Source: Hydrogenophilales bacterium 16-64-46 (GTDB lineage: Bacteria > Pseudomonadota > Gammaproteobacteria > Burkholderiales > Thiobacillaceae). Taken from it: DNA of 64,000 bases. The DNA lies in assembly GCA_002281775.1 (NCBI GenBank), contig NCGY01000002.1:248001-312000 (forward strand). The letters run 5' to 3'. Shown piece by piece: positions 1 to 64,000 of this stretch (positions within the stretch are counted from its first letter, which is position 1; every line of letters begins with the position of its first letter). The translations under genes and the position numbers were made by a program. The notes below the pieces were generated by a model that was not told where the DNA came from, made no database searches, and saw only the letters and a program-made list of their open reading frames with translations.

Positions 1-174
1 CTGCCCCATATCCTTCAGGTGGACGTGGCCGGGTACGAACTGGGTGAATGAGTTGGCGACGGCGATGATCGGCTTGTCGAAATCGCCGTCCTTCATGCCA
101 GTGGCGCGCCAGAGGGCGCGGGCACCGGCCATGTTGCGGCCCTGGGTGGTGGTGTGGGAACGGTAGACGGGCAT
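1..174 (-). CDS. ilvD: Dihydroxy-acid dehydratase, N-terminal 58 codons (partial)
   Basis: Only the first 58 codons are present; the gene runs off the left edge. The translation starts [20 protein letters not shown] and continues with [20 protein letters not shown], the very conserved N-terminus of IlvD/Edd dehydratases in the IlvD form. IlvD converts 2,3-dihydroxy-acids to 2-keto-acids in branched-chain amino-acid synthesis in the cytoplasm, using an Fe-S cluster. The Fe-S and active-site regions are outside the window. It is divergent from lgt, with 67 bases between the two start codons. Confidence 0.93.
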
Positions 175-193
175 GGGAGTCACTCGGGCAATC

Positions 194-199
194 TATAAT
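194..199 (+). promoter_or_regulatory. -10 element (TATAAT) for lgt
   Basis: A perfect TATAAT lies 42 bases upstream of the lgt start, in the ilvD-lgt divergent gap. No convincing -35 hexamer was found at the right distance. Confidence 0.45.
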
Positions 200-241
200 C
201 AGCCGGGTATTTTACCCGCGCCGCCTCAACCCGGTCACCTC

Positions 242-1030
242 ATGCTCATCCATCCGCAATTCGATCCTGTCGCCCTGCAACTCGGGCCCGTCGCCATCCA
301 TTGGTATGGTCTGATGTATCTCGTCGCGTTCCTGCAGGTGATCCTGCTCGGGCGCTGGAGCATGGCGCATCGCCCCTGGAGCGGCTGGACACCGAAGATG
401 CTCGACGACGTGCTGTTCTACGGTGTGCTCGGCGTGGTGGTCGGTGGCCGGCTCGGCTATGTGCTGTTCTACAAACCCGCCGAATATCTCGCCGATCCGC
501 TCGCCATCCTGCAGGTGTGGCAGGGTGGCATGAGCTTCCATGGCGGTTTTCTCGGCGTGCTGGTCGCGATGATGCTGTTTGCACGCAAGCATGATCTGCG
601 CTGGCTCGCCGTCACTGACTTCATCGCCCCGCTGGTGCCGCTGGGACTGGCCGCCGGACGGCTCGGCAATTTCATCAACGGTGAACTCTGGGGCCGCGCC
701 GCCGACCCCGCGCTGCCCTGGGCCATGGTCTTTCCGCAGACAGGCGACGGCATCGCGCGCCATCCCTCGCAGCTGTATCAATTTGCCGGCGAAGGCGTGC
801 TGCTGTTCCTCATTCTGTGGATGTATGCCCGCAAGCCGCGTCCGGTGGGTGCAGTGTCCGGCGTCTTCCTCATCGGCTACGGCAGCTTACGCTTCCTGGC
901 CGAATTCGCGCGCGAACCCGACGCCTTCCTGGGCTTGCTCGGACTCGGGCTATCCATGGGTCAGTGGCTGTCCCTGCCGATGGTGATCGCCGGCGTCCTG
1001 ATGTTGCGTTGGGCGCAGCGCCGCACGTGA
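242..1030 (+). CDS. lgt: Prolipoprotein diacylglyceryl transferase
   Basis: Lgt moves diacylglyceryl from phosphatidylglycerol to the lipobox cysteine of prelipoproteins in the inner membrane. The 262-residue protein starts [20 protein letters not shown], has about seven hydrophobic segments, and carries the family signature around [14 protein letters not shown] plus the HGGFLG segment near residue 102. An in-frame start at 173 exists, but it would add a non-conserved proline-rich leader and overlap the -10 box, so the ATG at 242 is preferred. The stop overlaps the GTG of the next gene (GTGA). The window encodes several candidate Lgt substrates, including a QseG-like protein and a Sel1/rhodanese lipoprotein. 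Confidence 0.96.
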
Positions 1031-1401
1031 TCCGTCGCGTCTGGCTGCTGTTCGGCTGGCTGGGCGTGTTGCTCACCCTGGTCATGTCGCTGGGCCCGCC
1101 CGCGCTCGACGAAGGCAGCGGCCAGACCGACAAGTTCGTCCATCTGGCCGGCTACGCCGTGCTGATGTTCTGGTGGGCGCAAATCATTGTCGCACGGCGC
1201 TGGCGGCTGGCCTTGGCGGTCGTGCTGTTTGGCCTGGGCATCGAGGGTCTGCAGAGCCTGACGCCCGACCGGCTTGCCGACGCCGCTGACGCCCTGGCCA
1301 ACAGCACGGGCGTGGTGCTCGGCTGGGTCACGGCCCGCCTGCTGCCGAACCTGCCTGCGCGACTGGCCGCGCTTTCGCCGATCCGGAATTCGCGGCTATA
1401 A
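1027..1401 (+). CDS. VanZ-like family membrane protein
   Basis: A 124-residue integral membrane protein starting at a GTG that overlaps the lgt stop codon, so it is probably translationally coupled to lgt. It has about four hydrophobic helices with the family pattern [12 protein letters not shown], then [20 protein letters not shown] followed by a Gly-rich final helix. VanZ-like proteins are small membrane proteins related to a teicoplanin-resistance accessory protein, and most have no known reaction. Its stop lies inside the -10 box proposed for the following tRNA gene. The family call is good but no function can be assigned. Confidence 0.8.
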
Positions 1402-1402
1402 T
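1397..1402 (+). promoter_or_regulatory. -10 element of the tRNA-Ala promoter
   Basis: A perfect TATAAT sits 13 bases before the first base of the tRNA, overlapping the end of the VanZ-like gene. The -35 region is weak. Confidence 0.45.
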
Positions 1403-1414
1403 CCGCCGCACATT

Positions 1415-1490
<76 letters not shown>

Positions 1491-1498
1491 CCATTCAG

Positions 1499-1527
1499 CG
1501 CCCGACCATTCTGCGGTCGGGCGTTTT
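1499..1527 (+). terminator. Rho-independent terminator after tRNA-Ala
   Basis: A perfect 9-bp stem (CGCCCGACC/GGTCGGGCG) with a 7-base loop, followed by TTTT, begins 9 bases after the tRNA CCA. Confidence 0.88.
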
Positions 1528-1572
1528 CATTTCCCCTGCGGCCCCACGCTTATCAGCCTGTCTGACGACAGA

Positions 1573-1588
1573 TCTCGATCTATCGAGA
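1573..1588. promoter_or_regulatory. Inverted repeat in the katG upstream region
   Basis: TCTCGAT-CT-ATCGAGA, 7-bp perfect arms with a 2-base centre, about 200 bases before katG. It could be an operator for an oxidative-stress regulator, but it does not match the spaced ATAG/CTAT OxyR pattern well. The rest of 1528-1783 shows no gene. Confidence 0.3.
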
Positions 1589-1765
1589 ATATCAATCAAT
1601 CCGGCCGTACTAATCAATTGGACGGAGGGCATTCCGGGTTCTAGTCTTCACTCCGAGCGTGGCTGAGTCAGATGCGTTGCCGGCAGCACCCAGTAACCGG
1701 CGTCGTGTGCAGGCCCCTCAAGAGTTGACGCAAATCACACCCATACGCGCTCACAAGCGCCTTAA

Positions 1766-3979
<2,214 letters not shown>

Positions 3980-3982
3980 GCC

Positions 3983-4044
3983 GGTCGGCCGCCGCAGGCG
4001 GCCGACCCCGCAGTGCAAGGCCGGGCATCTGCCCGGCTTTTTTT
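3983..4044 (+). terminator. Tandem hairpins and terminator after katG
   Basis: A perfect 11-bp hairpin (3983-3993 with 3997-4007, loop GCA) starts 4 bases after the stop. It is followed by a canonical terminator: 7-bp stem GCCGGGC/GCCCGGC at 4020-4037 with loop ATCT and seven T residues at 4038-4044. Confidence 0.88.
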
Positions 4045-4226
4045 GTCCGACCACACCCGGCCCGTCGCGGGAACGGACTGCCCCCGCCGCCACTCCAAGA
4101 GCGGCAGGCAGGCGAAACCCCATTCTGAACAAGGCCTTGCCCTGCGCATACATTGCCGCAGGGGCGATGCAGGATTAATATGCCGTACTTTTCGCTTGAA
4201 TTTTGCTTGCGGATTTGAATCACCGG

Positions 4227-4250
4227 GCGGCTTGCCGATTGGCAAGCCGC
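4227..4250 (+). promoter_or_regulatory. Stable hairpin in the gltB 5' leader
   Basis: A perfect 10-bp stem, GCGGCTTGCC/GGCAAGCCGC, with loop GATT ends 24 bases before the gltB start codon. There is no following T run, so it is not an ordinary terminator. It could be an operator or an mRNA leader structure. The remainder of the 230-base gap from katG to gltB has no gene. Confidence 0.45.
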
Positions 4251-4274
4251 TGCTATCTGGGCATACGGAAAACA

Positions 4275-7200
4275 ATGGACAGACAAAGCTGGCTCGACGG
4301 GACACTCTACTCGCCCGATTTTGAACAGGATAGCTGCGGCTTCGGCCTGATCGCGCAGATCGACGATCAGCCCAGCCACACGCTGGTGCAGAACGCGATC
4401 GGCTCGCTGGCCTGCATGACGCACCGTGGCGCGATTGCGGCCGACGGCTTGTCCGGCGACGGCTGCGGCCTCTTGTTCAAGAAACCCGACGCTTTCCTGC
4501 GCGCTGTGGCCGCCGACGCCGGCTTGGTGCTGGGCGATCTGTACGCAGCCGGCCTGGTGTTCCTGTCCCGCGAAGCCGGGCCGCAGGCACACGCCCGCGC
4601 CACCCTGAAGGCTGAACTCGAAGGCCAGGGACTCGTCGTCGCCGGCTTCCGTTTGGTGCCAACCGACCCGAAAGTGTGCGGTGCCTCGGCGCTGGAATCG
4701 CTGCCGCACATCGAGCAGGTGTTCGTCAACGCGCCGGCTGGTGTGTCGGACGACGAATTCGAACGCAAGCTCTACATCGCGCGTCGCCGCGCCGAAAAGG
4801 CGCTGGACGCGACCGACCCGGTGTTCTACCTGCCCACGCTGTCGTGCCGCGTCATCAGCTACAAGGGGCTGGTGATGCCGGAAAACCTGACGGTGTTCTA
4901 CCCGGACCTCAACGACTCACGCTTCGCGTCGAGTCTGGCTGTGTTCCACCAGCGTTTTTCCACCAACACCTGGCCACAGTGGCGGCTGGCCCAGCCTTTC
5001 CGCTATCTCGCGCACAACGGCGAGATCAACACGGTTCAGGGCAATCGCAACTGGAGCCGCGCGCGCGAACAGAAATTCGCCACGCCACTGATCCCGAACA
5101 TGGACGACGTCCGTCCCATCGTCGGCACCAAGGGCTCGGATTCGATGAGCCTCGACAATATGGTCGAAGGCCTGGTGATGGGCGGTACCGGGCTGTTCCG
5201 CGCCCTGCGCCTGGTGATCCCGGCTGCCTGGCAGAACGTCGAATCGATGGACCAGGACATCCGCGCCTTCTACGAATACAACTCCATGCACATGGAGCCG
5301 TGGGACGGCCCGGCCGGCGTAGTGCTCACCGACGGCCGCTACGCCGTCTGTACGCTCGACCGCAACGGCCTGCGGCCCGCGCGCTGGGTGCTGACCAAGG
5401 ACCGCATCCTCACCATCGCCTCGGAAGTGGGCGTGTGGCAGATCGATCCGGCCAATGTCGAGAAGAAGGGCCGCGTCAAGCCCGGCCAGATGGTCGCCGC
5501 CGACTTGCAAACCGGCCGCCTGCTGATGCCGGAAGACATCGACAACGAGCTGAAGACCCGCCAGCCCTACCGCGAATGGCTGAAGAACAATGCGGTGAAG
5601 CTCGACCTGCCGATCAGCCAGGACGCCGACCTGGCGGTGATGGACGCGCCCAGCCTGCTTACGCACCAGAAGCTCTTCAACGTGAGCTTCGAGGAACGCG
5701 ACCAGATCATCCGCGTGCTCGCCGAAGACGGGGCCGAAGCCATCGGCTCGATGGGCGACGACACGCCCATGGCGGTGCTGAGCCAGAAGGTGCGCTCGCC
5801 CTTCGACTACCTGCGCCAGCAGTTCGCGCAGGTCACCAATCCGCCGATTGACCCGATCCGCGAAGCCATCGTCATGTCGCTCAACACGGCCTTCGGCCCC
5901 GAGCGCAACCTGTTCGAGGAAACGCCGGCACACGCACATCGCGTCGAGGTGCATACACCGCTGCTGTCGAAGCAGGCCTTCGACCATTTGCTTAACCTGA
6001 GCGACCCGGCTTTTCCCCCGATCACGCTCGACCTGCACTACGACCCGTCGGCGATGTCGCTGGAAGCGGCGATCCAGGCGCTCACCCGCCGTGCCGTCGA
6101 CGCGGTGAAAGCCGGCAAGGTCATGCTCGTGCTGTCCGACCGCAATATCGGTAAGGGTCGCCTGCCTATCCACGCCCTGTTTGCCACGGGCGCGGTGCAC
6201 CACGCCCTCATCCACGCCGGCCTGCGCTGCGACGCTAACCTCATCGTGGAAACCGGCACGGTGCGCGACCCGCACCACTACGCCTGCCTGATCGGCTACG
6301 GTGCGACTGCCGTCTACCCCTACCTCGCCTACCAGGTCATCGGCGAGTTCGTCAAAACCGGCGAGATCAAGCCCGGCCTCGACAAGGCGCTGTCCAACTA
6401 CCGCAAGGGCATGGACAAGGGTATCTACAAGGTGTTGTCCAAGATGGGCATTTCGCTCGTCGCGAGTTATCGCGGCGCGCAGCTGTTCGAAGCCGTCGGC
6501 ATCCACGAAGACGTCGTCAGCCTGTGCCTGACCGGCACGAAATCGCGCATTTCTGGCGCGGATTTCGCCGACTTCGAAGCCGACCAGAAATTGCTCGCCA
6601 AAACCGCGTTCAATCCGTTAAAGCCCCTGTCGGCGGGCGGCCTCCTGAAATTCATGTTCGGCGAGGAATTCCACGCCTACAACCCGGACGTGGTGCAGCA
6701 ATTGCAGAAAGCCGTGAAGTCGGGCGACTACGCCGAATACAAGCAGTATTCCGAGATCGTCAACACCCGCCCGGTGGCGATGCTGCGCGACCTCTTAAAA
6801 CTGAAATCGGCAACCCCCATCCCGCTCGATGAAGTCGAGCCGCTGGAATCCATCCTCAAGCGTTTCGACTCCGCCGGCATGAGCCTGGGCGCTCTCTCGC
6901 CCGAAGCCCACGAAGCGCTCGCCGAAGGCATGAACCGCATCGGCGGCCGCTCGAACTCGGGCGAGGGCGGCGAGGACCCGAAGCGCTACGGCACGATCAA
7001 GACCTCCAAGATCAAGCAGATTGCGTCGGGCCGTTTCGGCGTCACCGCCACCTATCTGGTCAACGCCGAAGTGCTGCAGATCAAGATCGCACAGGGCGCG
7101 AAACCCGGCGAAGGTGGGCAACTGCCCGGCGACAAGGTCTCGCCGACCATCGCCGCGCTGCGCCACTGTAAGCCCGGCACGCCGCTGATTTCGCCGCCGC

Positions 7201-8756
7201 CGCACCACGACATCTATTCCATCGAAGATCTGGCGCAGCTGATTTATGACCTGAAGCAGGTCAACCCAGCCGCGCAGGTGTCGGTGAAACTCGTCGCCGG
7301 CCCTGGCGTCGGCACCATCGCGGCCGGCGTCGCCAAGGCCTACGCCGACCTCATCACGATTTCCGGCTACGACGGCGGCACCGGCGCATCGCCGCTGACT
7401 TCGGTCAAATACGCAGGCACGCCGTGGGAACTGGGTTTGAGTGAAGCCCAGCAGGTCTTGCGCGCCAACGGCCTGCGGGGGCGGGTGCGCGTGCAGACCG
7501 ACGGCGGCCTGAAGACCGGGCTCGACGTGGTGAAAGCCGCGATCCTCGGTGCCGAGTCCTTCGGCTTCGGCACCGGGCCGATGGTCGCGCTCGGCTGCAA
7601 GTACCTGCGCATCTGCCACCTCAACAACTGCGCCACCGGCGTGGCGACGCAAAACGAAAAACTGCGGCGCGATCACTTCATCGGCCTGCCCGACATGGTC
7701 GTCAATTACTTCAAGTTCGTCGCCGAAGAAACGCGCGAGCTGATGGCCGCGCTGGGCGTGCGTCAGCTCACCGACCTCATCGGCCGCACCGACCTGCTCG
7801 AAATCACCGCAGGCGACACCCTGCGCCAAGGCCGGCTCAAGCTCGACGCGCTGCTGGCGCACGGCAGCATCCCCGACGACGCGCCGCGCTTTGCGCAGCA
7901 GGATCGCAATCCTTCATTCGACAAGGGCGAACTCGCCGAACAGATGGTGGCCGATACACTCGCCGCCATCCAGTCCGGCTCGAAAATCGAACGCGCCTAC
8001 ACGGTGAAGAACGTCAACCGCTCGATCGGCGCGCGTCTGTCCGGCGAAATCGCCAGGGCCCATGGCGGCCAGGGGCTGCCCGACGACACCATCCGTATCC
8101 ATCTCACCGGCAGCGCCGGTCAGAGCCTCGGCGTGTGGAACCACAAAGGCCTGACGATCACGCTAGAAGGTGACGCCAACGATTACGTCGGCAAGGGCAT
8201 GGGCGGCGGCCGGCTGGTGATCTACCCGCCGCGTGTCGCTACCTTCGAAGCACACCGCAACACGCTGATCGGCAACACCTGCCTGTACGGCGCGACGGCC
8301 GGCGAACTCTACGCGGCCGGCATGGGCGGCGAGCGTTTCGGCGTGCGCAACTCCGGCGCGCTGGCGGTGGTGGAAGGCGTGGGCGACCACGGCTGCGAAT
8401 ACATGACCGGCGGCACCGTGCTCGTGCTCGGCGACACCGGCCTCAACTTCGGGGCCGGCATGAGCGGCGGCATGGCCTTCATCGTCGACGACTCGGGCGA
8501 TTTTGTCTCGAAGCTGAACAAGGAAATGGTCGAGATCGTCCGCATCACCAGCGACGACACCGAACCCTTCCGCAGGTTCTTCAAATCGCAGGCCGAGCGC
8601 CATCTGGCGCTCACCGGCTCGGCACGCGCGGCTGCGCTGCTGGCCGATTTCGACGCGGCGCTCGCCAAGGTCTGGCTGGTCAAACCCAAACGGATTTCGA
8701 TCGAAGACCTGGTCGACGACATCCCCGGCGCAGTGCGCGCGACGGTAGCAGCGTAA
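4275..8756 (+). CDS. gltB: Glutamate synthase (NADPH), large subunit
   Basis: The 1493-residue GltB hydrolyses glutamine and transfers ammonia to 2-oxoglutarate in ammonia assimilation, working with GltD. The start ATG at 4275 gives a 20-residue propeptide before Cys21 of SCGFGLIAQ, the N-terminal nucleophile exposed by self-cleavage. An upstream in-frame start at 4203 lies in the leader hairpin and is not favoured. Order: class II amidotransferase domain (about 21-430), central domain, FMN-binding synthase domain with the 3Fe-4S cysteines near 1108, 1114 and 1119 ([13 protein letters not shown]), and a C-terminal Gly-rich beta-helix domain. GltD lies 561 bases downstream, separated by an addiction module, which is unusual. 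Confidence 0.98.
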
Positions 8757-8786
8757 ACTGCTGTGACGCGTAGACAGGAGGCGAAA

Positions 8787-9008
8787 ATGGACATCGACTT
8801 ACTGGAAGAAGCCAAAAAACGGCCTTTCGCTGAAAAATTGCAACTGGTCGAAGACCTGTGGGACGCGATTGCCGCAGAGGCTGCGCAGCAAAAAATCAGC
8901 CCTGCCCAGCGCAGCTTGCTCGAAGCCAGGCTGGCCGAAGCCGACGCCAACCCGAACGACGGCAAACCCTGGGAGGAGGTTCGGAATGAAATCGAGCGGT
9001 CTCTGTGA
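8787..9008 (+). CDS. Antitoxin-like addiction module component
   Basis: A 73-residue acidic protein starting MDIDLLEEAKKRPFAEKLQL. It resembles the short addiction-module component family (TIGR02574 type), with the pattern LVEDLWDAIA, a central LLEARLAEADANPNDGKPWEEV and a C-terminal basic tail. Such proteins pair with RelE/ParE-like toxins. The ATG at 8787 is chosen because AGGAGG precedes it by 6 bases; an in-frame ATG-like start at 8763 lacks this. Its stop overlaps the toxin GTG by 4 bases. It lies between gltB and gltD, so the pair sits inside what is normally a contiguous operon. Confidence 0.82.
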   Translation: MDIDLLEEAKKRPFAEKLQLVEDLWDAIAAEAAQQKISPAQRSLLEARLAEADANPNDGKPWEEVRNEIERSL

Positions 9009-9293
9009 ATCTTGTCATCAGTATCCGGGCACAGCGTGATATTCGTGATGCAACGGCTTGGTATGAAGAACAGGCACAAGGTCTTTCGACAGAATTTTTG
9101 CGTGCTGTCGAGCTGAATCTTGGTTATGTCCTGCGCAACCCGGGTTTGTTTGCCGAAGTGCTTCCCAGCATTCGGCGCATTGGCTTACGTCGTTTTCCAT
9201 ACAACCTTTTCTACCGGGTACGCGACGAAAAAAATTACCGTGCTAGCTTGCCTGCACCAACATCGCGACCCGCAGGACTGGCCGCAACATTGA
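9005..9293 (+). pseudogene. RelE/ParE-family toxin, frameshifted at an A7 run
   Basis: The GTG start overlaps the antitoxin stop. The N-terminal 75 residues follow the RelE/ParE fold family: RAQRDIRDATAWYEEQAQGL, then IRRIGLRRFPYNLFYRV. After RDEK the open frame turns to an unrelated tail (NYRASLPAP...) ending at 9325, inside the gltD start. If one A is removed from the seven-A run at 9228-9234, the product continues ITVLACLHQHRDPQDWPQH and stops at 9293. That ending is the classic toxin C-terminus and gives a 95-residue protein. The gene is therefore an inactivated toxin, a toxin expressed through slippage on the A7 run, or a sequencing error. The present reading frame taken at face value is 9005-9325, 106 residues. 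Confidence 0.8.
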
Positions 9294-9299
9294 GATTGA

Positions 9300-10724
<1,425 letters not shown>

Positions 10725-10833
10725 TGGCGTGGTTGCCGCTTCAGCGGCACTACAACCCCGGCCTGCTCCTTGCGGGTGGCACCCGAGCCCGGCCGGAGTA
10801 TGCTGTGGCGCTGCCCCCGGCTACCCTGATTGC

Positions 10834-12285
10834 ATGCTCTCCAGCCGCTACTATCCCCGCTCCTTCACGGTGCTCGTCATCGTCGCGATGATCGTACTGA
10901 CGGTGCCGCTCACCAGCGGCCTCATCAACGCCATCCGCGTCCTGCAGGGCATCGCCGAAACCCAGCGCCAGTTCGCAACCGATAGCCTGGCGGTGACCCG
11001 CGACACCCGTACGTTGCTGGACGCCACCAGTCAGCTGCAACGCGCCGCCGGTCAGTACCACCTGCTGCAGGATGCCGAACTCGGCCCCGCGCTTCAGACC
11101 CGACACGATGCCCTGCAAACCCTGCTGGCCGACCTGTCGCCGCGCCTCACCGATGCAGAATCACACGCTACGTTGACTCGCCTTCGGGGTTCAGCCCAGG
11201 CACTCTACCGCCGGACGCGTCCGGGCACGTTTCTCGACAGCACCAGTTTTCGCGCACTCGACAGTGAATTCAATGCCCTGCACGACCAGGCGCGCACCCT
11301 GCTGGAACAATCCGATGCGGCCATTCAGCACCGGATGCGTGCCCTTGAAGACGAAGTCCGTTCGACCCAGCGCCGGCTGATGCTGCTGGCGCTGGCGCTG
11401 ATCCCGCTGACCCTGCTGCTCGCCGCCGTGTTTTCCTGGATGATCAACCGGCCTATCCGGCAACTGCGTGCCTCGATCCAGCAGCTTGGGCGTGGCGATC
11501 ATGCGCCACTGCCCGCATTGGTCGGCCCACAGGACATGGTTGAACTCGGCCGCGAAATGGATTGGTTACGACAGCGCCTCCAGGCGCTGGAGGATCAGAA
11601 AATCCGCTTCCTGCGCCATGTCTCGCACGAACTTAAAACACCGCTGGCCTCACTGCGCGAAGGCGTGGGCCTGCTCGACGACACGCTGGCGGGCCCATTG
11701 AACCCGCGCCAGCGCGACATCGTCCGGATCATGGATGGTAGCGGCCGCGAACTGCAAAAGCGGATCGAAGACCTGATTCGGGTCGGTAACCTGGCGATCA
11801 ATCCTGTACCTGCCACGGTCAAGGTTGCACTCGAACCGCTATTGCAGTCTGTGCTTGCGCGCCAGCGCCTGCCCCTCGATACGCGCGGGCTGACAATCGA
11901 TCTGGTCACCGCACCGTTCACACTGCACACCGACGCCACCCGACTGGAAACCGCACTCGACAACCTGCTTTCCAATGCCATCAAATTCAGCCCTGAAGGC
12001 GGACGCATCCTGATCGAGGCCACCCGGCTGCCGGATGCCACGCTGGCCATCGACGTGTGCGACGCCGGCCCCGGCATTCCGGTAGCAGACCGGACACGTG
12101 TATTCGAGGCTTTTTTTCAGGGTGCCCACCAGCCAGCCGTCGCTGTCAAAGGCAGTGGGCTGGGGCTGGCCATCGTGCGCGAGTCCATGCGCAGCCTCGG
12201 TGGCGACGCAAGTCTGATCGAGCGCGAAGCTTGGTCCACCTGTTTCCGTCTGACCTGTCCTGTCTCACCTAGCCCGACTGCCTGA
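10834..12285 (+). CDS. glrK: Sensor histidine kinase, GlrK/QseE type
   Basis: The 483-residue inner-membrane kinase is the first gene of a kinase-lipoprotein-regulator operon matching enterobacterial glrK(qseE)-qseG-glrR(qseF). A first transmembrane helix (about 11-30) and a second (about 182-203) bracket a periplasmic helical sensor domain of about 150 residues. A HAMP linker follows, then the dimerisation H-box HVSHELKTPL with phospho-His265, and an ATPase domain with N-box NLLSNAIKFS, DAGPGIP and GSGLGLAI. The ATG at 10834 gives the first membrane helix directly. Upstream 10725-10833 contains no clear terminator or promoter. The stop overlaps the next ATG by one base (TGATG). The signal sensed is unknown. 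Confidence 0.88.
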   Translation: MLSSRYYPRSFTVLVIVAMIVLTVPLTSGLINAIRVLQGIAETQRQFATDSLAVTRDTRTLLDATSQLQRAAGQYHLLQDAELGPALQTRHDALQTLLADLSPRLTDAESHATLTRLRGSAQALYRRTRPGTFLDSTSFRALDSEFNALHDQARTLLEQSDAAIQHRMRALEDEVRSTQRRLMLLALALIPLTLLLAAVFSWMINRPIRQLRASIQQLGRGDHAPLPALVGPQDMVELGREMDWLRQRLQALEDQKIRFLRHVSHELKTPLASLREGVGLLDDTLAGPLNPRQRDIVRIMDGSGRELQKRIEDLIRVGNLAINPVPATVKVALEPLLQSVLARQRLPLDTRGLTIDLVTAPFTLHTDATRLETALDNLLSNAIKFSPEGGRILIEATRLPDATLAIDVCDAGPGIPVADRTRVFEAFFQGAHQPAVAVKGSGLGLAIVRESMRSLGGDASLIEREAWSTCFRLTCPVSPSPTA

Positions 12286-12767
12286 TGCGCTCTTTACTCA
12301 CCCCTCTCCTCGCCTGTGTCCTCCTCGGTGCCTGCACCCTGCCCCCTGCGCCCCCTATCGAACAGGCCGCCGCACAGAACCGCACCCTGTCCACGCTCGA
12401 TAGCACCGACGCACTCGACGAACTGGTGCGGATCAACGCCCAGTCCGGCGATGCGCAGCGCGCTGAACGCACCCGCCTGGACGGAGAACGACTGGGCACG
12501 GCCCGTCTCCAGTTCCGCCTTGCGTTGCTGCTCGGGCGTGACGATGACCCCGCCTCGCAGGAACGGGCGCTGAAACTCCTGGGCTCTCTCGACACGAGCG
12601 ACGCGCGCGCGCAGGCCCTGGTCGACCTCACCCGAACCAGCCTTAAGGCCCAGCTCGACGCACGCCGCCAGGCCAGCCGCACCCAGGAACTTCAGGCCCG
12701 CATCGAACAGCTCAAAGCCCTGGAAAAGTCTCTGCAACAGCGCGACGACGCGCCCAAACCACGATGA
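12285..12767 (+). CDS. qseG: QseG-like outer-membrane lipoprotein
   Basis: A 160-residue protein with a lipoprotein signal peptide: MRSLLTPLLACVLLGAC, lipobox LGAC, modified residue Cys17. The mature part is helical, with charged heptad-like stretches toward the C-terminus (TQELQARIEQLKALEKSLQQ). It sits between the kinase and regulator genes, overlapping the first by one base and the second by four (ATGA), exactly the position of qseG in enterobacteria. There QseG interacts with the kinase and affects its activity. The identification rests mainly on position, lipobox and coiled-coil character rather than on strong sequence similarity. Confidence 0.7.
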   Translation: MRSLLTPLLACVLLGACTLPPAPPIEQAAAQNRTLSTLDSTDALDELVRINAQSGDAQRAERTRLDGERLGTARLQFRLALLLGRDDDPASQERALKLLGSLDTSDARAQALVDLTRTSLKAQLDARRQASRTQELQARIEQLKALEKSLQQRDDAPKPR

Positions 12768-14125
12768 AAAGACCCGTCATCCTGCTGGTCGACGACGATG
12801 CGGCACTGCGAGCGCTGATTGCGCTGCGCCTGGAAGGAAACGGCTTCGAGGTCACCGCAGTCGACAGCGGCGAAGCTGCACTCGCAGCCCTGGCGCAGGC
12901 CCGGCCCGACGCCGTCCTCACCGACATCCAGATGCCGGGTATGGACGGCATGGCGCTGTTTCGCGCCATCCACGCGCGCGACCCGGCGCTACCGGTCATC
13001 GTGCTCACCGCACACGGCACCATTCCCGACGCGGTCGCCGCCACCCAGCAGGGGCTGTTTGGCTATCTCACCAAGCCCTACGACGCTCCGACCCTGATCG
13101 AGCTTCTGAACCGGGCGACCCGTCTCGGCGGCGGCGAAGCCTCGGCCGACCATGGCGACGCCGCCTGGCGCGAAGGCGTGGTCACCGCCAGTGCCAACAT
13201 GGAACGCCTGCTGGCCGAGGCCCGGCTGGCCGCGCAAAGTGAAGCGCCGCTGCTGATCCTGGGCGAATCCGGCACCGGCAAGGAAGTGCTGGCACGCGCC
13301 ATCCATCGCGCCAGCCCCCGACACCGGGCGCCTTTCGTCGCCATCAACTGTGGCGCGATCCCCGCCGAACTGCTCGAATCCGAGCTGTTCGGCCACATCA
13401 AGGGAGCGTTCACGGGCGCAGCTCGCGATCATCCCGGCCTATTGCTCGCCGCCGAGGGCGGCACTGTGTTCCTCGATGAAATCGGCGACATGCCCGCTCC
13501 CTTGCAGGTGAAGTTGCTGCGCGTGCTGCAGGAGCGCGAAATCCGACCGGTCGGGGCCACCGAGGCGCGCGCCATCGATGTGCGCATCCTGTCCGCCACC
13601 CATCGCGACCTTGAAGCGGCGATTCTCGACGGCAGCTTTCGCGAAGACCTGTACTACCGACTGAACGTGGTTGGCCTGAGCCTGCCACCCCTGCGCGACC
13701 GGCGCGAGGACATTCCGCTACTGGCCCAGCATTTCCTGTCCGAACTGGCCGCCAAATACCGCCGGACCCTGACCGGATTTGCCCCGGACGCACTGGAAAT
13801 GCTGGTGCGCGCCGACTGGCCGGGCAACATACGCCAACTCCGCAACGCGCTGGAACAATGCTGCGCGCTGGCCACCACGCCCACGATTCCGGCTTCGCTG
13901 GTGGCGCGCGCGCTACGCGACAAACCCTCAGACATCCGGCCGCTGGCAGAAGCGCGGGCCGAGTTCGAACGCGACTATCTGGTCACCCTGCTCAAGCTGA
14001 CGCGCGGTCAGGTCAGCGAAGTGGCCCGACTGGCAGGACGCAACCGGACCGAGGTTTACCGCCTGCTGCAGCGACACCAACTGAATCCCGCCCTGTTCAA
14101 AGCCAGCGACGACCCGCCCGGCTGA
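12764..14125 (+). CDS. glrR: Sigma-54-dependent response regulator, GlrR/QseF type
   Basis: The 453-residue NtrC-family activator has a receiver domain (about 5-120, phospho-acceptor Asp54 in [12 protein letters not shown]) and an AAA+ domain (about 145-375). The AAA+ domain shows Walker A GESGTGKE, the sigma-54-contacting loop GAFTGA and Walker [13 protein letters not shown]-terminal Fis-type helix-turn-helix (about 415-445) follows. It is the output partner of the kinase at 10834. Two sigma-54 promoters lie immediately downstream, one of them with TGTC-N10-GACA-like upstream sites, the sequence known to be bound by enterobacterial GlrR. This suggests local target genes in the next 2 kb. Confidence 0.92.
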
Positions 14126-14134
14126 GGCGGGTTT
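14112..14134 (+). terminator. Weak terminator at the glrR stop
   Basis: ACCCGCC/GGCGGGT, a 7-bp stem with a 7-base loop containing the stop codon, followed only by TTTG. It may give partial termination before the sigma-54 promoter. Confidence 0.4.
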
Positions 14135-14141
14135 GCCAGGC

Positions 14142-14157
14142 TGGCACAGCTTCTGCA
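14142..14157 (+). promoter_or_regulatory. Sigma-54 promoter for the DUF1328 gene
   Basis: TGGCAC-AGCTT-CTGCA matches the -24/-12 consensus TGGCAC-N5-TTGCA in all but one position, with GG and GC 12 bases apart. Expected transcript start is near 14168, leaving a ribosome site (AAGGAG at 14182-14187) before the ATG at 14194. Confidence 0.82.
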
Positions 14158-14193
14158 TGAATGGCTCTATTCACAACATTCAAGGAGCGCATC

Positions 14194-14361
14194 ATGTTCG
14201 GCTGGGCTGTCACCTTTCTGCTCGTTGCCATCGTGGCCGGCATTTTTGGCTTTGCCGGCGTGGCCGGGACCGCCGCAGGAATTGCCAAAATCGTGTTTGT
14301 GGTGGGTTTGATCGTGTTTCTGGCCATGCTGGTGATGGGCCGCCGCCCACCCACCACGTGA
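14194..14361 (+). CDS. DUF1328 (YtjA-like) small membrane protein
   Basis: A 55-residue hydrophobic peptide, [20 protein letters not shown] at its start, with two membrane helices and the Gly/Ala-rich turn typical of DUF1328 proteins. The family is common in proteobacteria, often appears with stress genes, and has no known activity. The ATG at 14194 is preferred because AAGGAG lies 6 bases before it and because an earlier in-frame start at 14161 would lie before the predicted transcript start. It is transcribed from its own sigma-54 promoter and ended by a terminator at 14384. Confidence 0.85.
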
Positions 14362-14383
14362 TCCTGTCGGGATGGTCATTTCC

Positions 14384-14405
14384 AGGGGGCTCACGCCCCC
14401 TTTTT
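14384..14405 (+). terminator. Rho-independent terminator after the DUF1328 gene
   Basis: Stem AGGGGGC/GCCCCCT with loop TCAC, then TTTTT, 22 bases after the stop codon. Confidence 0.88.
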
Positions 14406-14422
14406 CTTGCCGGCCTGCTGCA

Positions 14423-14440
14423 TGTCGCCAGCTAGCGACA
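14423..14440. promoter_or_regulatory. Putative GlrR upstream activating site 1
   Basis: TGTC-GCCAGCTAGC-GACA is an exact TGTC-N10-GACA palindrome, the binding motif reported for enterobacterial GlrR. It lies about 185 bases before the predicted start of the 14590 sigma-54 promoter, a normal enhancer distance. Confidence 0.7.
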
Positions 14441-14485
14441 TAAAAACGCTTTTTAATCAATCCACTAGGAAGCAGTGGCCAGGTG

Positions 14486-14503
14486 CGTCGCCGTCTGGCG
14501 ACA
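14486..14503. promoter_or_regulatory. Putative GlrR upstream activating site 2
   Basis: CGTC-GCCGTCTGGC-GACA differs from TGTC-N10-GACA only in the first base and shares the GTCGCC/GGCGAC core type with site 1. It is centred 63 bases downstream of site 1, about six helical turns. Confidence 0.65.
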
Positions 14504-14589
14504 GTTTTGCCTGTCCAGGCCGCACCGCGCCCCGGAGCCACGATCGAAAAACAAGATTAAACCATTGATTATTCATCAAAAAATTAATC

Positions 14590-14605
14590 TGGCACGACTA
14601 TGGCT
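14590..14605 (+). promoter_or_regulatory. Sigma-54 promoter for the BON-domain operon
   Basis: TGGCAC-GACTA-TGGCT has the invariant GG (14591-14592) and GC (14603-14604) 12 bases apart and a perfect TGGCAC half. The predicted start near 14617 leaves a leader of about 43 bases before the ATG at 14660. It lies behind two GlrR-like sites. Confidence 0.8.
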
Positions 14606-14659
14606 ATTACCCTGTTGAGTGTATCGACGCTCGTCTGTCCAACCACACAGGAGTCAGCC

Positions 14660-15151
14660 ATGAACCAACATTCGACCCGTACCCTGAAATTTGCCCAACT
14701 TGGGCTGCTGGGGCTCTTTACCGCTCATGCTGCCATGGCAGCCAATGCACCGGCCGATTTCTCGATGTACGACACCGACAAGAACGGGGCCGTGACACTC
14801 GAAGAATTTGCCGCGCAAGGCGGCAAGCCCGATACGTTCAAGATGGGGGATGCCAACAAGGATGGTGTACTGAGCCCGGATGAATTCATCAAGGCCGCAT
14901 CGAACAAGGATCGCGCCGACGCAGCCAAGTACCTCGACGACGCCTGGATCACCACCAAGGTGAAAACCGCCCTGCTGAATGAAACCCGGCTGAAGGGCCT
15001 TGAGGTCAGCGTCGAGACCACCAAGGGTGCAGTTGTGCTGTCAGGCAATGTCGCCACCCCGGATCAGATCCGCCAGGCTGAAACCATCGCCGCCAGCATC
15101 AAAGGCGTGAAGAGCGTCCGTAACGACCTTCGCCTCAAGGCCCAGGGCTGA
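14660..15151 (+). CDS. Exported EF-hand/BON domain fusion protein
   Basis: A 163-residue protein with a signal peptide ending near TAHAAMAANA (about residue 28). Two calcium-type EF-hand loops follow: residues 38-49 (DTDKNGAVTLEE) and 64-75 (DANKDGVLSPDE). Residues about 92-160 form a BON domain (ITTKVKTALLNE, VVLSGNV, GVKSVRNDL), a fold of periplasmic envelope-protecting proteins such as OsmY. Pairing EF-hands with one BON domain is uncommon and suggests Ca2+-responsive envelope binding, which is an inference. The ATG is placed by AGGAG at 14649-14653. It is the first gene after the second sigma-54 promoter. Confidence 0.88.
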   Translation: MNQHSTRTLKFAQLGLLGLFTAHAAMAANAPADFSMYDTDKNGAVTLEEFAAQGGKPDTFKMGDANKDGVLSPDEFIKAASNKDRADAAKYLDDAWITTKVKTALLNETRLKGLEVSVETTKGAVVLSGNVATPDQIRQAETIAASIKGVKSVRNDLRLKAQG

Positions 15152-15363
15152 TGAGCCGTCCGCTCACATCGTTGAACACGAGTGGGGCCGAGGGCTTCCA
15201 TGCATCGGCCCGGCCGGACCAACCGGTCAGGGACGAAGCACTGGACCGGCTCTATGTGAGGATCGAGCGCTTTGGCAGCGTGCTTCAGGAGAAATACGGC
15301 CTGAGCCGCAGCGAGGCCATGCGCAAGATCGCCGCGCTCAAACGCGCATTCAAAGAGGAGTGA
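15151..15363 (+). CDS. Small helical protein of the BON operon
   Basis: A 70-residue charged protein without signal peptide or membrane helix, whose ATG overlaps the stop of the EF-hand/BON gene (TGATG) and so is translationally coupled. The C-terminal half (YVRIERFGSVLQEKYGLSRS, then EAMRKIAALKRAFKEE) should be helical and basic. No family is recognised. It lies 3 bases before the second BON gene, and all three are probably co-transcribed. Confidence 0.72.
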   Translation: MSRPLTSLNTSGAEGFHASARPDQPVRDEALDRLYVRIERFGSVLQEKYGLSRSEAMRKIAALKRAFKEE

Positions 15364-15366
15364 AAC

Positions 15367-15699
15367 ATGATGCACGACAGCAACAAGCACAAACTGGATG
15401 AAGAAGTGAATGAGGCCAGGGCGCAATTGCAGGATCTGAAGAAAAACGTCGTCAAGGCAGGCAACGATGTGCGACATGCGCTTGATGACGCCTGGATCAC
15501 TGCCCGGATCAAGGCCGCACTATTGAAGGAGAGCCTGTTCAAGGGTTTCGAACTTGGGGTGGGTACCGAGGCCGGAGGCGTCCGCCTGACAGGCGACCTC
15601 GACACCCTCGACCAGGTGATTGCCGCAGAGAGTATCGCAGCAGGCATCCCCGGGGTGCGCCGCGTCTATAACGACTTGCGCGTCAAGCCTCGCATCTGA
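15367..15699 (+). CDS. BON domain protein
   Basis: A 110-residue protein with a charged helical N-terminus (about 1-40) followed by a BON domain (DDAWITARIKAALLKES, VRLTGDL, GVRRVYNDLRVKP). The BON part is clearly related to that of the gene at 14660, suggesting a duplication. No signal peptide is evident, so the cell location is uncertain; a cytoplasmic or membrane-associated role is possible. AGAGGAG upstream supports the start, with a second ATG one codon later as an alternative. Confidence 0.85.
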   Translation: MMHDSNKHKLDEEVNEARAQLQDLKKNVVKAGNDVRHALDDAWITARIKAALLKESLFKGFELGVGTEAGGVRLTGDLDTLDQVIAAESIAAGIPGVRRVYNDLRVKPRI

Positions 15700-15786
15700 A
15701 TACCTGTACAGGACAGGGAAATCCCGTAACCGGATTCGCCGGAACGCATGCTTTCGGCAGCGGTCCGGCCTGGCAAGGAGAAGCAC

Positions 15787-16155
15787 ATGAAACCGATAGC
15801 CCCGCACCTCGCGGACGAACACATGAATCTCTATGAATGGAACGGCGGCACCGCACAGTTCGGACTGCCTGCGGAGACACCCCGCGCGGCCCGCTGGCAC
15901 CTCCCGTTTGGCGTGCTCGCTGTCCTGACCTCGCTGCTGGTGCTCAACGGCTGCGATCGTCAGGGTCCGGCAGAAGCCGCCGGCGAAAAAATCGATCAGA
16001 CCTTGGAAGAGACACGCGATCAGGCTGCCGACCTCTATGAAGAGGTTTCACCGCAAGACCCGAGCCCGGCTGAACGTGCCGGCGACGCCATCGACGATGC
16101 ACGCGAGGCCGCCGGCGAGAAAATCGAAGAGGCCGGCGAGGCGCTCAAACCGTAA
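15787..16155 (+). CDS. Putative lipoprotein of the BON operon
   Basis: A 122-residue protein with a long N-terminal segment (about 35 residues), one hydrophobic stretch (FGVLAVLTSLLVLNGC) ending in a lipobox-like LNGC, and a strongly acidic, Ala/Glu-rich C-terminus. The C-terminus contains repeated AGEKI(D/E)/AGDAID units, probably a helical coil. The start is fixed by AAGGAG 5 bases upstream of ATG 15787. The unusually long n-region makes lipid modification uncertain; it may instead be a single-pass membrane protein. It is the last gene before a strong terminator. Confidence 0.65.
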   Translation: MKPIAPHLADEHMNLYEWNGGTAQFGLPAETPRAARWHLPFGVLAVLTSLLVLNGCDRQGPAEAAGEKIDQTLEETRDQAADLYEEVSPQDPSPAERAGDAIDDAREAAGEKIEEAGEALKP

Positions 16156-16199
16156 TCCACGCTCCAGCGTGCGCGGGAGACTCCGCCCCGCGTACGATT

Positions 16200-16227
16200 G
16201 AGGCCGACCCCGTTCGGCCTCTTTTTT
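16200..16227 (+). terminator. Rho-independent terminator of the BON operon
   Basis: An 8-bp stem GAGGCCGA/TCGGCCTC with a 6-base loop, followed by six T residues at 16222-16227. Confidence 0.9.
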
Positions 16228-16241
16228 CGTCGGCCTCTCGT

Positions 16242-16266
16242 GTTACACGTCGTTACATCCCGTTAC
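16242..16266 (+). promoter_or_regulatory. Triple GTTAC direct repeat (OmpR/PhoP-type operator)
   Basis: GTTAC occurs at 16242, 16252 and 16262 with exact 10-base spacing, and a degenerate CTTAC follows at 16284. Direct repeats at one helical turn are the usual binding pattern of OmpR/PhoP-family response regulators. It lies 90-114 bases before the start of the next gene. Confidence 0.55.
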
Positions 16267-16355
16267 GCCGCTCACACATGCCGCTTACAGGGCGCGCCTA
16301 AAGTGGAATCGTCGGCTGAACACAGCGACACCCACCCACACACAGGAGCGACACC

Positions 16356-16775
16356 ATGAAAAGCATGACCTTCAAACACACTCTTTCCATCCTGACCCTG
16401 GGCCTCATGGGCTTGGCCGCAGGCGGTGCCCAGGCCGGCTGGGATCAAGACCATGACCATCGCCATGGCCCGGTTTTCAAGCAGAGTCAGAATTTCAGCC
16501 AGGAAATCAATGCGCGTCAGGAGAAACAGATGCAGCGCATCCAGTCCGGCTATCGCAACGGCGCGCTCACACACCGCGAATACCGCGAACTGATGAACCA
16601 GCAAGCCCATGTCCGCGAGATGGAACGCCGCTTCCGGATGGACGACGGCAGGATCGATGCGCGTGAATTCAAGCGGATTGACCATGCGCTGGACATGGCA
16701 GGCCGCGACATCCGCGATGAAAAAACCGACCGACAAGCGCGCAACAGCTACGATCATCACCCTTGGTACAACTGA
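16356..16775 (+). CDS. Small secreted protein, His/Asp-rich N-terminus
   Basis: A 139-residue protein with a clear signal peptide (MKSMTFKHTLSILTLGLMGL..., cleavage near AQA|GW, residue 27). The mature N-terminus is rich in His and Asp (DQDHDHRHG), which could bind metal. The rest is helical and ends with an EF-hand-like stretch, MDDGRIDAREFKRIDHAL. No named family is recognised. It has its own regulatory region with GTTAC repeats and an AGGAGCG ribosome site. A periplasmic stress or metal-binding role is an inference only. Confidence 0.78.
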   Translation: MKSMTFKHTLSILTLGLMGLAAGGAQAGWDQDHDHRHGPVFKQSQNFSQEINARQEKQMQRIQSGYRNGALTHREYRELMNQQAHVREMERRFRMDDGRIDAREFKRIDHALDMAGRDIRDEKTDRQARNSYDHHPWYN

Positions 16776-16846
16776 GCGCCGCACAAGCTAAAGTGAACAG
16801 GGCACGGTGCCGCTATCGGCCTGTGCCCCCCAACCGGAGAAAGACA

Positions 16847-17422
16847 ATGAAAACTTCCCTGGCGCTGATACTCGCCCCCCTGCTTGCCGCCGGTCCCGCT
16901 TTCGCCGATCCGCCGGCGCATGCGCCGGCACACGGCTATCACAAGAAGCACGATCGGGATCACGACGACGACAAGCACTACAAGCGTGACAAGCACTACA
17001 AGGCCAAAAGTGGCACCATCTACGTCCGCGATTACGGCATTACCTCCGGCCGCTGCAACCGCGATGAAATCGGCGCGGTGATCGGCGGCGTCACGGGTGT
17101 CATCGTCGGCAGCCAGGTTGCCGACCGCGATGATCGCGTCGTCGGCATGGTGGTCGGCGGCGTGCTCGGCGCGGTGCTGGGGCACGCCATCGGCGACCGC
17201 ATGGACGACCGCGACCGCGCCTGCATGGGCCATGCGCTGGAACTCGGCAAGCCCGGCGTGCCGGTGGTCTGGGGCCACGGTGGCCACCAGTATCGCTTCA
17301 TCCCGCGCGGCGACGCCCGCGACGGCTGTCGCCATGCCACGCTGATCGTCGACGGCAAGAAACCGCGCGAAGTCCTGGCCTGCCCCGCCGGACGCGGTAA
17401 CTGGACCTTCCGCCGCACCTGA
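16847..17422 (+). CDS. Exported glycine-zipper 2TM domain protein
   Basis: A 191-residue protein with a signal peptide ending near AFA|DP (about residue 21). A His/Lys/Asp-rich linker (HGYHKKHDRDHDDDKHY) follows, then a paired glycine-zipper hairpin (IGAVIGGVTGVIVGSQVA, then VVGMVVGGVLGAVLGHAIG). The zipper resembles the 17-kDa surface antigen/glycine-zipper 2TM group and probably inserts in the outer membrane. The C-terminal about 75 residues contain three Cys (near 135, 168 and 183). The ATG at 16847 is preferred to upstream in-frame codons because it begins the signal peptide. Confidence 0.8.
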   Translation: MKTSLALILAPLLAAGPAFADPPAHAPAHGYHKKHDRDHDDDKHYKRDKHYKAKSGTIYVRDYGITSGRCNRDEIGAVIGGVTGVIVGSQVADRDDRVVGMVVGGVLGAVLGHAIGDRMDDRDRACMGHALELGKPGVPVVWGHGGHQYRFIPRGDARDGCRHATLIVDGKKPREVLACPAGRGNWTFRRT

Positions 17423-17451
17423 GGCCACACGGACGGGCTGGGCGGGCCTGT

Positions 17452-17457
17452 TAGAAT
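17452..17457 (+). promoter_or_regulatory. -10-like element for hemE
   Basis: TAGAAT lies 28 bases before the hemE ATG, within the 62-base gap after the glycine-zipper gene. The -35 region is not distinct. Confidence 0.35.
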
Positions 17458-17484
17458 GCGGGCTTTGTGCGTCGAGCCCGCCCC

Positions 17485-18561
17485 ATGTCCGCCCTCAAGA
17501 ACGATACCTTCCTGCGCGCGCTGTTGCGCGAGCCGACCGACCACACCCCGCTCTGGCTGATGCGCCAGGCCGGGCGCTACCTGCCGGAATACAATGCCAC
17601 CCGCGCCCGCGCCGGGGATTTTCTCACCCTGTGCAAAACGCCCGACCTGGCTACCGAGGTCACCCTGCAGCCGCTGGCGCGCTATCCGCTGGATGCCGCG
17701 ATCCTGTTTTCCGACATCCTCACCGTGCCCGACGCGATGGGCCTGGGCCTGTATTTCGCCGCCGGTGAAGGCCCCCGCTTCGAACGCCCGCTGCGCGAGG
17801 AATGGGAAATCCGCGACCTCTCCGCGCCAGACCCCCACGACAAGCTGCGCTACGTGATGGACGCGGTCGCCAGCATTCGCCGTGCGCTCGACGGTTCGGT
17901 GCCGCTGATCGGCTTTTCCGGCAGCCCCTACACGCTCGCCTGCTACATGGTCGAAGGCGGCAGCTCGGACGACTACCGCCACATCAAGACCATGCTCTAC
18001 AGCCGGCCGGACCTGCTGCATCACATCCTCGACGTCACTGCGACCGCTGTGACCCTTTACCTCAACGCGCAGATCGAAGCCGGGGCCCAAGCGGTGATGA
18101 TCTTTGACTCCTGGGGCGGCAGCCTCACCCCGACGGCTTACCAGGAATTCTCGCTCGCCTACATGCAGCGCATCATCGCCGGCCTCGTCAAGGAACGCGA
18201 CGGCCGCCGCGTGCCGTGCATCGTCTTCACCAAAGGCGGCGGCAACTGGCTGGAAGCCCAGGCCGCCATCGGTGCAGACGCGCTGGGTCTGGACTGGCAC
18301 ACCGACATCGGCGAAGCGCGCCGGCGGGTGGGCGGCCAGGTGGCCTTGCAGGGCAATCTCGACCCCTTCACCCTGCTCGGCAGCGCCGACGCCATCCGCA
18401 CCGAAGCCACCCGCATCCTCGACGCCTACGGCAACCACCCCGGCCATGTCTTCAACCTGGGGCACGGCATTTCGCAGTTCACCGAGCCGGACAAGGTCAA
18501 CGTGCTGGTGGAAACCGTGCACAGCCACAGCCGCGCCCTGCGTGCATCAAGCAAGGGTTGA
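17485..18561 (+). CDS. hemE: Uroporphyrinogen decarboxylase
   Basis: HemE decarboxylates the four acetate side chains of uroporphyrinogen III to give coproporphyrinogen III in haem synthesis, in the cytoplasm. The 358-residue length is normal. The signature [20 protein letters not shown] (about residues 25-44) holds the catalytic Arg pair, and [20 protein letters not shown] and [15 protein letters not shown] are also conserved. The ATG at 17485 begins the family N-terminus [14 protein letters not shown]; an earlier in-frame start adds only six residues. The gene stands alone with no clear terminator after it. Confidence 0.97.
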
Positions 18562-18675
18562 TCGTTTATACCTATCAATCGAAAAAACCGAACAACCCGC
18601 GTATAAAAATCGACTGGTCAGCACCCAGCTTCCGGGTCACCATCGGGGCCTTCATCGCCTCTCCGGAGCACGTTC

Positions 18676-19536
18676 ATGAAAAGCACCGTCCTGAAAACCT
18701 TCCTCTTCAGTCTGTTCGCAGTCTTCCTCAGCTTCGGCTTCGCCACCCACGACGCAGAAGCCAAGCGCATGGGCGGCGGCAAATCCTTCGGCATGCAGCG
18801 CAGCGCGCCGGCCAAGCAGGACGTCGCACCCCAGCGTCAGCAACAGTCAGCCGCCCCCGCACAGGCCGCGCCGCAGAAACGCAGCTGGATGGGGCCCATC
18901 GCCGGTCTCGCCGCCGGCCTGGGTCTGGCCGCCCTGTTCTCGCACCTGGGTCTGGGTGAAGAAATGGCCAATTTCCTCATGCTCGCACTGCTGGCCGTGG
19001 TCGCCTTCATCGCGATCCGCTGGCTGTTGCGCAAGAATGCGCCGCAGACGCCGGCCATGCAATACGCGGGGCATACCCCCTCGCAGAACCCCATGCGCTT
19101 CGACAGCGCGCCGGCCGCAACCGGTCACGCTGACCAGCCGGCAGGCGCTCAGACCTACGCGCCCAGCCTGCCGCCCGGGTTCGACGCCGCAGCCTTTGCG
19201 CGTGAGGCCAAGCTGAACTTCATCCGACTGCAGGCGGCATTCGACGCCGGCAACCAGGATGACCTGCGCGCGTTCACCACCCCCGAAATCTTTGCCGAGC
19301 TGGCGATGCAGATCGCCGAGCGCGGCGCGGCGAATGAGGCCACAGACGTGCTGGCGGTGAATGCCAACGTCATCGAGGCCGTGGAGGACGACAACCAGCT
19401 GGTCGTGAGCGTTCGCTTTACCGGCCAGGTGCGTGAAGGCGATGGCGCGCCTGCCGCGTTCGACGAAATCTGGCACCTGACCAAACCCGCAAACGGCACC
19501 GGCGGCTGGCTCATCGCCGGCATCCAGCAGAATTAA
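18676..19536 (+). CDS. Tim44-like domain membrane protein
   Basis: A 286-residue protein starting with a signal peptide or first membrane helix (about 8-25), then a KRMGGGKSFGMQRSAP segment typical of bacterial Tim44-like proteins. A Gln/Ala/Pro-rich linker, two hydrophobic segments (about 75-117) and a C-terminal Tim44-like domain (about 170-285, REAKLNFIRLQAAFD...) follow. Bacterial members are membrane-anchored and mostly uncharacterised, with presumed roles at the envelope. It lies after hemE with a 114-base gap. Confidence 0.85.
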   Translation: MKSTVLKTFLFSLFAVFLSFGFATHDAEAKRMGGGKSFGMQRSAPAKQDVAPQRQQQSAAPAQAAPQKRSWMGPIAGLAAGLGLAALFSHLGLGEEMANFLMLALLAVVAFIAIRWLLRKNAPQTPAMQYAGHTPSQNPMRFDSAPAATGHADQPAGAQTYAPSLPPGFDAAAFAREAKLNFIRLQAAFDAGNQDDLRAFTTPEIFAELAMQIAERGAANEATDVLAVNANVIEAVEDDNQLVVSVRFTGQVREGDGAPAAFDEIWHLTKPANGTGGWLIAGIQQN

Positions 19537-19549
19537 TCTTTGCCAATCA

Positions 19550-19581
19550 GGCCTTTGCACGCGATAAAGCGCGCAAAGGCC
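19550..19581 (+). repeat. Long hairpin after the Tim44-domain gene
   Basis: A 13-bp stem with a single mismatch, GGCCTTTGCACGC against GCGCGCAAAGGCC, loop GATAAA, starting 14 bases after the stop. No T run follows, so it may be a transcript-stabilising or weak termination structure. Confidence 0.5.
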
Positions 19582-19608
19582 GTCATAAGCCGCTATAGAA
19601 GCGTTAAC

Positions 19609-19617
19609 TTATGCACA
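19609..19617 (+). promoter_or_regulatory. DnaA-box-like site TTATGCACA
   Basis: Matches the degenerate DnaA box TTATNCACA. It lies upstream of priA, 175 bases before a second perfect box in the same orientation. Confidence 0.5.
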
Positions 19618-19678
19618 GTTTTGGCGCAAGTGAATTTTTTTCATTGCAAGGGCTTGACAGCAAGGGGGGCTTTATAAC

Positions 19679-19720
19679 TTTTTGATTCTGAATCAAAAAT
19701 CAAACTGCCCGATTTTTGAT
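19679..19720 (+). promoter_or_regulatory. Three-armed alternative hairpin region upstream of priA
   Basis: TTTTTGATTC (19679-19688) pairs perfectly with GAATCAAAAA (19690-19699). The same middle arm, ATCAAAAATC (19692-19701), also pairs perfectly with GATTTTTGAT (19711-19720). The two structures exclude each other, as in attenuators. It lies in an AT-rich part of a 343-base gap (19537-19879) that holds no gene, just downstream of a consensus TTGACA (19654-19659). Confidence 0.55.
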
Positions 19721-19783
19721 CAAGTCAGCCAGCGCAACAATTGACGGGGGTTTGGGGGGCGTCGGCACAAATGCCCCACATAA

Positions 19784-19792
19784 TTATCCACA
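19784..19792 (+). promoter_or_regulatory. DnaA box (TTATCCACA) upstream of priA
   Basis: A perfect consensus DnaA box 88 bases before the priA ATG. priA is a replication-restart gene, so DnaA control is possible. Confidence 0.6.
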
Positions 19793-19879
19793 GCTTGCGT
19801 GGAAAAAACGGAATAAGCCTGTCCCGTCAAATGCTTGGGATAACATCCCAGATATTCTGACAGGAAACGCTGCTAATTC

Positions 19880-22036
19880 ATGCCGTCCATCGCCCGGGTC
19901 GCCCTCGATACGCCGCTCTCGCGGCTGTTCGACTATCGCCTGCTCGCCCCCGCCCATCCGCTGCCGGCCGGCACGCTGGTCGAAGTCCCGTTCGGCCGCA
20001 CGCGGCAGGTAGGCGTGGTGCTCGAGTGCGTGGACGACAGCCCGGTCGCGGCTGGCAAGCTCAAAAGCCTGCTGCGCGTACTGGACGACCGGCCGCCGGT
20101 TTCTCCCGAGATTCTCAAACTGGCGCGCTTCTGCGCCGACTATTACCACCATCCGCTGGGCGCGATCCTCGCCGCCGCCCTGCCGCCCCGGCTAAGGGCC
20201 GCGACGCCGTTTCAGGCCGACACGCCCTGGCTGGTTCTCACGGCTGACGGGCAGAGTGCGGAGCCCTCAGCCCGCGCGCGCGGTCAACGCGCCCTGCTGG
20301 ATGCCCTGAAGGCCGGCCCCCTGGCACGGGAAGTTCTGCGGGCCAATCAGCAGATGCGCCATGCCGCCACACTGGTTGGCACCGGCTGGGCGACGTGGTC
20401 GCGCACGCCGCCCGCGCAAGACGCGCCGCTGCCCACAAGCCGCCCTACACTTACACCGGACCAGCTCGCCACGCTCGACGCCATGCGTCCCGCACTCGAC
20501 CGCTTTGGCGTGCATCTCGTCCACGGCGTCACCGGCAGCGGCAAGACCGAGCTTTACCTGAACCTGATCGCAGACCGGCTCGCGGCCGGCCGGCAAACCC
20601 TGGTACTGATTCCCGAAATCGCCCTCACCCCCCAGCTCGAAGGGCATTTCCGTGCACGTTTTCCAGGCCGCCGCATCGTGGCCCTGCACAGCGGGCTCGG
20701 CGAAAAGGAACGGGCGGAAAACTGGCTCGCCGCACCCGACTGCGATGTGTTGCTCGGCACCCGGCTGGCGGTGTTCGCCCCGCTGCCCCGGCTGGGCCTG
20801 ATCGCCGTCGACGAGGAACACGATGGCTCATTCAAGCAGCAGGATGGGCTGCGCTATTCCGCACGCGATGTCGCCATTGCGCGCGGCAAGCAGACCAAAG
20901 TGCCGGTGGTACTCGGCTCCGCCACGCCGTCGCTGGAGAGTTATGCGCAGGCGCTGGCCGGACGCTACCAGCTGCACACGCTCACCACGCGCGCCCATCC
21001 CGAGGCGCGCCTGCCCGATATCGAACTCGCCGACCTGCGCCATCTGCCGCAGGACAACGGCCTCACGCGCCCGGCCGTGCAGGCGCTTACCGACGCCCTG
21101 GCACGGGGCGAGCAAAGCCTGGTTTTCCTCAACCGGCGCGGCTACGCCCCCGCGCTCTACTGCCCCAGCTGCGCCTGGGTGTCGCCCTGCCCGCATTGCT
21201 CGGCGAGGCTGGTGCTGCACCGCCGGGCCTGCCGGCTGCGCTGCCACCATTGCGGTTTTGACACAGCAATTCCGCACGCCTGCCCCAGCTGCGGCAACCC
21301 CGACCTGAAACCGCTCGGCCAGGGCACACAAAGGCTGGAAGAAACCCTGGGCGCATTGCTGCCGCAGGCGCGCATCCGCCGCATCGACCGCGACACCATG
21401 CAGCCCCGTGCCTGGGCGGCACTGGGCGAAGCGGTGCGTGCGCGCGAAGTCGACATCCTCGTCGGCACCCAGATGCTCGCCAAGGGCCACGACTTTCCCG
21501 ACATGACGCTTGCGCTCATCCTCGACACCGACGGCGCGCTCTACAGCCCGGACTTTCGTGCGACCGAACGCCTGTTCGCCCAGCTGATGCAAGTGGCCGG
21601 ACGCGCCGGCCGGGCCGACAAGCCCGGACGCGTGCTGATCCAGACCGCCTTCCCAGACCACCCGCTGTTCCGTTACCTGCAACGCCACGACTATCCCGGC
21701 CACGCCCGCGCGCTGCTCGCCGAACGCCGCCAGCTCGACCTGCCGCCCCATACCCGGCAGGTCCTGTTGCGTGCCGAAGCCCCTTCCATGGACGCCGCAC
21801 TCGCCTTCCTGCGGCGCGCGGCAGCGCTGTTGCCTGCACACCCCGCACTGTCCATCTACGCGCCCACGCCCGCGCCCATGGCGCGCGTGGCCAATCTGGA
21901 GCGCGCCCAGCTGCTGCTGCAATCCCCCAGCCGCCCGGCACTACACGCCTGCCTGTACGACTGGACGCCGCAGCTCGACGGCATCCGCCCGCGCGTGACG
22001 CGCTGGTCGCTGGATATCGATCCGCTGGCGTTCTGA
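19880..22036 (+). CDS. priA: Primosomal replication restart helicase PriA
   Basis: PriA recognises stalled forks and D-loops and starts primosome assembly for replication restart. The 718-residue protein has the N-terminal 3'-end-binding domain (FDYRLLAPAHPLPAGTLVEV), a DEAH-type helicase core with Walker A GVTGSGKTELY (near residue 219) and Walker B DEEH, and a zinc-binding insertion. The insertion has paired cysteines (CPSCAWVSPCPHC, then CRLRCHHCGF and CPSCGNP, about 430-475). Motif VAGRAGRADKPG is also clear. The ATG gives the family N-terminus MPSIARVALDTPLSRLFDYR. The long leader carries DnaA boxes and hairpins. Confidence 0.97.
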   Translation: MPSIARVALDTPLSRLFDYRLLAPAHPLPAGTLVEVPFGRTRQVGVVLECVDDSPVAAGKLKSLLRVLDDRPPVSPEILKLARFCADYYHHPLGAILAAALPPRLRAATPFQADTPWLVLTADGQSAEPSARARGQRALLDALKAGPLAREVLRANQQMRHAATLVGTGWATWSRTPPAQDAPLPTSRPTLTPDQLATLDAMRPALDRFGVHLVHGVTGSGKTELYLNLIADRLAAGRQTLVLIPEIALTPQLEGHFRARFPGRRIVALHSGLGEKERAENWLAAPDCDVLLGTRLAVFAPLPRLGLIAVDEEHDGSFKQQDGLRYSARDVAIARGKQTKVPVVLGSATPSLESYAQALAGRYQLHTLTTRAHPEARLPDIELADLRHLPQDNGLTRPAVQALTDALARGEQSLVFLNRRGYAPALYCPSCAWVSPCPHCSARLVLHRRACRLRCHHCGFDTAIPHACPSCGNPDLKPLGQGTQRLEETLGALLPQARIRRIDRDTMQPRAWAALGEAVRAREVDILVGTQMLAKGHDFPDMTLALILDTDGALYSPDFRATERLFAQLMQVAGRAGRADKPGRVLIQTAFPDHPLFRYLQRHDYPGHARALLAERRQLDLPPHTRQVLLRAEAPSMDAALAFLRRAAALLPAHPALSIYAPTPAPMARVANLERAQLLLQSPSRPALHACLYDWTPQLDGIRPRVTRWSLDIDPLAF

Positions 22037-22116
22037 ATTGAATCCAGGCGGGATGGATAGCCCGGCTCTTCTTGTTTAAAGTACCCTAGCAGCGATGACC
22101 AAAACAGGGAGCCGAG

Positions 22117-22323
22117 ATGAAAGGTCCAGCCTCTTCCTCGCCTGCGCAGGCCTACCTAGACACGGTGAGTCCTTTCGGTAGCGCTTTCACGCCCGAGGAA
22201 TCCTTCCGCTTTCAAGTACTGTACGTCGCCGAGCATCCTGGCCTGTTCGGCCAACAGGCTTCAGCCTCGCCTGGGGCCAGGGTGCCACTGTCCCCTACGT
22301 CACGCCTGAATCGCGCCCCATGA
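22117..22323 (+). CDS. Hypothetical 68-residue protein upstream of the exported-protein operon
   Basis: The ATG has a fair AGGGAG ribosome site 5 bases upstream and the stop overlaps the next ATG by 4 bases (ATGA), which favours translation. The first 48 residues (SSSPAQAYLDTVSPFGSAFT..., FRFQVLYVAEHPGLFGQQ) look protein-like. The last 20 (ASPGARVPLSPTSRLNRAP) look like an out-of-frame GC-rich tail. Another frame from 22267 reads FSLAWGQGATVPYVTPESRP into the next gene. It may be a remnant with a frameshift. No family is recognised. Confidence 0.35.
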   Translation: MKGPASSSPAQAYLDTVSPFGSAFTPEESFRFQVLYVAEHPGLFGQQASASPGARVPLSPTSRLNRAP

Positions 22324-24497
22324 AACTGACCATGCTGTCTGCCTTCTGGCGGAACGTGTCTGTCCATGTATGGGCGTGGATCGTCCTGTTTGTTGCCACA
22401 ACTGCCCACGCGCAAGCCGACCCTGCCAGTGCATCAGCCACATCCGAATGCATACGCCTCGAAGAGCGAGTTAACGACGCCGAACGTGCCGCCGCAGAGG
22501 GTGGCTTTCGGGGGCGGGCCGAGCTCATCAGGCTGCGCAAGGATTACGCCGCACGTTGTCAGCCCGCGCAGCCCGTCGCGCGTCAACCCCGACCCGAGCC
22601 CGAATTCGTGCCGCAAGTCGGCGCGCTGATCGACTGCGAAAAACTCGAACGCGATTGGCTGGCGGCGATGCAGCACGCGGAAAACGCCCGCCTGCCGCCC
22701 GCCACGCCTGACCCGGCTATCCGAAAATTCCGGCAGGAATGCCCGGACGAAGCGCGCGCGGCGCAAGAGCGCAGGCACCACGATATCGACGCACGCGGCC
22801 CGGCGGGTTTCGAGCGGGTGCGCACGCCCGGCACCTATGGCGACTGGCTCGAACCGCTCGATGAACAGGGGTGTCGGGGTAACAACGCCGAGCGTGACGC
22901 GTGCGCGGAAAAGATTATCGCCACCGCGCTGGCCGAGGGGCGACTCGCGCAGGCCGAGGTCGATGCCTGCCGCAATCCGTTCGCCGCCGCCTCGTCGCGC
23001 AACGCGCGTACCGCCGAGATCCAGCAGCGTCGCAGGGAAGCGCTCCCTTCAGAACTGCGCAAGCCTGAACGCGGCGCGTGGGAAACCTGGCGCCGGGATA
23101 CGCCGGACTGCCGCCTCGAATCTAAAGTGAGCGCGAGCTTCACCGACCGTAGCAAGTCGCCGAGCCGGATGCAGAACCGCCCAGCCACGCCCGGCGACCG
23201 CGACTGCGGCTTGAATGTCGTCGATCCCCCGCGTTGCGATTTCGCCGACGCGCTGGTCAAACCCGGCTATGAACACTGGGAAGCGCGCGCCCACGAGCAG
23301 TGCGTGCGCCGCGACCCGCTCGCGCGCAGCGAACGCGGCTATTGCACGCGCAAGGTGATCGAGCGCGCGCTGGCCGAAAAGCAGATTTCGAAGTCCGTAT
23401 ACGAACAGTGCCGGCGCGCGGCGGCGGCGGGTGGCGACACGGTGAATATCTGCCTCGAAGCACGCGCGATTCTGGATCGCGTCGGCACGTCGAAAGTCGT
23501 CTCGAAACGCACGCCCGCCGCGCCGCCGCGCGTCGATCTCTCCGGCTACAAGCAATCCGCGCTGATCCGGGCGATCCAGCACCGCGACTGGTCAAACGCG
23601 CCGTTTGCCGAACGCGCCTACGGCGTGACGCTCTTCATGCGGCTGGGCGCGGCCTGCCCGAATCTCGGCCACGCCGACACCCTGCCGCGCCTGATCCAGC
23701 GCTGGCAGAACGCGCCGCGCGAAACCGCCGCCCGGCTGCTGTCCGGCCAGGGCACGGCGCGCGATCTGACGCAGCTATTGATCGACGCCGAACAGATTTT
23801 TGGCGGGCTGGAAAACTGCGACCGCCTCCCGGCTTTTTCTTCCGAGCGCGAGCAGTGCGAACAAAACCGCGCCGCACGCCGCAACACCCCGGCCTCGCCC
23901 TACGGCGAGCACGACGCCCGCCGCTGGCTGACGAAAAACGCCTGCGCGAGCCCCGTCACCACGCACTTCAGCCAGCGCCTTACCGAGTGGCTGTTCCTCG
24001 ACGACGCCGCGCGCGGCAGCATGAGCTGGGCGGCGAATCATCCCCGCCGCCGCGAATTGAGCGCACTGTTCGAGCACTGCCGCCTGCAGGCCGGCGACGG
24101 CGTCGCCGACGCGTGGTGCGGCTGTTACGTCCGCCAATTTGCCGCCATCCAGCAGGACGACACGCGCTTTCGCAACGCCGCCGTGCTCGCCGCCAACCGC
24201 GCCAGCGCTTTCGTTGGCGACGGCGCGTGGTTCAACCAGTTCGGCGGCGGCGATGCTTGCAGCGCGCACACCGAGCGCATCGCGCAATGGCGGCGTGGCC
24301 AGAGCGCAAGGCCGCGCGTCACCGCCTGCCTCGTCGCGCAAACGCCCGCGCCTGCGCGCCTCACGCCCGGCACAGAAGCCTGCCGCTACCGCACCGCGTG
24401 GGGCGAGCTGCTGTTTTACGACACCACCTGCCGCGACCGCCTCTACGCTCACCAGTGGGGCAGCGAGCCCGTGGCCTGCCAGGGAGACCCACGATGA
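22320..24497 (+). CDS. Large cysteine-rich exported protein of unknown function
   Basis: A 725-residue protein with a signal peptide (hydrophobic 15-27, cleavage near AHA|QA, residue 31) and many cysteines, so probably disulfide-bonded in the periplasm. It contains an internal repeat. Residues 176-217 (Cys185, Cys195, Cys217) and 320-364 (Cys328, Cys342, Cys364) share a W...C...C...K(I/V)I...ALAE...C pattern, with exactly 21 residues between the last two cysteines of each copy. Arg/Ala-rich stretches lie between. No known domain is recognised. It overlaps the neighbours by 4 bases on both sides, so it is part of one operon with the Sel1/rhodanese lipoprotein. dsbA lies 5 kb downstream. Confidence 0.75.
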   Translation: MKLTMLSAFWRNVSVHVWAWIVLFVATTAHAQADPASASATSECIRLEERVNDAERAAAEGGFRGRAELIRLRKDYAARCQPAQPVARQPRPEPEFVPQVGALIDCEKLERDWLAAMQHAENARLPPATPDPAIRKFRQECPDEARAAQERRHHDIDARGPAGFERVRTPGTYGDWLEPLDEQGCRGNNAERDACAEKIIATALAEGRLAQAEVDACRNPFAAASSRNARTAEIQQRRREALPSELRKPERGAWETWRRDTPDCRLESKVSASFTDRSKSPSRMQNRPATPGDRDCGLNVVDPPRCDFADALVKPGYEHWEARAHEQCVRRDPLARSERGYCTRKVIERALAEKQISKSVYEQCRRAAAAGGDTVNICLEARAILDRVGTSKVVSKRTPAAPPRVDLSGYKQSALIRAIQHRDWSNAPFAERAYGVTLFMRLGAACPNLGHADTLPRLIQRWQNAPRETAARLLSGQGTARDLTQLLIDAEQIFGGLENCDRLPAFSSEREQCEQNRAARRNTPASPYGEHDARRWLTKNACASPVTTHFSQRLTEWLFLDDAARGSMSWAANHPRRRELSALFEHCRLQAGDGVADAWCGCYVRQFAAIQQDDTRFRNAAVLAANRASAFVGDGAWFNQFGGGDACSAHTERIAQWRRGQSARPRVTACLVAQTPAPARLTPGTEACRYRTAWGELLFYDTTCRDRLYAHQWGSEPVACQGDPR

Positions 24498-26851
24498 AGA
24501 ACTGGTTGCTGTTGCTGCTCTTGCCGTGGCTGCTCGCGGGCTGCGTGCTGGAGCGTTTCGCGTTGCCGAACAACTACGCGCCGAAGCACTCCGGTATGAC
24601 CACGCCGCTCGCCGACGGGGCGGTCTTCAAGGGCGTGGCCGACCCGAAAAAAGGCGGCGAGATCTTCCTGCGCTTCGTCAAGACCGGGCCCGCGCAGTAC
24701 GTCGCCGAACATTTTGTCGCCATGCCCGACGGCGAAGACATTGCGCTTGCCCCCGCCCACGTCCGCTTCCTGCCGCTGGGCGGCGCGCACTACGCGCTCT
24801 ACTGGAAGCGCATCGGCGAAGAACCGAAACAGGGCTACGCGCTGGTGCGGCTCGATGCCGGACGCTTGCAGGTGCTGGAGCCGATGAGCCAGTTGTCCAC
24901 GCTCGCGCTGGCGAAGGCGCACGGCATCGCCGCCCAACCGCCCGGCCTCGTTGGCGGCTATACCTTCGACACCGGGGACGAGGCGCGCGTGCTCAAGTTC
25001 TTCAAGGATCTTGCTACGCGCAAGACCGAGGCGACGCTGACGCTCGCCGCGACCAAGCAGGTTCCCGCCGACCTGCGGACACGCACCTACGCTAAGCTCG
25101 GCGAACACATTCCGCGCCTCAAACGCAACGATCTCGGCAGCGAGACCGACGCCGCAGCCGTCGTCGCGTGGGCGCAGCGCCTCGCGCGTGAAGGCGACGG
25201 CCACGGGCAGCATCTGCTGGCGCGCCTCGCGGCCAACGGCTGGGGTATGCCCGCCGACGGCGCGGTCGCGATCCGCGAAGCCGAAGCCGCAGTGAAGAAC
25301 GGCGTGCCGCAAGCCGCGCACGTCATCGCCGCCATGCACTACTACGGTGTGGGTGTGCCTGCCGACCCGGCACGGGCGCTGCCGTACGCGCGCCGGGCGG
25401 CGGAAGCGGGATCGCCGGGCGCGATGCTGTTGCTGGGCTTCGCCTACGGTAACGGTCGCGGCGTGGCGCAGGATCGCGAAGCCGCCAAGCGCTGGCTGCA
25501 AGGTGCGATGGATCGCAACTACGGCCCCGCCTTTGCGCAATGGGCCGACCTCGTGCTCACCGAAAAAACCGAAGCCGCCGACCGCGCCGCCTTGCCCGCG
25601 ATCGAGCGCGGCGTCGCCCATAACGACGCGCGGGCGCATGTGCTGCGCGGGGTGTTCCACGAGAACGGGCGCGCAGGACTCAAGGACATGGACGCGGCGA
25701 TGAAGCACTTTCTCGCCGCCGCCGAGCTTGGCGATGCCTATGCCAAGTATCTCGTCGGCTACCGCCTGCGCCACGGCCAGCACATCGCGCAGGACATCCC
25801 GCGCGGGCGTGCGCTGCTGGCCGAGGCTGCGCAGGCGGGGATAGCGGATGCGGCAAATGCTATAGAAACCGATGCCCCAGCGGTGTATCTCGCGCTGGGT
25901 GTTGCCTACCGTGATGGCGACGGGGTCACCCAGAATCTTGATCAGGCAAGAGGCTGGCTTGAGAAAGCGGTCAGCGCCGAGCAGTGGGAAGCCAACGCGG
26001 AGCTGGCCAGGATACTCATCAGGGACAACACGCCTTCATCGAAAATACGCGCGCGGGAGCTCATCGAGCTAGGCGTGGAAAAGAACCAGGCCAATGCCTA
26101 TCACCTGCGCGGCACAAGTTATGCCAGTGGATGGTGGGGCCAGATTGACTGGCAACGCGCGTACAGCGACTTCTTGCGAGCCGCCGAATTTGGCCACGCC
26201 CCGGCCCAGAAAACAATCGGTGCGATGCAGCTGGATGGCCTTGGAACCCGGAAAAGCGAAGTCGAGGGGCGCTACTGGCTGCGGCGCGCAGCCGATGCCG
26301 GCGACCAGGATGCGCATGACATGGTCCGGGCACGCGGAATCCCATCCTGGACACCCATATCCCGTCTGGCCACTCTGGCCCGAGAGCGCTATGCAGACGA
26401 AGACAGGGATTTTGGCCTGCCGCCCAGTGACGCGCCCATCACATCGGGATTCCATCGCGACACCCCCTTGCGGGTGCCAGGGGCGCGCACAGTCAATACT
26501 AACGAAGTGAAATCGCTTCTGAAGGCCAAGCCTGCTCCCATTGTGATCGATGTTTATGGCGAAACGGAAAGCCTGCCAGGGGCGGTTTATCTCAAAGGTT
26601 TCGGCCTGTACAGACCCGTGATGGGGCGCATTACCAAAACCCGCGCAGTACTTGACCCCCTGATCGGCAGCGATCGCAATCGCGGGATCATTTTCCTATG
26701 TGTCAGCGTGAGGTGCTGGCATTCCTACAATGCCGCAATGTTTGCGCTCGAAGCGGGTTACACCGATGTCATGTGGTATCGCGGAGGGCTGACGAGCTGG
26801 AAGTCCGCGAAACAGAAAACCGCTGTGCCGCAACGGATTGTCTGGGAGTAA
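24494..26851 (+). CDS. Sel1-repeat lipoprotein with C-terminal CXXXXCW rhodanese-like domain
   Basis: A 785-residue lipoprotein with signal MKNWLLLLLLPWLLAGC, lipobox LAGC and modified Cys17. Residues about 20-210 form an unrecognised N-terminal domain. About 215-640 is a run of Sel1/TPR-like repeats (for example AAHVIAAMHYYGVGVPADPA and AMLLLGFAYGNGRGVAQDRE). The last about 110 residues form a rhodanese-like domain (IVIDVYGETESLPGAVYL) whose loop reads CVSVRCWHSYNAAMFALEAG, Cys736 and Cys741-Trp742. This resembles the rhodanese-like CXXCW proteins linked to PQQ-dependent catabolism more than classic sulfurtransferases. The start overlaps the previous stop (ATGA). The function is unknown; a scaffold plus redox or sulfur-handling role is an inference. 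Confidence 0.82.
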   Translation: MKNWLLLLLLPWLLAGCVLERFALPNNYAPKHSGMTTPLADGAVFKGVADPKKGGEIFLRFVKTGPAQYVAEHFVAMPDGEDIALAPAHVRFLPLGGAHYALYWKRIGEEPKQGYALVRLDAGRLQVLEPMSQLSTLALAKAHGIAAQPPGLVGGYTFDTGDEARVLKFFKDLATRKTEATLTLAATKQVPADLRTRTYAKLGEHIPRLKRNDLGSETDAAAVVAWAQRLAREGDGHGQHLLARLAANGWGMPADGAVAIREAEAAVKNGVPQAAHVIAAMHYYGVGVPADPARALPYARRAAEAGSPGAMLLLGFAYGNGRGVAQDREAAKRWLQGAMDRNYGPAFAQWADLVLTEKTEAADRAALPAIERGVAHNDARAHVLRGVFHENGRAGLKDMDAAMKHFLAAAELGDAYAKYLVGYRLRHGQHIAQDIPRGRALLAEAAQAGIADAANAIETDAPAVYLALGVAYRDGDGVTQNLDQARGWLEKAVSAEQWEANAELARILIRDNTPSSKIRARELIELGVEKNQANAYHLRGTSYASGWWGQIDWQRAYSDFLRAAEFGHAPAQKTIGAMQLDGLGTRKSEVEGRYWLRRAADAGDQDAHDMVRARGIPSWTPISRLATLARERYADEDRDFGLPPSDAPITSGFHRDTPLRVPGARTVNTNEVKSLLKAKPAPIVIDVYGETESLPGAVYLKGFGLYRPVMGRITKTRAVLDPLIGSDRNRGIIFLCVSVRCWHSYNAAMFALEAGYTDVMWYRGGLTSWKSAKQKTAVPQRIVWE

Positions 26852-26856
26852 GTGAT

Positions 26857-27371
26857 ATGGCTTACAGGCTTGAACCTCGCTGGCGTAAACTCTCCGTGGC
26901 AAGTTACCTGCTGATGGGGCTGACACCCCACTGCTCGCGACCCCCGCCAGCGCCAGCATCACCCTGTGCAACCGGGGCAAGACTACGCTGAGCTGCGTGA
27001 TGATCAGGAATTACTGGTCGCTCGGGGCGAACTTCATGCCCGCCGAATCCTGGTCGGCGGACGGCTGGCATCAGCTTTCGCCTGGCTGCAGAAAAGTCAT
27101 CGACGCGCCACAGCTACTGCACGCGTTTTTCCTGATTCAGAAACCTGTAGGCAAACGCTGGCGCACCTTGAAATATCCCATCAAGCCACCGGGGTATGGT
27201 CAGGGTTCGTCCGGGACAGACCAGCGCTTCTGCGTCAGTGAAGACAAAGTCTGGCGGCGCACCCAGACACTGGAGGCGCTGGCTGTCTGCCCGAAAGGGC
27301 AGCGACTCGAAACCTTTTCGCTCTACGTGAAGAGTTTTGCCAATACGGACTTCACCGGCGATCTGGAATGA
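26857..27371 (+). pseudogene. Secreted DUF1036-like protein, frameshifted in the signal peptide
   Basis: The ATG at 26857, 5 bases after the previous stop, opens a signal peptide (MAYRLEPRWRKLSVASYLLM) that runs out of frame and stops at 26991. One extra base at the CCCC run 26926-26929 would join it to a second frame reading LLATPASASITLCNRGKTTL. That frame then gives a complete Cys-rich domain with CVMIRNYW, SADGWHQLSPGCRKVI, QRFCVSEDKVW and AVCPKG, ending at 27371. The pattern C-N near the start, GW..L.PG.C and a late FCV fits DUF1036-type secreted proteins. The downstream frame alone is open from a GTG at 26997. It is either a recent pseudogene or a sequencing error. Confidence 0.65.
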
Positions 27372-27491
27372 GACAGAAACCCTAGCACGCTGCGCAAATT
27401 CCGCTTTTGACAGCACACCGCGGCAATTCGCTTGAGTTCGTCCCAGCAAGGCAAAGGCTGTATTCAATCCTTGCTGCACATACACTCTATT

Positions 27492-27519
27492 GGGACAGTC
27501 CAAGGCTGACGCTTATAAT
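27492..27519 (+). promoter_or_regulatory. Sigma-70-type promoter for argS
   Basis: GGGACA (27492-27497) and a perfect TATAAT (27514-27519) with 16-base spacing, 45 bases before the argS ATG. The rest of 27372-27564 has no gene. Confidence 0.6.
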
Positions 27520-27564
27520 CCGGAGTCCGATTTCCCTGTGTGGGCGCGCTTCGCCCGCCGCAGA

Positions 27565-29238
27565 ATGTCCAGCACACACCCCATCAAAGACCTCATCGTC
27601 CGCCTGCTCGGCGAAGCCCTCGACACCGTCGCCCCGGACACCCCGGTGAGCCTCGACATCGAACGCCCGAAAAACGCCACGCATGGGGACTTCTCGTGCA
27701 ACGTGGCGATGCAGCTGGCGCGGCCGCTGAAGAAAAATCCGCGCGAGCTGGCGCAGCACATCCTCAACGAATTGCCCGCGTCGCCACTGGTTGCGCGCAC
27801 CGAAATTGCAGGGGCGGGGTTCATCAACTTTCATCTGGCCCCGGCCGCCTGGCATGGCATCGTGCCGCGCATTCGCGCGGAGGGCGCTGCGTATGGCCGG
27901 GGCGATGCCGGGCAGGGCCAGCGGGTGCTGGTGGAATTCGTCTCGGCCAACCCCACCGGGCCGCTGCATGTGGGCCATGGCCGCCAGGCCGCGCTCGGCG
28001 ACGCGCTGTGCAACCTCTTCGCGACGCAAGGCTGGGCCGTGCATCGCGAGTTCTATTACAACGACGCCGGGGTGCAGATCGCCACGCTAGCCACCAGCGT
28101 GCAGGCCCGCGCCAAAGGCCTGAAGCCGGGCGACGCGGGCTGGCCGGAAGCCGCCTACAACGGCGAATACATCGGCGATATCGCGACCGATTTTCTCGCC
28201 GGCAAGACCGTGCGTGCAGACGACCGCGAGGTGACGGCCAGCGGCAACGCCGACGACCTCGACGCCCTCCGCGAATTCGCCGTCGCATACCTGCGCCACG
28301 AGCAGGATCTGGATCTGAAGGCCTTTGCGGTGAAGTTCGATCACTTCTACCTCGAATCCAGCCTCTACACCTCCGGGCGCGTCGAAGCGACGGTCAACAC
28401 GCTCGTCGCCAACGGCAAGACCTACGAACATGACGGCGCACTGTGGCTGCGCACGACGGATTACGGCGACGACAAGGACCGCGTGATGAAGAAGTCCGAC
28501 GGCGGCTACACCTATTTCGTGCCGGACGTGGCCTACCACATCGCCAAATGGGAACGCGGCTATACGCGCGCGATCAACATCCAAGGTACCGACCACCACG
28601 GCACCATCGCCCGCGTGCGCGCCGGCCTGCAGGCCGTGGGTCTCGGCATTGCCGAGGGCTATCCCGATTACCTGCTGCACACCATGGTGCGGGTAATGCG
28701 CGGCGGCGAAGAAGTGAAGATTTCCAAGCGCGCCGGCAGCTACGTCACCCTGCGCGACCTGATCGAATGGACGAGCAAGGACGCAGTGCGCTTCTTCCTG
28801 CTGTCACGCAAGCCCGACACCGAATACGTCTTCGATGTCGACCTCGCGCTGGCGAAGAACAACGACAACCCGGTCTACTACGTACAGTACGCCCACGCCC
28901 GCATCTGCCGGGTGTTCGAAGAATGGGGCGGCCAGCCTGCCAGCCTTGCGGACGCCAGCCTCGCGCCACTCACCGCCCCGCACGAACTCGCGCTGATGCA
29001 GCGTCTTGCCGAATACCCGGAAGTGATCGCAACCGCCGCCCAGGAGCTTTCGCCACACCTTGTGGTGCATTACCTCACCACCCTGGCCGGCGATTTCCAC
29101 GCCTGGTACAACGCCGAGAAATTCCTCGTCGACGACCCCGCCACCCGGCTTGCCCGGCTGGCGCTGGCCGAAGCGTGCCGGATCACGATTGTTAACGGTC
29201 TCGCCTTGCTCGGCGTCAGTGCCCCGGAGACAATGTAG
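27565..29238 (+). CDS. argS: Arginyl-tRNA synthetase
   Basis: A class I synthetase of 557 residues that charges tRNA-Arg. The Add1 N-terminal domain (about 1-115) precedes the HIGH motif as HVGH at 135-138 in [18 protein letters not shown]. The KMSKS position is replaced by [13 protein letters not shown], as is common in ArgRS. The C-terminal DALR-type anticodon domain is intact ([10 protein letters not shown] and onward). The ATG at 27565 ([15 protein letters not shown]) is chosen over an upstream in-frame start that would overlap the promoter. Two downstream genes (SPOR, dsbA) follow closely. Confidence 0.97.
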
Positions 29239-29240
29239 TC

Positions 29241-29774
29241 ATGGCCAAACCCGTATCCCGTCCCGCCAAGCGCGGCGGCAGTTCCATCTTTGCCGGTGTG
29301 CTGATCGGCCTGACCGTCGGAGCGGTGCTCACTGTGGGAGTCGCGCTCTGGGTCACCGACAACAACCCGTTCAAGATCGACCCGCCGCCGGCTGCGCCTG
29401 CCGCACCCGAACCTGCCGCCACACCCGAACCCGCGCCGAGCTTCGACTTTTACAAGGTGCTACCCGGTGACGAGTCGACCGCCCTGCCCGCCGCCGCCCC
29501 GCCTGCCGCCCCGCCCACTCCGCGTTATTACCTGCAGGCCGGCGCGTTCCAGAACGCCGACGACGCCGACAACCTCAAGGCCCAGCTCGCCCTGCTGGGC
29601 GTGGAAGCCGCAATCCAGACCAGCGAAATCCCCGACAAGGGCGTGTTCCATCGTGTCCGCATCGGCCCCTTCCTGGCCATGGACCAGGTGAACAGCACCC
29701 GCAGCCTGCTAGCGCAGAACAATATTCCCGCCACGCTGGTCAGAGAAGAACCTAACCCACAGGAGACGCCTTGA
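29241..29774 (+). CDS. SPOR-domain cell-division-type membrane protein
   Basis: A 177-residue bitopic protein with a basic N-terminus, one membrane helix (about 16-38), a Pro/Ala-rich periplasmic linker (about 48-95) and a C-terminal SPOR domain (about 95-170, RYYLQAGAFQNADDADNLKA, then HRVRIGPF). SPOR domains bind denuded peptidoglycan at division sites; the layout is that of FtsN-like proteins. It starts 2 bases after argS and its stop overlaps the dsbA start. The argS-SPOR-dsbA order is common in Betaproteobacteria. Confidence 0.88.
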   Translation: MAKPVSRPAKRGGSSIFAGVLIGLTVGAVLTVGVALWVTDNNPFKIDPPPAAPAAPEPAATPEPAPSFDFYKVLPGDESTALPAAAPPAAPPTPRYYLQAGAFQNADDADNLKAQLALLGVEAAIQTSEIPDKGVFHRVRIGPFLAMDQVNSTRSLLAQNNIPATLVREEPNPQETP

Positions 29775-30415
29775 TGTTCAGCCGCGCCCTGGCCTTTGTG
29801 GCCGCCGCCGTTTTTTCGCTATCCGCTTTTGCCGCCGAACCCATTTTCGAGGGTCACGACTACACGCGGGTGAGCCCGCCGCGCGCCGTGGCCACCGGCA
29901 ACAAGGTCGAAGTGCTGGAGTTCTTCTGGTATCGCTGCCCGCACTGCTTCCAGCTTGAACCCGCACTGTCGAAATGGCTCAAGACCCTACCCAAGGACGC
30001 GCAGATCCGCCGCGTGCCCGCCGTGTTCCGGCCGGACTGGATGCCGGGGGCCAAGCTCTATTACGCCCTAGAGGAGATGCGACTGCTTGGCCGTTTGCAC
30101 CACAAGGTTTTCGATGCCTACCACATTGAAGGACTCGACCTCGACAACCCTGAAGTCCTGCGGACCTGGCTCACCAAACACCGCATTGACCAGACCAAGT
30201 TCAATGTTGCCTACAACTTTGGCGGGCCCGGCAAGGCCAAAGCCGGTCAGAAACTTGCCACGGCCTACGGCATCCAGGGCGTCCCCGCCTTCATCGTCGA
30301 CGGCAAGTACGCCACCTCGGTGTCACAGGCCGGCAGCGAAGCCCGTCTGTTCGAGGTGCTCGATCAGCTCATCGCCAAGGCGCGCGCCGAGCGTAAAGCC
30401 AAGAAATCCAAATAA
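29774..30415 (+). CDS. dsbA: Thiol:disulfide interchange protein DsbA
   Basis: A 213-residue periplasmic oxidoreductase that introduces disulfide bonds into exported proteins. The signal peptide is cleaved near AFA|AE (residue 20). The active site is Cys55-Pro-His-Cys58 in FFWYRCPHCFQLEP, and the cis-Pro loop is GVPAFIVDGKY. AGGAG at 29761-29765 is 8 bases from the ATG, and the ATG overlaps the previous stop (TGATG); a TTG one codon earlier is a less likely start. Cys-rich exported proteins at 22320 and 26857 are possible clients. Confidence 0.95.
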   Translation: MFSRALAFVAAAVFSLSAFAAEPIFEGHDYTRVSPPRAVATGNKVEVLEFFWYRCPHCFQLEPALSKWLKTLPKDAQIRRVPAVFRPDWMPGAKLYYALEEMRLLGRLHHKVFDAYHIEGLDLDNPEVLRTWLTKHRIDQTKFNVAYNFGGPGKAKAGQKLATAYGIQGVPAFIVDGKYATSVSQAGSEARLFEVLDQLIAKARAERKAKKSK

Positions 30416-30425
30416 GCCACGCGCT

Positions 30426-31193
30426 TTGAGCGACCCGGCCAAGGTCTTCATCACCGGCGCAAGCTCGGGCCTCGGCGCGGCGCTTGCACGCCACTATGCC
30501 GCCAGCGGGGCCCGTCTGGGGCTGGTCGGCCGCAAGGCCGGTGCGCTGGCCGATGTGGCGCACGGTCTTGATGCCCGCACCTATCTCGCCGACGTACGCG
30601 ACGCCGGTGCAATACGCCAGGCCGCCCACGCCTTCCTCGCCGACGTGGGCACACCCGACATCGTGATTGCTGCCGCCGGCATCAGCGTCGGCACCCTCAC
30701 CGAGGAAGCCGGCGATCTCGATGCCTTCCGCGCGGTGATGGACGCCAACGTACTGGGGCTGGTCCACACCTTTTCGCCCTTCATCGCCCCGATGGCGGCA
30801 CGGGGCGGCGGCGTGCTGTGCGGTATTTCCAGCGTGGCCGGGGTGCGCGGCCTGCCGGGAGGCGGCGCGTATTCGGCGTCCAAAGCCGCCGCCGCCATTT
30901 ATCTCGAAGCCTTGCGGCTCGAACTCAAGGCGCGCCGCATTGCCGTGGTCGACGTGGCACCCGGCTACATCGACACGCCGATGACCCGGGTCAACCCCTA
31001 CCCCATGCCGTTCAAGATGTCTGCCGAATCGGCCGCACAGAAAATCGCCCGCGCCATCCACACCCGCCGGGCGCGTACCGTGATCCCCTGGCAAATGGCC
31101 TGGGTGGCGCGATTGCTGAAATGGCTGCCGATTCCGGTCTATGATGCAGTATTCGAACGTGCACCGCGCAAACCGCGCGGCCTGCCCACATAA
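30426..31193 (+). CDS. Short-chain dehydrogenase/reductase
   Basis: A 255-residue NAD(P)-dependent SDR. The cofactor motif TGASSGLGAALA lies near residue 12, AAAGIS replaces the usual NAAG, ISSVAG carries the catalytic Ser, and YSASK near 153 gives the catalytic Tyr and Lys. The C-terminus (WVARLLKWLPIPVYDAVFER) is hydrophobic and may associate with membrane. The start is inferred to be the TTG at 30426 because no ATG or GTG precedes the Rossmann motif after the dsbA stop, and there is no good ribosome site. The substrate is unknown. Confidence 0.85.
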   Translation: MSDPAKVFITGASSGLGAALARHYAASGARLGLVGRKAGALADVAHGLDARTYLADVRDAGAIRQAAHAFLADVGTPDIVIAAAGISVGTLTEEAGDLDAFRAVMDANVLGLVHTFSPFIAPMAARGGGVLCGISSVAGVRGLPGGGAYSASKAAAAIYLEALRLELKARRIAVVDVAPGYIDTPMTRVNPYPMPFKMSAESAAQKIARAIHTRRARTVIPWQMAWVARLLKWLPIPVYDAVFERAPRKPRGLPT

Positions 31194-31224
31194 CTACACA
31201 CGATTTTTCCTGCGGAGCAGTACC

Positions 31225-31857
31225 ATGCCGGCCCCCCTGAACCTCATCCTCATCGACGACCACCCCCTGCTGCGCATGGGGGTGGCGGGCTACATCCAGC
31301 AGGAAGCCGACCTCAAGCTGGTCTCGCAAATGGCCAACGCGGCCGAACTGCGCGCCTGGCTTGCCGCCGGCAACAAGGCGGATGCGGCGCTGCTCGACCG
31401 CTCCCTGCCTGATGCCGACGGCCTCGACCTGGTGTCCGACCTGCGCGACCTCGGCATCAAGGTCATCATGCTCACCATCGCCGATTCCGACGAGGAAATC
31501 TCCGAAGCCATCTCCTCCGGCGTGGATGGCTACGTCGTCAAGTCCAGCGAACCCGACCAGGTGCTCGCCGCCATCCGCAGCGTGTGCGACGGCCAGAGCA
31601 GCTTTCCGCTCAACATCATGCAGCGCATGGCACGCGGCGAACTCAACAACAACGCACTCGCCGCGCTCACCGCGCGCGAAATGGAAATCGTCAACCACGT
31701 AAAGGAAGGCCATTCCAACAAGGCCATCGCCTACAAGATGACGCTGTCGGAAAACACCGTGCGCAACCACCTGCGCAACATCATGGAAAAGCTGGGTTTG
31801 CGCAACCGCGTACAGGTCGCCACGTTGGCGCTGAAGGAAGATCGCAAGCGGCATTGA
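31225..31857 (+). CDS. NarL/FixJ-family response regulator
   Basis: A 210-residue regulator with a receiver domain (IDDHPLLRMGVAGYIQ, acidic pair Asp11-Asp12, phospho-acceptor Asp58 in LLDRSLPDADG) and a C-terminal LuxR-type helix-turn-helix (about 145-205: LTAREMEIVNHVKEGHSNKA, then SENTVRNHLRNIMEKLGL). No kinase gene is adjacent, so this is an orphan regulator within the window. The ATG at 31225 is chosen because an earlier in-frame start overlaps the SDR gene. It ends just before a long bidirectional terminator. Confidence 0.9.
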   Translation: MPAPLNLILIDDHPLLRMGVAGYIQQEADLKLVSQMANAAELRAWLAAGNKADAALLDRSLPDADGLDLVSDLRDLGIKVIMLTIADSDEEISEAISSGVDGYVVKSSEPDQVLAAIRSVCDGQSSFPLNIMQRMARGELNNNALAALTAREMEIVNHVKEGHSNKAIAYKMTLSENTVRNHLRNIMEKLGLRNRVQVATLALKEDRKRH

Positions 31858-31875
31858 ATCAAGCGCAAACACGCA

Positions 31876-31919
31876 CAGCAAAAGAGAACGGGGGCGCGAG
31901 CCCCCGTTCTCTTTTGCTG
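31876..31919. terminator. Bidirectional terminator between the regulator and glmS
   Basis: A perfect 20-bp inverted repeat (31876-31895 with 31900-31919) with loop GCGA. A-rich and T-rich flanks within the stem supply T tracts on both strands, so it serves the convergent genes on each side. Confidence 0.93.
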
Positions 31920-31928
31920 GCTATGGCC

Positions 31929-33758
<1,830 letters not shown>

Positions 33759-33794
33759 GATCAGCGCTCCGTAACGAGTGAGGGGTGAGAGGCG

Positions 33795-33886
33795 AGGTGT
33801 GAAACGACAAAACGCGAACCCACGTCATTTTGATTTTTGAGATTTGCCATGCCGTTCTACTCTCCCGTTGTTTACGCCTCACACCT
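33795..33886. repeat. Short inverted and G-rich repeats in the glmU-glmS gap
   Basis: AGGTGTGA (33795-33802) is inverted as TCACACCT (33879-33886), which overlaps the glmU stop. The left arm is flanked by related GTGAGGGG/GTGAGAGG units. No gene is seen in the gap. Confidence 0.4.
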
Positions 33887-35250
33887 TATCTTTTCGTCGG
33901 CCGTTTCCAGCCTGCAATCGTCGTCTGCTTCGCGCGCGACAGCGTCAGCTCCCCTGCCGGCGCATCACAAGTGAGCGTGGTGCCGGCACCGAGCGTGGCA
34001 CCCTTGCCCACGGTGACGGGGGCGACGAGCTGGGTATCCGAGCCGACAAAAACCTCGTCCTCGATCACGGTGCGGTGCTTGTTCGCGCCGTCGTAATTGC
34101 AGGTGATGGTGCCGGCACCGATGTTCACCTTTTTGCCCATGGTGGTGTCGCCGACGTAGGACAGGTGGTTGATCTTGGAACCGTCGTCGATCTGGCTGTT
34201 CTTGATCTCGACGAAGTTGCCGACGTGAACGTCGCGCGCAAGCGTAGTGCCCGGGCGGATGCGTGAAAACGGGCCAATGCGGTTGGCTTCGCCGATGGTG
34301 GCATCGTCAGCCAGCGTAAAGGCGTCGAGCCGCGTGCCCGCCGCCACGGTCACGTTGCGCAGCACGCAGCTGGCACCCACTTGCACGTCATCGCCCAGTT
34401 CAACGTGGCCTTCGAACACGCAGTTGACGTCTATGCTCACGTCGCGTCCGCAGACCAGCGTGCCGCGCACGTCCAGCCGCGCAGGGTCGGCCAGCGTCAC
34501 GCCGGCGTCCAGCAAGGCCCGGGCGATCTCGCCCTGGTGGATGCGTTCCAGCTCGGCCAGTTGCGCCTTGCTATTCACGCCCAGCACCTCCCATTCGTGC
34601 GCAGGCTGGTGGGTTTCAATGGCCACACCGTCGGCTACGGCCATGGCAATAATGTCCGTCAGGTAGTACTCACCCTGCGCGTTGTTGTTGTTCAGACGGC
34701 CGATCCAGGATTTGAGCTGCGCAGCAGGCAGCGCAAGGATGCCGGTATTCACCTCGCGGATCGCCCGCTCCGCGTCGTCGGCATCCTTGTGCTCGACGAT
34801 GCGGGTAACTTTGCCGTCCACCCGGACGATGCGCCCGTAACCCGTGGGGTCGGCGAGCAGCACCGTCAGCAGCCCCAGCCTGCCCGCCTGGGCCGCGGCT
34901 ACCAGCGGTTGCAGGGTCGCCACGCGCGTCAGCGGCACGTCGCCATACAGCACCAGCACCACCCCGTCCTGCTTCAGGCTGGGCAGTGCCTGCTGAACCG
35001 CGTGGCCCGTGCCCTTCTGTTCGGCCTGCAACACGAACGTCAGCTTGTCGTCAGCCATCGCCCGGGGCACGGCATCCCCGCCAAAGCCGTACACCACGGC
35101 AATCTGCGCTGCACCCAGGCTATGCGCCGCATCGACCAAGTGCCCCAGTAGCGGCTTGCCCGCAAGATTGTGCAGCACCTTGGGCAAGTCGGAGCGCATC
35201 CGCGTGCCTTTACCGGCCGCCAGTATCAGGATTTCCAGGGGAGAAGACAT
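33886..35250 (-). CDS. glmU: Bifunctional GlcNAc-1-P uridyltransferase/GlcN-1-P acetyltransferase
   Basis: GlmU acetylates glucosamine-1-phosphate and then forms UDP-GlcNAc. The 454-residue protein has an N-terminal pyrophosphorylase domain with [19 protein letters not shown] (about residues 8-27) and a C-terminal left-handed beta-helix of hexapeptide repeats (about 250-450). The latter includes [20 protein letters not shown] and [18 protein letters not shown]. The ATG at 35250 is chosen because it gives the usual short leader ([13 protein letters not shown]); an in-frame ATG at 35286 would add 12 residues. It follows the atp operon after a terminator, as in many proteobacteria. Confidence 0.96.
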
Positions 35251-35338
35251 GGGTGGTGTAAACGGGGCAGACAGGGAATTGAACATAGTGCCAGCAAGAG
35301 GCGCGCCAAGTATAGCGCCCCGCTCCCTGCGCCAGAAT

Positions 35339-35372
35339 GGAAAAAAGGCAAGCCGAAGCTTGCCTTTTTTCC
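35339..35372 (-). terminator. Terminator of the atp operon
   Basis: A perfect 15-bp stem with loop CGAA (arms 35339-35353 and 35358-35372) whose outer part is an A6/T6 block, giving a T tract for minus-strand transcripts. It starts 14 bases after atpC. Confidence 0.92.
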
Positions 35373-35385
35373 GGAGCCGAGCCGA

Positions 35386-35808
35386 TCAGTTGTGCTTGCG
35401 CAGCTTCTTGATCGCTGCCAGCTGGGCCACCGCCTGCGCCAGTTCGGCTTGCGCCTGGGCGTAGTCGATACTGGCGGTTTTGTCTTTCATTGCCTCTTCC
35501 GCAGCGCGCATGGCTTCAAGCGCCTTGGCTTCGTCCAGATCGGTGCCACGAATGGCGGAGTCCGACAGGATGGTGACGACGTGGGGCTGCACTTCGAGTA
35601 TGCCGCCCGAGACGTACACCAGCTCTTCTTCGGTCTGGTTCGGCACCTTGATGCGCACCGAGCCGGGCTTGAGCGTGGTGAGCAGCGGCGTGTGACGCGG
35701 GTAGATGCCGAGCTCACCACGCTGGCCGGGGGCAATCACCACTTCGGCTTCGCCGGAGTAGAGCGATTTTTCAGCGCTGACGATATCGACGCGTAGGGTC
35801 ATGGCCAT
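35386..35808 (-). CDS. atpC: ATP synthase F1, epsilon subunit
   Basis: The 140-residue epsilon subunit is part of the central stalk and regulates hydrolysis. It has an N-terminal beta-sandwich ([20 protein letters not shown], then [19 protein letters not shown]) and a C-terminal two-helix hairpin rich in Ala/Glu. It is the last gene of the atp operon, separated from atpD by a 116-base gap with inverted repeats, and followed by the operon terminator. Confidence 0.97.
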
Positions 35809-35821
35809 TTTTAAACCTCGT

Positions 35822-35908
35822 TAGGGGCTAGGAGCTAGGATTTAGGGAATAGGGTTCAGGGCGGTGCGGCTTCGCCGCGCCTCAACGACCCCTGGTCCCT
35901 AGCCCCTA
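35822..35908. repeat. GGGGCTAG-type inverted repeats between atpD and atpC
   Basis: TAGGGGCTAGG (35822-35832) is perfectly inverted at 35898-35908. Further related GGGCTAGG/TTAGGG units lie nearby, and a central hairpin GCGGC-TTC-GCCGC lies at 35866-35878. The structure occupies nearly the whole intergenic gap of an operon that is otherwise tightly packed. Confidence 0.65.
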
Positions 35909-35924
35909 GATCCTGATCCCTGAA

Positions 35925-38208
<2,284 letters not shown>

Positions 38209-38231
38209 ATGAGGCTCCTATCTCGCTCGCT

Positions 38232-39773
38232 TCAGTAGACGCCGGTCTTCTTGAACTCGTCGCAGGCTGCGGTGATGGCCTTTTCGCTGGCCTCATCCAT
38301 GTTGCCGGCCGATTCGACGGCGGCCATGGCGGCACCCGCCTTGGATTTCACGAAGGTCGTCAGCGCGGACTCGAAGGCCAGGATCTTGTTCACTTCCACA
38401 TCATCCATGTAGCCCTTGTTCACGGCGAACAGCGTCAGCGCCATCTCCGAGACCGACATCGGCGAGTACTGCGCCTGCTTCATCAGCTCGGTGACGCGAC
38501 GGCCACGTTCGAGCTGCTTACGGGTCGCTTCGTCCAGATCAGAAGCAAACTGGGCGAACGCCGCGAGTTCGCGGTACTGCGCCAGCGCCAGACGGACGCC
38601 GCCGCCGAGCTTCTTGATGACCTTGGTCTGCGCCGAACCGCCGACGCGTGACACCGACAGACCAGCGTTGATCGCGGGACGGATACCGGCGTTGAAAAGG
38701 TCGGTTTCGAGGAAGATCTGGCCGTCGGTAATCGAGATCACGTTGGTCGGCACAAAGGCGGACACGTCGCCGGCCTGGGTTTCGATGATCGGCAGCGCGG
38801 TCAGCGAACCGGTCTTGCCGGTGACGGCACCGTCGGTGATCTTGGCAACGAAGTCGGCGTTGACGCGCGCGGCGCGCTCGAGCAGACGCGAGTGCAGGTA
38901 GAACACGTCGCCGGGGTAGGCCTCACGGCCCGGCGGACGGCGCAGCAGCAGCGAGACCTGGCGATAGGCCCAGGCCTGCTTGGTCAGATCGTCATACACG
39001 ATCAGCGCGTCTTCGCCGATGTCGCGGAAGAATTCGCCCATGGTGCAGCCGGAGTAAGGCGCGATGTACTGCATCGCGGCAGCGTCGGCAGCGGTTGCGG
39101 CGACGACGATGGTGTGATCCATCGCGCCGTGCTCTTCGAGCTTGCGCACGACGTTGGCCACCGAAGACGCCTTCTGGCCGACGGCGACGTAAATACACTT
39201 CACGCCGGTGCTCTTCTGGTTGATGATCGCATCGATGGCGACGGCAGTCTTGCCGGTCTGGCGGTCGCCGATGATCAGTTCGCGCTGACCACGGCCAACC
39301 GGCACCATCGCGTCGATGGACTTGAGGCCGGTCTGCACCGGCTGGTCCACCGATTTACGTTCGATGACGCCGGGCGCAATGCGCTCGATCGGCATGGTCT
39401 TGTCAGCGGTGATCGGGCCTTTGCCGTCAATCGGCTGGCCGAGCGAGTTGACGACGCGACCGAGCAGGCCACGGCCGACCGGCACTTCAAGAATGCGGCC
39501 GGTGCACTTGGCCACGTCGCCTTCCTTAATGTGTTCGTAGTCGCCCAGCACCACGGCACCGACCGAGTCGCGCTCCAGGTTCAAGGCCACGCCGAAGGTG
39601 TTGCCCGGCATTTCGATCATTTCGCCCGACATCACGTCCGACAGGCCGTGGATGCGAACGATGCCGTCAGTGACGGAAACGATCGTGCCCTGGGTGCGCA
39701 GCTCGCTGGATGCGCCCAGGTTCTCGATCTTGGCTTTAATCAGTTCGCTGATTTCGCTTGGATTCAATTGCAT
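38232..39773 (-). CDS. atpA: ATP synthase F1, alpha subunit
   Basis: The 513-residue non-catalytic nucleotide-binding subunit. It begins [20 protein letters not shown] and has a P-loop in [15 protein letters not shown] (near residue 170). The alpha/beta signature region [17 protein letters not shown] near 365 contains the conserved Arg that reaches the beta catalytic site. The length is standard. A 59-base gap separates it from atpH. Confidence 0.98.
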
Positions 39774-39832
39774 GTCTGTTCTCCGAACGCCTGTGTTTGA
39801 TTCACTTGGCGGTTCCGAATGGTTGAATAAGG

Positions 39833-40369
39833 TTAGCCGTGGAGCGCAAACGCCATTTTTTCCAGCCGGCCCTTGACCGAGCCGTCGATCACCTGGTCAC
39901 CGATGGTCACCACCGCGCCGCCGATGAGCGACGGGTCAACCGCCACCTCGACGCTGACCGCACGGTTGAACCTGGCCTTGAGGCCGGCAACCAGATCGTC
40001 GATCTGCGCCTGCGTGAGTGCCTGGGCGCTGGTGATGGTGGCTGCCAGCGTGCCTTCTGCCTGCGCCTTGAGCGTCTCGAACTGCGCGGCGATCTCGGGC
40101 AGCAGGGTGAGGCGGTCATTGTCCGCCAGCACCTTGACGAAATTGCTGCCGCGCTCGCCGAGACCGGCACCCGCCACGTCGACGATGAGCGCCACCACGC
40201 GTGCAGCCGGCACAGCCGGATCGGCGATCAGACGCGCCACGCCGGCATCGGACACAATCGCCGACAGGGCGGCGACGCGTGAGGACCAGCCCGCCAGGTC
40301 GTTTTCGCCCTGGGCCATACGAAACACCGCTTCGGCATAGGGACGAGCCAGGGTAGACAGTTCGCTCAT
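39833..40369 (-). CDS. atpH: ATP synthase F1, delta subunit
   Basis: The 178-residue peripheral-stalk connector between subunit b and the alpha3beta3 head. It has the helical N-terminal domain ([20 protein letters not shown]) and the C-terminal portion [20 protein letters not shown] followed by [12 protein letters not shown], characteristic of OSCP/delta. It starts 2 bases after the atpF stop, so translation is probably coupled. Confidence 0.97.
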
Positions 40370-40371
40370 GA

Positions 40372-40842
40372 TTACAGCTCGGCTTTCAGTTGGGCGAGCA
40401 GGTCGGCGTGGGTCTGGGCGTTGACTTCGCGGCGCAGGATTTTTTCTGCACCGGCCACGGCCAGGGCTGCCACTTGTTCGCGCAAGGCTTCGCGCGCACG
40501 GTTGGCTTCCTGGTCGATGCTGGCCTGGGCAGCAGCGAGCTGACGCTCGCCTTCCTGTTTGGCCGCGGCCTTCGCTTCGTCGACGATCTGCGCGGCGCGC
40601 TTCTCGGCCTGGGCGATGACGTCGGCTGCCTGCGCCTTGGCATCACGCAGGTTGTCGCCCGCTTTTTTGGCGGCCAGCTCCAGCTCGTGCTTGCCGCGAT
40701 CGGCGGCGGCGAGGCCGTCGGCGATCTGCTTTTTACGCGTCTCGAGCGCGTTCATGATCGGGGGCCACACGAACTTCATGCAGAACCACACGAAGAAAAT
40801 GAACGTGATGGATTGGCCGATCAAAGTTGCGTTGAAATTCAT
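40372..40842 (-). CDS. atpF: ATP synthase Fo, subunit b
   Basis: The 156-residue peripheral-stalk subunit. One N-terminal membrane helix (about 5-27, [20 protein letters not shown]) is followed by a long charged Ala/Gln/Glu-rich helix that dimerises. The length equals the E. coli subunit. It is located between atpE and atpH as usual. Confidence 0.97.
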
Positions 40843-40891
40843 GTCCGCACCTTAAATAACGGGTTGTGTGATGTTCCGTAGAACCCGCGAA

Positions 40892-41146
<255 letters not shown>

Positions 41147-41191
41147 TTAGAAAATTAAAGTTGAAAAAGAAACCAGAATTCTTGTGAACGA

Positions 41192-42094
<903 letters not shown>

Positions 42095-42167
42095 TCAAAG
42101 TGAGTTTTGGATGAAGCGCCGACGCTCCATACAGAACCAACCTTGCTTGTCCGCCGTGAACGGCGTG

Positions 42168-42584
42168 TTATTCAGCCGCCGCGGGTGGCGACCCGGTCGG
42201 CCGGCGCGTACCGGCCGAAGCCGCCAGCCAGCCAAGCTGTGACGCCATCAGGCCCAGCAACAACGGCAGAGGCGCTAGCTCAAGACCCGCCAGACCAATC
42301 AGCAGCAGGCCCGCGAGCACCCCAAGCCGTTCCACGCCAGCGAGGATGAACAGCCTGAACAGGCGATGCTGATCCCATTCGGGATGCCGCATGGCCTGCG
42401 CCTCGCGCCGGACCAGCGCCAGCGTGACGACCAGCCCGACTGCCACGCCGTACCCTGCTGCCATTGCACCCGCAAAGCCTGTCGTCCAGCCGCCCAGCAA
42501 GGCCGCACAGGGCAGCAAAGCCGCCTGTGCCCAGGCCACCTTGCGCGGGGCCGTGAGGACGATGCGCTGGTTTCCTGAGAACAT
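42168..42584 (-). CDS. atpI: ATP synthase subunit I (assembly factor)
   Basis: A 138-residue membrane protein with about four helices, located first in the atp operon and divergent in sequence like other AtpI proteins. AtpI assists c-ring assembly or Mg2+ supply in other bacteria. The C-terminal tail (SAGTRRPTGSPPAAAE) is hydrophilic. The identification rests on operon position, size and topology. An upstream promoter-like pair lies at 42594-42623. Confidence 0.85.
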   Translation of the reverse strand: MFSGNQRIVLTAPRKVAWAQAALLPCAALLGGWTTGFAGAMAAGYGVAVGLVVTLALVRREAQAMRHPEWDQHRLFRLFILAGVERLGVLAGLLLIGLAGLELAPLPLLLGLMASQLGWLAASAGTRRPTGSPPAAAE

Positions 42585-42593
42585 TAGCCGGGC

Positions 42594-42623
42594 ATGATAC
42601 TCGAATTAGCTCGGTCTATGCAA
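42594..42623 (-). promoter_or_regulatory. Sigma-70-type promoter of the atp operon
   Basis: On the minus strand TTGCAT (42623-42618) and TATCAT (42599-42594) are separated by 18 bases, 10 bases before the atpI ATG, in the 68-base gap after parB. The short leader makes an additional upstream start possible. Confidence 0.5.
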
Positions 42624-42652
42624 TTATCAGACGACTTGATGACGGTTTTGGG

Positions 42653-43507
42653 TCAGAGCGCTATCCCCAACCGTTGCAAAAGCCCATCAAGTGCGTCCGG
42701 GCTGCCAAAATGCAGGATGAGTTTGCCCTTGCCCTTGCTGCCGTTTTGCACCTGCGCGGTCATGCCCAGGGCGTCCGAGAGGGCCTCTTCCAGTCTCAAG
42801 GTGTCGCGCGAGGGCGCGGTCGATTTCGACGGTGCAGCAGGCGGTTCTTTCAGGCGAGCCACCCGCCGTTCAACCTCGCGCACCGAGAGCGCTTTCGTCT
42901 CGATCTCATGCGCGAGTTCCCGCTGCTGCGCTGCATTGAGCGGCAGCAATGCGCGCGCATGGCCCATTTCGATGAGGCCGGCGGTGAGCATGTCCTGCAC
43001 CGGGCGTGACAGATTCAGAAGCCGGAGCAGATTCGATACCGCCGCGCGCGACTTGCCGACCGCCGCTGCGACCGCCTCGTGCGTCATGCCAAATTCCTGG
43101 ATGAGCCGGTGCAGGCCGTGCGCCTCGTCGATAGCATTGAGGTCTTCGCGCTGGATGTTTTCGATCAGCGCCATCGCCGCCACCGCGTCGTCGGCGACTT
43201 CGCGCAGCAATACCGGCACTTCGCTCAAGCCCGCGAGCTGCGCCGCGCGCCAGCGCCGTTCGCCGGCGATGATTTCGTAGCCGTTACCGGCTTCGCGCAC
43301 CAGGATGGGCTGCATCAGCCCCTGCGCACGGATCGAGTCGGCAAGCTCCTGCAGCGATTCGCTGTCCATCTGCGTGCGCGGCTGGTATTTGCCGGGAGCA
43401 AGCTGCGACAACTTCATCATGCGCAGGTCACCCTGCGGCGGCGCGGCGCTATCCTCGCCGCCGAGCAGCGCATCCAGCCCACGGCCCAGTCCCTTGGCTT
43501 TGGCCAT
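42653..43507 (-). CDS. parB: Chromosome partitioning protein ParB
   Basis: The 284-residue parS-binding CTP switch protein. It starts MAKAKGLGRGLDALLG (the ParA-contacting N-terminus), has the GERRWRA CTP-binding box near residue 82, then a helix-turn-helix (TLEEAVAAA-like GMTHEAVAAAVGKSRAAVSN) and a C-terminal dimerisation domain. Its ATG overlaps the parA stop (TAATG). Three parS-like sites lie 2-5.6 kb upstream in the genome direction toward the origin. An upstream in-frame start at 43588 lies inside parA and is rejected. Confidence 0.97.
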   Translation of the reverse strand: MAKAKGLGRGLDALLGGEDSAAPPQGDLRMMKLSQLAPGKYQPRTQMDSESLQELADSIRAQGLMQPILVREAGNGYEIIAGERRWRAAQLAGLSEVPVLLREVADDAVAAMALIENIQREDLNAIDEAHGLHRLIQEFGMTHEAVAAAVGKSRAAVSNLLRLLNLSRPVQDMLTAGLIEMGHARALLPLNAAQQRELAHEIETKALSVREVERRVARLKEPPAAPSKSTAPSRDTLRLEEALSDALGMTAQVQNGSKGKGKLILHFGSPDALDGLLQRLGIAL

Positions 43508-44292
43508 TATTTTTCCTCCCTGGCGGCGATGCCCGCCCGTTTCAATGTCTCTTCCGCCAGCTCGATGTAGGCTTTCGCGCCCTTGCACTGGCGGTCGTAG
43601 GCCAGCACCGGCAGGCCGTGGCTAGGCGCTTCCGCAAGCCGCACGTTGCGCGGAATGACGGTGTCGTACACCTTGTCGCCAAAGTGCTGCTTGATCTGCT
43701 CCGACACCTGTTGCGCCAGCGTGCTACGCGGATCGAACATCACGCGCAGGAGCCCCTCGATCTGGATGGCCGGGTTGAGCCGCTGCTTCACCTTTTTGAT
43801 GGTGGCCACCAGATCGGTGAGCCCCTCCAGTGCGTAGTACTCGCACTGCATCGGGATCAGTACGGTTTCGGCGGCGGCGAAGGCGTTGACCGTGAGCAGG
43901 TTGAGCGTCGGTGGGCAGTCCATCAGGATGAAGTCGTAATCGTCGGCCACCTGCGCCAGCGCCACTTTCAGACGCAGGTCGCGCTGCTCCAGGTTGACGA
44001 GATCGATCTCCGCGCCGGCGAGCTCACGGTTGGCGGGAATGACGTCGAAACGCCCGGGTTCGGAACGCATGCGCGCGTCACGCACGCTCACCTGATTGAG
44101 CAGAATCTGGTAGACCGTCGGCAGGGCGGTACGCTTTTCGATGCCCGCGCCCATGGTCGCGTTGCCCTGCGGGTCGAGGTCGGCGAGCAGCACGCGCTGG
44201 CCCAGGTCGGCCAGTGCGGCGGCCAGGTTCACCGCCGTGGTGGTTTTCCCCACCCCACCCTTCTGGTTGGCAATTGCGAGTATTTTGCTCAT
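43507..44292 (-). CDS. parA: Chromosome partitioning ATPase ParA/Soj
   Basis: A 261-residue deviant-Walker ATPase that moves ParB-parS complexes. The deviant P-loop is KGGVGKTT at 11-18 (signature Lys11), with ADLDPQGNATMG and DCPPTLNLLT following. Its ATG overlaps the stop of a 40-codon upstream frame that repeats the first codons of parA. parB follows directly. Confidence 0.97.
   Translation of the reverse strand: MSKILAIANQKGGVGKTTTAVNLAAALADLGQRVLLADLDPQGNATMGAGIEKRTALPTVYQILLNQVSVRDARMRSEPGRFDVIPANRELAGAEIDLVNLEQRDLRLKVALAQVADDYDFILMDCPPTLNLLTVNAFAAAETVLIPMQCEYYALEGLTDLVATIKKVKQRLNPAIQIEGLLRVMFDPRSTLAQQVSEQIKQHFGDKVYDTVIPRNVRLAEAPSHGLPVLAYDRQCKGAKAYIELAEETLKRAGIAAREEK
44261..44281 (-). 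repeat. Direct repeat copy 1 (inside parA codons 5-11)
   Basis: A 21-base sequence on the minus strand encoding LAIANQK of ParA. It is identical to 44380-44400, 119 bases upstream of the gene. Confidence 0.95.
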
Positions 44293-44411
44293 TGTGCCTC
44301 CGGGTGGCCGCCGCCGATTCGCCTGACCGTCGATCCCCGCTTGCGGGGCCCCGCGCCGGGTGGCTCACGCCGCCCCCCTTTCTGGTTGGCAATTGCGAGT
44401 GTTTTTGTCAT
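44289..44411 (-). pseudogene. Vestigial duplicate of the parA 5' end
   Basis: A 40-codon frame between rsmG and parA begins [13 protein letters not shown], matching ParA (MSKILAIANQKGG), then diverges to RREPPGAGPRKRGS and stops. The Walker A lysine and threonines are lost, so it cannot work as an ATPase. Its ATG overlaps the rsmG stop (TGATG) and its stop overlaps the parA ATG (ATGA), so ribosomes could pass through it into parA. It looks like the original parA start displaced by a partial duplication of about 119 bases. Whether it is translated is unknown. Confidence 0.75.
44380..44400 (-). repeat. Direct repeat copy 2 (parA-like remnant)
   Basis: Identical over 21 bases to 44261-44281. 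The flanks remain similar on the start-codon side and diverge on the other. Confidence 0.95.
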
Positions 44412-45034
44412 CAGGCAGGTTCCAGAACGATCACATGGCGGCTGGCGTCCAGCCCCGGCACCACGAGCGCGTGGTCAGCGCTTACTTTCACGCCATTCGG
44501 CAACAGGGCCAGTTCCTCGTTCGGATATAGGCCCTTCATCGCCAGCCAGCGGCCGCCCGGTTTGAGCAGGTGACGCGTCAGCGTGACGAATTCCCTGAGA
44601 TCGGAAAACGCGCGCGAGGTGATGACGTCGAAGCCCGTTTCGGGACGGAATGCCTCGACCCGGCCGGTTGCGACCGCAAGGTTGCTGAGCCCGAGTTCAG
44701 TCTTGACTTGCTGCAGAAACGCCGTCTTCTTGGCAATGCTGTCGATCAGCGTCACCTGCAGGTCCGGCCGCGCAATCGCCAGCGGAATACCCGGCAAACC
44801 GCCGCCACTGCCGACGTCGAGCACAGCCGGCCCGGTGAAGTACGGCACCGCGGTCAGTGAGTCGAGCAGATGGTGGCTGACCATGCGTTCGGGTTCACGC
44901 AGCGCCGTCAGGTTGTAGACGCGGTTCCATTTGTCGAGCAGGGCCAGATACGCCAGCAGCCGGGCAAGGCCCTCCGGTGGCAAATCCAGGCCCAGGGCGG
45001 CGATCCCCGCCGCGAGTTGATGCGAGAGACTCAT
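44411..45034 (-). CDS. rsmG: 16S rRNA (guanine-527-N7)-methyltransferase
   Basis: The 207-residue SAM-dependent enzyme (GidB) methylates G527 of 16S rRNA. The SAM motif [17 protein letters not shown] lies near residue 70, and the family N-terminus [20 protein letters not shown] precedes it. It overlaps mnmG by 4 bases (ATGA) upstream and is directly followed by the parA remnant. The mnmG-rsmG-parA-parB order is widespread near bacterial origins. Confidence 0.96.
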
Positions 45035-46929
45035 GCGCTTTTCTGGTCCGCTTCGGCTTTGAAGCCGCGCCTGGCGTAGATCAGCAACACCGAGATCGCC
45101 GCCGGGGTGATGCCCTGCATCCGCGCGGCCTGGCCCAGGGTTTCGGGGCGCGCCGTCGCGAGGCGCTGGCGCACTTCCATCGACAGCGCGGTGAGCTGCG
45201 TGTAGTCGAGGTCGGCCGGCAGGCGCAGGGTTTCCTGTTCGCGCTGCCGGTCGACTTCCTCGTTCTGGCGGTCGATGTAGCCCTGGTACTTGGCGGCGAT
45301 CTCGACCTGTTCGGCGACCGCGTCATCCCCCACGCCGTCACCGCCGCCCGGCAACGCCAGAATCTGCGCGTAGCTGAGATTCGGCCGGCGCAGCAGGTCG
45401 AAAAGGCTGTACTCGTGTTCGATGGGCTGGCCGATGAGTTGTGTCGCCGTATCCGCCGGCAGGATCGTCGGGTTGACCCAGGTCGCCTTGAGGCGCTCGG
45501 TTTCACGTGAAACAGCATCACGTTTGCGGTTGAAGGCGTCCCAGCGCGCGTCGTCGACCACACCCAGGTTCCGGCCGATTTCTGTGAGGCGCATGTCGGC
45601 GTTGTCCTCGCGCAGTTGCAACCGGTATTCGGCGCGGCTGGTGAACATGCGGTAGGGCTCGGACACGCCGCGCGTGATGAGGTCGTCGACCAGCACGCCG
45701 AGATAGGCTTCGTGGCGGCCCGGGCTCCAAGTGTCCCTGTCCTGCACTAGCAACGCGGCGTTGATTCCGGCCAGCAGGCCCTGCGCGGCAGCCTCTTCGT
45801 AGCCGGTGGTGCCGTTGATCTGGCCGGCGAAGAAGAGGCCGGCGATGGATTTGGTTTCCAGCGAAGCCTTCAGGTTGCGCGGGTCGTAGTAGTCGTATTC
45901 GATGGCGTAGCCGGGGCGCAGGATATGCGCGTTTTCCAGTCCGGGAATCGAGCGCACGATGGCGAGCTGCACGTCGAACGGCAGCGAGGTCGAGATGCCG
46001 TTGGGGTAGATCTCGTGCGTCGTCAGGCCTTCGGGTTCGAGGAAGATCTGGTGGCTGGCCTTGTCAGCGAAGCGGGTGATCTTGTCTTCGATGGACGGGC
46101 AATAGCGCGGCCCCACCCCCTCGATGACGCCGGTGTACATCGGCGAGCGGTCGAGGCCGCCGCGGATGATGTCGTGCGTGCGTTCGGTGGTGTGGGTGAT
46201 CCAGCACGGCCGCTGCTCCGGATGCAACACCCGGCTGCCCATGAAGGAAAAAACCGGAGCCGGGTCGTCGCCGGGCTGGATCTGGGTCTGGCCGTAATCG
46301 ATGCTGCGGCCGTCGATGCGCGGCGGGGTGCCGGTTTTCAGACGGCCCACGGGCAGGTTCAGCTCGCGCAGGCGCGCCGCGAGCGAGACCGAAGGCGGGT
46401 CGCCCATGCGGCCGGCCTGGTAGTTTTCCAGCCCCACGTGAATAAGACCGGCGAGGAAGGTACCAGCAGTGAGCACCACCGCCCTGCTCTCGAACACGAT
46501 GCCGAGCTGGGTTTTCACCCCGGCGACCCGATCGCCGTCGAGCAGCAGGTCGTCGACCGCCTGCTGAAACAGCGTGAGGTTCGGCTGGTTTTCCAGCCTT
46601 CTTCGGATGGCGGCTTTGTACAGCACACGGTCGGCCTGCGCGCGGGTGGCGCGCACCGCCGGCCCCTTGGACGAATTGAGCGTGCGGAACTGGATGCCCG
46701 CCTCGTCGGTGGCGATCGCCATCGCCCCACCGAGCGCGTCCACCTCCTTCACCAGATGGCCCTTGCCGATGCCGCCGATGGACGGGTTGCACGACATTGC
46801 GCCCAGTGTTTCGATGTTGTGCGTGAGCAGCAGCGTCGCAGCGCCCGCACGGGCGCTGGCGAGCGCGGCTTCGGTGCCGGCGTGGCCGCCACCGACGACA
46901 ATCACATCGAAGGATTCGGGGAATTTCAT
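45031..46929 (-). CDS. mnmG: tRNA uridine-34 modification enzyme MnmG (GidA)
   Basis: The 632-residue FAD protein, with MnmE, adds the carboxymethylaminomethyl group to wobble U34. The FAD motif [20 protein letters not shown] is at about residues 11-30, and signature [18 protein letters not shown] and the [13 protein letters not shown] region follow. The C-terminal helical domain is complete. Its partner mnmE lies 8 kb away in the same strand. A parS-like palindrome is embedded in the coding sequence at 45500-45513. Confidence 0.97.
45500..45513. promoter_or_regulatory. parS site (inside mnmG)
   Basis: GTTTCACGTGAAAC, the 14-base core of the parS palindrome; 15 of 16 bases match TGTTTCACGTGAAACA when flanks are counted. 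It lies 2.0 kb from parB. Confidence 0.92.
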
Positions 46930-46957
46930 GGTGCGCGCATTTTACCCGTTGCCGGGC

Positions 46958-46971
46958 GTTTCACGTGAAAC
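46958..46971. promoter_or_regulatory. parS site (mnmG-uup gap)
   Basis: GTTTCACGTGAAAC core, 15 of 16 bases with flanks, in the 46-base gap upstream of mnmG. Confidence 0.92.
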
Positions 46972-46975
46972 AAGC

Positions 46976-48880
46976 TCAGCCTGCTCCCGCCTGTTTGGCC
47001 TCCAGCGCCTCCCAGCGCGCCAGCGCGTCCAACAATTCCAGCTCGATCGCCTCGGTGCGGGCATGAAGATCACCCGCCGCCTGCGGGTCGTTCTGGTACA
47101 AGGCCGGGTCGGCCAGACGCGCGGCAATCCCGGCCTGCTCGGTCTCCAGCGCCTCGATGATACCCGGTAGCGACTCCAGTTCGCGCGCTTCCTTATAGCT
47201 GAGATTGAGCTTCTGCGCGGCCAGCTTGGCGGCTGGCGCTGACCTGGGTGCGACGGGCCGGGACACGGGTTCGGTGACGGTCGACTGCCGCGCCCGCCAG
47301 GCACGCCAGTCCGCATAACCGCCGACGATCTCGGTCAGTCGCCCTTCGCCCTCGAACACGATGGACTGGGTGACGACGTTGTCGAGAAAAGCCCGGTCGT
47401 GCGAGACGATGATGACCGTGCCCGCGTAATCCTGCAGCAGCTGTTCCAACAACTCCAGGGTGTCGATGTCGAGATCGTTGGTCGGCTCGTCCAGAACCAG
47501 CAAGTTGGCTGGCCTTGCGAACAATCGAGCCAGCAGCAGCCGGTTGCGCTCGCCGCCGGACAGCGCCGACACCTTGGCGCGCGCTCGCTCGGCCGGAAAC
47601 AGAAACTCCTCCAGATAGCTGATGACGTGCTTCTTCTGCCCGGCAATTTCCACGTAGTCCGAGCCGGGCGATATGGTGTCGATCAGCGTCGCGTCGTCGT
47701 TGAGCTGGTTGCGGAACTGATCGAAGTAAGCCACCTCCAGCTTGGTGCCCTGCTTGATCCAGCCGGCTTGCGGTTTCAGGTCGCCCAGGATCAGCCGGAT
47801 CAGCGTGGTCTTGCCGACACCGTTGGGGCCAAGCAGGCCCAGCTTGTCGCCACGCAGGATAGAGGCAGAAAAGTCTCGTACCAGCACCCGGTCATCGTAG
47901 CCGTAAGTCACGTGATCCAGCTCGGCGACCACCTTGCCGGAACGCTCCCCGGCGTCGAGCTGAAAACCGACCTGACCCTGGTGGCCAATGCGCGCCTCGC
48001 GCGTGCGGCGCAATTGCTCCAGTCGCCGCACCCGGCCCTCGTTGCGCGTGCGCCGCGCTTCCACACCCTTGCGTATCCAGGCTTCTTCCTGTTTCCAGAA
48101 CTTGTCGAACTTGCGGTTGTGCACCGCCTCGACTTCCAGCTGTTCCGCCTTCTTGCTCTGGTACGCACTGAAATTGCCCTGGTACTCACGCAGCTGGCCC
48201 CGGTCAAGTTCGACGATGCGATTGGCCACGTTGTCCAGAAAGCGCCGGTCGTGGGTGATGAACACCAGCGCCCCGCGATAGTCGTTGAGCAGCCCCTCCA
48301 GCCATTCGATCGCCGAAAAGTCCAGATGGTTGGTTGGCTCGTCGAGCAGCAGCAACTCGGGATCGCTCACCAGTGCGCGGGCCAGCGCCACCCGTTTCTT
48401 CAGACCCCCCGAAAGGTCGGCCACCATGCGGTCCGCCTCCAGCCCGAGACGTTGCAGGGTTTCTTCCACCCGGCTGTTCAGCCGCCAGCCATCGGCCGCC
48501 TCCAGCGCGCTCGACACGCGCTCCAGTTCGTCCAGCGCCGCGGTGTCGCCTTCCGCCGCCGCATGGGTAGCCGCATGGTATTCGGCCAGCAATTGCTGCG
48601 CCGCGCCCACCCCTTCCGCCACTGCTTCGAAGACGGTATGCCCGGACTGGAACACCGGTTCCTGCGACACATAAGCAAGCTTCAGCCCGGGGGTTCGCCA
48701 CACTTCACCCGAGTCGGGCTGGCTCGCATCCGCCAGAATCTTCATCAGACTGGACTTGCCCGTACCGTTGCGGCCGATCAGGCCGATCCGCTCACCCGAC
48801 TCGATCACCAGCGCCGCGCCATCGAGGAGCGGGTGGTGACCGTAGGCCAGTTCGAGGCGGTCAAATGTCAAAAGCGGCAT
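46976..48880 (-). CDS. uup: ABC-F family ATPase (Uup-like)
   Basis: A 634-residue soluble protein with two ATPase domains and no membrane segment. The Walker A motifs are GLIGRNGTGKSSLMKILAD (about 35) and LLGPNGVGKTTLIRLI (about 350), the ABC signatures are LSGGLKKRVALARAL and LSGGERNRLLLARLF, and a charged linker (about 235-310) lies between them. A C-terminal coiled-coil extension (about 560-634) is typical of Uup, which acts on ribosomes or branched DNA. The symbol is assigned from architecture. A perfect DnaA box lies just upstream. Confidence 0.88.
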   Translation of the reverse strand: MPLLTFDRLELAYGHHPLLDGAALVIESGERIGLIGRNGTGKSSLMKILADASQPDSGEVWRTPGLKLAYVSQEPVFQSGHTVFEAVAEGVGAAQQLLAEYHAATHAAAEGDTAALDELERVSSALEAADGWRLNSRVEETLQRLGLEADRMVADLSGGLKKRVALARALVSDPELLLLDEPTNHLDFSAIEWLEGLLNDYRGALVFITHDRRFLDNVANRIVELDRGQLREYQGNFSAYQSKKAEQLEVEAVHNRKFDKFWKQEEAWIRKGVEARRTRNEGRVRRLEQLRRTREARIGHQGQVGFQLDAGERSGKVVAELDHVTYGYDDRVLVRDFSASILRGDKLGLLGPNGVGKTTLIRLILGDLKPQAGWIKQGTKLEVAYFDQFRNQLNDDATLIDTISPGSDYVEIAGQKKHVISYLEEFLFPAERARAKVSALSGGERNRLLLARLFARPANLLVLDEPTNDLDIDTLELLEQLLQDYAGTVIIVSHDRAFLDNVVTQSIVFEGEGRLTEIVGGYADWRAWRARQSTVTEPVSRPVAPRSAPAAKLAAQKLNLSYKEARELESLPGIIEALETEQAGIAARLADPALYQNDPQAAGDLHARTEAIELELLDALARWEALEAKQAGAG

Positions 48881-48886
48881 AGCGTA

Positions 48887-48895
48887 TGTGGATAA
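48887..48895 (-). promoter_or_regulatory. DnaA box (TTATCCACA on the minus strand)
   Basis: A perfect box in the 29-base gap between pxpA and the ABC-F gene, 7 bases before the latter's ATG, 10 kb from dnaA. Confidence 0.5.
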
Positions 48896-48909
48896 CGAGG
48901 AACCCGTGA

Positions 48910-49620
48910 TTATCCGTCATGCAGCGCGGCGTGGACAGCGCGGGCCAAGGCGATTGCGCCCGGCGTATCGCTGTGTAGACAAAGCGTGTCCGCCCGAATC
49001 TCCAGCCATTCACCCGACGCTGCCACCACACCCTCCCCTTTAGCCAGTGACAAGGCCTGTTCTGCCGCCAGGGCCGGATCGTGAATCAGGGCCCCGGACG
49101 TTTCACGTGAAACCAGCCGCAATCGCGTTGCATAGCGCCGGTCGACAAACGCCTCATTGAGCACGCCCAGCCCCGCCGCACGACCTGCCTCGATCAGCTG
49201 CGACCCGGCCAGCCCGACCAGCAGCAAACCAGCGTCAACCGAGCGCACCGCTGCCGCAATCGCCCCGGCCACCTCCGCGTCCTGAGCCGCCACGTTATAG
49301 AGCGCGCCATGCGGCTTGACGTGCGCCAGCCGCATCCCCTCGCGCCCGGCCACTTCGGCCAGCGTCTCAATCTGTTCGACCACCCACGCACGGATCACGG
49401 CAGCGGCGGCTGCGATCGGCTGCCGCCCGAACCCAGCCCGATCGGGATAGCCCGGGTGCGCCCCCACCTTCACGCCGTGCGTCCGGGCAAGACGCAGGGC
49501 GGCGGCCATGCTCGTCGCATCGCCGGTATGGCCGCCGCTGGCGATCGACACCCGGTCGACGAATGGCATCAGGCGGGCGTCGTCGCACCCCTCCCCGATA
49601 TCCGCATTCAGTTCGATCAC
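48910..49620 (-). CDS. pxpA: 5-oxoprolinase subunit A (LamB/YcsF family)
   Basis: A 236-residue subunit of the ATP-dependent enzyme that opens 5-oxoproline (pyroglutamate) to glutamate. The family start is IELNADIGEGCDDARLMPFV, then SIASGGHTGDATSMAAALRL, VKVGAHPGYPD and HVKPHGALYN. It starts at a GTG overlapping the pxpC stop (GTGA). A longer in-frame start upstream lies inside pxpC and is rejected. A parS-like core is embedded at 49100-49113. Confidence 0.95.
   Translation of the reverse strand: MIELNADIGEGCDDARLMPFVDRVSIASGGHTGDATSMAAALRLARTHGVKVGAHPGYPDRAGFGRQPIAAAAAVIRAWVVEQIETLAEVAGREGMRLAHVKPHGALYNVAAQDAEVAGAIAAAVRSVDAGLLLVGLAGSQLIEAGRAAGLGVLNEAFVDRRYATRLRLVSRETSGALIHDPALAAEQALSLAKGEGVVAASGEWLEIRADTLCLHSDTPGAIALARAVHAALHDG
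49100..49113. promoter_or_regulatory. parS site (inside pxpA)
   Basis: Perfect GTTTCACGTGAAAC core with both outer bases different from consensus (14 of 16). It is the most origin-proximal of the three sites. Confidence 0.88.
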
Positions 49621-50540
49621 GCCCAGTCCTCCACCGTCCATTCGGGCGGAGCCAGAGCACGCGCTTCCTCCACGTCGACCGTGACAAATCGCACCCCGGC
49701 CCCGGGCCGCAATTGTGCGAGCCGGGGCAGGTCCGCGCCAATCACGGTCGCCACCACCGGGTAACCGCCCGTCACCGGCCCATCCCAACCCAGTATGATC
49801 GGCTGGCCATCGGGCGGTACCTGTATCGCACCGGGCACCACACCTTGCGTGGGAAACACCTGTCCCCGCGCGATCACACGGGGGCCGGCCAGACGGATAC
49901 CGCGCCGGTCAGACGCCACATCCACCCGAAAACATCCGCCAAAAAAACTCGCCAGCCCGACATCCGTCAATGCGCCGGTTTGTGGACCCGCCACCACACG
50001 CAAGGGTGCGCCCTCGTCCACCCCAGGCGGCTGCGCCCGCAGCAAATGCACGCCGCCTCCGGCGGGTTCGCTGTACAGGCGATCGCCCACCCGCAACGGC
50101 CGACCGGTCACGCCGCCCCAGCCCACCTGCGGCAAGGCGCTCGCACTGCCCAGAATCGGCGCCACGGCAAACCCGCCACGGATCGCCAACCAGCATCGAT
50201 ATCCGGTCACCGGTTCGCCGAGGCGCAGGATTTCTTCCGCCGCCAGCACCAGGGTCTGGTTCCAGCCTGCCACTAGACCGGCCGCGCGCGCGGCACGAAA
50301 CGGCGCGCCGGTCAGCGCAATCACCCCCCCTCGCGGAAAATACAGCTGCGGGCCGCGCCCGACCATCTCGATGGCCGGGGCGTCGGGCCCATTGCCGACC
50401 AGGCGATTGGCAGCTGCCAGCGCAGACCGGTCTGCAGCCCCGCCCGCCGGCACGCCCATCCTGCCCCAGCCCTGCCGGCCTCCGTCCATAAGCAGGTCGC
50501 ACAGGCCCGGGCGTAGAATCTCGACCGGCAGGCCGTTCAT
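49617..50540 (-). CDS. pxpC: 5-oxoprolinase subunit C (biotin-dependent carboxyltransferase-like)
   Basis: The 307-residue C-terminal-type subunit (KipA/AHS2 family). Recognisable are ILRPGLCDLLMDGGRQGWGR, GVPAGGAADRSALAAANRLV and, near the end, GQPIILGWDGPVTGGYPVVA. The ATG at 50540 overlaps the pxpB stop by 4 bases, which decides it over the in-frame ATG at 50558. It works with PxpA and PxpB in glutamate recovery from pyroglutamate. Confidence 0.94.
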   Translation of the reverse strand: MNGLPVEILRPGLCDLLMDGGRQGWGRMGVPAGGAADRSALAAANRLVGNGPDAPAIEMVGRGPQLYFPRGGVIALTGAPFRAARAAGLVAGWNQTLVLAAEEILRLGEPVTGYRCWLAIRGGFAVAPILGSASALPQVGWGGVTGRPLRVGDRLYSEPAGGGVHLLRAQPPGVDEGAPLRVVAGPQTGALTDVGLASFFGGCFRVDVASDRRGIRLAGPRVIARGQVFPTQGVVPGAIQVPPDGQPIILGWDGPVTGGYPVVATVIGADLPRLAQLRPGAGVRFVTVDVEEARALAPPEWTVEDWA

Positions 50541-51184
50541 GCCTCGATCTCGAAACACACTCGGTCACCCGGCACCAACAGGGCCGGCGGCTCGCGCCGC
50601 GGGTCGAAAAGCTTCGCGGCGGTCTGGCCGATAACCCGCCAACCACCCGGCCCCGCTACCGGATATACCCCCGCGTGACACCCACCGAGGGCCACGCTAC
50701 CTGCCGGGACCCGCACCCGGGGCCGGGCGTGGCGTGGCACGGCCCAGTGCGCCGGCAAACCCTCGAGATAGGGAAATCCAGGTTGAAAACCGAGAAACGC
50801 CACGGTGAATTCGATTCTTGTGAACTCGCGCACAAAACCTGACAGGTCGAGCCCCGCGTGGGTAGCGCAGAACGCCAGGTCAGGCCCGCTCTCCGCGTCC
50901 ATCCTGACAGACAGAATGTGGCGCGTGCCCATGCGCCCAGGCGACCCATCCACGGGTTGGGACAGGGCCGCGAGCAGGGGCTGGGAGGGTCGGGCAGCCT
51001 GCTTAAAAATCAGCAAGATGCTTCCATCTGCGGCTATAACGTCTTCAATTTCATTGAACATTCCGGAAGCAAGCTGCTCGACCCGCGCCAGCGTGGTCAC
51101 GCCCGTCTCCACGCGCAGGGCACGCTCACCCATCCAGCGGCAGGCGGGTGTCAAGGGCCATCGAGGGACCTGCGGATCTTCCAT
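50537..51184 (-). CDS. pxpB: 5-oxoprolinase subunit B (KipI/AHS1 family)
   Basis: The 215-residue first gene of the pxpBCA operon. The family motifs FLGFQPGFPYLEGLP, PRHARPRVRVPAGSVALGG and AGVYPVAGPGGWRVIGQT are clear. The ATG at 51184 (MEDPQVPRWPLTPACRWMGE) is preferred to an in-frame ATG at 51244, which adds an unconserved leader. The 299-base region upstream (51185-51483) contains no gene, only the helicase terminator. Confidence 0.94.
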   Translation of the reverse strand: MEDPQVPRWPLTPACRWMGERALRVETGVTTLARVEQLASGMFNEIEDVIAADGSILLIFKQAARPSQPLLAALSQPVDGSPGRMGTRHILSVRMDAESGPDLAFCATHAGLDLSGFVREFTRIEFTVAFLGFQPGFPYLEGLPAHWAVPRHARPRVRVPAGSVALGGCHAGVYPVAGPGGWRVIGQTAAKLFDPRREPPALLVPGDRVCFEIEA

Positions 51185-51446
51185 ACAGGGGCCTTGCGCG
51201 TAAGCAGAATGACAAATGGACAGGACGAATCGCCACCCCGGCAAGGCTAAGCGCCTGACTGCACGCCTGCCCCGCCCAGCTCACACGCCGATATTCTGTG
51301 AAACGGCAAGGCGGTTGCGTCATGCGAGCGTCGCCGCCAGCGGCCCGACCGAACTGTCCGGCCGGAACAGTTTACCGGTTTGCCGGCTGGCTGCCATGCG
51401 GATGGCAAGGCACCAGGGACACAGCCCGAACGCAGGCTGAAAAAAA

Positions 51447-51464
51447 GGGGCTAGCGCCCCTTTT
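51447..51464 (-). terminator. Terminator of the DEAD-box helicase gene
   Basis: Stem GGGGC/GCCCC with loop TAGC, flanked by A and T runs on both sides (51440-51446 A, 51461-51464 T), giving a T tract for minus-strand transcripts. Confidence 0.8.
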
Positions 51465-51483
51465 ATTCAGTCTGGTCAGCCGA

Positions 51484-53094
51484 TCAATCCTTGAAGCGGC
51501 CGCGCACACCGGTGCGCGCCCCACCACGATTCTCGTGACCCGCGCTGCTGCGGGCAGCACCTTGACCACTACTGCCCGGATTGCGATTACCGTAGCTGCG
51601 CGCGGCCGGCTTGGCCTTGGCTTGCGCCTTGGCTTCGCGCTCACGGCGCGCCCAGTATTCCACGCTGTTGCCGTCGACATCAGGTTTCGCCGTCGGCTCT
51701 TCCTGTGGCACGCGGTTGCCCCAGACACGCTGCGCGCGATCGGTCGACGCCACTTCAGCAAAACGGCTGCCGCGCGGCGCATCGAAACGATTGCCGCGGT
51801 CACGGTTGTCGCGGTTTTCTCCGCGCGGCTGGGCCGCACCGTAGCTGCGCGGCTCCTTGTTGTTCCAGGCGCGCTTCTCGCCAAACCCGCGCCCACCGTC
51901 CTGACCGCGTGGCCGGTTGCCGCCACCGGGCCGGCCGGAACCGGGAGCCGGCTTTTGCGTCGGCTCCAGCCCGGGCAGGGTGTGGACGTCGATACGGTTG
52001 CCGGTGTAGCGCTCGATCGCGCGCACCAGACCGCCTTCGCGCATGCCCGCCAGGCTAACGGCGATGCCGGTACGACCGGCACGGCCGGTGCGGCCGATGC
52101 GGTGGACGTAGTCCTCAGCCTGTCGCGGCAGGTCGAAGTTGATGACGTGGCTGATGCCGGCCACATCGATGCCGCGTGCAGCCACGTCGGTGGCCACCAG
52201 CACCTTGGTACGGTTGTCGCGCAGGCGCTGCAGCGCGCGGTTGCGCTGGCCCTGCTGCATGTCGCCGTGCAGCGAATCCGAGGCGAAGCCGGAATCAGCA
52301 AGCAGGTCGGAAATCTCTTCCGCGCTTTTCTTGGTGGCCGCAAACACGATCGCCTGGGTCAGGTCCACATCGCGCAGCACGCTGTCGAGCAAGCGCATCT
52401 TGTGGTCCATGTTGTCGGCGTAGAGCAGACGCTGTTCGATCTTGGCATCCTGCTTGGGCGCAGCCTCGATCTCGATGCGCAGCGCGTCCTTGGTCAGTTC
52501 GTTGGCGAGGTTGCCCACTACCCCGTCGAGCGTGGCCGAGAACAGTAGCGTCTGGCGCTCGCTCGGGCAGCGTGCTGCGATGGCCTGGATGTCGTCGACA
52601 AAGCCCATGTCCAGCATGCGGTCGGCCTCGTCCAGCACCAGCACCTCAAGACGCGAGAAATCGAGCTTGCCGCGCTCCAGATGGTCGATGAGACGACCCG
52701 GCGTTGCCACCACCACGTCCACCGGCTGGGCAATGCGCTTGGCCTGCAGGCCGAACGGCGCGCCGCCCACCAGACAGGCGGTACGGAAACGGCGCAGGTC
52801 TTTGCCGTACTTCATGGCCGATTTTTCCACCTGCAACGCCAGTTCGCGGGTGGGCGTGAGCACCAGCACGCGCGGGCCGATGCTCTTGACCTTGGGTTCG
52901 GTCTGCAGACGCTGGATCGACGGCAACAGGAAAGCGGCGGTCTTGCCGCTACCGGTATGCGAGGACACCAGCAGATCGCGCCCGGTCAGCGCGGCCGGCA
53001 CGGCCTGCATCTGCACCGGCGTCGCGGTTTCGTAGCCGGCTTCAAGTATGGATTTGAGGATGAGGGGATCGAGCCCCAGTTCTGAAAAACTCAT
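51484..53094 (-). CDS. DEAD-box ATP-dependent RNA helicase
   Basis: A 536-residue helicase with Q motif (YETATPVQMQAVP), motif I SSHTGSGKTAA, PTRELA, TPGRL, DEAD (LVLDEADRMLDMGF), SAT and the C-terminal HRIGRTGRAGR. Residues after about 380 form a basic, Gly/Arg/Asn-rich tail (RGGGNRPRGQ...-like stretches) typical of RhlE/SrmB-like proteins that act in ribosome assembly or RNA decay. The exact subgroup cannot be fixed by eye. The 349-base upstream region (53095-53443) holds no gene and may be a long cold-inducible leader, which is an inference. Confidence 0.93.
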   Translation of the reverse strand: MSFSELGLDPLILKSILEAGYETATPVQMQAVPAALTGRDLLVSSHTGSGKTAAFLLPSIQRLQTEPKVKSIGPRVLVLTPTRELALQVEKSAMKYGKDLRRFRTACLVGGAPFGLQAKRIAQPVDVVVATPGRLIDHLERGKLDFSRLEVLVLDEADRMLDMGFVDDIQAIAARCPSERQTLLFSATLDGVVGNLANELTKDALRIEIEAAPKQDAKIEQRLLYADNMDHKMRLLDSVLRDVDLTQAIVFAATKKSAEEISDLLADSGFASDSLHGDMQQGQRNRALQRLRDNRTKVLVATDVAARGIDVAGISHVINFDLPRQAEDYVHRIGRTGRAGRTGIAVSLAGMREGGLVRAIERYTGNRIDVHTLPGLEPTQKPAPGSGRPGGGNRPRGQDGGRGFGEKRAWNNKEPRSYGAAQPRGENRDNRDRGNRFDAPRGSRFAEVASTDRAQRVWGNRVPQEEPTAKPDVDGNSVEYWARREREAKAQAKAKPAARSYGNRNPGSSGQGAARSSAGHENRGGARTGVRGRFKD

Positions 53095-53443
53095 GGCAAA
53101 CCTTTATTCAATGCGCACAGGCGCAAACACGGCCGCGCCAGACTGTACGTCCGACAGGCCACAAAATACGAACCGGAAAGCAGGCTGGTCATGGCGGCGT
53201 TGCGCCGGATCAGGCCGTATCGATAACGGATCGCGTCGATCACATCGGCGCCAACCGCAGGACTTGTCGCTGCCGGAGAAAGTTCACCAGCGGCACAAAA
53301 GAGAGGTCGAGGACGATGGGGCTGTGAGTACAGTCCCGAGACACGGCGGCATGGAGCTTGCCTGTCTGCTGCTGTGAACACAACTCCATGGAGTCTATCA
53401 GAAAAAACTGATGCTCCGGCAAGTATTTTTACCAGCGGCGCGC

Positions 53444-55216
53444 TCAGGCGGGATGGTGGTAGAGCTTGCGGTACAGGCCGTCGCGGCCGATCAGCTCCTC
53501 GTGCGCGCCGCTTTCCACCACGCGACCGTTTTCAAACACCAGGATGCGGTCGGCCTCGCGCACCGCCGACAGGCGATGTGCAATGATGAGCGTGGTGCGT
53601 CCATCAAGGAAGGCGTGCATCGCGGCGTGCAGGTTGCGCTCGGTATCGGTGTCGAGCGCCGAGGTCGCCTCGTCGAGAATGACCACGCGCGGGTTGGCCA
53701 CGATCATGCGCGCAATCGCCAGCCGCTGGCGCTGCCCGCCCGACAGCCGCACCCCCTGCCGGCCCACCACGGTGTCGAGCCCCTGCGGCAGCGCGGCGAT
53801 GATGTCTTTCAACTGTGCGATTGCCAGCGCCTGCCATAGTGCCGCGTCGCCCACCTCGCGACCGAGCGTGAGGTTGGCACGTACGCTGTCGTTGAACAGG
53901 ACTGGATGCTGCAGCACCACCCCCACATGCTCGCGCACCGTTTCCCAGCCGATGTCCGTCACCGGCGCGTCGCCATACAGCACGCGCCCGGCGCGCGCGG
54001 GATACAAACCCAGCAGGGCCTGCACCAGCGTCGACTTGCCGCCGCCGGAGGCGCCCACCAGCGCCACCTTCTCGCCCGGCGCAATCGCCAGGCTCACGTC
54101 GTCGAGCACCGTCTCGCCGCCGTCTTCGTAGGAAAAGCTCAGATGCTCCAGCGTGATGCCCACGGTTGTTTTCCCGGCAAAGGGGTCGCGTGACGCCGGG
54201 AATGCCGGCTCGTCCTTCATCCCCAGGAGCGCATTGATCCGGCCCAGCGCGCCCTGCGCGGCATACCAGGCGTACTGCAGGTTCACCAGTTCCTGCACCG
54301 GCGTCATCATGAACCAGAGGTAGCCGAACACGGCGAGCATTTCGCCAATGGACAGGTCGGAGAACACCACCATCAGCATCGCCACCGCTCGGAACACGTC
54401 GAAGCCGGCGAGGAAAATGAAGAACGCCACGCGACTCATGGCGTCAGATTTCCAGGCAAAAGCGGCGGCGTGGGTGCGGATGTCCGCAGCCCTCTCGCGC
54501 ACCCGCGCCAGGTAATGCTTTTCCCGGTTCATCGCGCGGATCTGGGTGAGCGCGTCGAGCGTTTCCGCCAGCGCGTCCTGAAACACCTCGAACGCACGGT
54601 TCTCGCGCCGCTTCATGTCCTTGACGCGCTTGCCCAGCAGGGTGGAGAACAGGATCACCGGCGGGTTCAGCAACAGGATCACCAGCGCCAGCTGCCAGTG
54701 CATCCAGAACAGCACGCCTGCCACGCCGACCAGCGTGAGCACCGACACCACAAAGCCCGAGATCGATGCGCCGAGAAAGCTGTCGATGGCATTGAGATCG
54801 GTGACGAAATGCGACGTCACCCGCCCCGCGCCCACGGTTTCAAATTCCGACAGGGCTATCCGTGAGAGCCGGTTCAGCATCCGCCCCCGGATGCGGTACA
54901 CCACGTCCTTCGCCAGCAGCGAAAAGCTGCGGCTCTGCCACACGTTGAGCAGAATCGACGCCAGCCGCAGGAACAGGGTCAGCAAGAGCGCCGTCGCGAT
55001 GAACAGCACCGGCCCGTGCCACGCAGGCGGCGTGGCGTCTGCGATCCAGTCCACGAAGCGGCCGGGATGGCCGAGCAGAACCTCGTCCACCATCAACGGC
55101 AGCAACAGCGGCACGGGCACAGCCGCGATTACGGCCAGGATCGCCACAAGATTGGCCTGAACCAGGCGACGTCGATGGCTGCGGATATCGGCCGCGATGG
55201 CCTGCCAGGTCAGCAT
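53444..55216 (-). CDS. ABC exporter (fused membrane and ATPase domains)
   Basis: A 590-residue half-transporter with six membrane helices (about 25-320) and an ATPase domain (about 350-585). The ATPase shows Walker A LVGASGGGKSTLVQALLG, signature LSGGQRQRLAIARMI, Walker B VVILDEATSALD and H-loop IIAHRLS. It belongs to the type-IV exporter group that includes MsbA and multidrug exporters; the substrate cannot be told from sequence. The ATG at 55216 (MLTWQAIAADIRSHRRRLVQ) is chosen; longer in-frame frames run through mnmE. It lies 55 bases after mnmE. Confidence 0.9.
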   Translation of the reverse strand: MLTWQAIAADIRSHRRRLVQANLVAILAVIAAVPVPLLLPLMVDEVLLGHPGRFVDWIADATPPAWHGPVLFIATALLLTLFLRLASILLNVWQSRSFSLLAKDVVYRIRGRMLNRLSRIALSEFETVGAGRVTSHFVTDLNAIDSFLGASISGFVVSVLTLVGVAGVLFWMHWQLALVILLLNPPVILFSTLLGKRVKDMKRRENRAFEVFQDALAETLDALTQIRAMNREKHYLARVRERAADIRTHAAAFAWKSDAMSRVAFFIFLAGFDVFRAVAMLMVVFSDLSIGEMLAVFGYLWFMMTPVQELVNLQYAWYAAQGALGRINALLGMKDEPAFPASRDPFAGKTTVGITLEHLSFSYEDGGETVLDDVSLAIAPGEKVALVGASGGGKSTLVQALLGLYPARAGRVLYGDAPVTDIGWETVREHVGVVLQHPVLFNDSVRANLTLGREVGDAALWQALAIAQLKDIIAALPQGLDTVVGRQGVRLSGGQRQRLAIARMIVANPRVVILDEATSALDTDTERNLHAAMHAFLDGRTTLIIAHRLSAVREADRILVFENGRVVESGAHEELIGRDGLYRKLYHHPA

Positions 55217-55271
55217 GGGAAGGTACGCGCCGACAAAAGGGAATGCGAGGCAGCCAGCATATCGCGTCTGT

Positions 55272-56618
55272 CTATTTGCCGATGCAGAACGAGCCGAAAA
55301 TTTCGCCCAGCAGATCATCGGCACTGAATACGCCGGTGATTTCCGACAACGCGCCCTGCGCCAGCCGCAGCTCCTCGGCAAAGAGTTCGAGTTGCGGTGC
55401 GGCGACCCGGCTAGCCTGCAGGTGCTGCGCCGCCCGCGACAGGGCCTCCAGATGGCGGGTACGGGCGATGAAGCTGCCTTCGCCGGCACTCTGCCAGCCC
55501 GCTGCCTGCAGCAAGCGCTCGCGCAGGGCGTCCACACCCGCGCCGGTGCGGGCCGACAGCCAGATCTCATCGCCGATCATACGCGGGGCTTCGCCGGTGG
55601 CGTCGATCTTGTTGTGCAGGGTCAGACGCGGAATCGCCGGCACGCGCGCAAGGATTGCGGCCTCTTCCCGGCCCATGCCGTGCGCCGCATCGACCAGCAG
55701 CAACACCACGTCGGCGCGTTCGATGGCGTCCCAGGTGCGGGCGATGCCCATCTTCTCCACCGCGTCGTCGGTCTCACGCAGGCCGGCCGTGTCGACAATA
55801 TGCAGCGGCACGCCGCGAATCTGGATCGCCTCGCGCACGGTGTCGCGCGTGGTGCCGGCAATGTCGGTGACGATCGCCGCCTCGAAGCCCGCCAGCTGGT
55901 TGAGAAGGCTGGATTTACCGACATTTGGCTGGCCCACCAGCACCACCGACAGACCCTCGCGCAGCAGCGCGCCCTGCCGGGCCTGCGCGCGCACTGCTGC
56001 CAGCGCCGCGTCGAGCCGGTCTAGCTGGCCGTAGGCGTCGGCTGCCCTCAGGAAATCGATTTCTTCCTCGGGAAAATCCAGTGTCGCTTCGACCAGCGTG
56101 CGCAGGCGGATCAGGCCGTCGAGCAGTTCATTCACCCGCGCCGAAAACGCCCCGGACAGCGAACGCACCGCCGAGCGGGCGGCTTCGGCCGAGACCGCGT
56201 CGATCAGGTCGGCGACCGCTTCGGCCTGGGCCAGATCCAGCTTGCCATTCAGGAAGGCTCGACGAGAAAACTCCCCCGGTTCAGCCAGCCTGGCACCCAG
56301 CGCCAAGCAGCGCTGTAACAGCAGATCGAGCACCACCGGGCCGCCGTGGCCCTGGAGTTCGAGGATGGAATCCCCGGTGAACGAGTGGGGTGCCGGGAAA
56401 TACAGCGCGAGGCCGGTATCGAGCGGACTGCCGTCGGCATCAAGAAAATCGGTATAGGTTGCGTGGCGCGGAACCGGCAGCCGGCCCAGAAGCGTATTGG
56501 TCAGCCGCGTGATGTCGGTCGCATCGCCCGACACCCGCACCACCCCCACGCCACCGCGCCCCGGCGCGGTGGCAATGGCGGCAATGCAATCAGGCTTTCT
56601 TGTTGGCGGGGGTGGCAC
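55272..56618 (-). CDS. mnmE: tRNA modification GTPase MnmE (TrmE)
   Basis: MnmE pairs with MnmG to modify wobble U34. The protein has the tetrahydrofolate-binding N-terminal domain ([20 protein letters not shown]), an inserted Ras-like GTPase (G1 [15 protein letters not shown] near 215, [10 protein letters not shown]) and the conserved C-terminus ending CIGK with the active Cys. The start is uncertain. GTG 56618 gives a 448-residue protein with about 10 residues before the conserved core and overlaps yidC by 29 bases; ATG 56654 would give 460. Confidence 0.94.
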
Positions 56619-58227
56619 TTTCAACCTGGCGGTTGATGGCCCACTGCTGCGCAATCGAGAGGATGTTGTTCACCACCCAGTACAGCACCAGACCCGCCGG
56701 GAAGAAGACAAACATCACAGTGAACGCCACCGGCATGATCATCATGATCTTGGCCTGCAACGGGTCCATCGGTTGCGGATTCAGTTTCACCTGCAGGATC
56801 GAGGTGATGCCCATGATGATCGGCAAGATGAAATACGGGTCCGGCGCGGTCAGATCGGTGATCCAGCCCAGCCACGGCGCGCCGCGCATTTCCACCGCCG
56901 CCAGCAGCACCCAGTAGAGCGCGATGAAGACCGGAATCTGGATCAGGATGGGCAGGCAGCCGCCCAGCGGGTTGATCTTCTCGGTCTTGTACATCTCAGC
57001 CATGGCCTGATGCAGCTTGGCGCGGTCATCGCCGTAGGTTTCCTTCAGGCGTTGCAGTCGTGGCGTCAGCGTGCGCATCTTGGCCATCGACTTGTAACCG
57101 GCGGCCGACAGCGGATAGAGCACCAGCTTGATCAGGATGGTGAGGATGATGATCGCCCAGCCCCAGTTGCCGACGATGCGCTCGATCTTTTCCAGCGACC
57201 AGAAAATCGGAAACGCCAGCGGCGTCAGCCAGCCATAGTCACGCGTGAGGTCCAGCCCCGGCGCGGTCTTTTCCAGCACTGTCTGGGTCTGCGGCCCCGC
57301 ATACAGCGGCACGGTGAAGGTCTTTTCCTGGCCCGGGGCCAGCACGCCTTCGCCCAGGATCATGCCGGACGAGTACAGGCCTTCGCCCAGATTCTTGGCG
57401 AAGAATTCGCGCTTGATCTTGCCCTGCGGCAACCAGGCCGCCACGAAATGGTGCTGCACCATGCCGGCCCAGCCGTCGCTCGCCACCTGGTCAAACTCGC
57501 CCTTGCCCTCGGCGATGTGCTTGAACGTCACCTTCTGGAACTTCTTGGCCTCGGTATAGAAAGCCGGGCCGGTGTAGGTGTAGAGGAAGAACGACTCGCC
57601 GCGCGGTGCCTGATCATGGCGGACAAACTGGTAGTACGGCGCGAGTTCCAGCGGCTGCGTGCCGCCGTTGACGACCCGGGTGCGCACGCCGATTTCGTAG
57701 CTGCCGCGCTTGAAGACATAGATTTTTTCCACCCGCACGCCCGTAGCCGGATCGGTCCAGCTCATGGGTACCTCGACCTGCGCCGCGCCTGCCGCCAGAC
57801 GATACGTGCCCGGCGTCAGGGTATACACGCTGCGATGGTTGGGCAGGTTCTTGCCGACCAGTCCGCTCTGCGCCGTGTAGGGGCGCGCCTGGCTGTCCTC
57901 GAACAGCGTGAAGATGTCTTTCCGGTTATCGGTTTCGCGATATTTCAGCAGTTGCAGATCGCGCAGATCGCCGCCGTTGGCGTCGAGCGTGGCACGCATC
58001 AGATCGGTTTCCACCACCGCGCGCGCGCCCTTTGCGAGGGCGGTCTGGGTAGGCGTGGCCGAGGCATTGAGCGTCTGGCTGGGTGCAGGGGCCGCCGTCG
58101 CGGCGGGTGCGGACTGGGTCACCGCCGGTGCAGTGGGCTGCGGCGCGTGTTTGGCCTGCCACGATTCCCACAGCAGAAGCAGCGAGAAGGAAAAGACGAT
58201 GAAGAGGATCAGCCGCTGATTATCCAT
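56590..58227 (-). CDS. yidC: Membrane protein insertase YidC
   Basis: The 545-residue YidC inserts and folds inner-membrane proteins, including ATP synthase subunits a and c encoded in this window. It begins [20 protein letters not shown] (first membrane helix) and has a large periplasmic beta domain (about 60-340). The five-helix insertase core includes [20 protein letters not shown], then [20 protein letters not shown] and [20 protein letters not shown]. Its start overlaps the rnpA end by 8 bases. There is no yidD between rnpA and yidC. Confidence 0.97.
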
Positions 58228-58636
58228 GGGACGCAAGTATGGTGGGTGTCGTGGCCAATTCGGGCCAGGTATCGCGGGCACGCCGACCGGCACGGGAAAG
58301 CGCCGAAGCGAGTGCTCGCACTTCCTCGCCCGGGACCGGTATGGCAAGCAGCCTTACGACGAAATCGCAGGCAGGGAGTTCGGCAAAGCACTGACGAAAA
58401 CTTTCGCGGGCACACCGCTTGACGCGGTTGCGATCTACTGCACGCGGCAGAATGCGCTTGCCCACGACCAGCCCGAGCCGGGGATGGCCCGACTGGTTGG
58501 GCCGCGCCATCACCAGATAGGCATCTGTCCGGGCACGCTGGTTCTCGGCAAATACCCGGTCGAACTCGGCCGGTTTCGTCAGGCGCGCGTCATGAAAACG
58601 AACGCCCGACGCCGGGTTGGGACTCGCGTCGATCAG
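58220..58636 (-). CDS. rnpA: Ribonuclease P protein component, apparent CTG start
   Basis: The protein subunit of RNase P, which binds the catalytic RNA for tRNA 5' maturation. The core [16 protein letters not shown] and the RNR motif [20 protein letters not shown] are clear. No ATG, GTG or TTG occurs in frame between the rpmH region and the core. The likely start is CTG at 58636-58634, which overlaps the rpmH TGA exactly as ATGA junctions do. That gives 138 residues. The only upstream canonical start in frame is an ATG at 58897, which would embed the whole of rpmH, as described for Thermus. Confidence 0.9.
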
Positions 58637-58767
58637 ACCGCCAGGCGGGCGCGGCCCTTGGCGCGGCGGGCATTGATCACGGCGCGGCCGGCCTTGGTCT
58701 TCATGCGGGCGCGGAAACCGTGGGTGCGCTTGCGGCGAACGGTGGAAGGTTGATAAGTCCGTTTCAT
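58633..58767 (-). CDS. rpmH: 50S ribosomal protein L34
   Basis: A 44-residue, very basic protein of standard length and sequence: [20 protein letters not shown], then [20 protein letters not shown]. It is the first gene of the rpmH-rnpA-yidC-mnmE operon on the minus strand, divergent from dnaA. Its stop overlaps the proposed CTG of rnpA. Confidence 0.98.
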
Positions 58768-58820
58768 GATCGTCGATCCTCGTGAATACGCCGCCTCGTC
58801 CAGCCCGGCAACACCGGGCA

Positions 58821-58862
58821 GAGAAAAATTGGCAAAAAAATCCGTTGAAAAACCGCGTATTA
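58821..58862. other. AT-rich stretch in the rpmH-dnaA gap
   Basis: An A-rich segment with AAAAATT, AAAAAAAT and AAAAAC runs, in an otherwise GC-rich region. It is near a perfect DnaA box at 58930, so it is a possible unwinding element of the origin or a promoter region. Confidence 0.4.
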
Positions 58863-58929
58863 GACCCGCCCGCCCCAGCTGCTGTCAAGCCTGACACGCA
58901 TCCCGCCCTCGCTGCGCCGACAAGCGGCC

Positions 58930-58938
58930 TGTGGATAA
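58930..58938 (-). promoter_or_regulatory. DnaA box upstream of dnaA
   Basis: TGTGGATAA, the complement of the perfect box TTATCCACA, 67 bases before the chosen dnaA start. It could act in autoregulation of dnaA and/or origin function. Confidence 0.7.
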
Positions 58939-59004
58939 GCAGAGCGATGCGGAGTAAGATTGCCGTTTACGCCGATGCCGCTTTCCACCCCCTCCTCCCC
59001 GACC

Positions 59005-60342
59005 ATGGATGCCTTCTGGGATCTCTGCCAAGAGCGCTTTCGCGCCAGCCTGACCCAGCAGCAATTTTCCACCTGGATCAAACCGCTGTTGTTCGAGCAC
59101 GCGGGGGAAGGTGACGTGCGCATCCTGGCCCCCAACCACTTCGTGATGGACTGGGTGCGGGAAAAATTCGCCGAACACATCGAAACCTGGGCCCAGGAAT
59201 TCCACGGCAAGCCGGTTGCTGTGCAATACGCCCTCACCCGCAAACCCGTCGCCCCGCGCAACCCGCCCCCGCAGGCCGCGCCGGCTGCCGCGACCCCGGC
59301 AGCAGCCATACCAACCGGCGGCAGCATACGCATCAATCCGGGCTTCAACTTCGACAATTTCGTCTCCGGCCGGGCCAACCAGCTGGCACGCGCCGCTGCC
59401 CTGCAGATTGCCGACAACCCGGGCGTGGCCTACAACCCGCTGTTCGTCTACGGCGGCGTGGGCCTGGGCAAGACCCACCTGCTGCATGCCATCGGCAACA
59501 CCGTGCGACAGAACAATCCGGACGCGCGCATCCATTACATCCACGCCAACGATTATGTCGACGACGTGGTCAAGGCCTATCTGAACAAGCAGTTCGACGA
59601 CCTCAAGCGGCGCTATATGTCGCTCGACCTGCTGCTGGTCGACGACATCCAGTTTCTGGCCAAGAAGGACCGCACGCAGGAAGAGTTCTTCTACGTCTTC
59701 AATTCCCTGATCGAAAACAAGAAGCAGATTGTCATCACCTGCGACACCTTCCCAAAGGAAATCACCGGTCTCGACGACCGCCTGAAATCCCGCTTTGCCT
59801 GGGGTCTCACCGTGGCGGTCGAGCCGCCCGAACTCGAAATGCGTGTTGCCATCCTCTTGGCCAAGGCGCGCGAAGACCAGATCAAGCTTGACGAGAGCGT
59901 GGCGTTTTTCATCGCCAAGCAGGTGCGCTCGAACGTGCGCGAGCTCGAAGGTGCGCTGAAACGCGTGGTGGCGTTCTCGCGCTTCCACGAAAAACCGCTC
60001 TCCCTCGATCTGGTGAAGGAAGCCCTGCGTGACCTGATTGCCGCGTCCTCGCGCATCGTCTCCATCGAAAACATCCAGAAGACTGTCGCCGACTACTACA
60101 AGATCAAGGTCGCCGACATGTTCTCCAAGAAACGCACCCGCAACCTGGCCCGGCCGCGCCAGGTTGCCATGGCGCTCGCCAAGGAACTGACCAACCAAAG
60201 CCTGCCGGAAATCGGCGAATCCTTTGGTGGCCGCGACCACACCACAGTGATCCACGCCTGCCGCAAGGTGGCCGAATTGCGAGAGACCGAGGCCGACATC
60301 GGCCGCGACTATCTGGTGTTATTACAAACGCTGACAGGCTGA
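59005..60342 (+). CDS. dnaA: Chromosomal replication initiator DnaA
   Basis: DnaA binds DnaA boxes and melts the origin. The 445-residue form starts [20 protein letters not shown] (domain I). A Pro/Ala-rich linker (about 85-115) and the AAA+ domain with Walker [17 protein letters not shown] (near 150) and LLVDDIQFL follow. Domain IV carries the box-binding helix-turn-helix [15 protein letters not shown]. In-frame starts at 58975 and 58960 (TTG) are possible and would add 10 or 15 residues. Replication genes dnaN and gyrB follow. Confidence 0.97.
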
Positions 60343-60520
60343 GGATGAAATGTGGACAAACCGCGTGTATCCGAGCCCCAAGCAAATTCCATCCCCACCC
60401 CTCCCGCTGGACGCAGTCCTTATCCACAGGGAGAAAACACAACAAGCTGTTGATTCGTAAAACGAAAAGTACTTACTCCCAATTTTTGGCGTCTCTTATT
60501 ACGAATACCAGGAATATAAA
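60343..60520. other. Probable origin-associated dnaA-dnaN intergenic region
   Basis: This 178-base gap contains a perfect DnaA box TTATCCACA (60420-60428) and a one-mismatch box on the other strand, TGTGGACAA (60351-60359). An AT-rich stretch (about 60434-60520) leads to dnaN. With the strand switch at 58.8-59.0 kb, parS sites nearby and dnaA adjacent, it is one of two candidate oriC segments. The other is the rpmH-dnaA gap. Confidence 0.5.
60420..60428 (+). promoter_or_regulatory. DnaA box between dnaA and dnaN
   Basis: Perfect TTATCCACA, 101 bases before the dnaN ATG. Confidence 0.7.

Positions 60521-64000
<3,480 letters not shown>

Follow-up and report, generated by a model that had tools for sequence, protein, structure and literature searches.

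A Sel1-rhodanese fusion lipoprotein and a rare disulfide-rich exported protein in a lineage-specific insert between priA and argS

PspE of E. coli is a periplasmic single-domain exported rhodanese with a catalytic cysteine (PMC2593051). Relatives of the NCBIfam family TIGR03865 (PQQ_CXXCW), another kind of exported rhodanese, occur in ped-type gene clusters (PMC12997753; PMC12826043). For the related rhodaneses of PQQ-dehydrogenase clusters, help in disulfide formation, redox control or sulfur-species protection have been proposed and are unproven; transposon mutants of these genes showed little phenotype in the conditions tried (PMC12997753). A second type of architecture, the Sel1 solenoid of 36-residue repeats, is found in AlgK, MotX and the Sel1 structures 6ok3 and 4bwr. 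Here we describe a locus of Hydrogenophilales bacterium 16-64-46 in which a single lipoprotein gene carries both architectures next to a gene for an exported protein rich in cysteine.

The locus lies in a window of 64,000 nucleotides, the whole stretch of DNA analysed, and all positions below are those of the window. Between the end of priA at 22036 and the start of argS at 27565 there are two intact overlapping genes (genes 1 and 2) and one broken gene (gene 3). The outer features are as follows.

Approx. 22037..27505, no strand: lineage-specific insert of ~5.4 kb, flanked by the priA stop and by the argS -10 box CTTATAAT at 27512
27490..27519, + strand: sigma-70-like argS promoter, at the downstream edge of the insert

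In 18 of the 20 other genus members that have priA and argS on one fetched piece, the spacer between the two genes is ~70-275 nt long and contains the same CTTATAAT box. Because of this short spacer the genes are read as a ~5.4-kb insert and not as an ancestral operon of the genus; judged from the spacers compared, the stretch is limited to one species of its genus. The remaining two members (L042, L055) have 0.8-1.0 kb with unrelated small ORFs in the priA-argS spacer, a possible insertion spot, and further genus genomes have other genes upstream of argS. The immediate neighbours of the insert genes are priA, argS, SPOR and dsbA genes, with a dsbA-like gene at 29771-30415, three genes downstream. 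No promoter-like site was found upstream of gene 1, and no Rfam match in the region. Origin from a mobile element was considered; searches for plasmid or phage similarity came back empty, and no terminal repeat could be seen by eye.

Sequence searches covered a sample of ~400 genomes each, taken from a much larger order, while scans of contig collections used short exact peptides, which reach close relatives only. Neighbouring genes in other genomes were called with a simple script and named by eye.

Ahead of gene 1 lies a short frame that the original prediction had taken as a possible leader of the operon.

22117..22323, + strand: 68-codon frame with a GGGAG ribosome site, its stop overlapping the start of gene 1

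The GC content by codon position (0.65/0.59/0.63) has no codon-position bias, which makes a conserved gene unlikely, and no family match was found for the frame. It is probably not a functional protein gene; it could be a translational (coupling) leader, since the GGGAG is found there and gene 1 has no ribosome site of its own. The ATGA overlaps at 22320 and 24494 were both recovered, as was the 725-residue reading frame of gene 1.

22320..24497, + strand: gene 1, 725 aa with 26 Cys, Sec-exported, orphan family, 20 Cys conserved in the single homologue
22827..22988, + strand: internal repeat of gene 1, copy 1 (residues 170-223), missing from the homologue
23262..23429, + strand: internal repeat of gene 1, copy 2 (residues 315-370), common to the homologue

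The N-terminus of protein 1 reads by eye as a Sec-type signal peptide. The internal repeat noted earlier is real, residues 170-223 against 315-370 scoring 71 where the best of 300 shuffles reached 66. Among 399 genomes of the order, the sole relative was found on contig 746 of genome G795 (L099:1760-3394), at 45-46% identity (46% over residues 275-722 of protein 1). All 20 Cys of this relative are kept in protein 1 in the alignment, whereas protein 1 has an additional N-terminal part and an extra copy of the internal repeat, the relative lacking copy 1 of the repeat as well as the first helical hairpin. The relative's gene is solitary, and the next gene, which is convergent, encodes an EAL-domain protein (named by eye). 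A Sel1-rhodanese gene was not found in the G795 genome, which is 64% complete and gave generic Sel1 matches only, and eleven other members of its family yielded no relative of gene 1. Comparison of protein 1 with Pfam, NCBIfam, PHROGs, PADLOC, PDB sequences, plasmids, phages and viral contigs returned no relative, nor did a scan of 84,980 species, the contig scans being by short exact peptides and limited to close relatives. Weak class-wide matches (E 0.004-0.01) and one match in L026 were dismissed as chance from the ORFs surrounding them. Protein 1 is mostly helical by a low-confidence prediction. Because the number of Cys is even and all homologue Cys have kept counterparts, the protein is most likely folded through disulfides, which the Dsb pathway would make. 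Gene 1 represents a rare, undescribed disulfide-rich family.

Gene 2 overlaps gene 1 by four bases and is preceded by a GGGAG ribosome site. Its 785-residue frame, lipobox, Sel1 repeats and rhodanese domain with a CXXXXCW motif are present as predicted.

24494..26851, + strand: gene 2, 785-aa lipoprotein with lipobox LAGC, lipid Cys17 and Val at +2; orphan N-terminal domain, Sel1 repeats and C-terminal rhodanese
24566..25108, + strand: N-terminal domain (residues 25-205), no Pfam match
25136..26329, + strand: Sel1 repeats (~residues 215-612), Pfam E 1e-28
26375..26845, + strand: rhodanese domain of the exported kind (residues 628-784; identity to standalone exported rhodaneses 36-42%)
26699..26719, + strand: CVSVRCW (CX4CW), predicted active-site loop with Cys736 and Cys741
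25853..27371, + strand: low-GC3 part, comprising gene 2 from ~codon 454 (GC3 0.66 against 0.85 upstream) plus gene 3

Valine at position +2 after the lipid Cys usually directs a lipoprotein to the outer membrane, and from lipobox and +2 Val the product of gene 2 is predicted to be of the outer-membrane type. Cys17, Cys736 and Cys741 are the only Cys among its 785 residues. Both domain models are matched above their cut-offs, PF08238 (Sel1) in six stretches with 98.9 bits against 30.7 and PF00581 (Rhodanese) with 31.2 bits against 22.2. As in AlgK, MotX, 6ok3 and 4bwr the repeats are of 36 residues and form a Sel1 solenoid; however, the matches to these proteins span the repeats only and leave the rhodanese outside. 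The matches listed for 60 relatives of gene 2 start only at ~residue 188 or later. No other Sel1-rhodanese fusion was found in the genomes searched (~400 per search). Structures predicted for proteins 1 and 2 from single sequences had a mean pLDDT of 44 and 41, respectively, and were too poor for structure searching.

Immunity to type VI lipase effectors is a known role of Sel1 lipoproteins, and gene 2 might likewise shield the periplasm from the phospholipase effectors of rivals. The Sel1 relatives on Klebsiella plasmids, at several places per record, would suit such a protein, but no effector, VgrG or lipase gene adjoins the insert, protein 1 looks Sec-exported and such a role leaves nothing for a rhodanese domain to do; we regard this explanation as highly improbable.

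The two ends of gene 2 differ in composition. GC3 is 0.80 in gene 1 and 0.85 in the first 453 codons of gene 2, which is usual for genes of the window, and falls to 0.66 in the rest of gene 2 and to 0.71 in gene 3. The drop from 0.85 to 0.66 falls within the Sel1 repeats and gives the island a mosaic look. It suggests that gene 2 is a joined gene, recombination having perhaps occurred at the break, and that the low-GC3, rhodanese-bearing half may come from a different source, attached to a resident-like Sel1 lipoprotein.

In a phylogenetic tree the rhodanese of gene 2 clusters with standalone exported CX4CW rhodaneses (support 100/100) on a long branch. The C-terminal ~157 residues align with these and with TIGR03865 proteins end to end, the CX4CW and WYRGG motifs are kept, and C736 falls on the loop Cys of the standalone homologues, the catalytic-cysteine position. 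Like PspE (PMC2593051), gene 2 encodes an exported rhodanese fold with a predicted catalytic cysteine; it differs in the second Cys and the Trp of the loop, and the Sel1 repeats and lipid anchor belong to gene 2 alone. The domain is best read as an exported TIGR03865-like rhodanese, of a kind that can stand by itself or form the C-terminal part of several exported proteins unrelated to one another. The same family forms the tail of a caspase-like and a ClpP-like protein, both without the Cys; a sister group is found at the end of binding proteins of the PhnD and PstS types, including one encoded in this genome (all partners named by eye). Since the branch is long and two related fusion domains have lost the Cys, rhodanese activity of gene 2 is not assured. 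The loci of these rhodanese-tailed caspase-like, ClpP-like, PhnD-type and PstS-type proteins are L091 3051-5288, L076, L064 5646-6809, L077, L079 and L080.

TIGR03865 is the best NCBIfam match of gene 2 (E 3e-16), and with family relatives in ped-type clusters (PMC12997753; PMC12826043) gene 2 could be a rhodanese of this type, recruited to mature or protect a periplasmic quinoprotein dehydrogenase. The match scores 59.8 bits against a cut-off of 128.05, however, and the PQQ-dependent catabolism genes by which TIGR03865 is recognised in its neighbourhood are neither in nor beside the insert. The rhodanese of gene 2 also departs from the TIGR03865 proteins in its long branch, its fusion to Sel1 repeats and its lipid anchor, and other relatives adjoin hydrogenase, sensor-kinase or dsbA genes. 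A role in PQQ enzymes is accordingly improbable in our view. In genome G507 two standalone rhodanese genes adjoin dsbA-like genes, one of them in a priA-argS-SPOR-dsbA locus as here (L089 4153-10499); downstream, that locus also carries the CX4CW rhodanese together with another dsbA-like gene. On an Azospirillum plasmid (L066 4981-6477) an exported rhodanese of the same kind is located within a hydrogenase cluster.

Gene 3 follows gene 2 after the predicted 5-base gap (26852-26856). It had been described as a single ORF for a DUF1036-like secreted Cys protein; it consists instead of two different frames, and the earlier reading apparently crossed a frameshift.

26857..26991, + strand: first frame of gene 3, with the start codon and most of the signal peptide, then out of frame
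26913..27371, + strand: second frame of gene 3, with the end of the signal peptide and a DUF1036-like body (5 Cys); first start codon in this frame at 26997

The frame from the ATG at 26857 stops at 26989-26991, while the DUF1036-like frame is preceded by a stop at 26910-26912 and has no ATG, GTG or TTG until 26997; the two frames being different and the second without a usual start before 26997, a frameshift is placed inside the signal peptide. Its site is at or close to GGGGCTGACACCCC, which forms a small inverted repeat (window positions 26910-26930). The DUF1036 assignment is sub-threshold (PF06282, 14.7 bits against a cut-off of 23). In a MAFFT alignment with DUF1036 proteins an N-terminal CN, a GW and four Cys fall in line, whereas profile comparison is weak: against DUF1036 proteins from elsewhere in the phylum the score is low, with an HHalign probability of 5%. 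The organism's own genome gave no match in the search for DUF1036 proteins, and no true relative of protein 3 was found in the order (~400 genomes per search). Two protein 3 matches below 0.001 and one in the genus were rejected as relatives from the frames they occupy. The frameshift may be an assembly error, all three genes then being intact in the organism, which would fit either of the two main readings given below. MAYRLEPRWRKLSVASYLLMG followed by ADTPLLATPASA reads as one plausible signal peptide across the shift, and the gene 3 body has a GC3 of 0.74 and no further stop; yet there is a single assembly, and the site (GGGGCTGACACCCC) is no long homopolymer. We hold an error to be a tentative explanation, with somewhat less in its favour than against it.

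Taken as a conserved operon or complex, the three genes find no backing. The co-occurrence search, set beforehand as the refutation test, revealed no genome with both genes 1 and 2 in the data at hand; a gene 1 relative was seen once elsewhere, alone, with no Sel1-rhodanese fusion and no protein 3 relative, the insert is absent from the rest of the genus, and gene 3 is frameshifted. No second genome was seen to pair any two of the three genes, which leaves a conserved extracytoplasmic complex unsupported. The evidence does uphold that the proteins are exported, that one of them is disulfide-rich and that another has a thiol-type domain, with 20 of 20 homologue Cys kept in protein 1 and the CX4C pair as the only non-lipid Cys of protein 2, and redox or sulfur handling by the insert genes is possible. 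The lineage-specific insert still stands out for its unusual fusion protein and for a member of a rare disulfide-rich family.

Our main reading, at a probability of roughly 40%, is that the insert encodes accessory cell-envelope proteins, with a client held by Sel1 repeats and a CX4C pair acting on it. The most likely role of gene 2 would be that of an accessory factor of the envelope in thiol/disulfide or sulfane-sulfur chemistry, with its Cys-rich neighbour as a possible target. This reading draws on the absence of the insert from the genus, the lipobox, Sel1 and rhodanese matches, the few Cys of protein 2, the conserved Cys of protein 1, the grouping with standalone rhodaneses of which two adjoin dsbA-like genes, the proposals made for rhodaneses of PQQ-dehydrogenase clusters and the tight coupling of genes 1 and 2; the solitary gene 1 homologue, the long branch and the Cys lost from related domains, the broken gene 3 and the lack of a promoter-like site before gene 1 weigh against it. 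Nearly as likely is that the spacer has gathered loose orphan cargo of no shared function, namely a secreted orphan, a Sel1-rhodanese chimera and a DUF1036-like gene in decay. The GC3 break in gene 2, the gene 3 frameshift, the solitary gene 1 homologue, the co-occurrence found nowhere and the small unrelated ORFs in the same spacer of L042 and L055 all point that way; against it, genes 1 and 2 overlap by four bases, both are intact across 4.5 kb, and the export of both products would be in keeping with a shared task.

For the accessory thiol or sulfur factor, protein 1 would be exported and its disulfides formed via the Dsb pathway. The Sel1 repeats of protein 2 would bind a periplasmic client, with which the CX4C pair would exchange a disulfide or for which it would carry persulfide or sulfane sulfur. 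The client may be the co-expressed Cys-rich protein 1, a guess from adjacency only. A stronger version seems unlikely. In it, genes 1 and 2 would constitute an undescribed two-protein envelope thiol system, and the CX4C rhodanese pair, displayed on the outer-membrane Sel1 scaffold, would oxidise, isomerise or persulfidate one dedicated client protein containing as many as 13 disulfides.

The exported CX4CW rhodanese is apparently a portable tail, carried by a Sel1 lipoprotein, by caspase-like and ClpP-like proteins and by substrate-binding proteins, with the Cys lost in some of them. For the role of CX4CW rhodaneses outside the cytoplasm, a lipoprotein whose only Cys besides the lipid Cys are that one pair offers a clean test subject.
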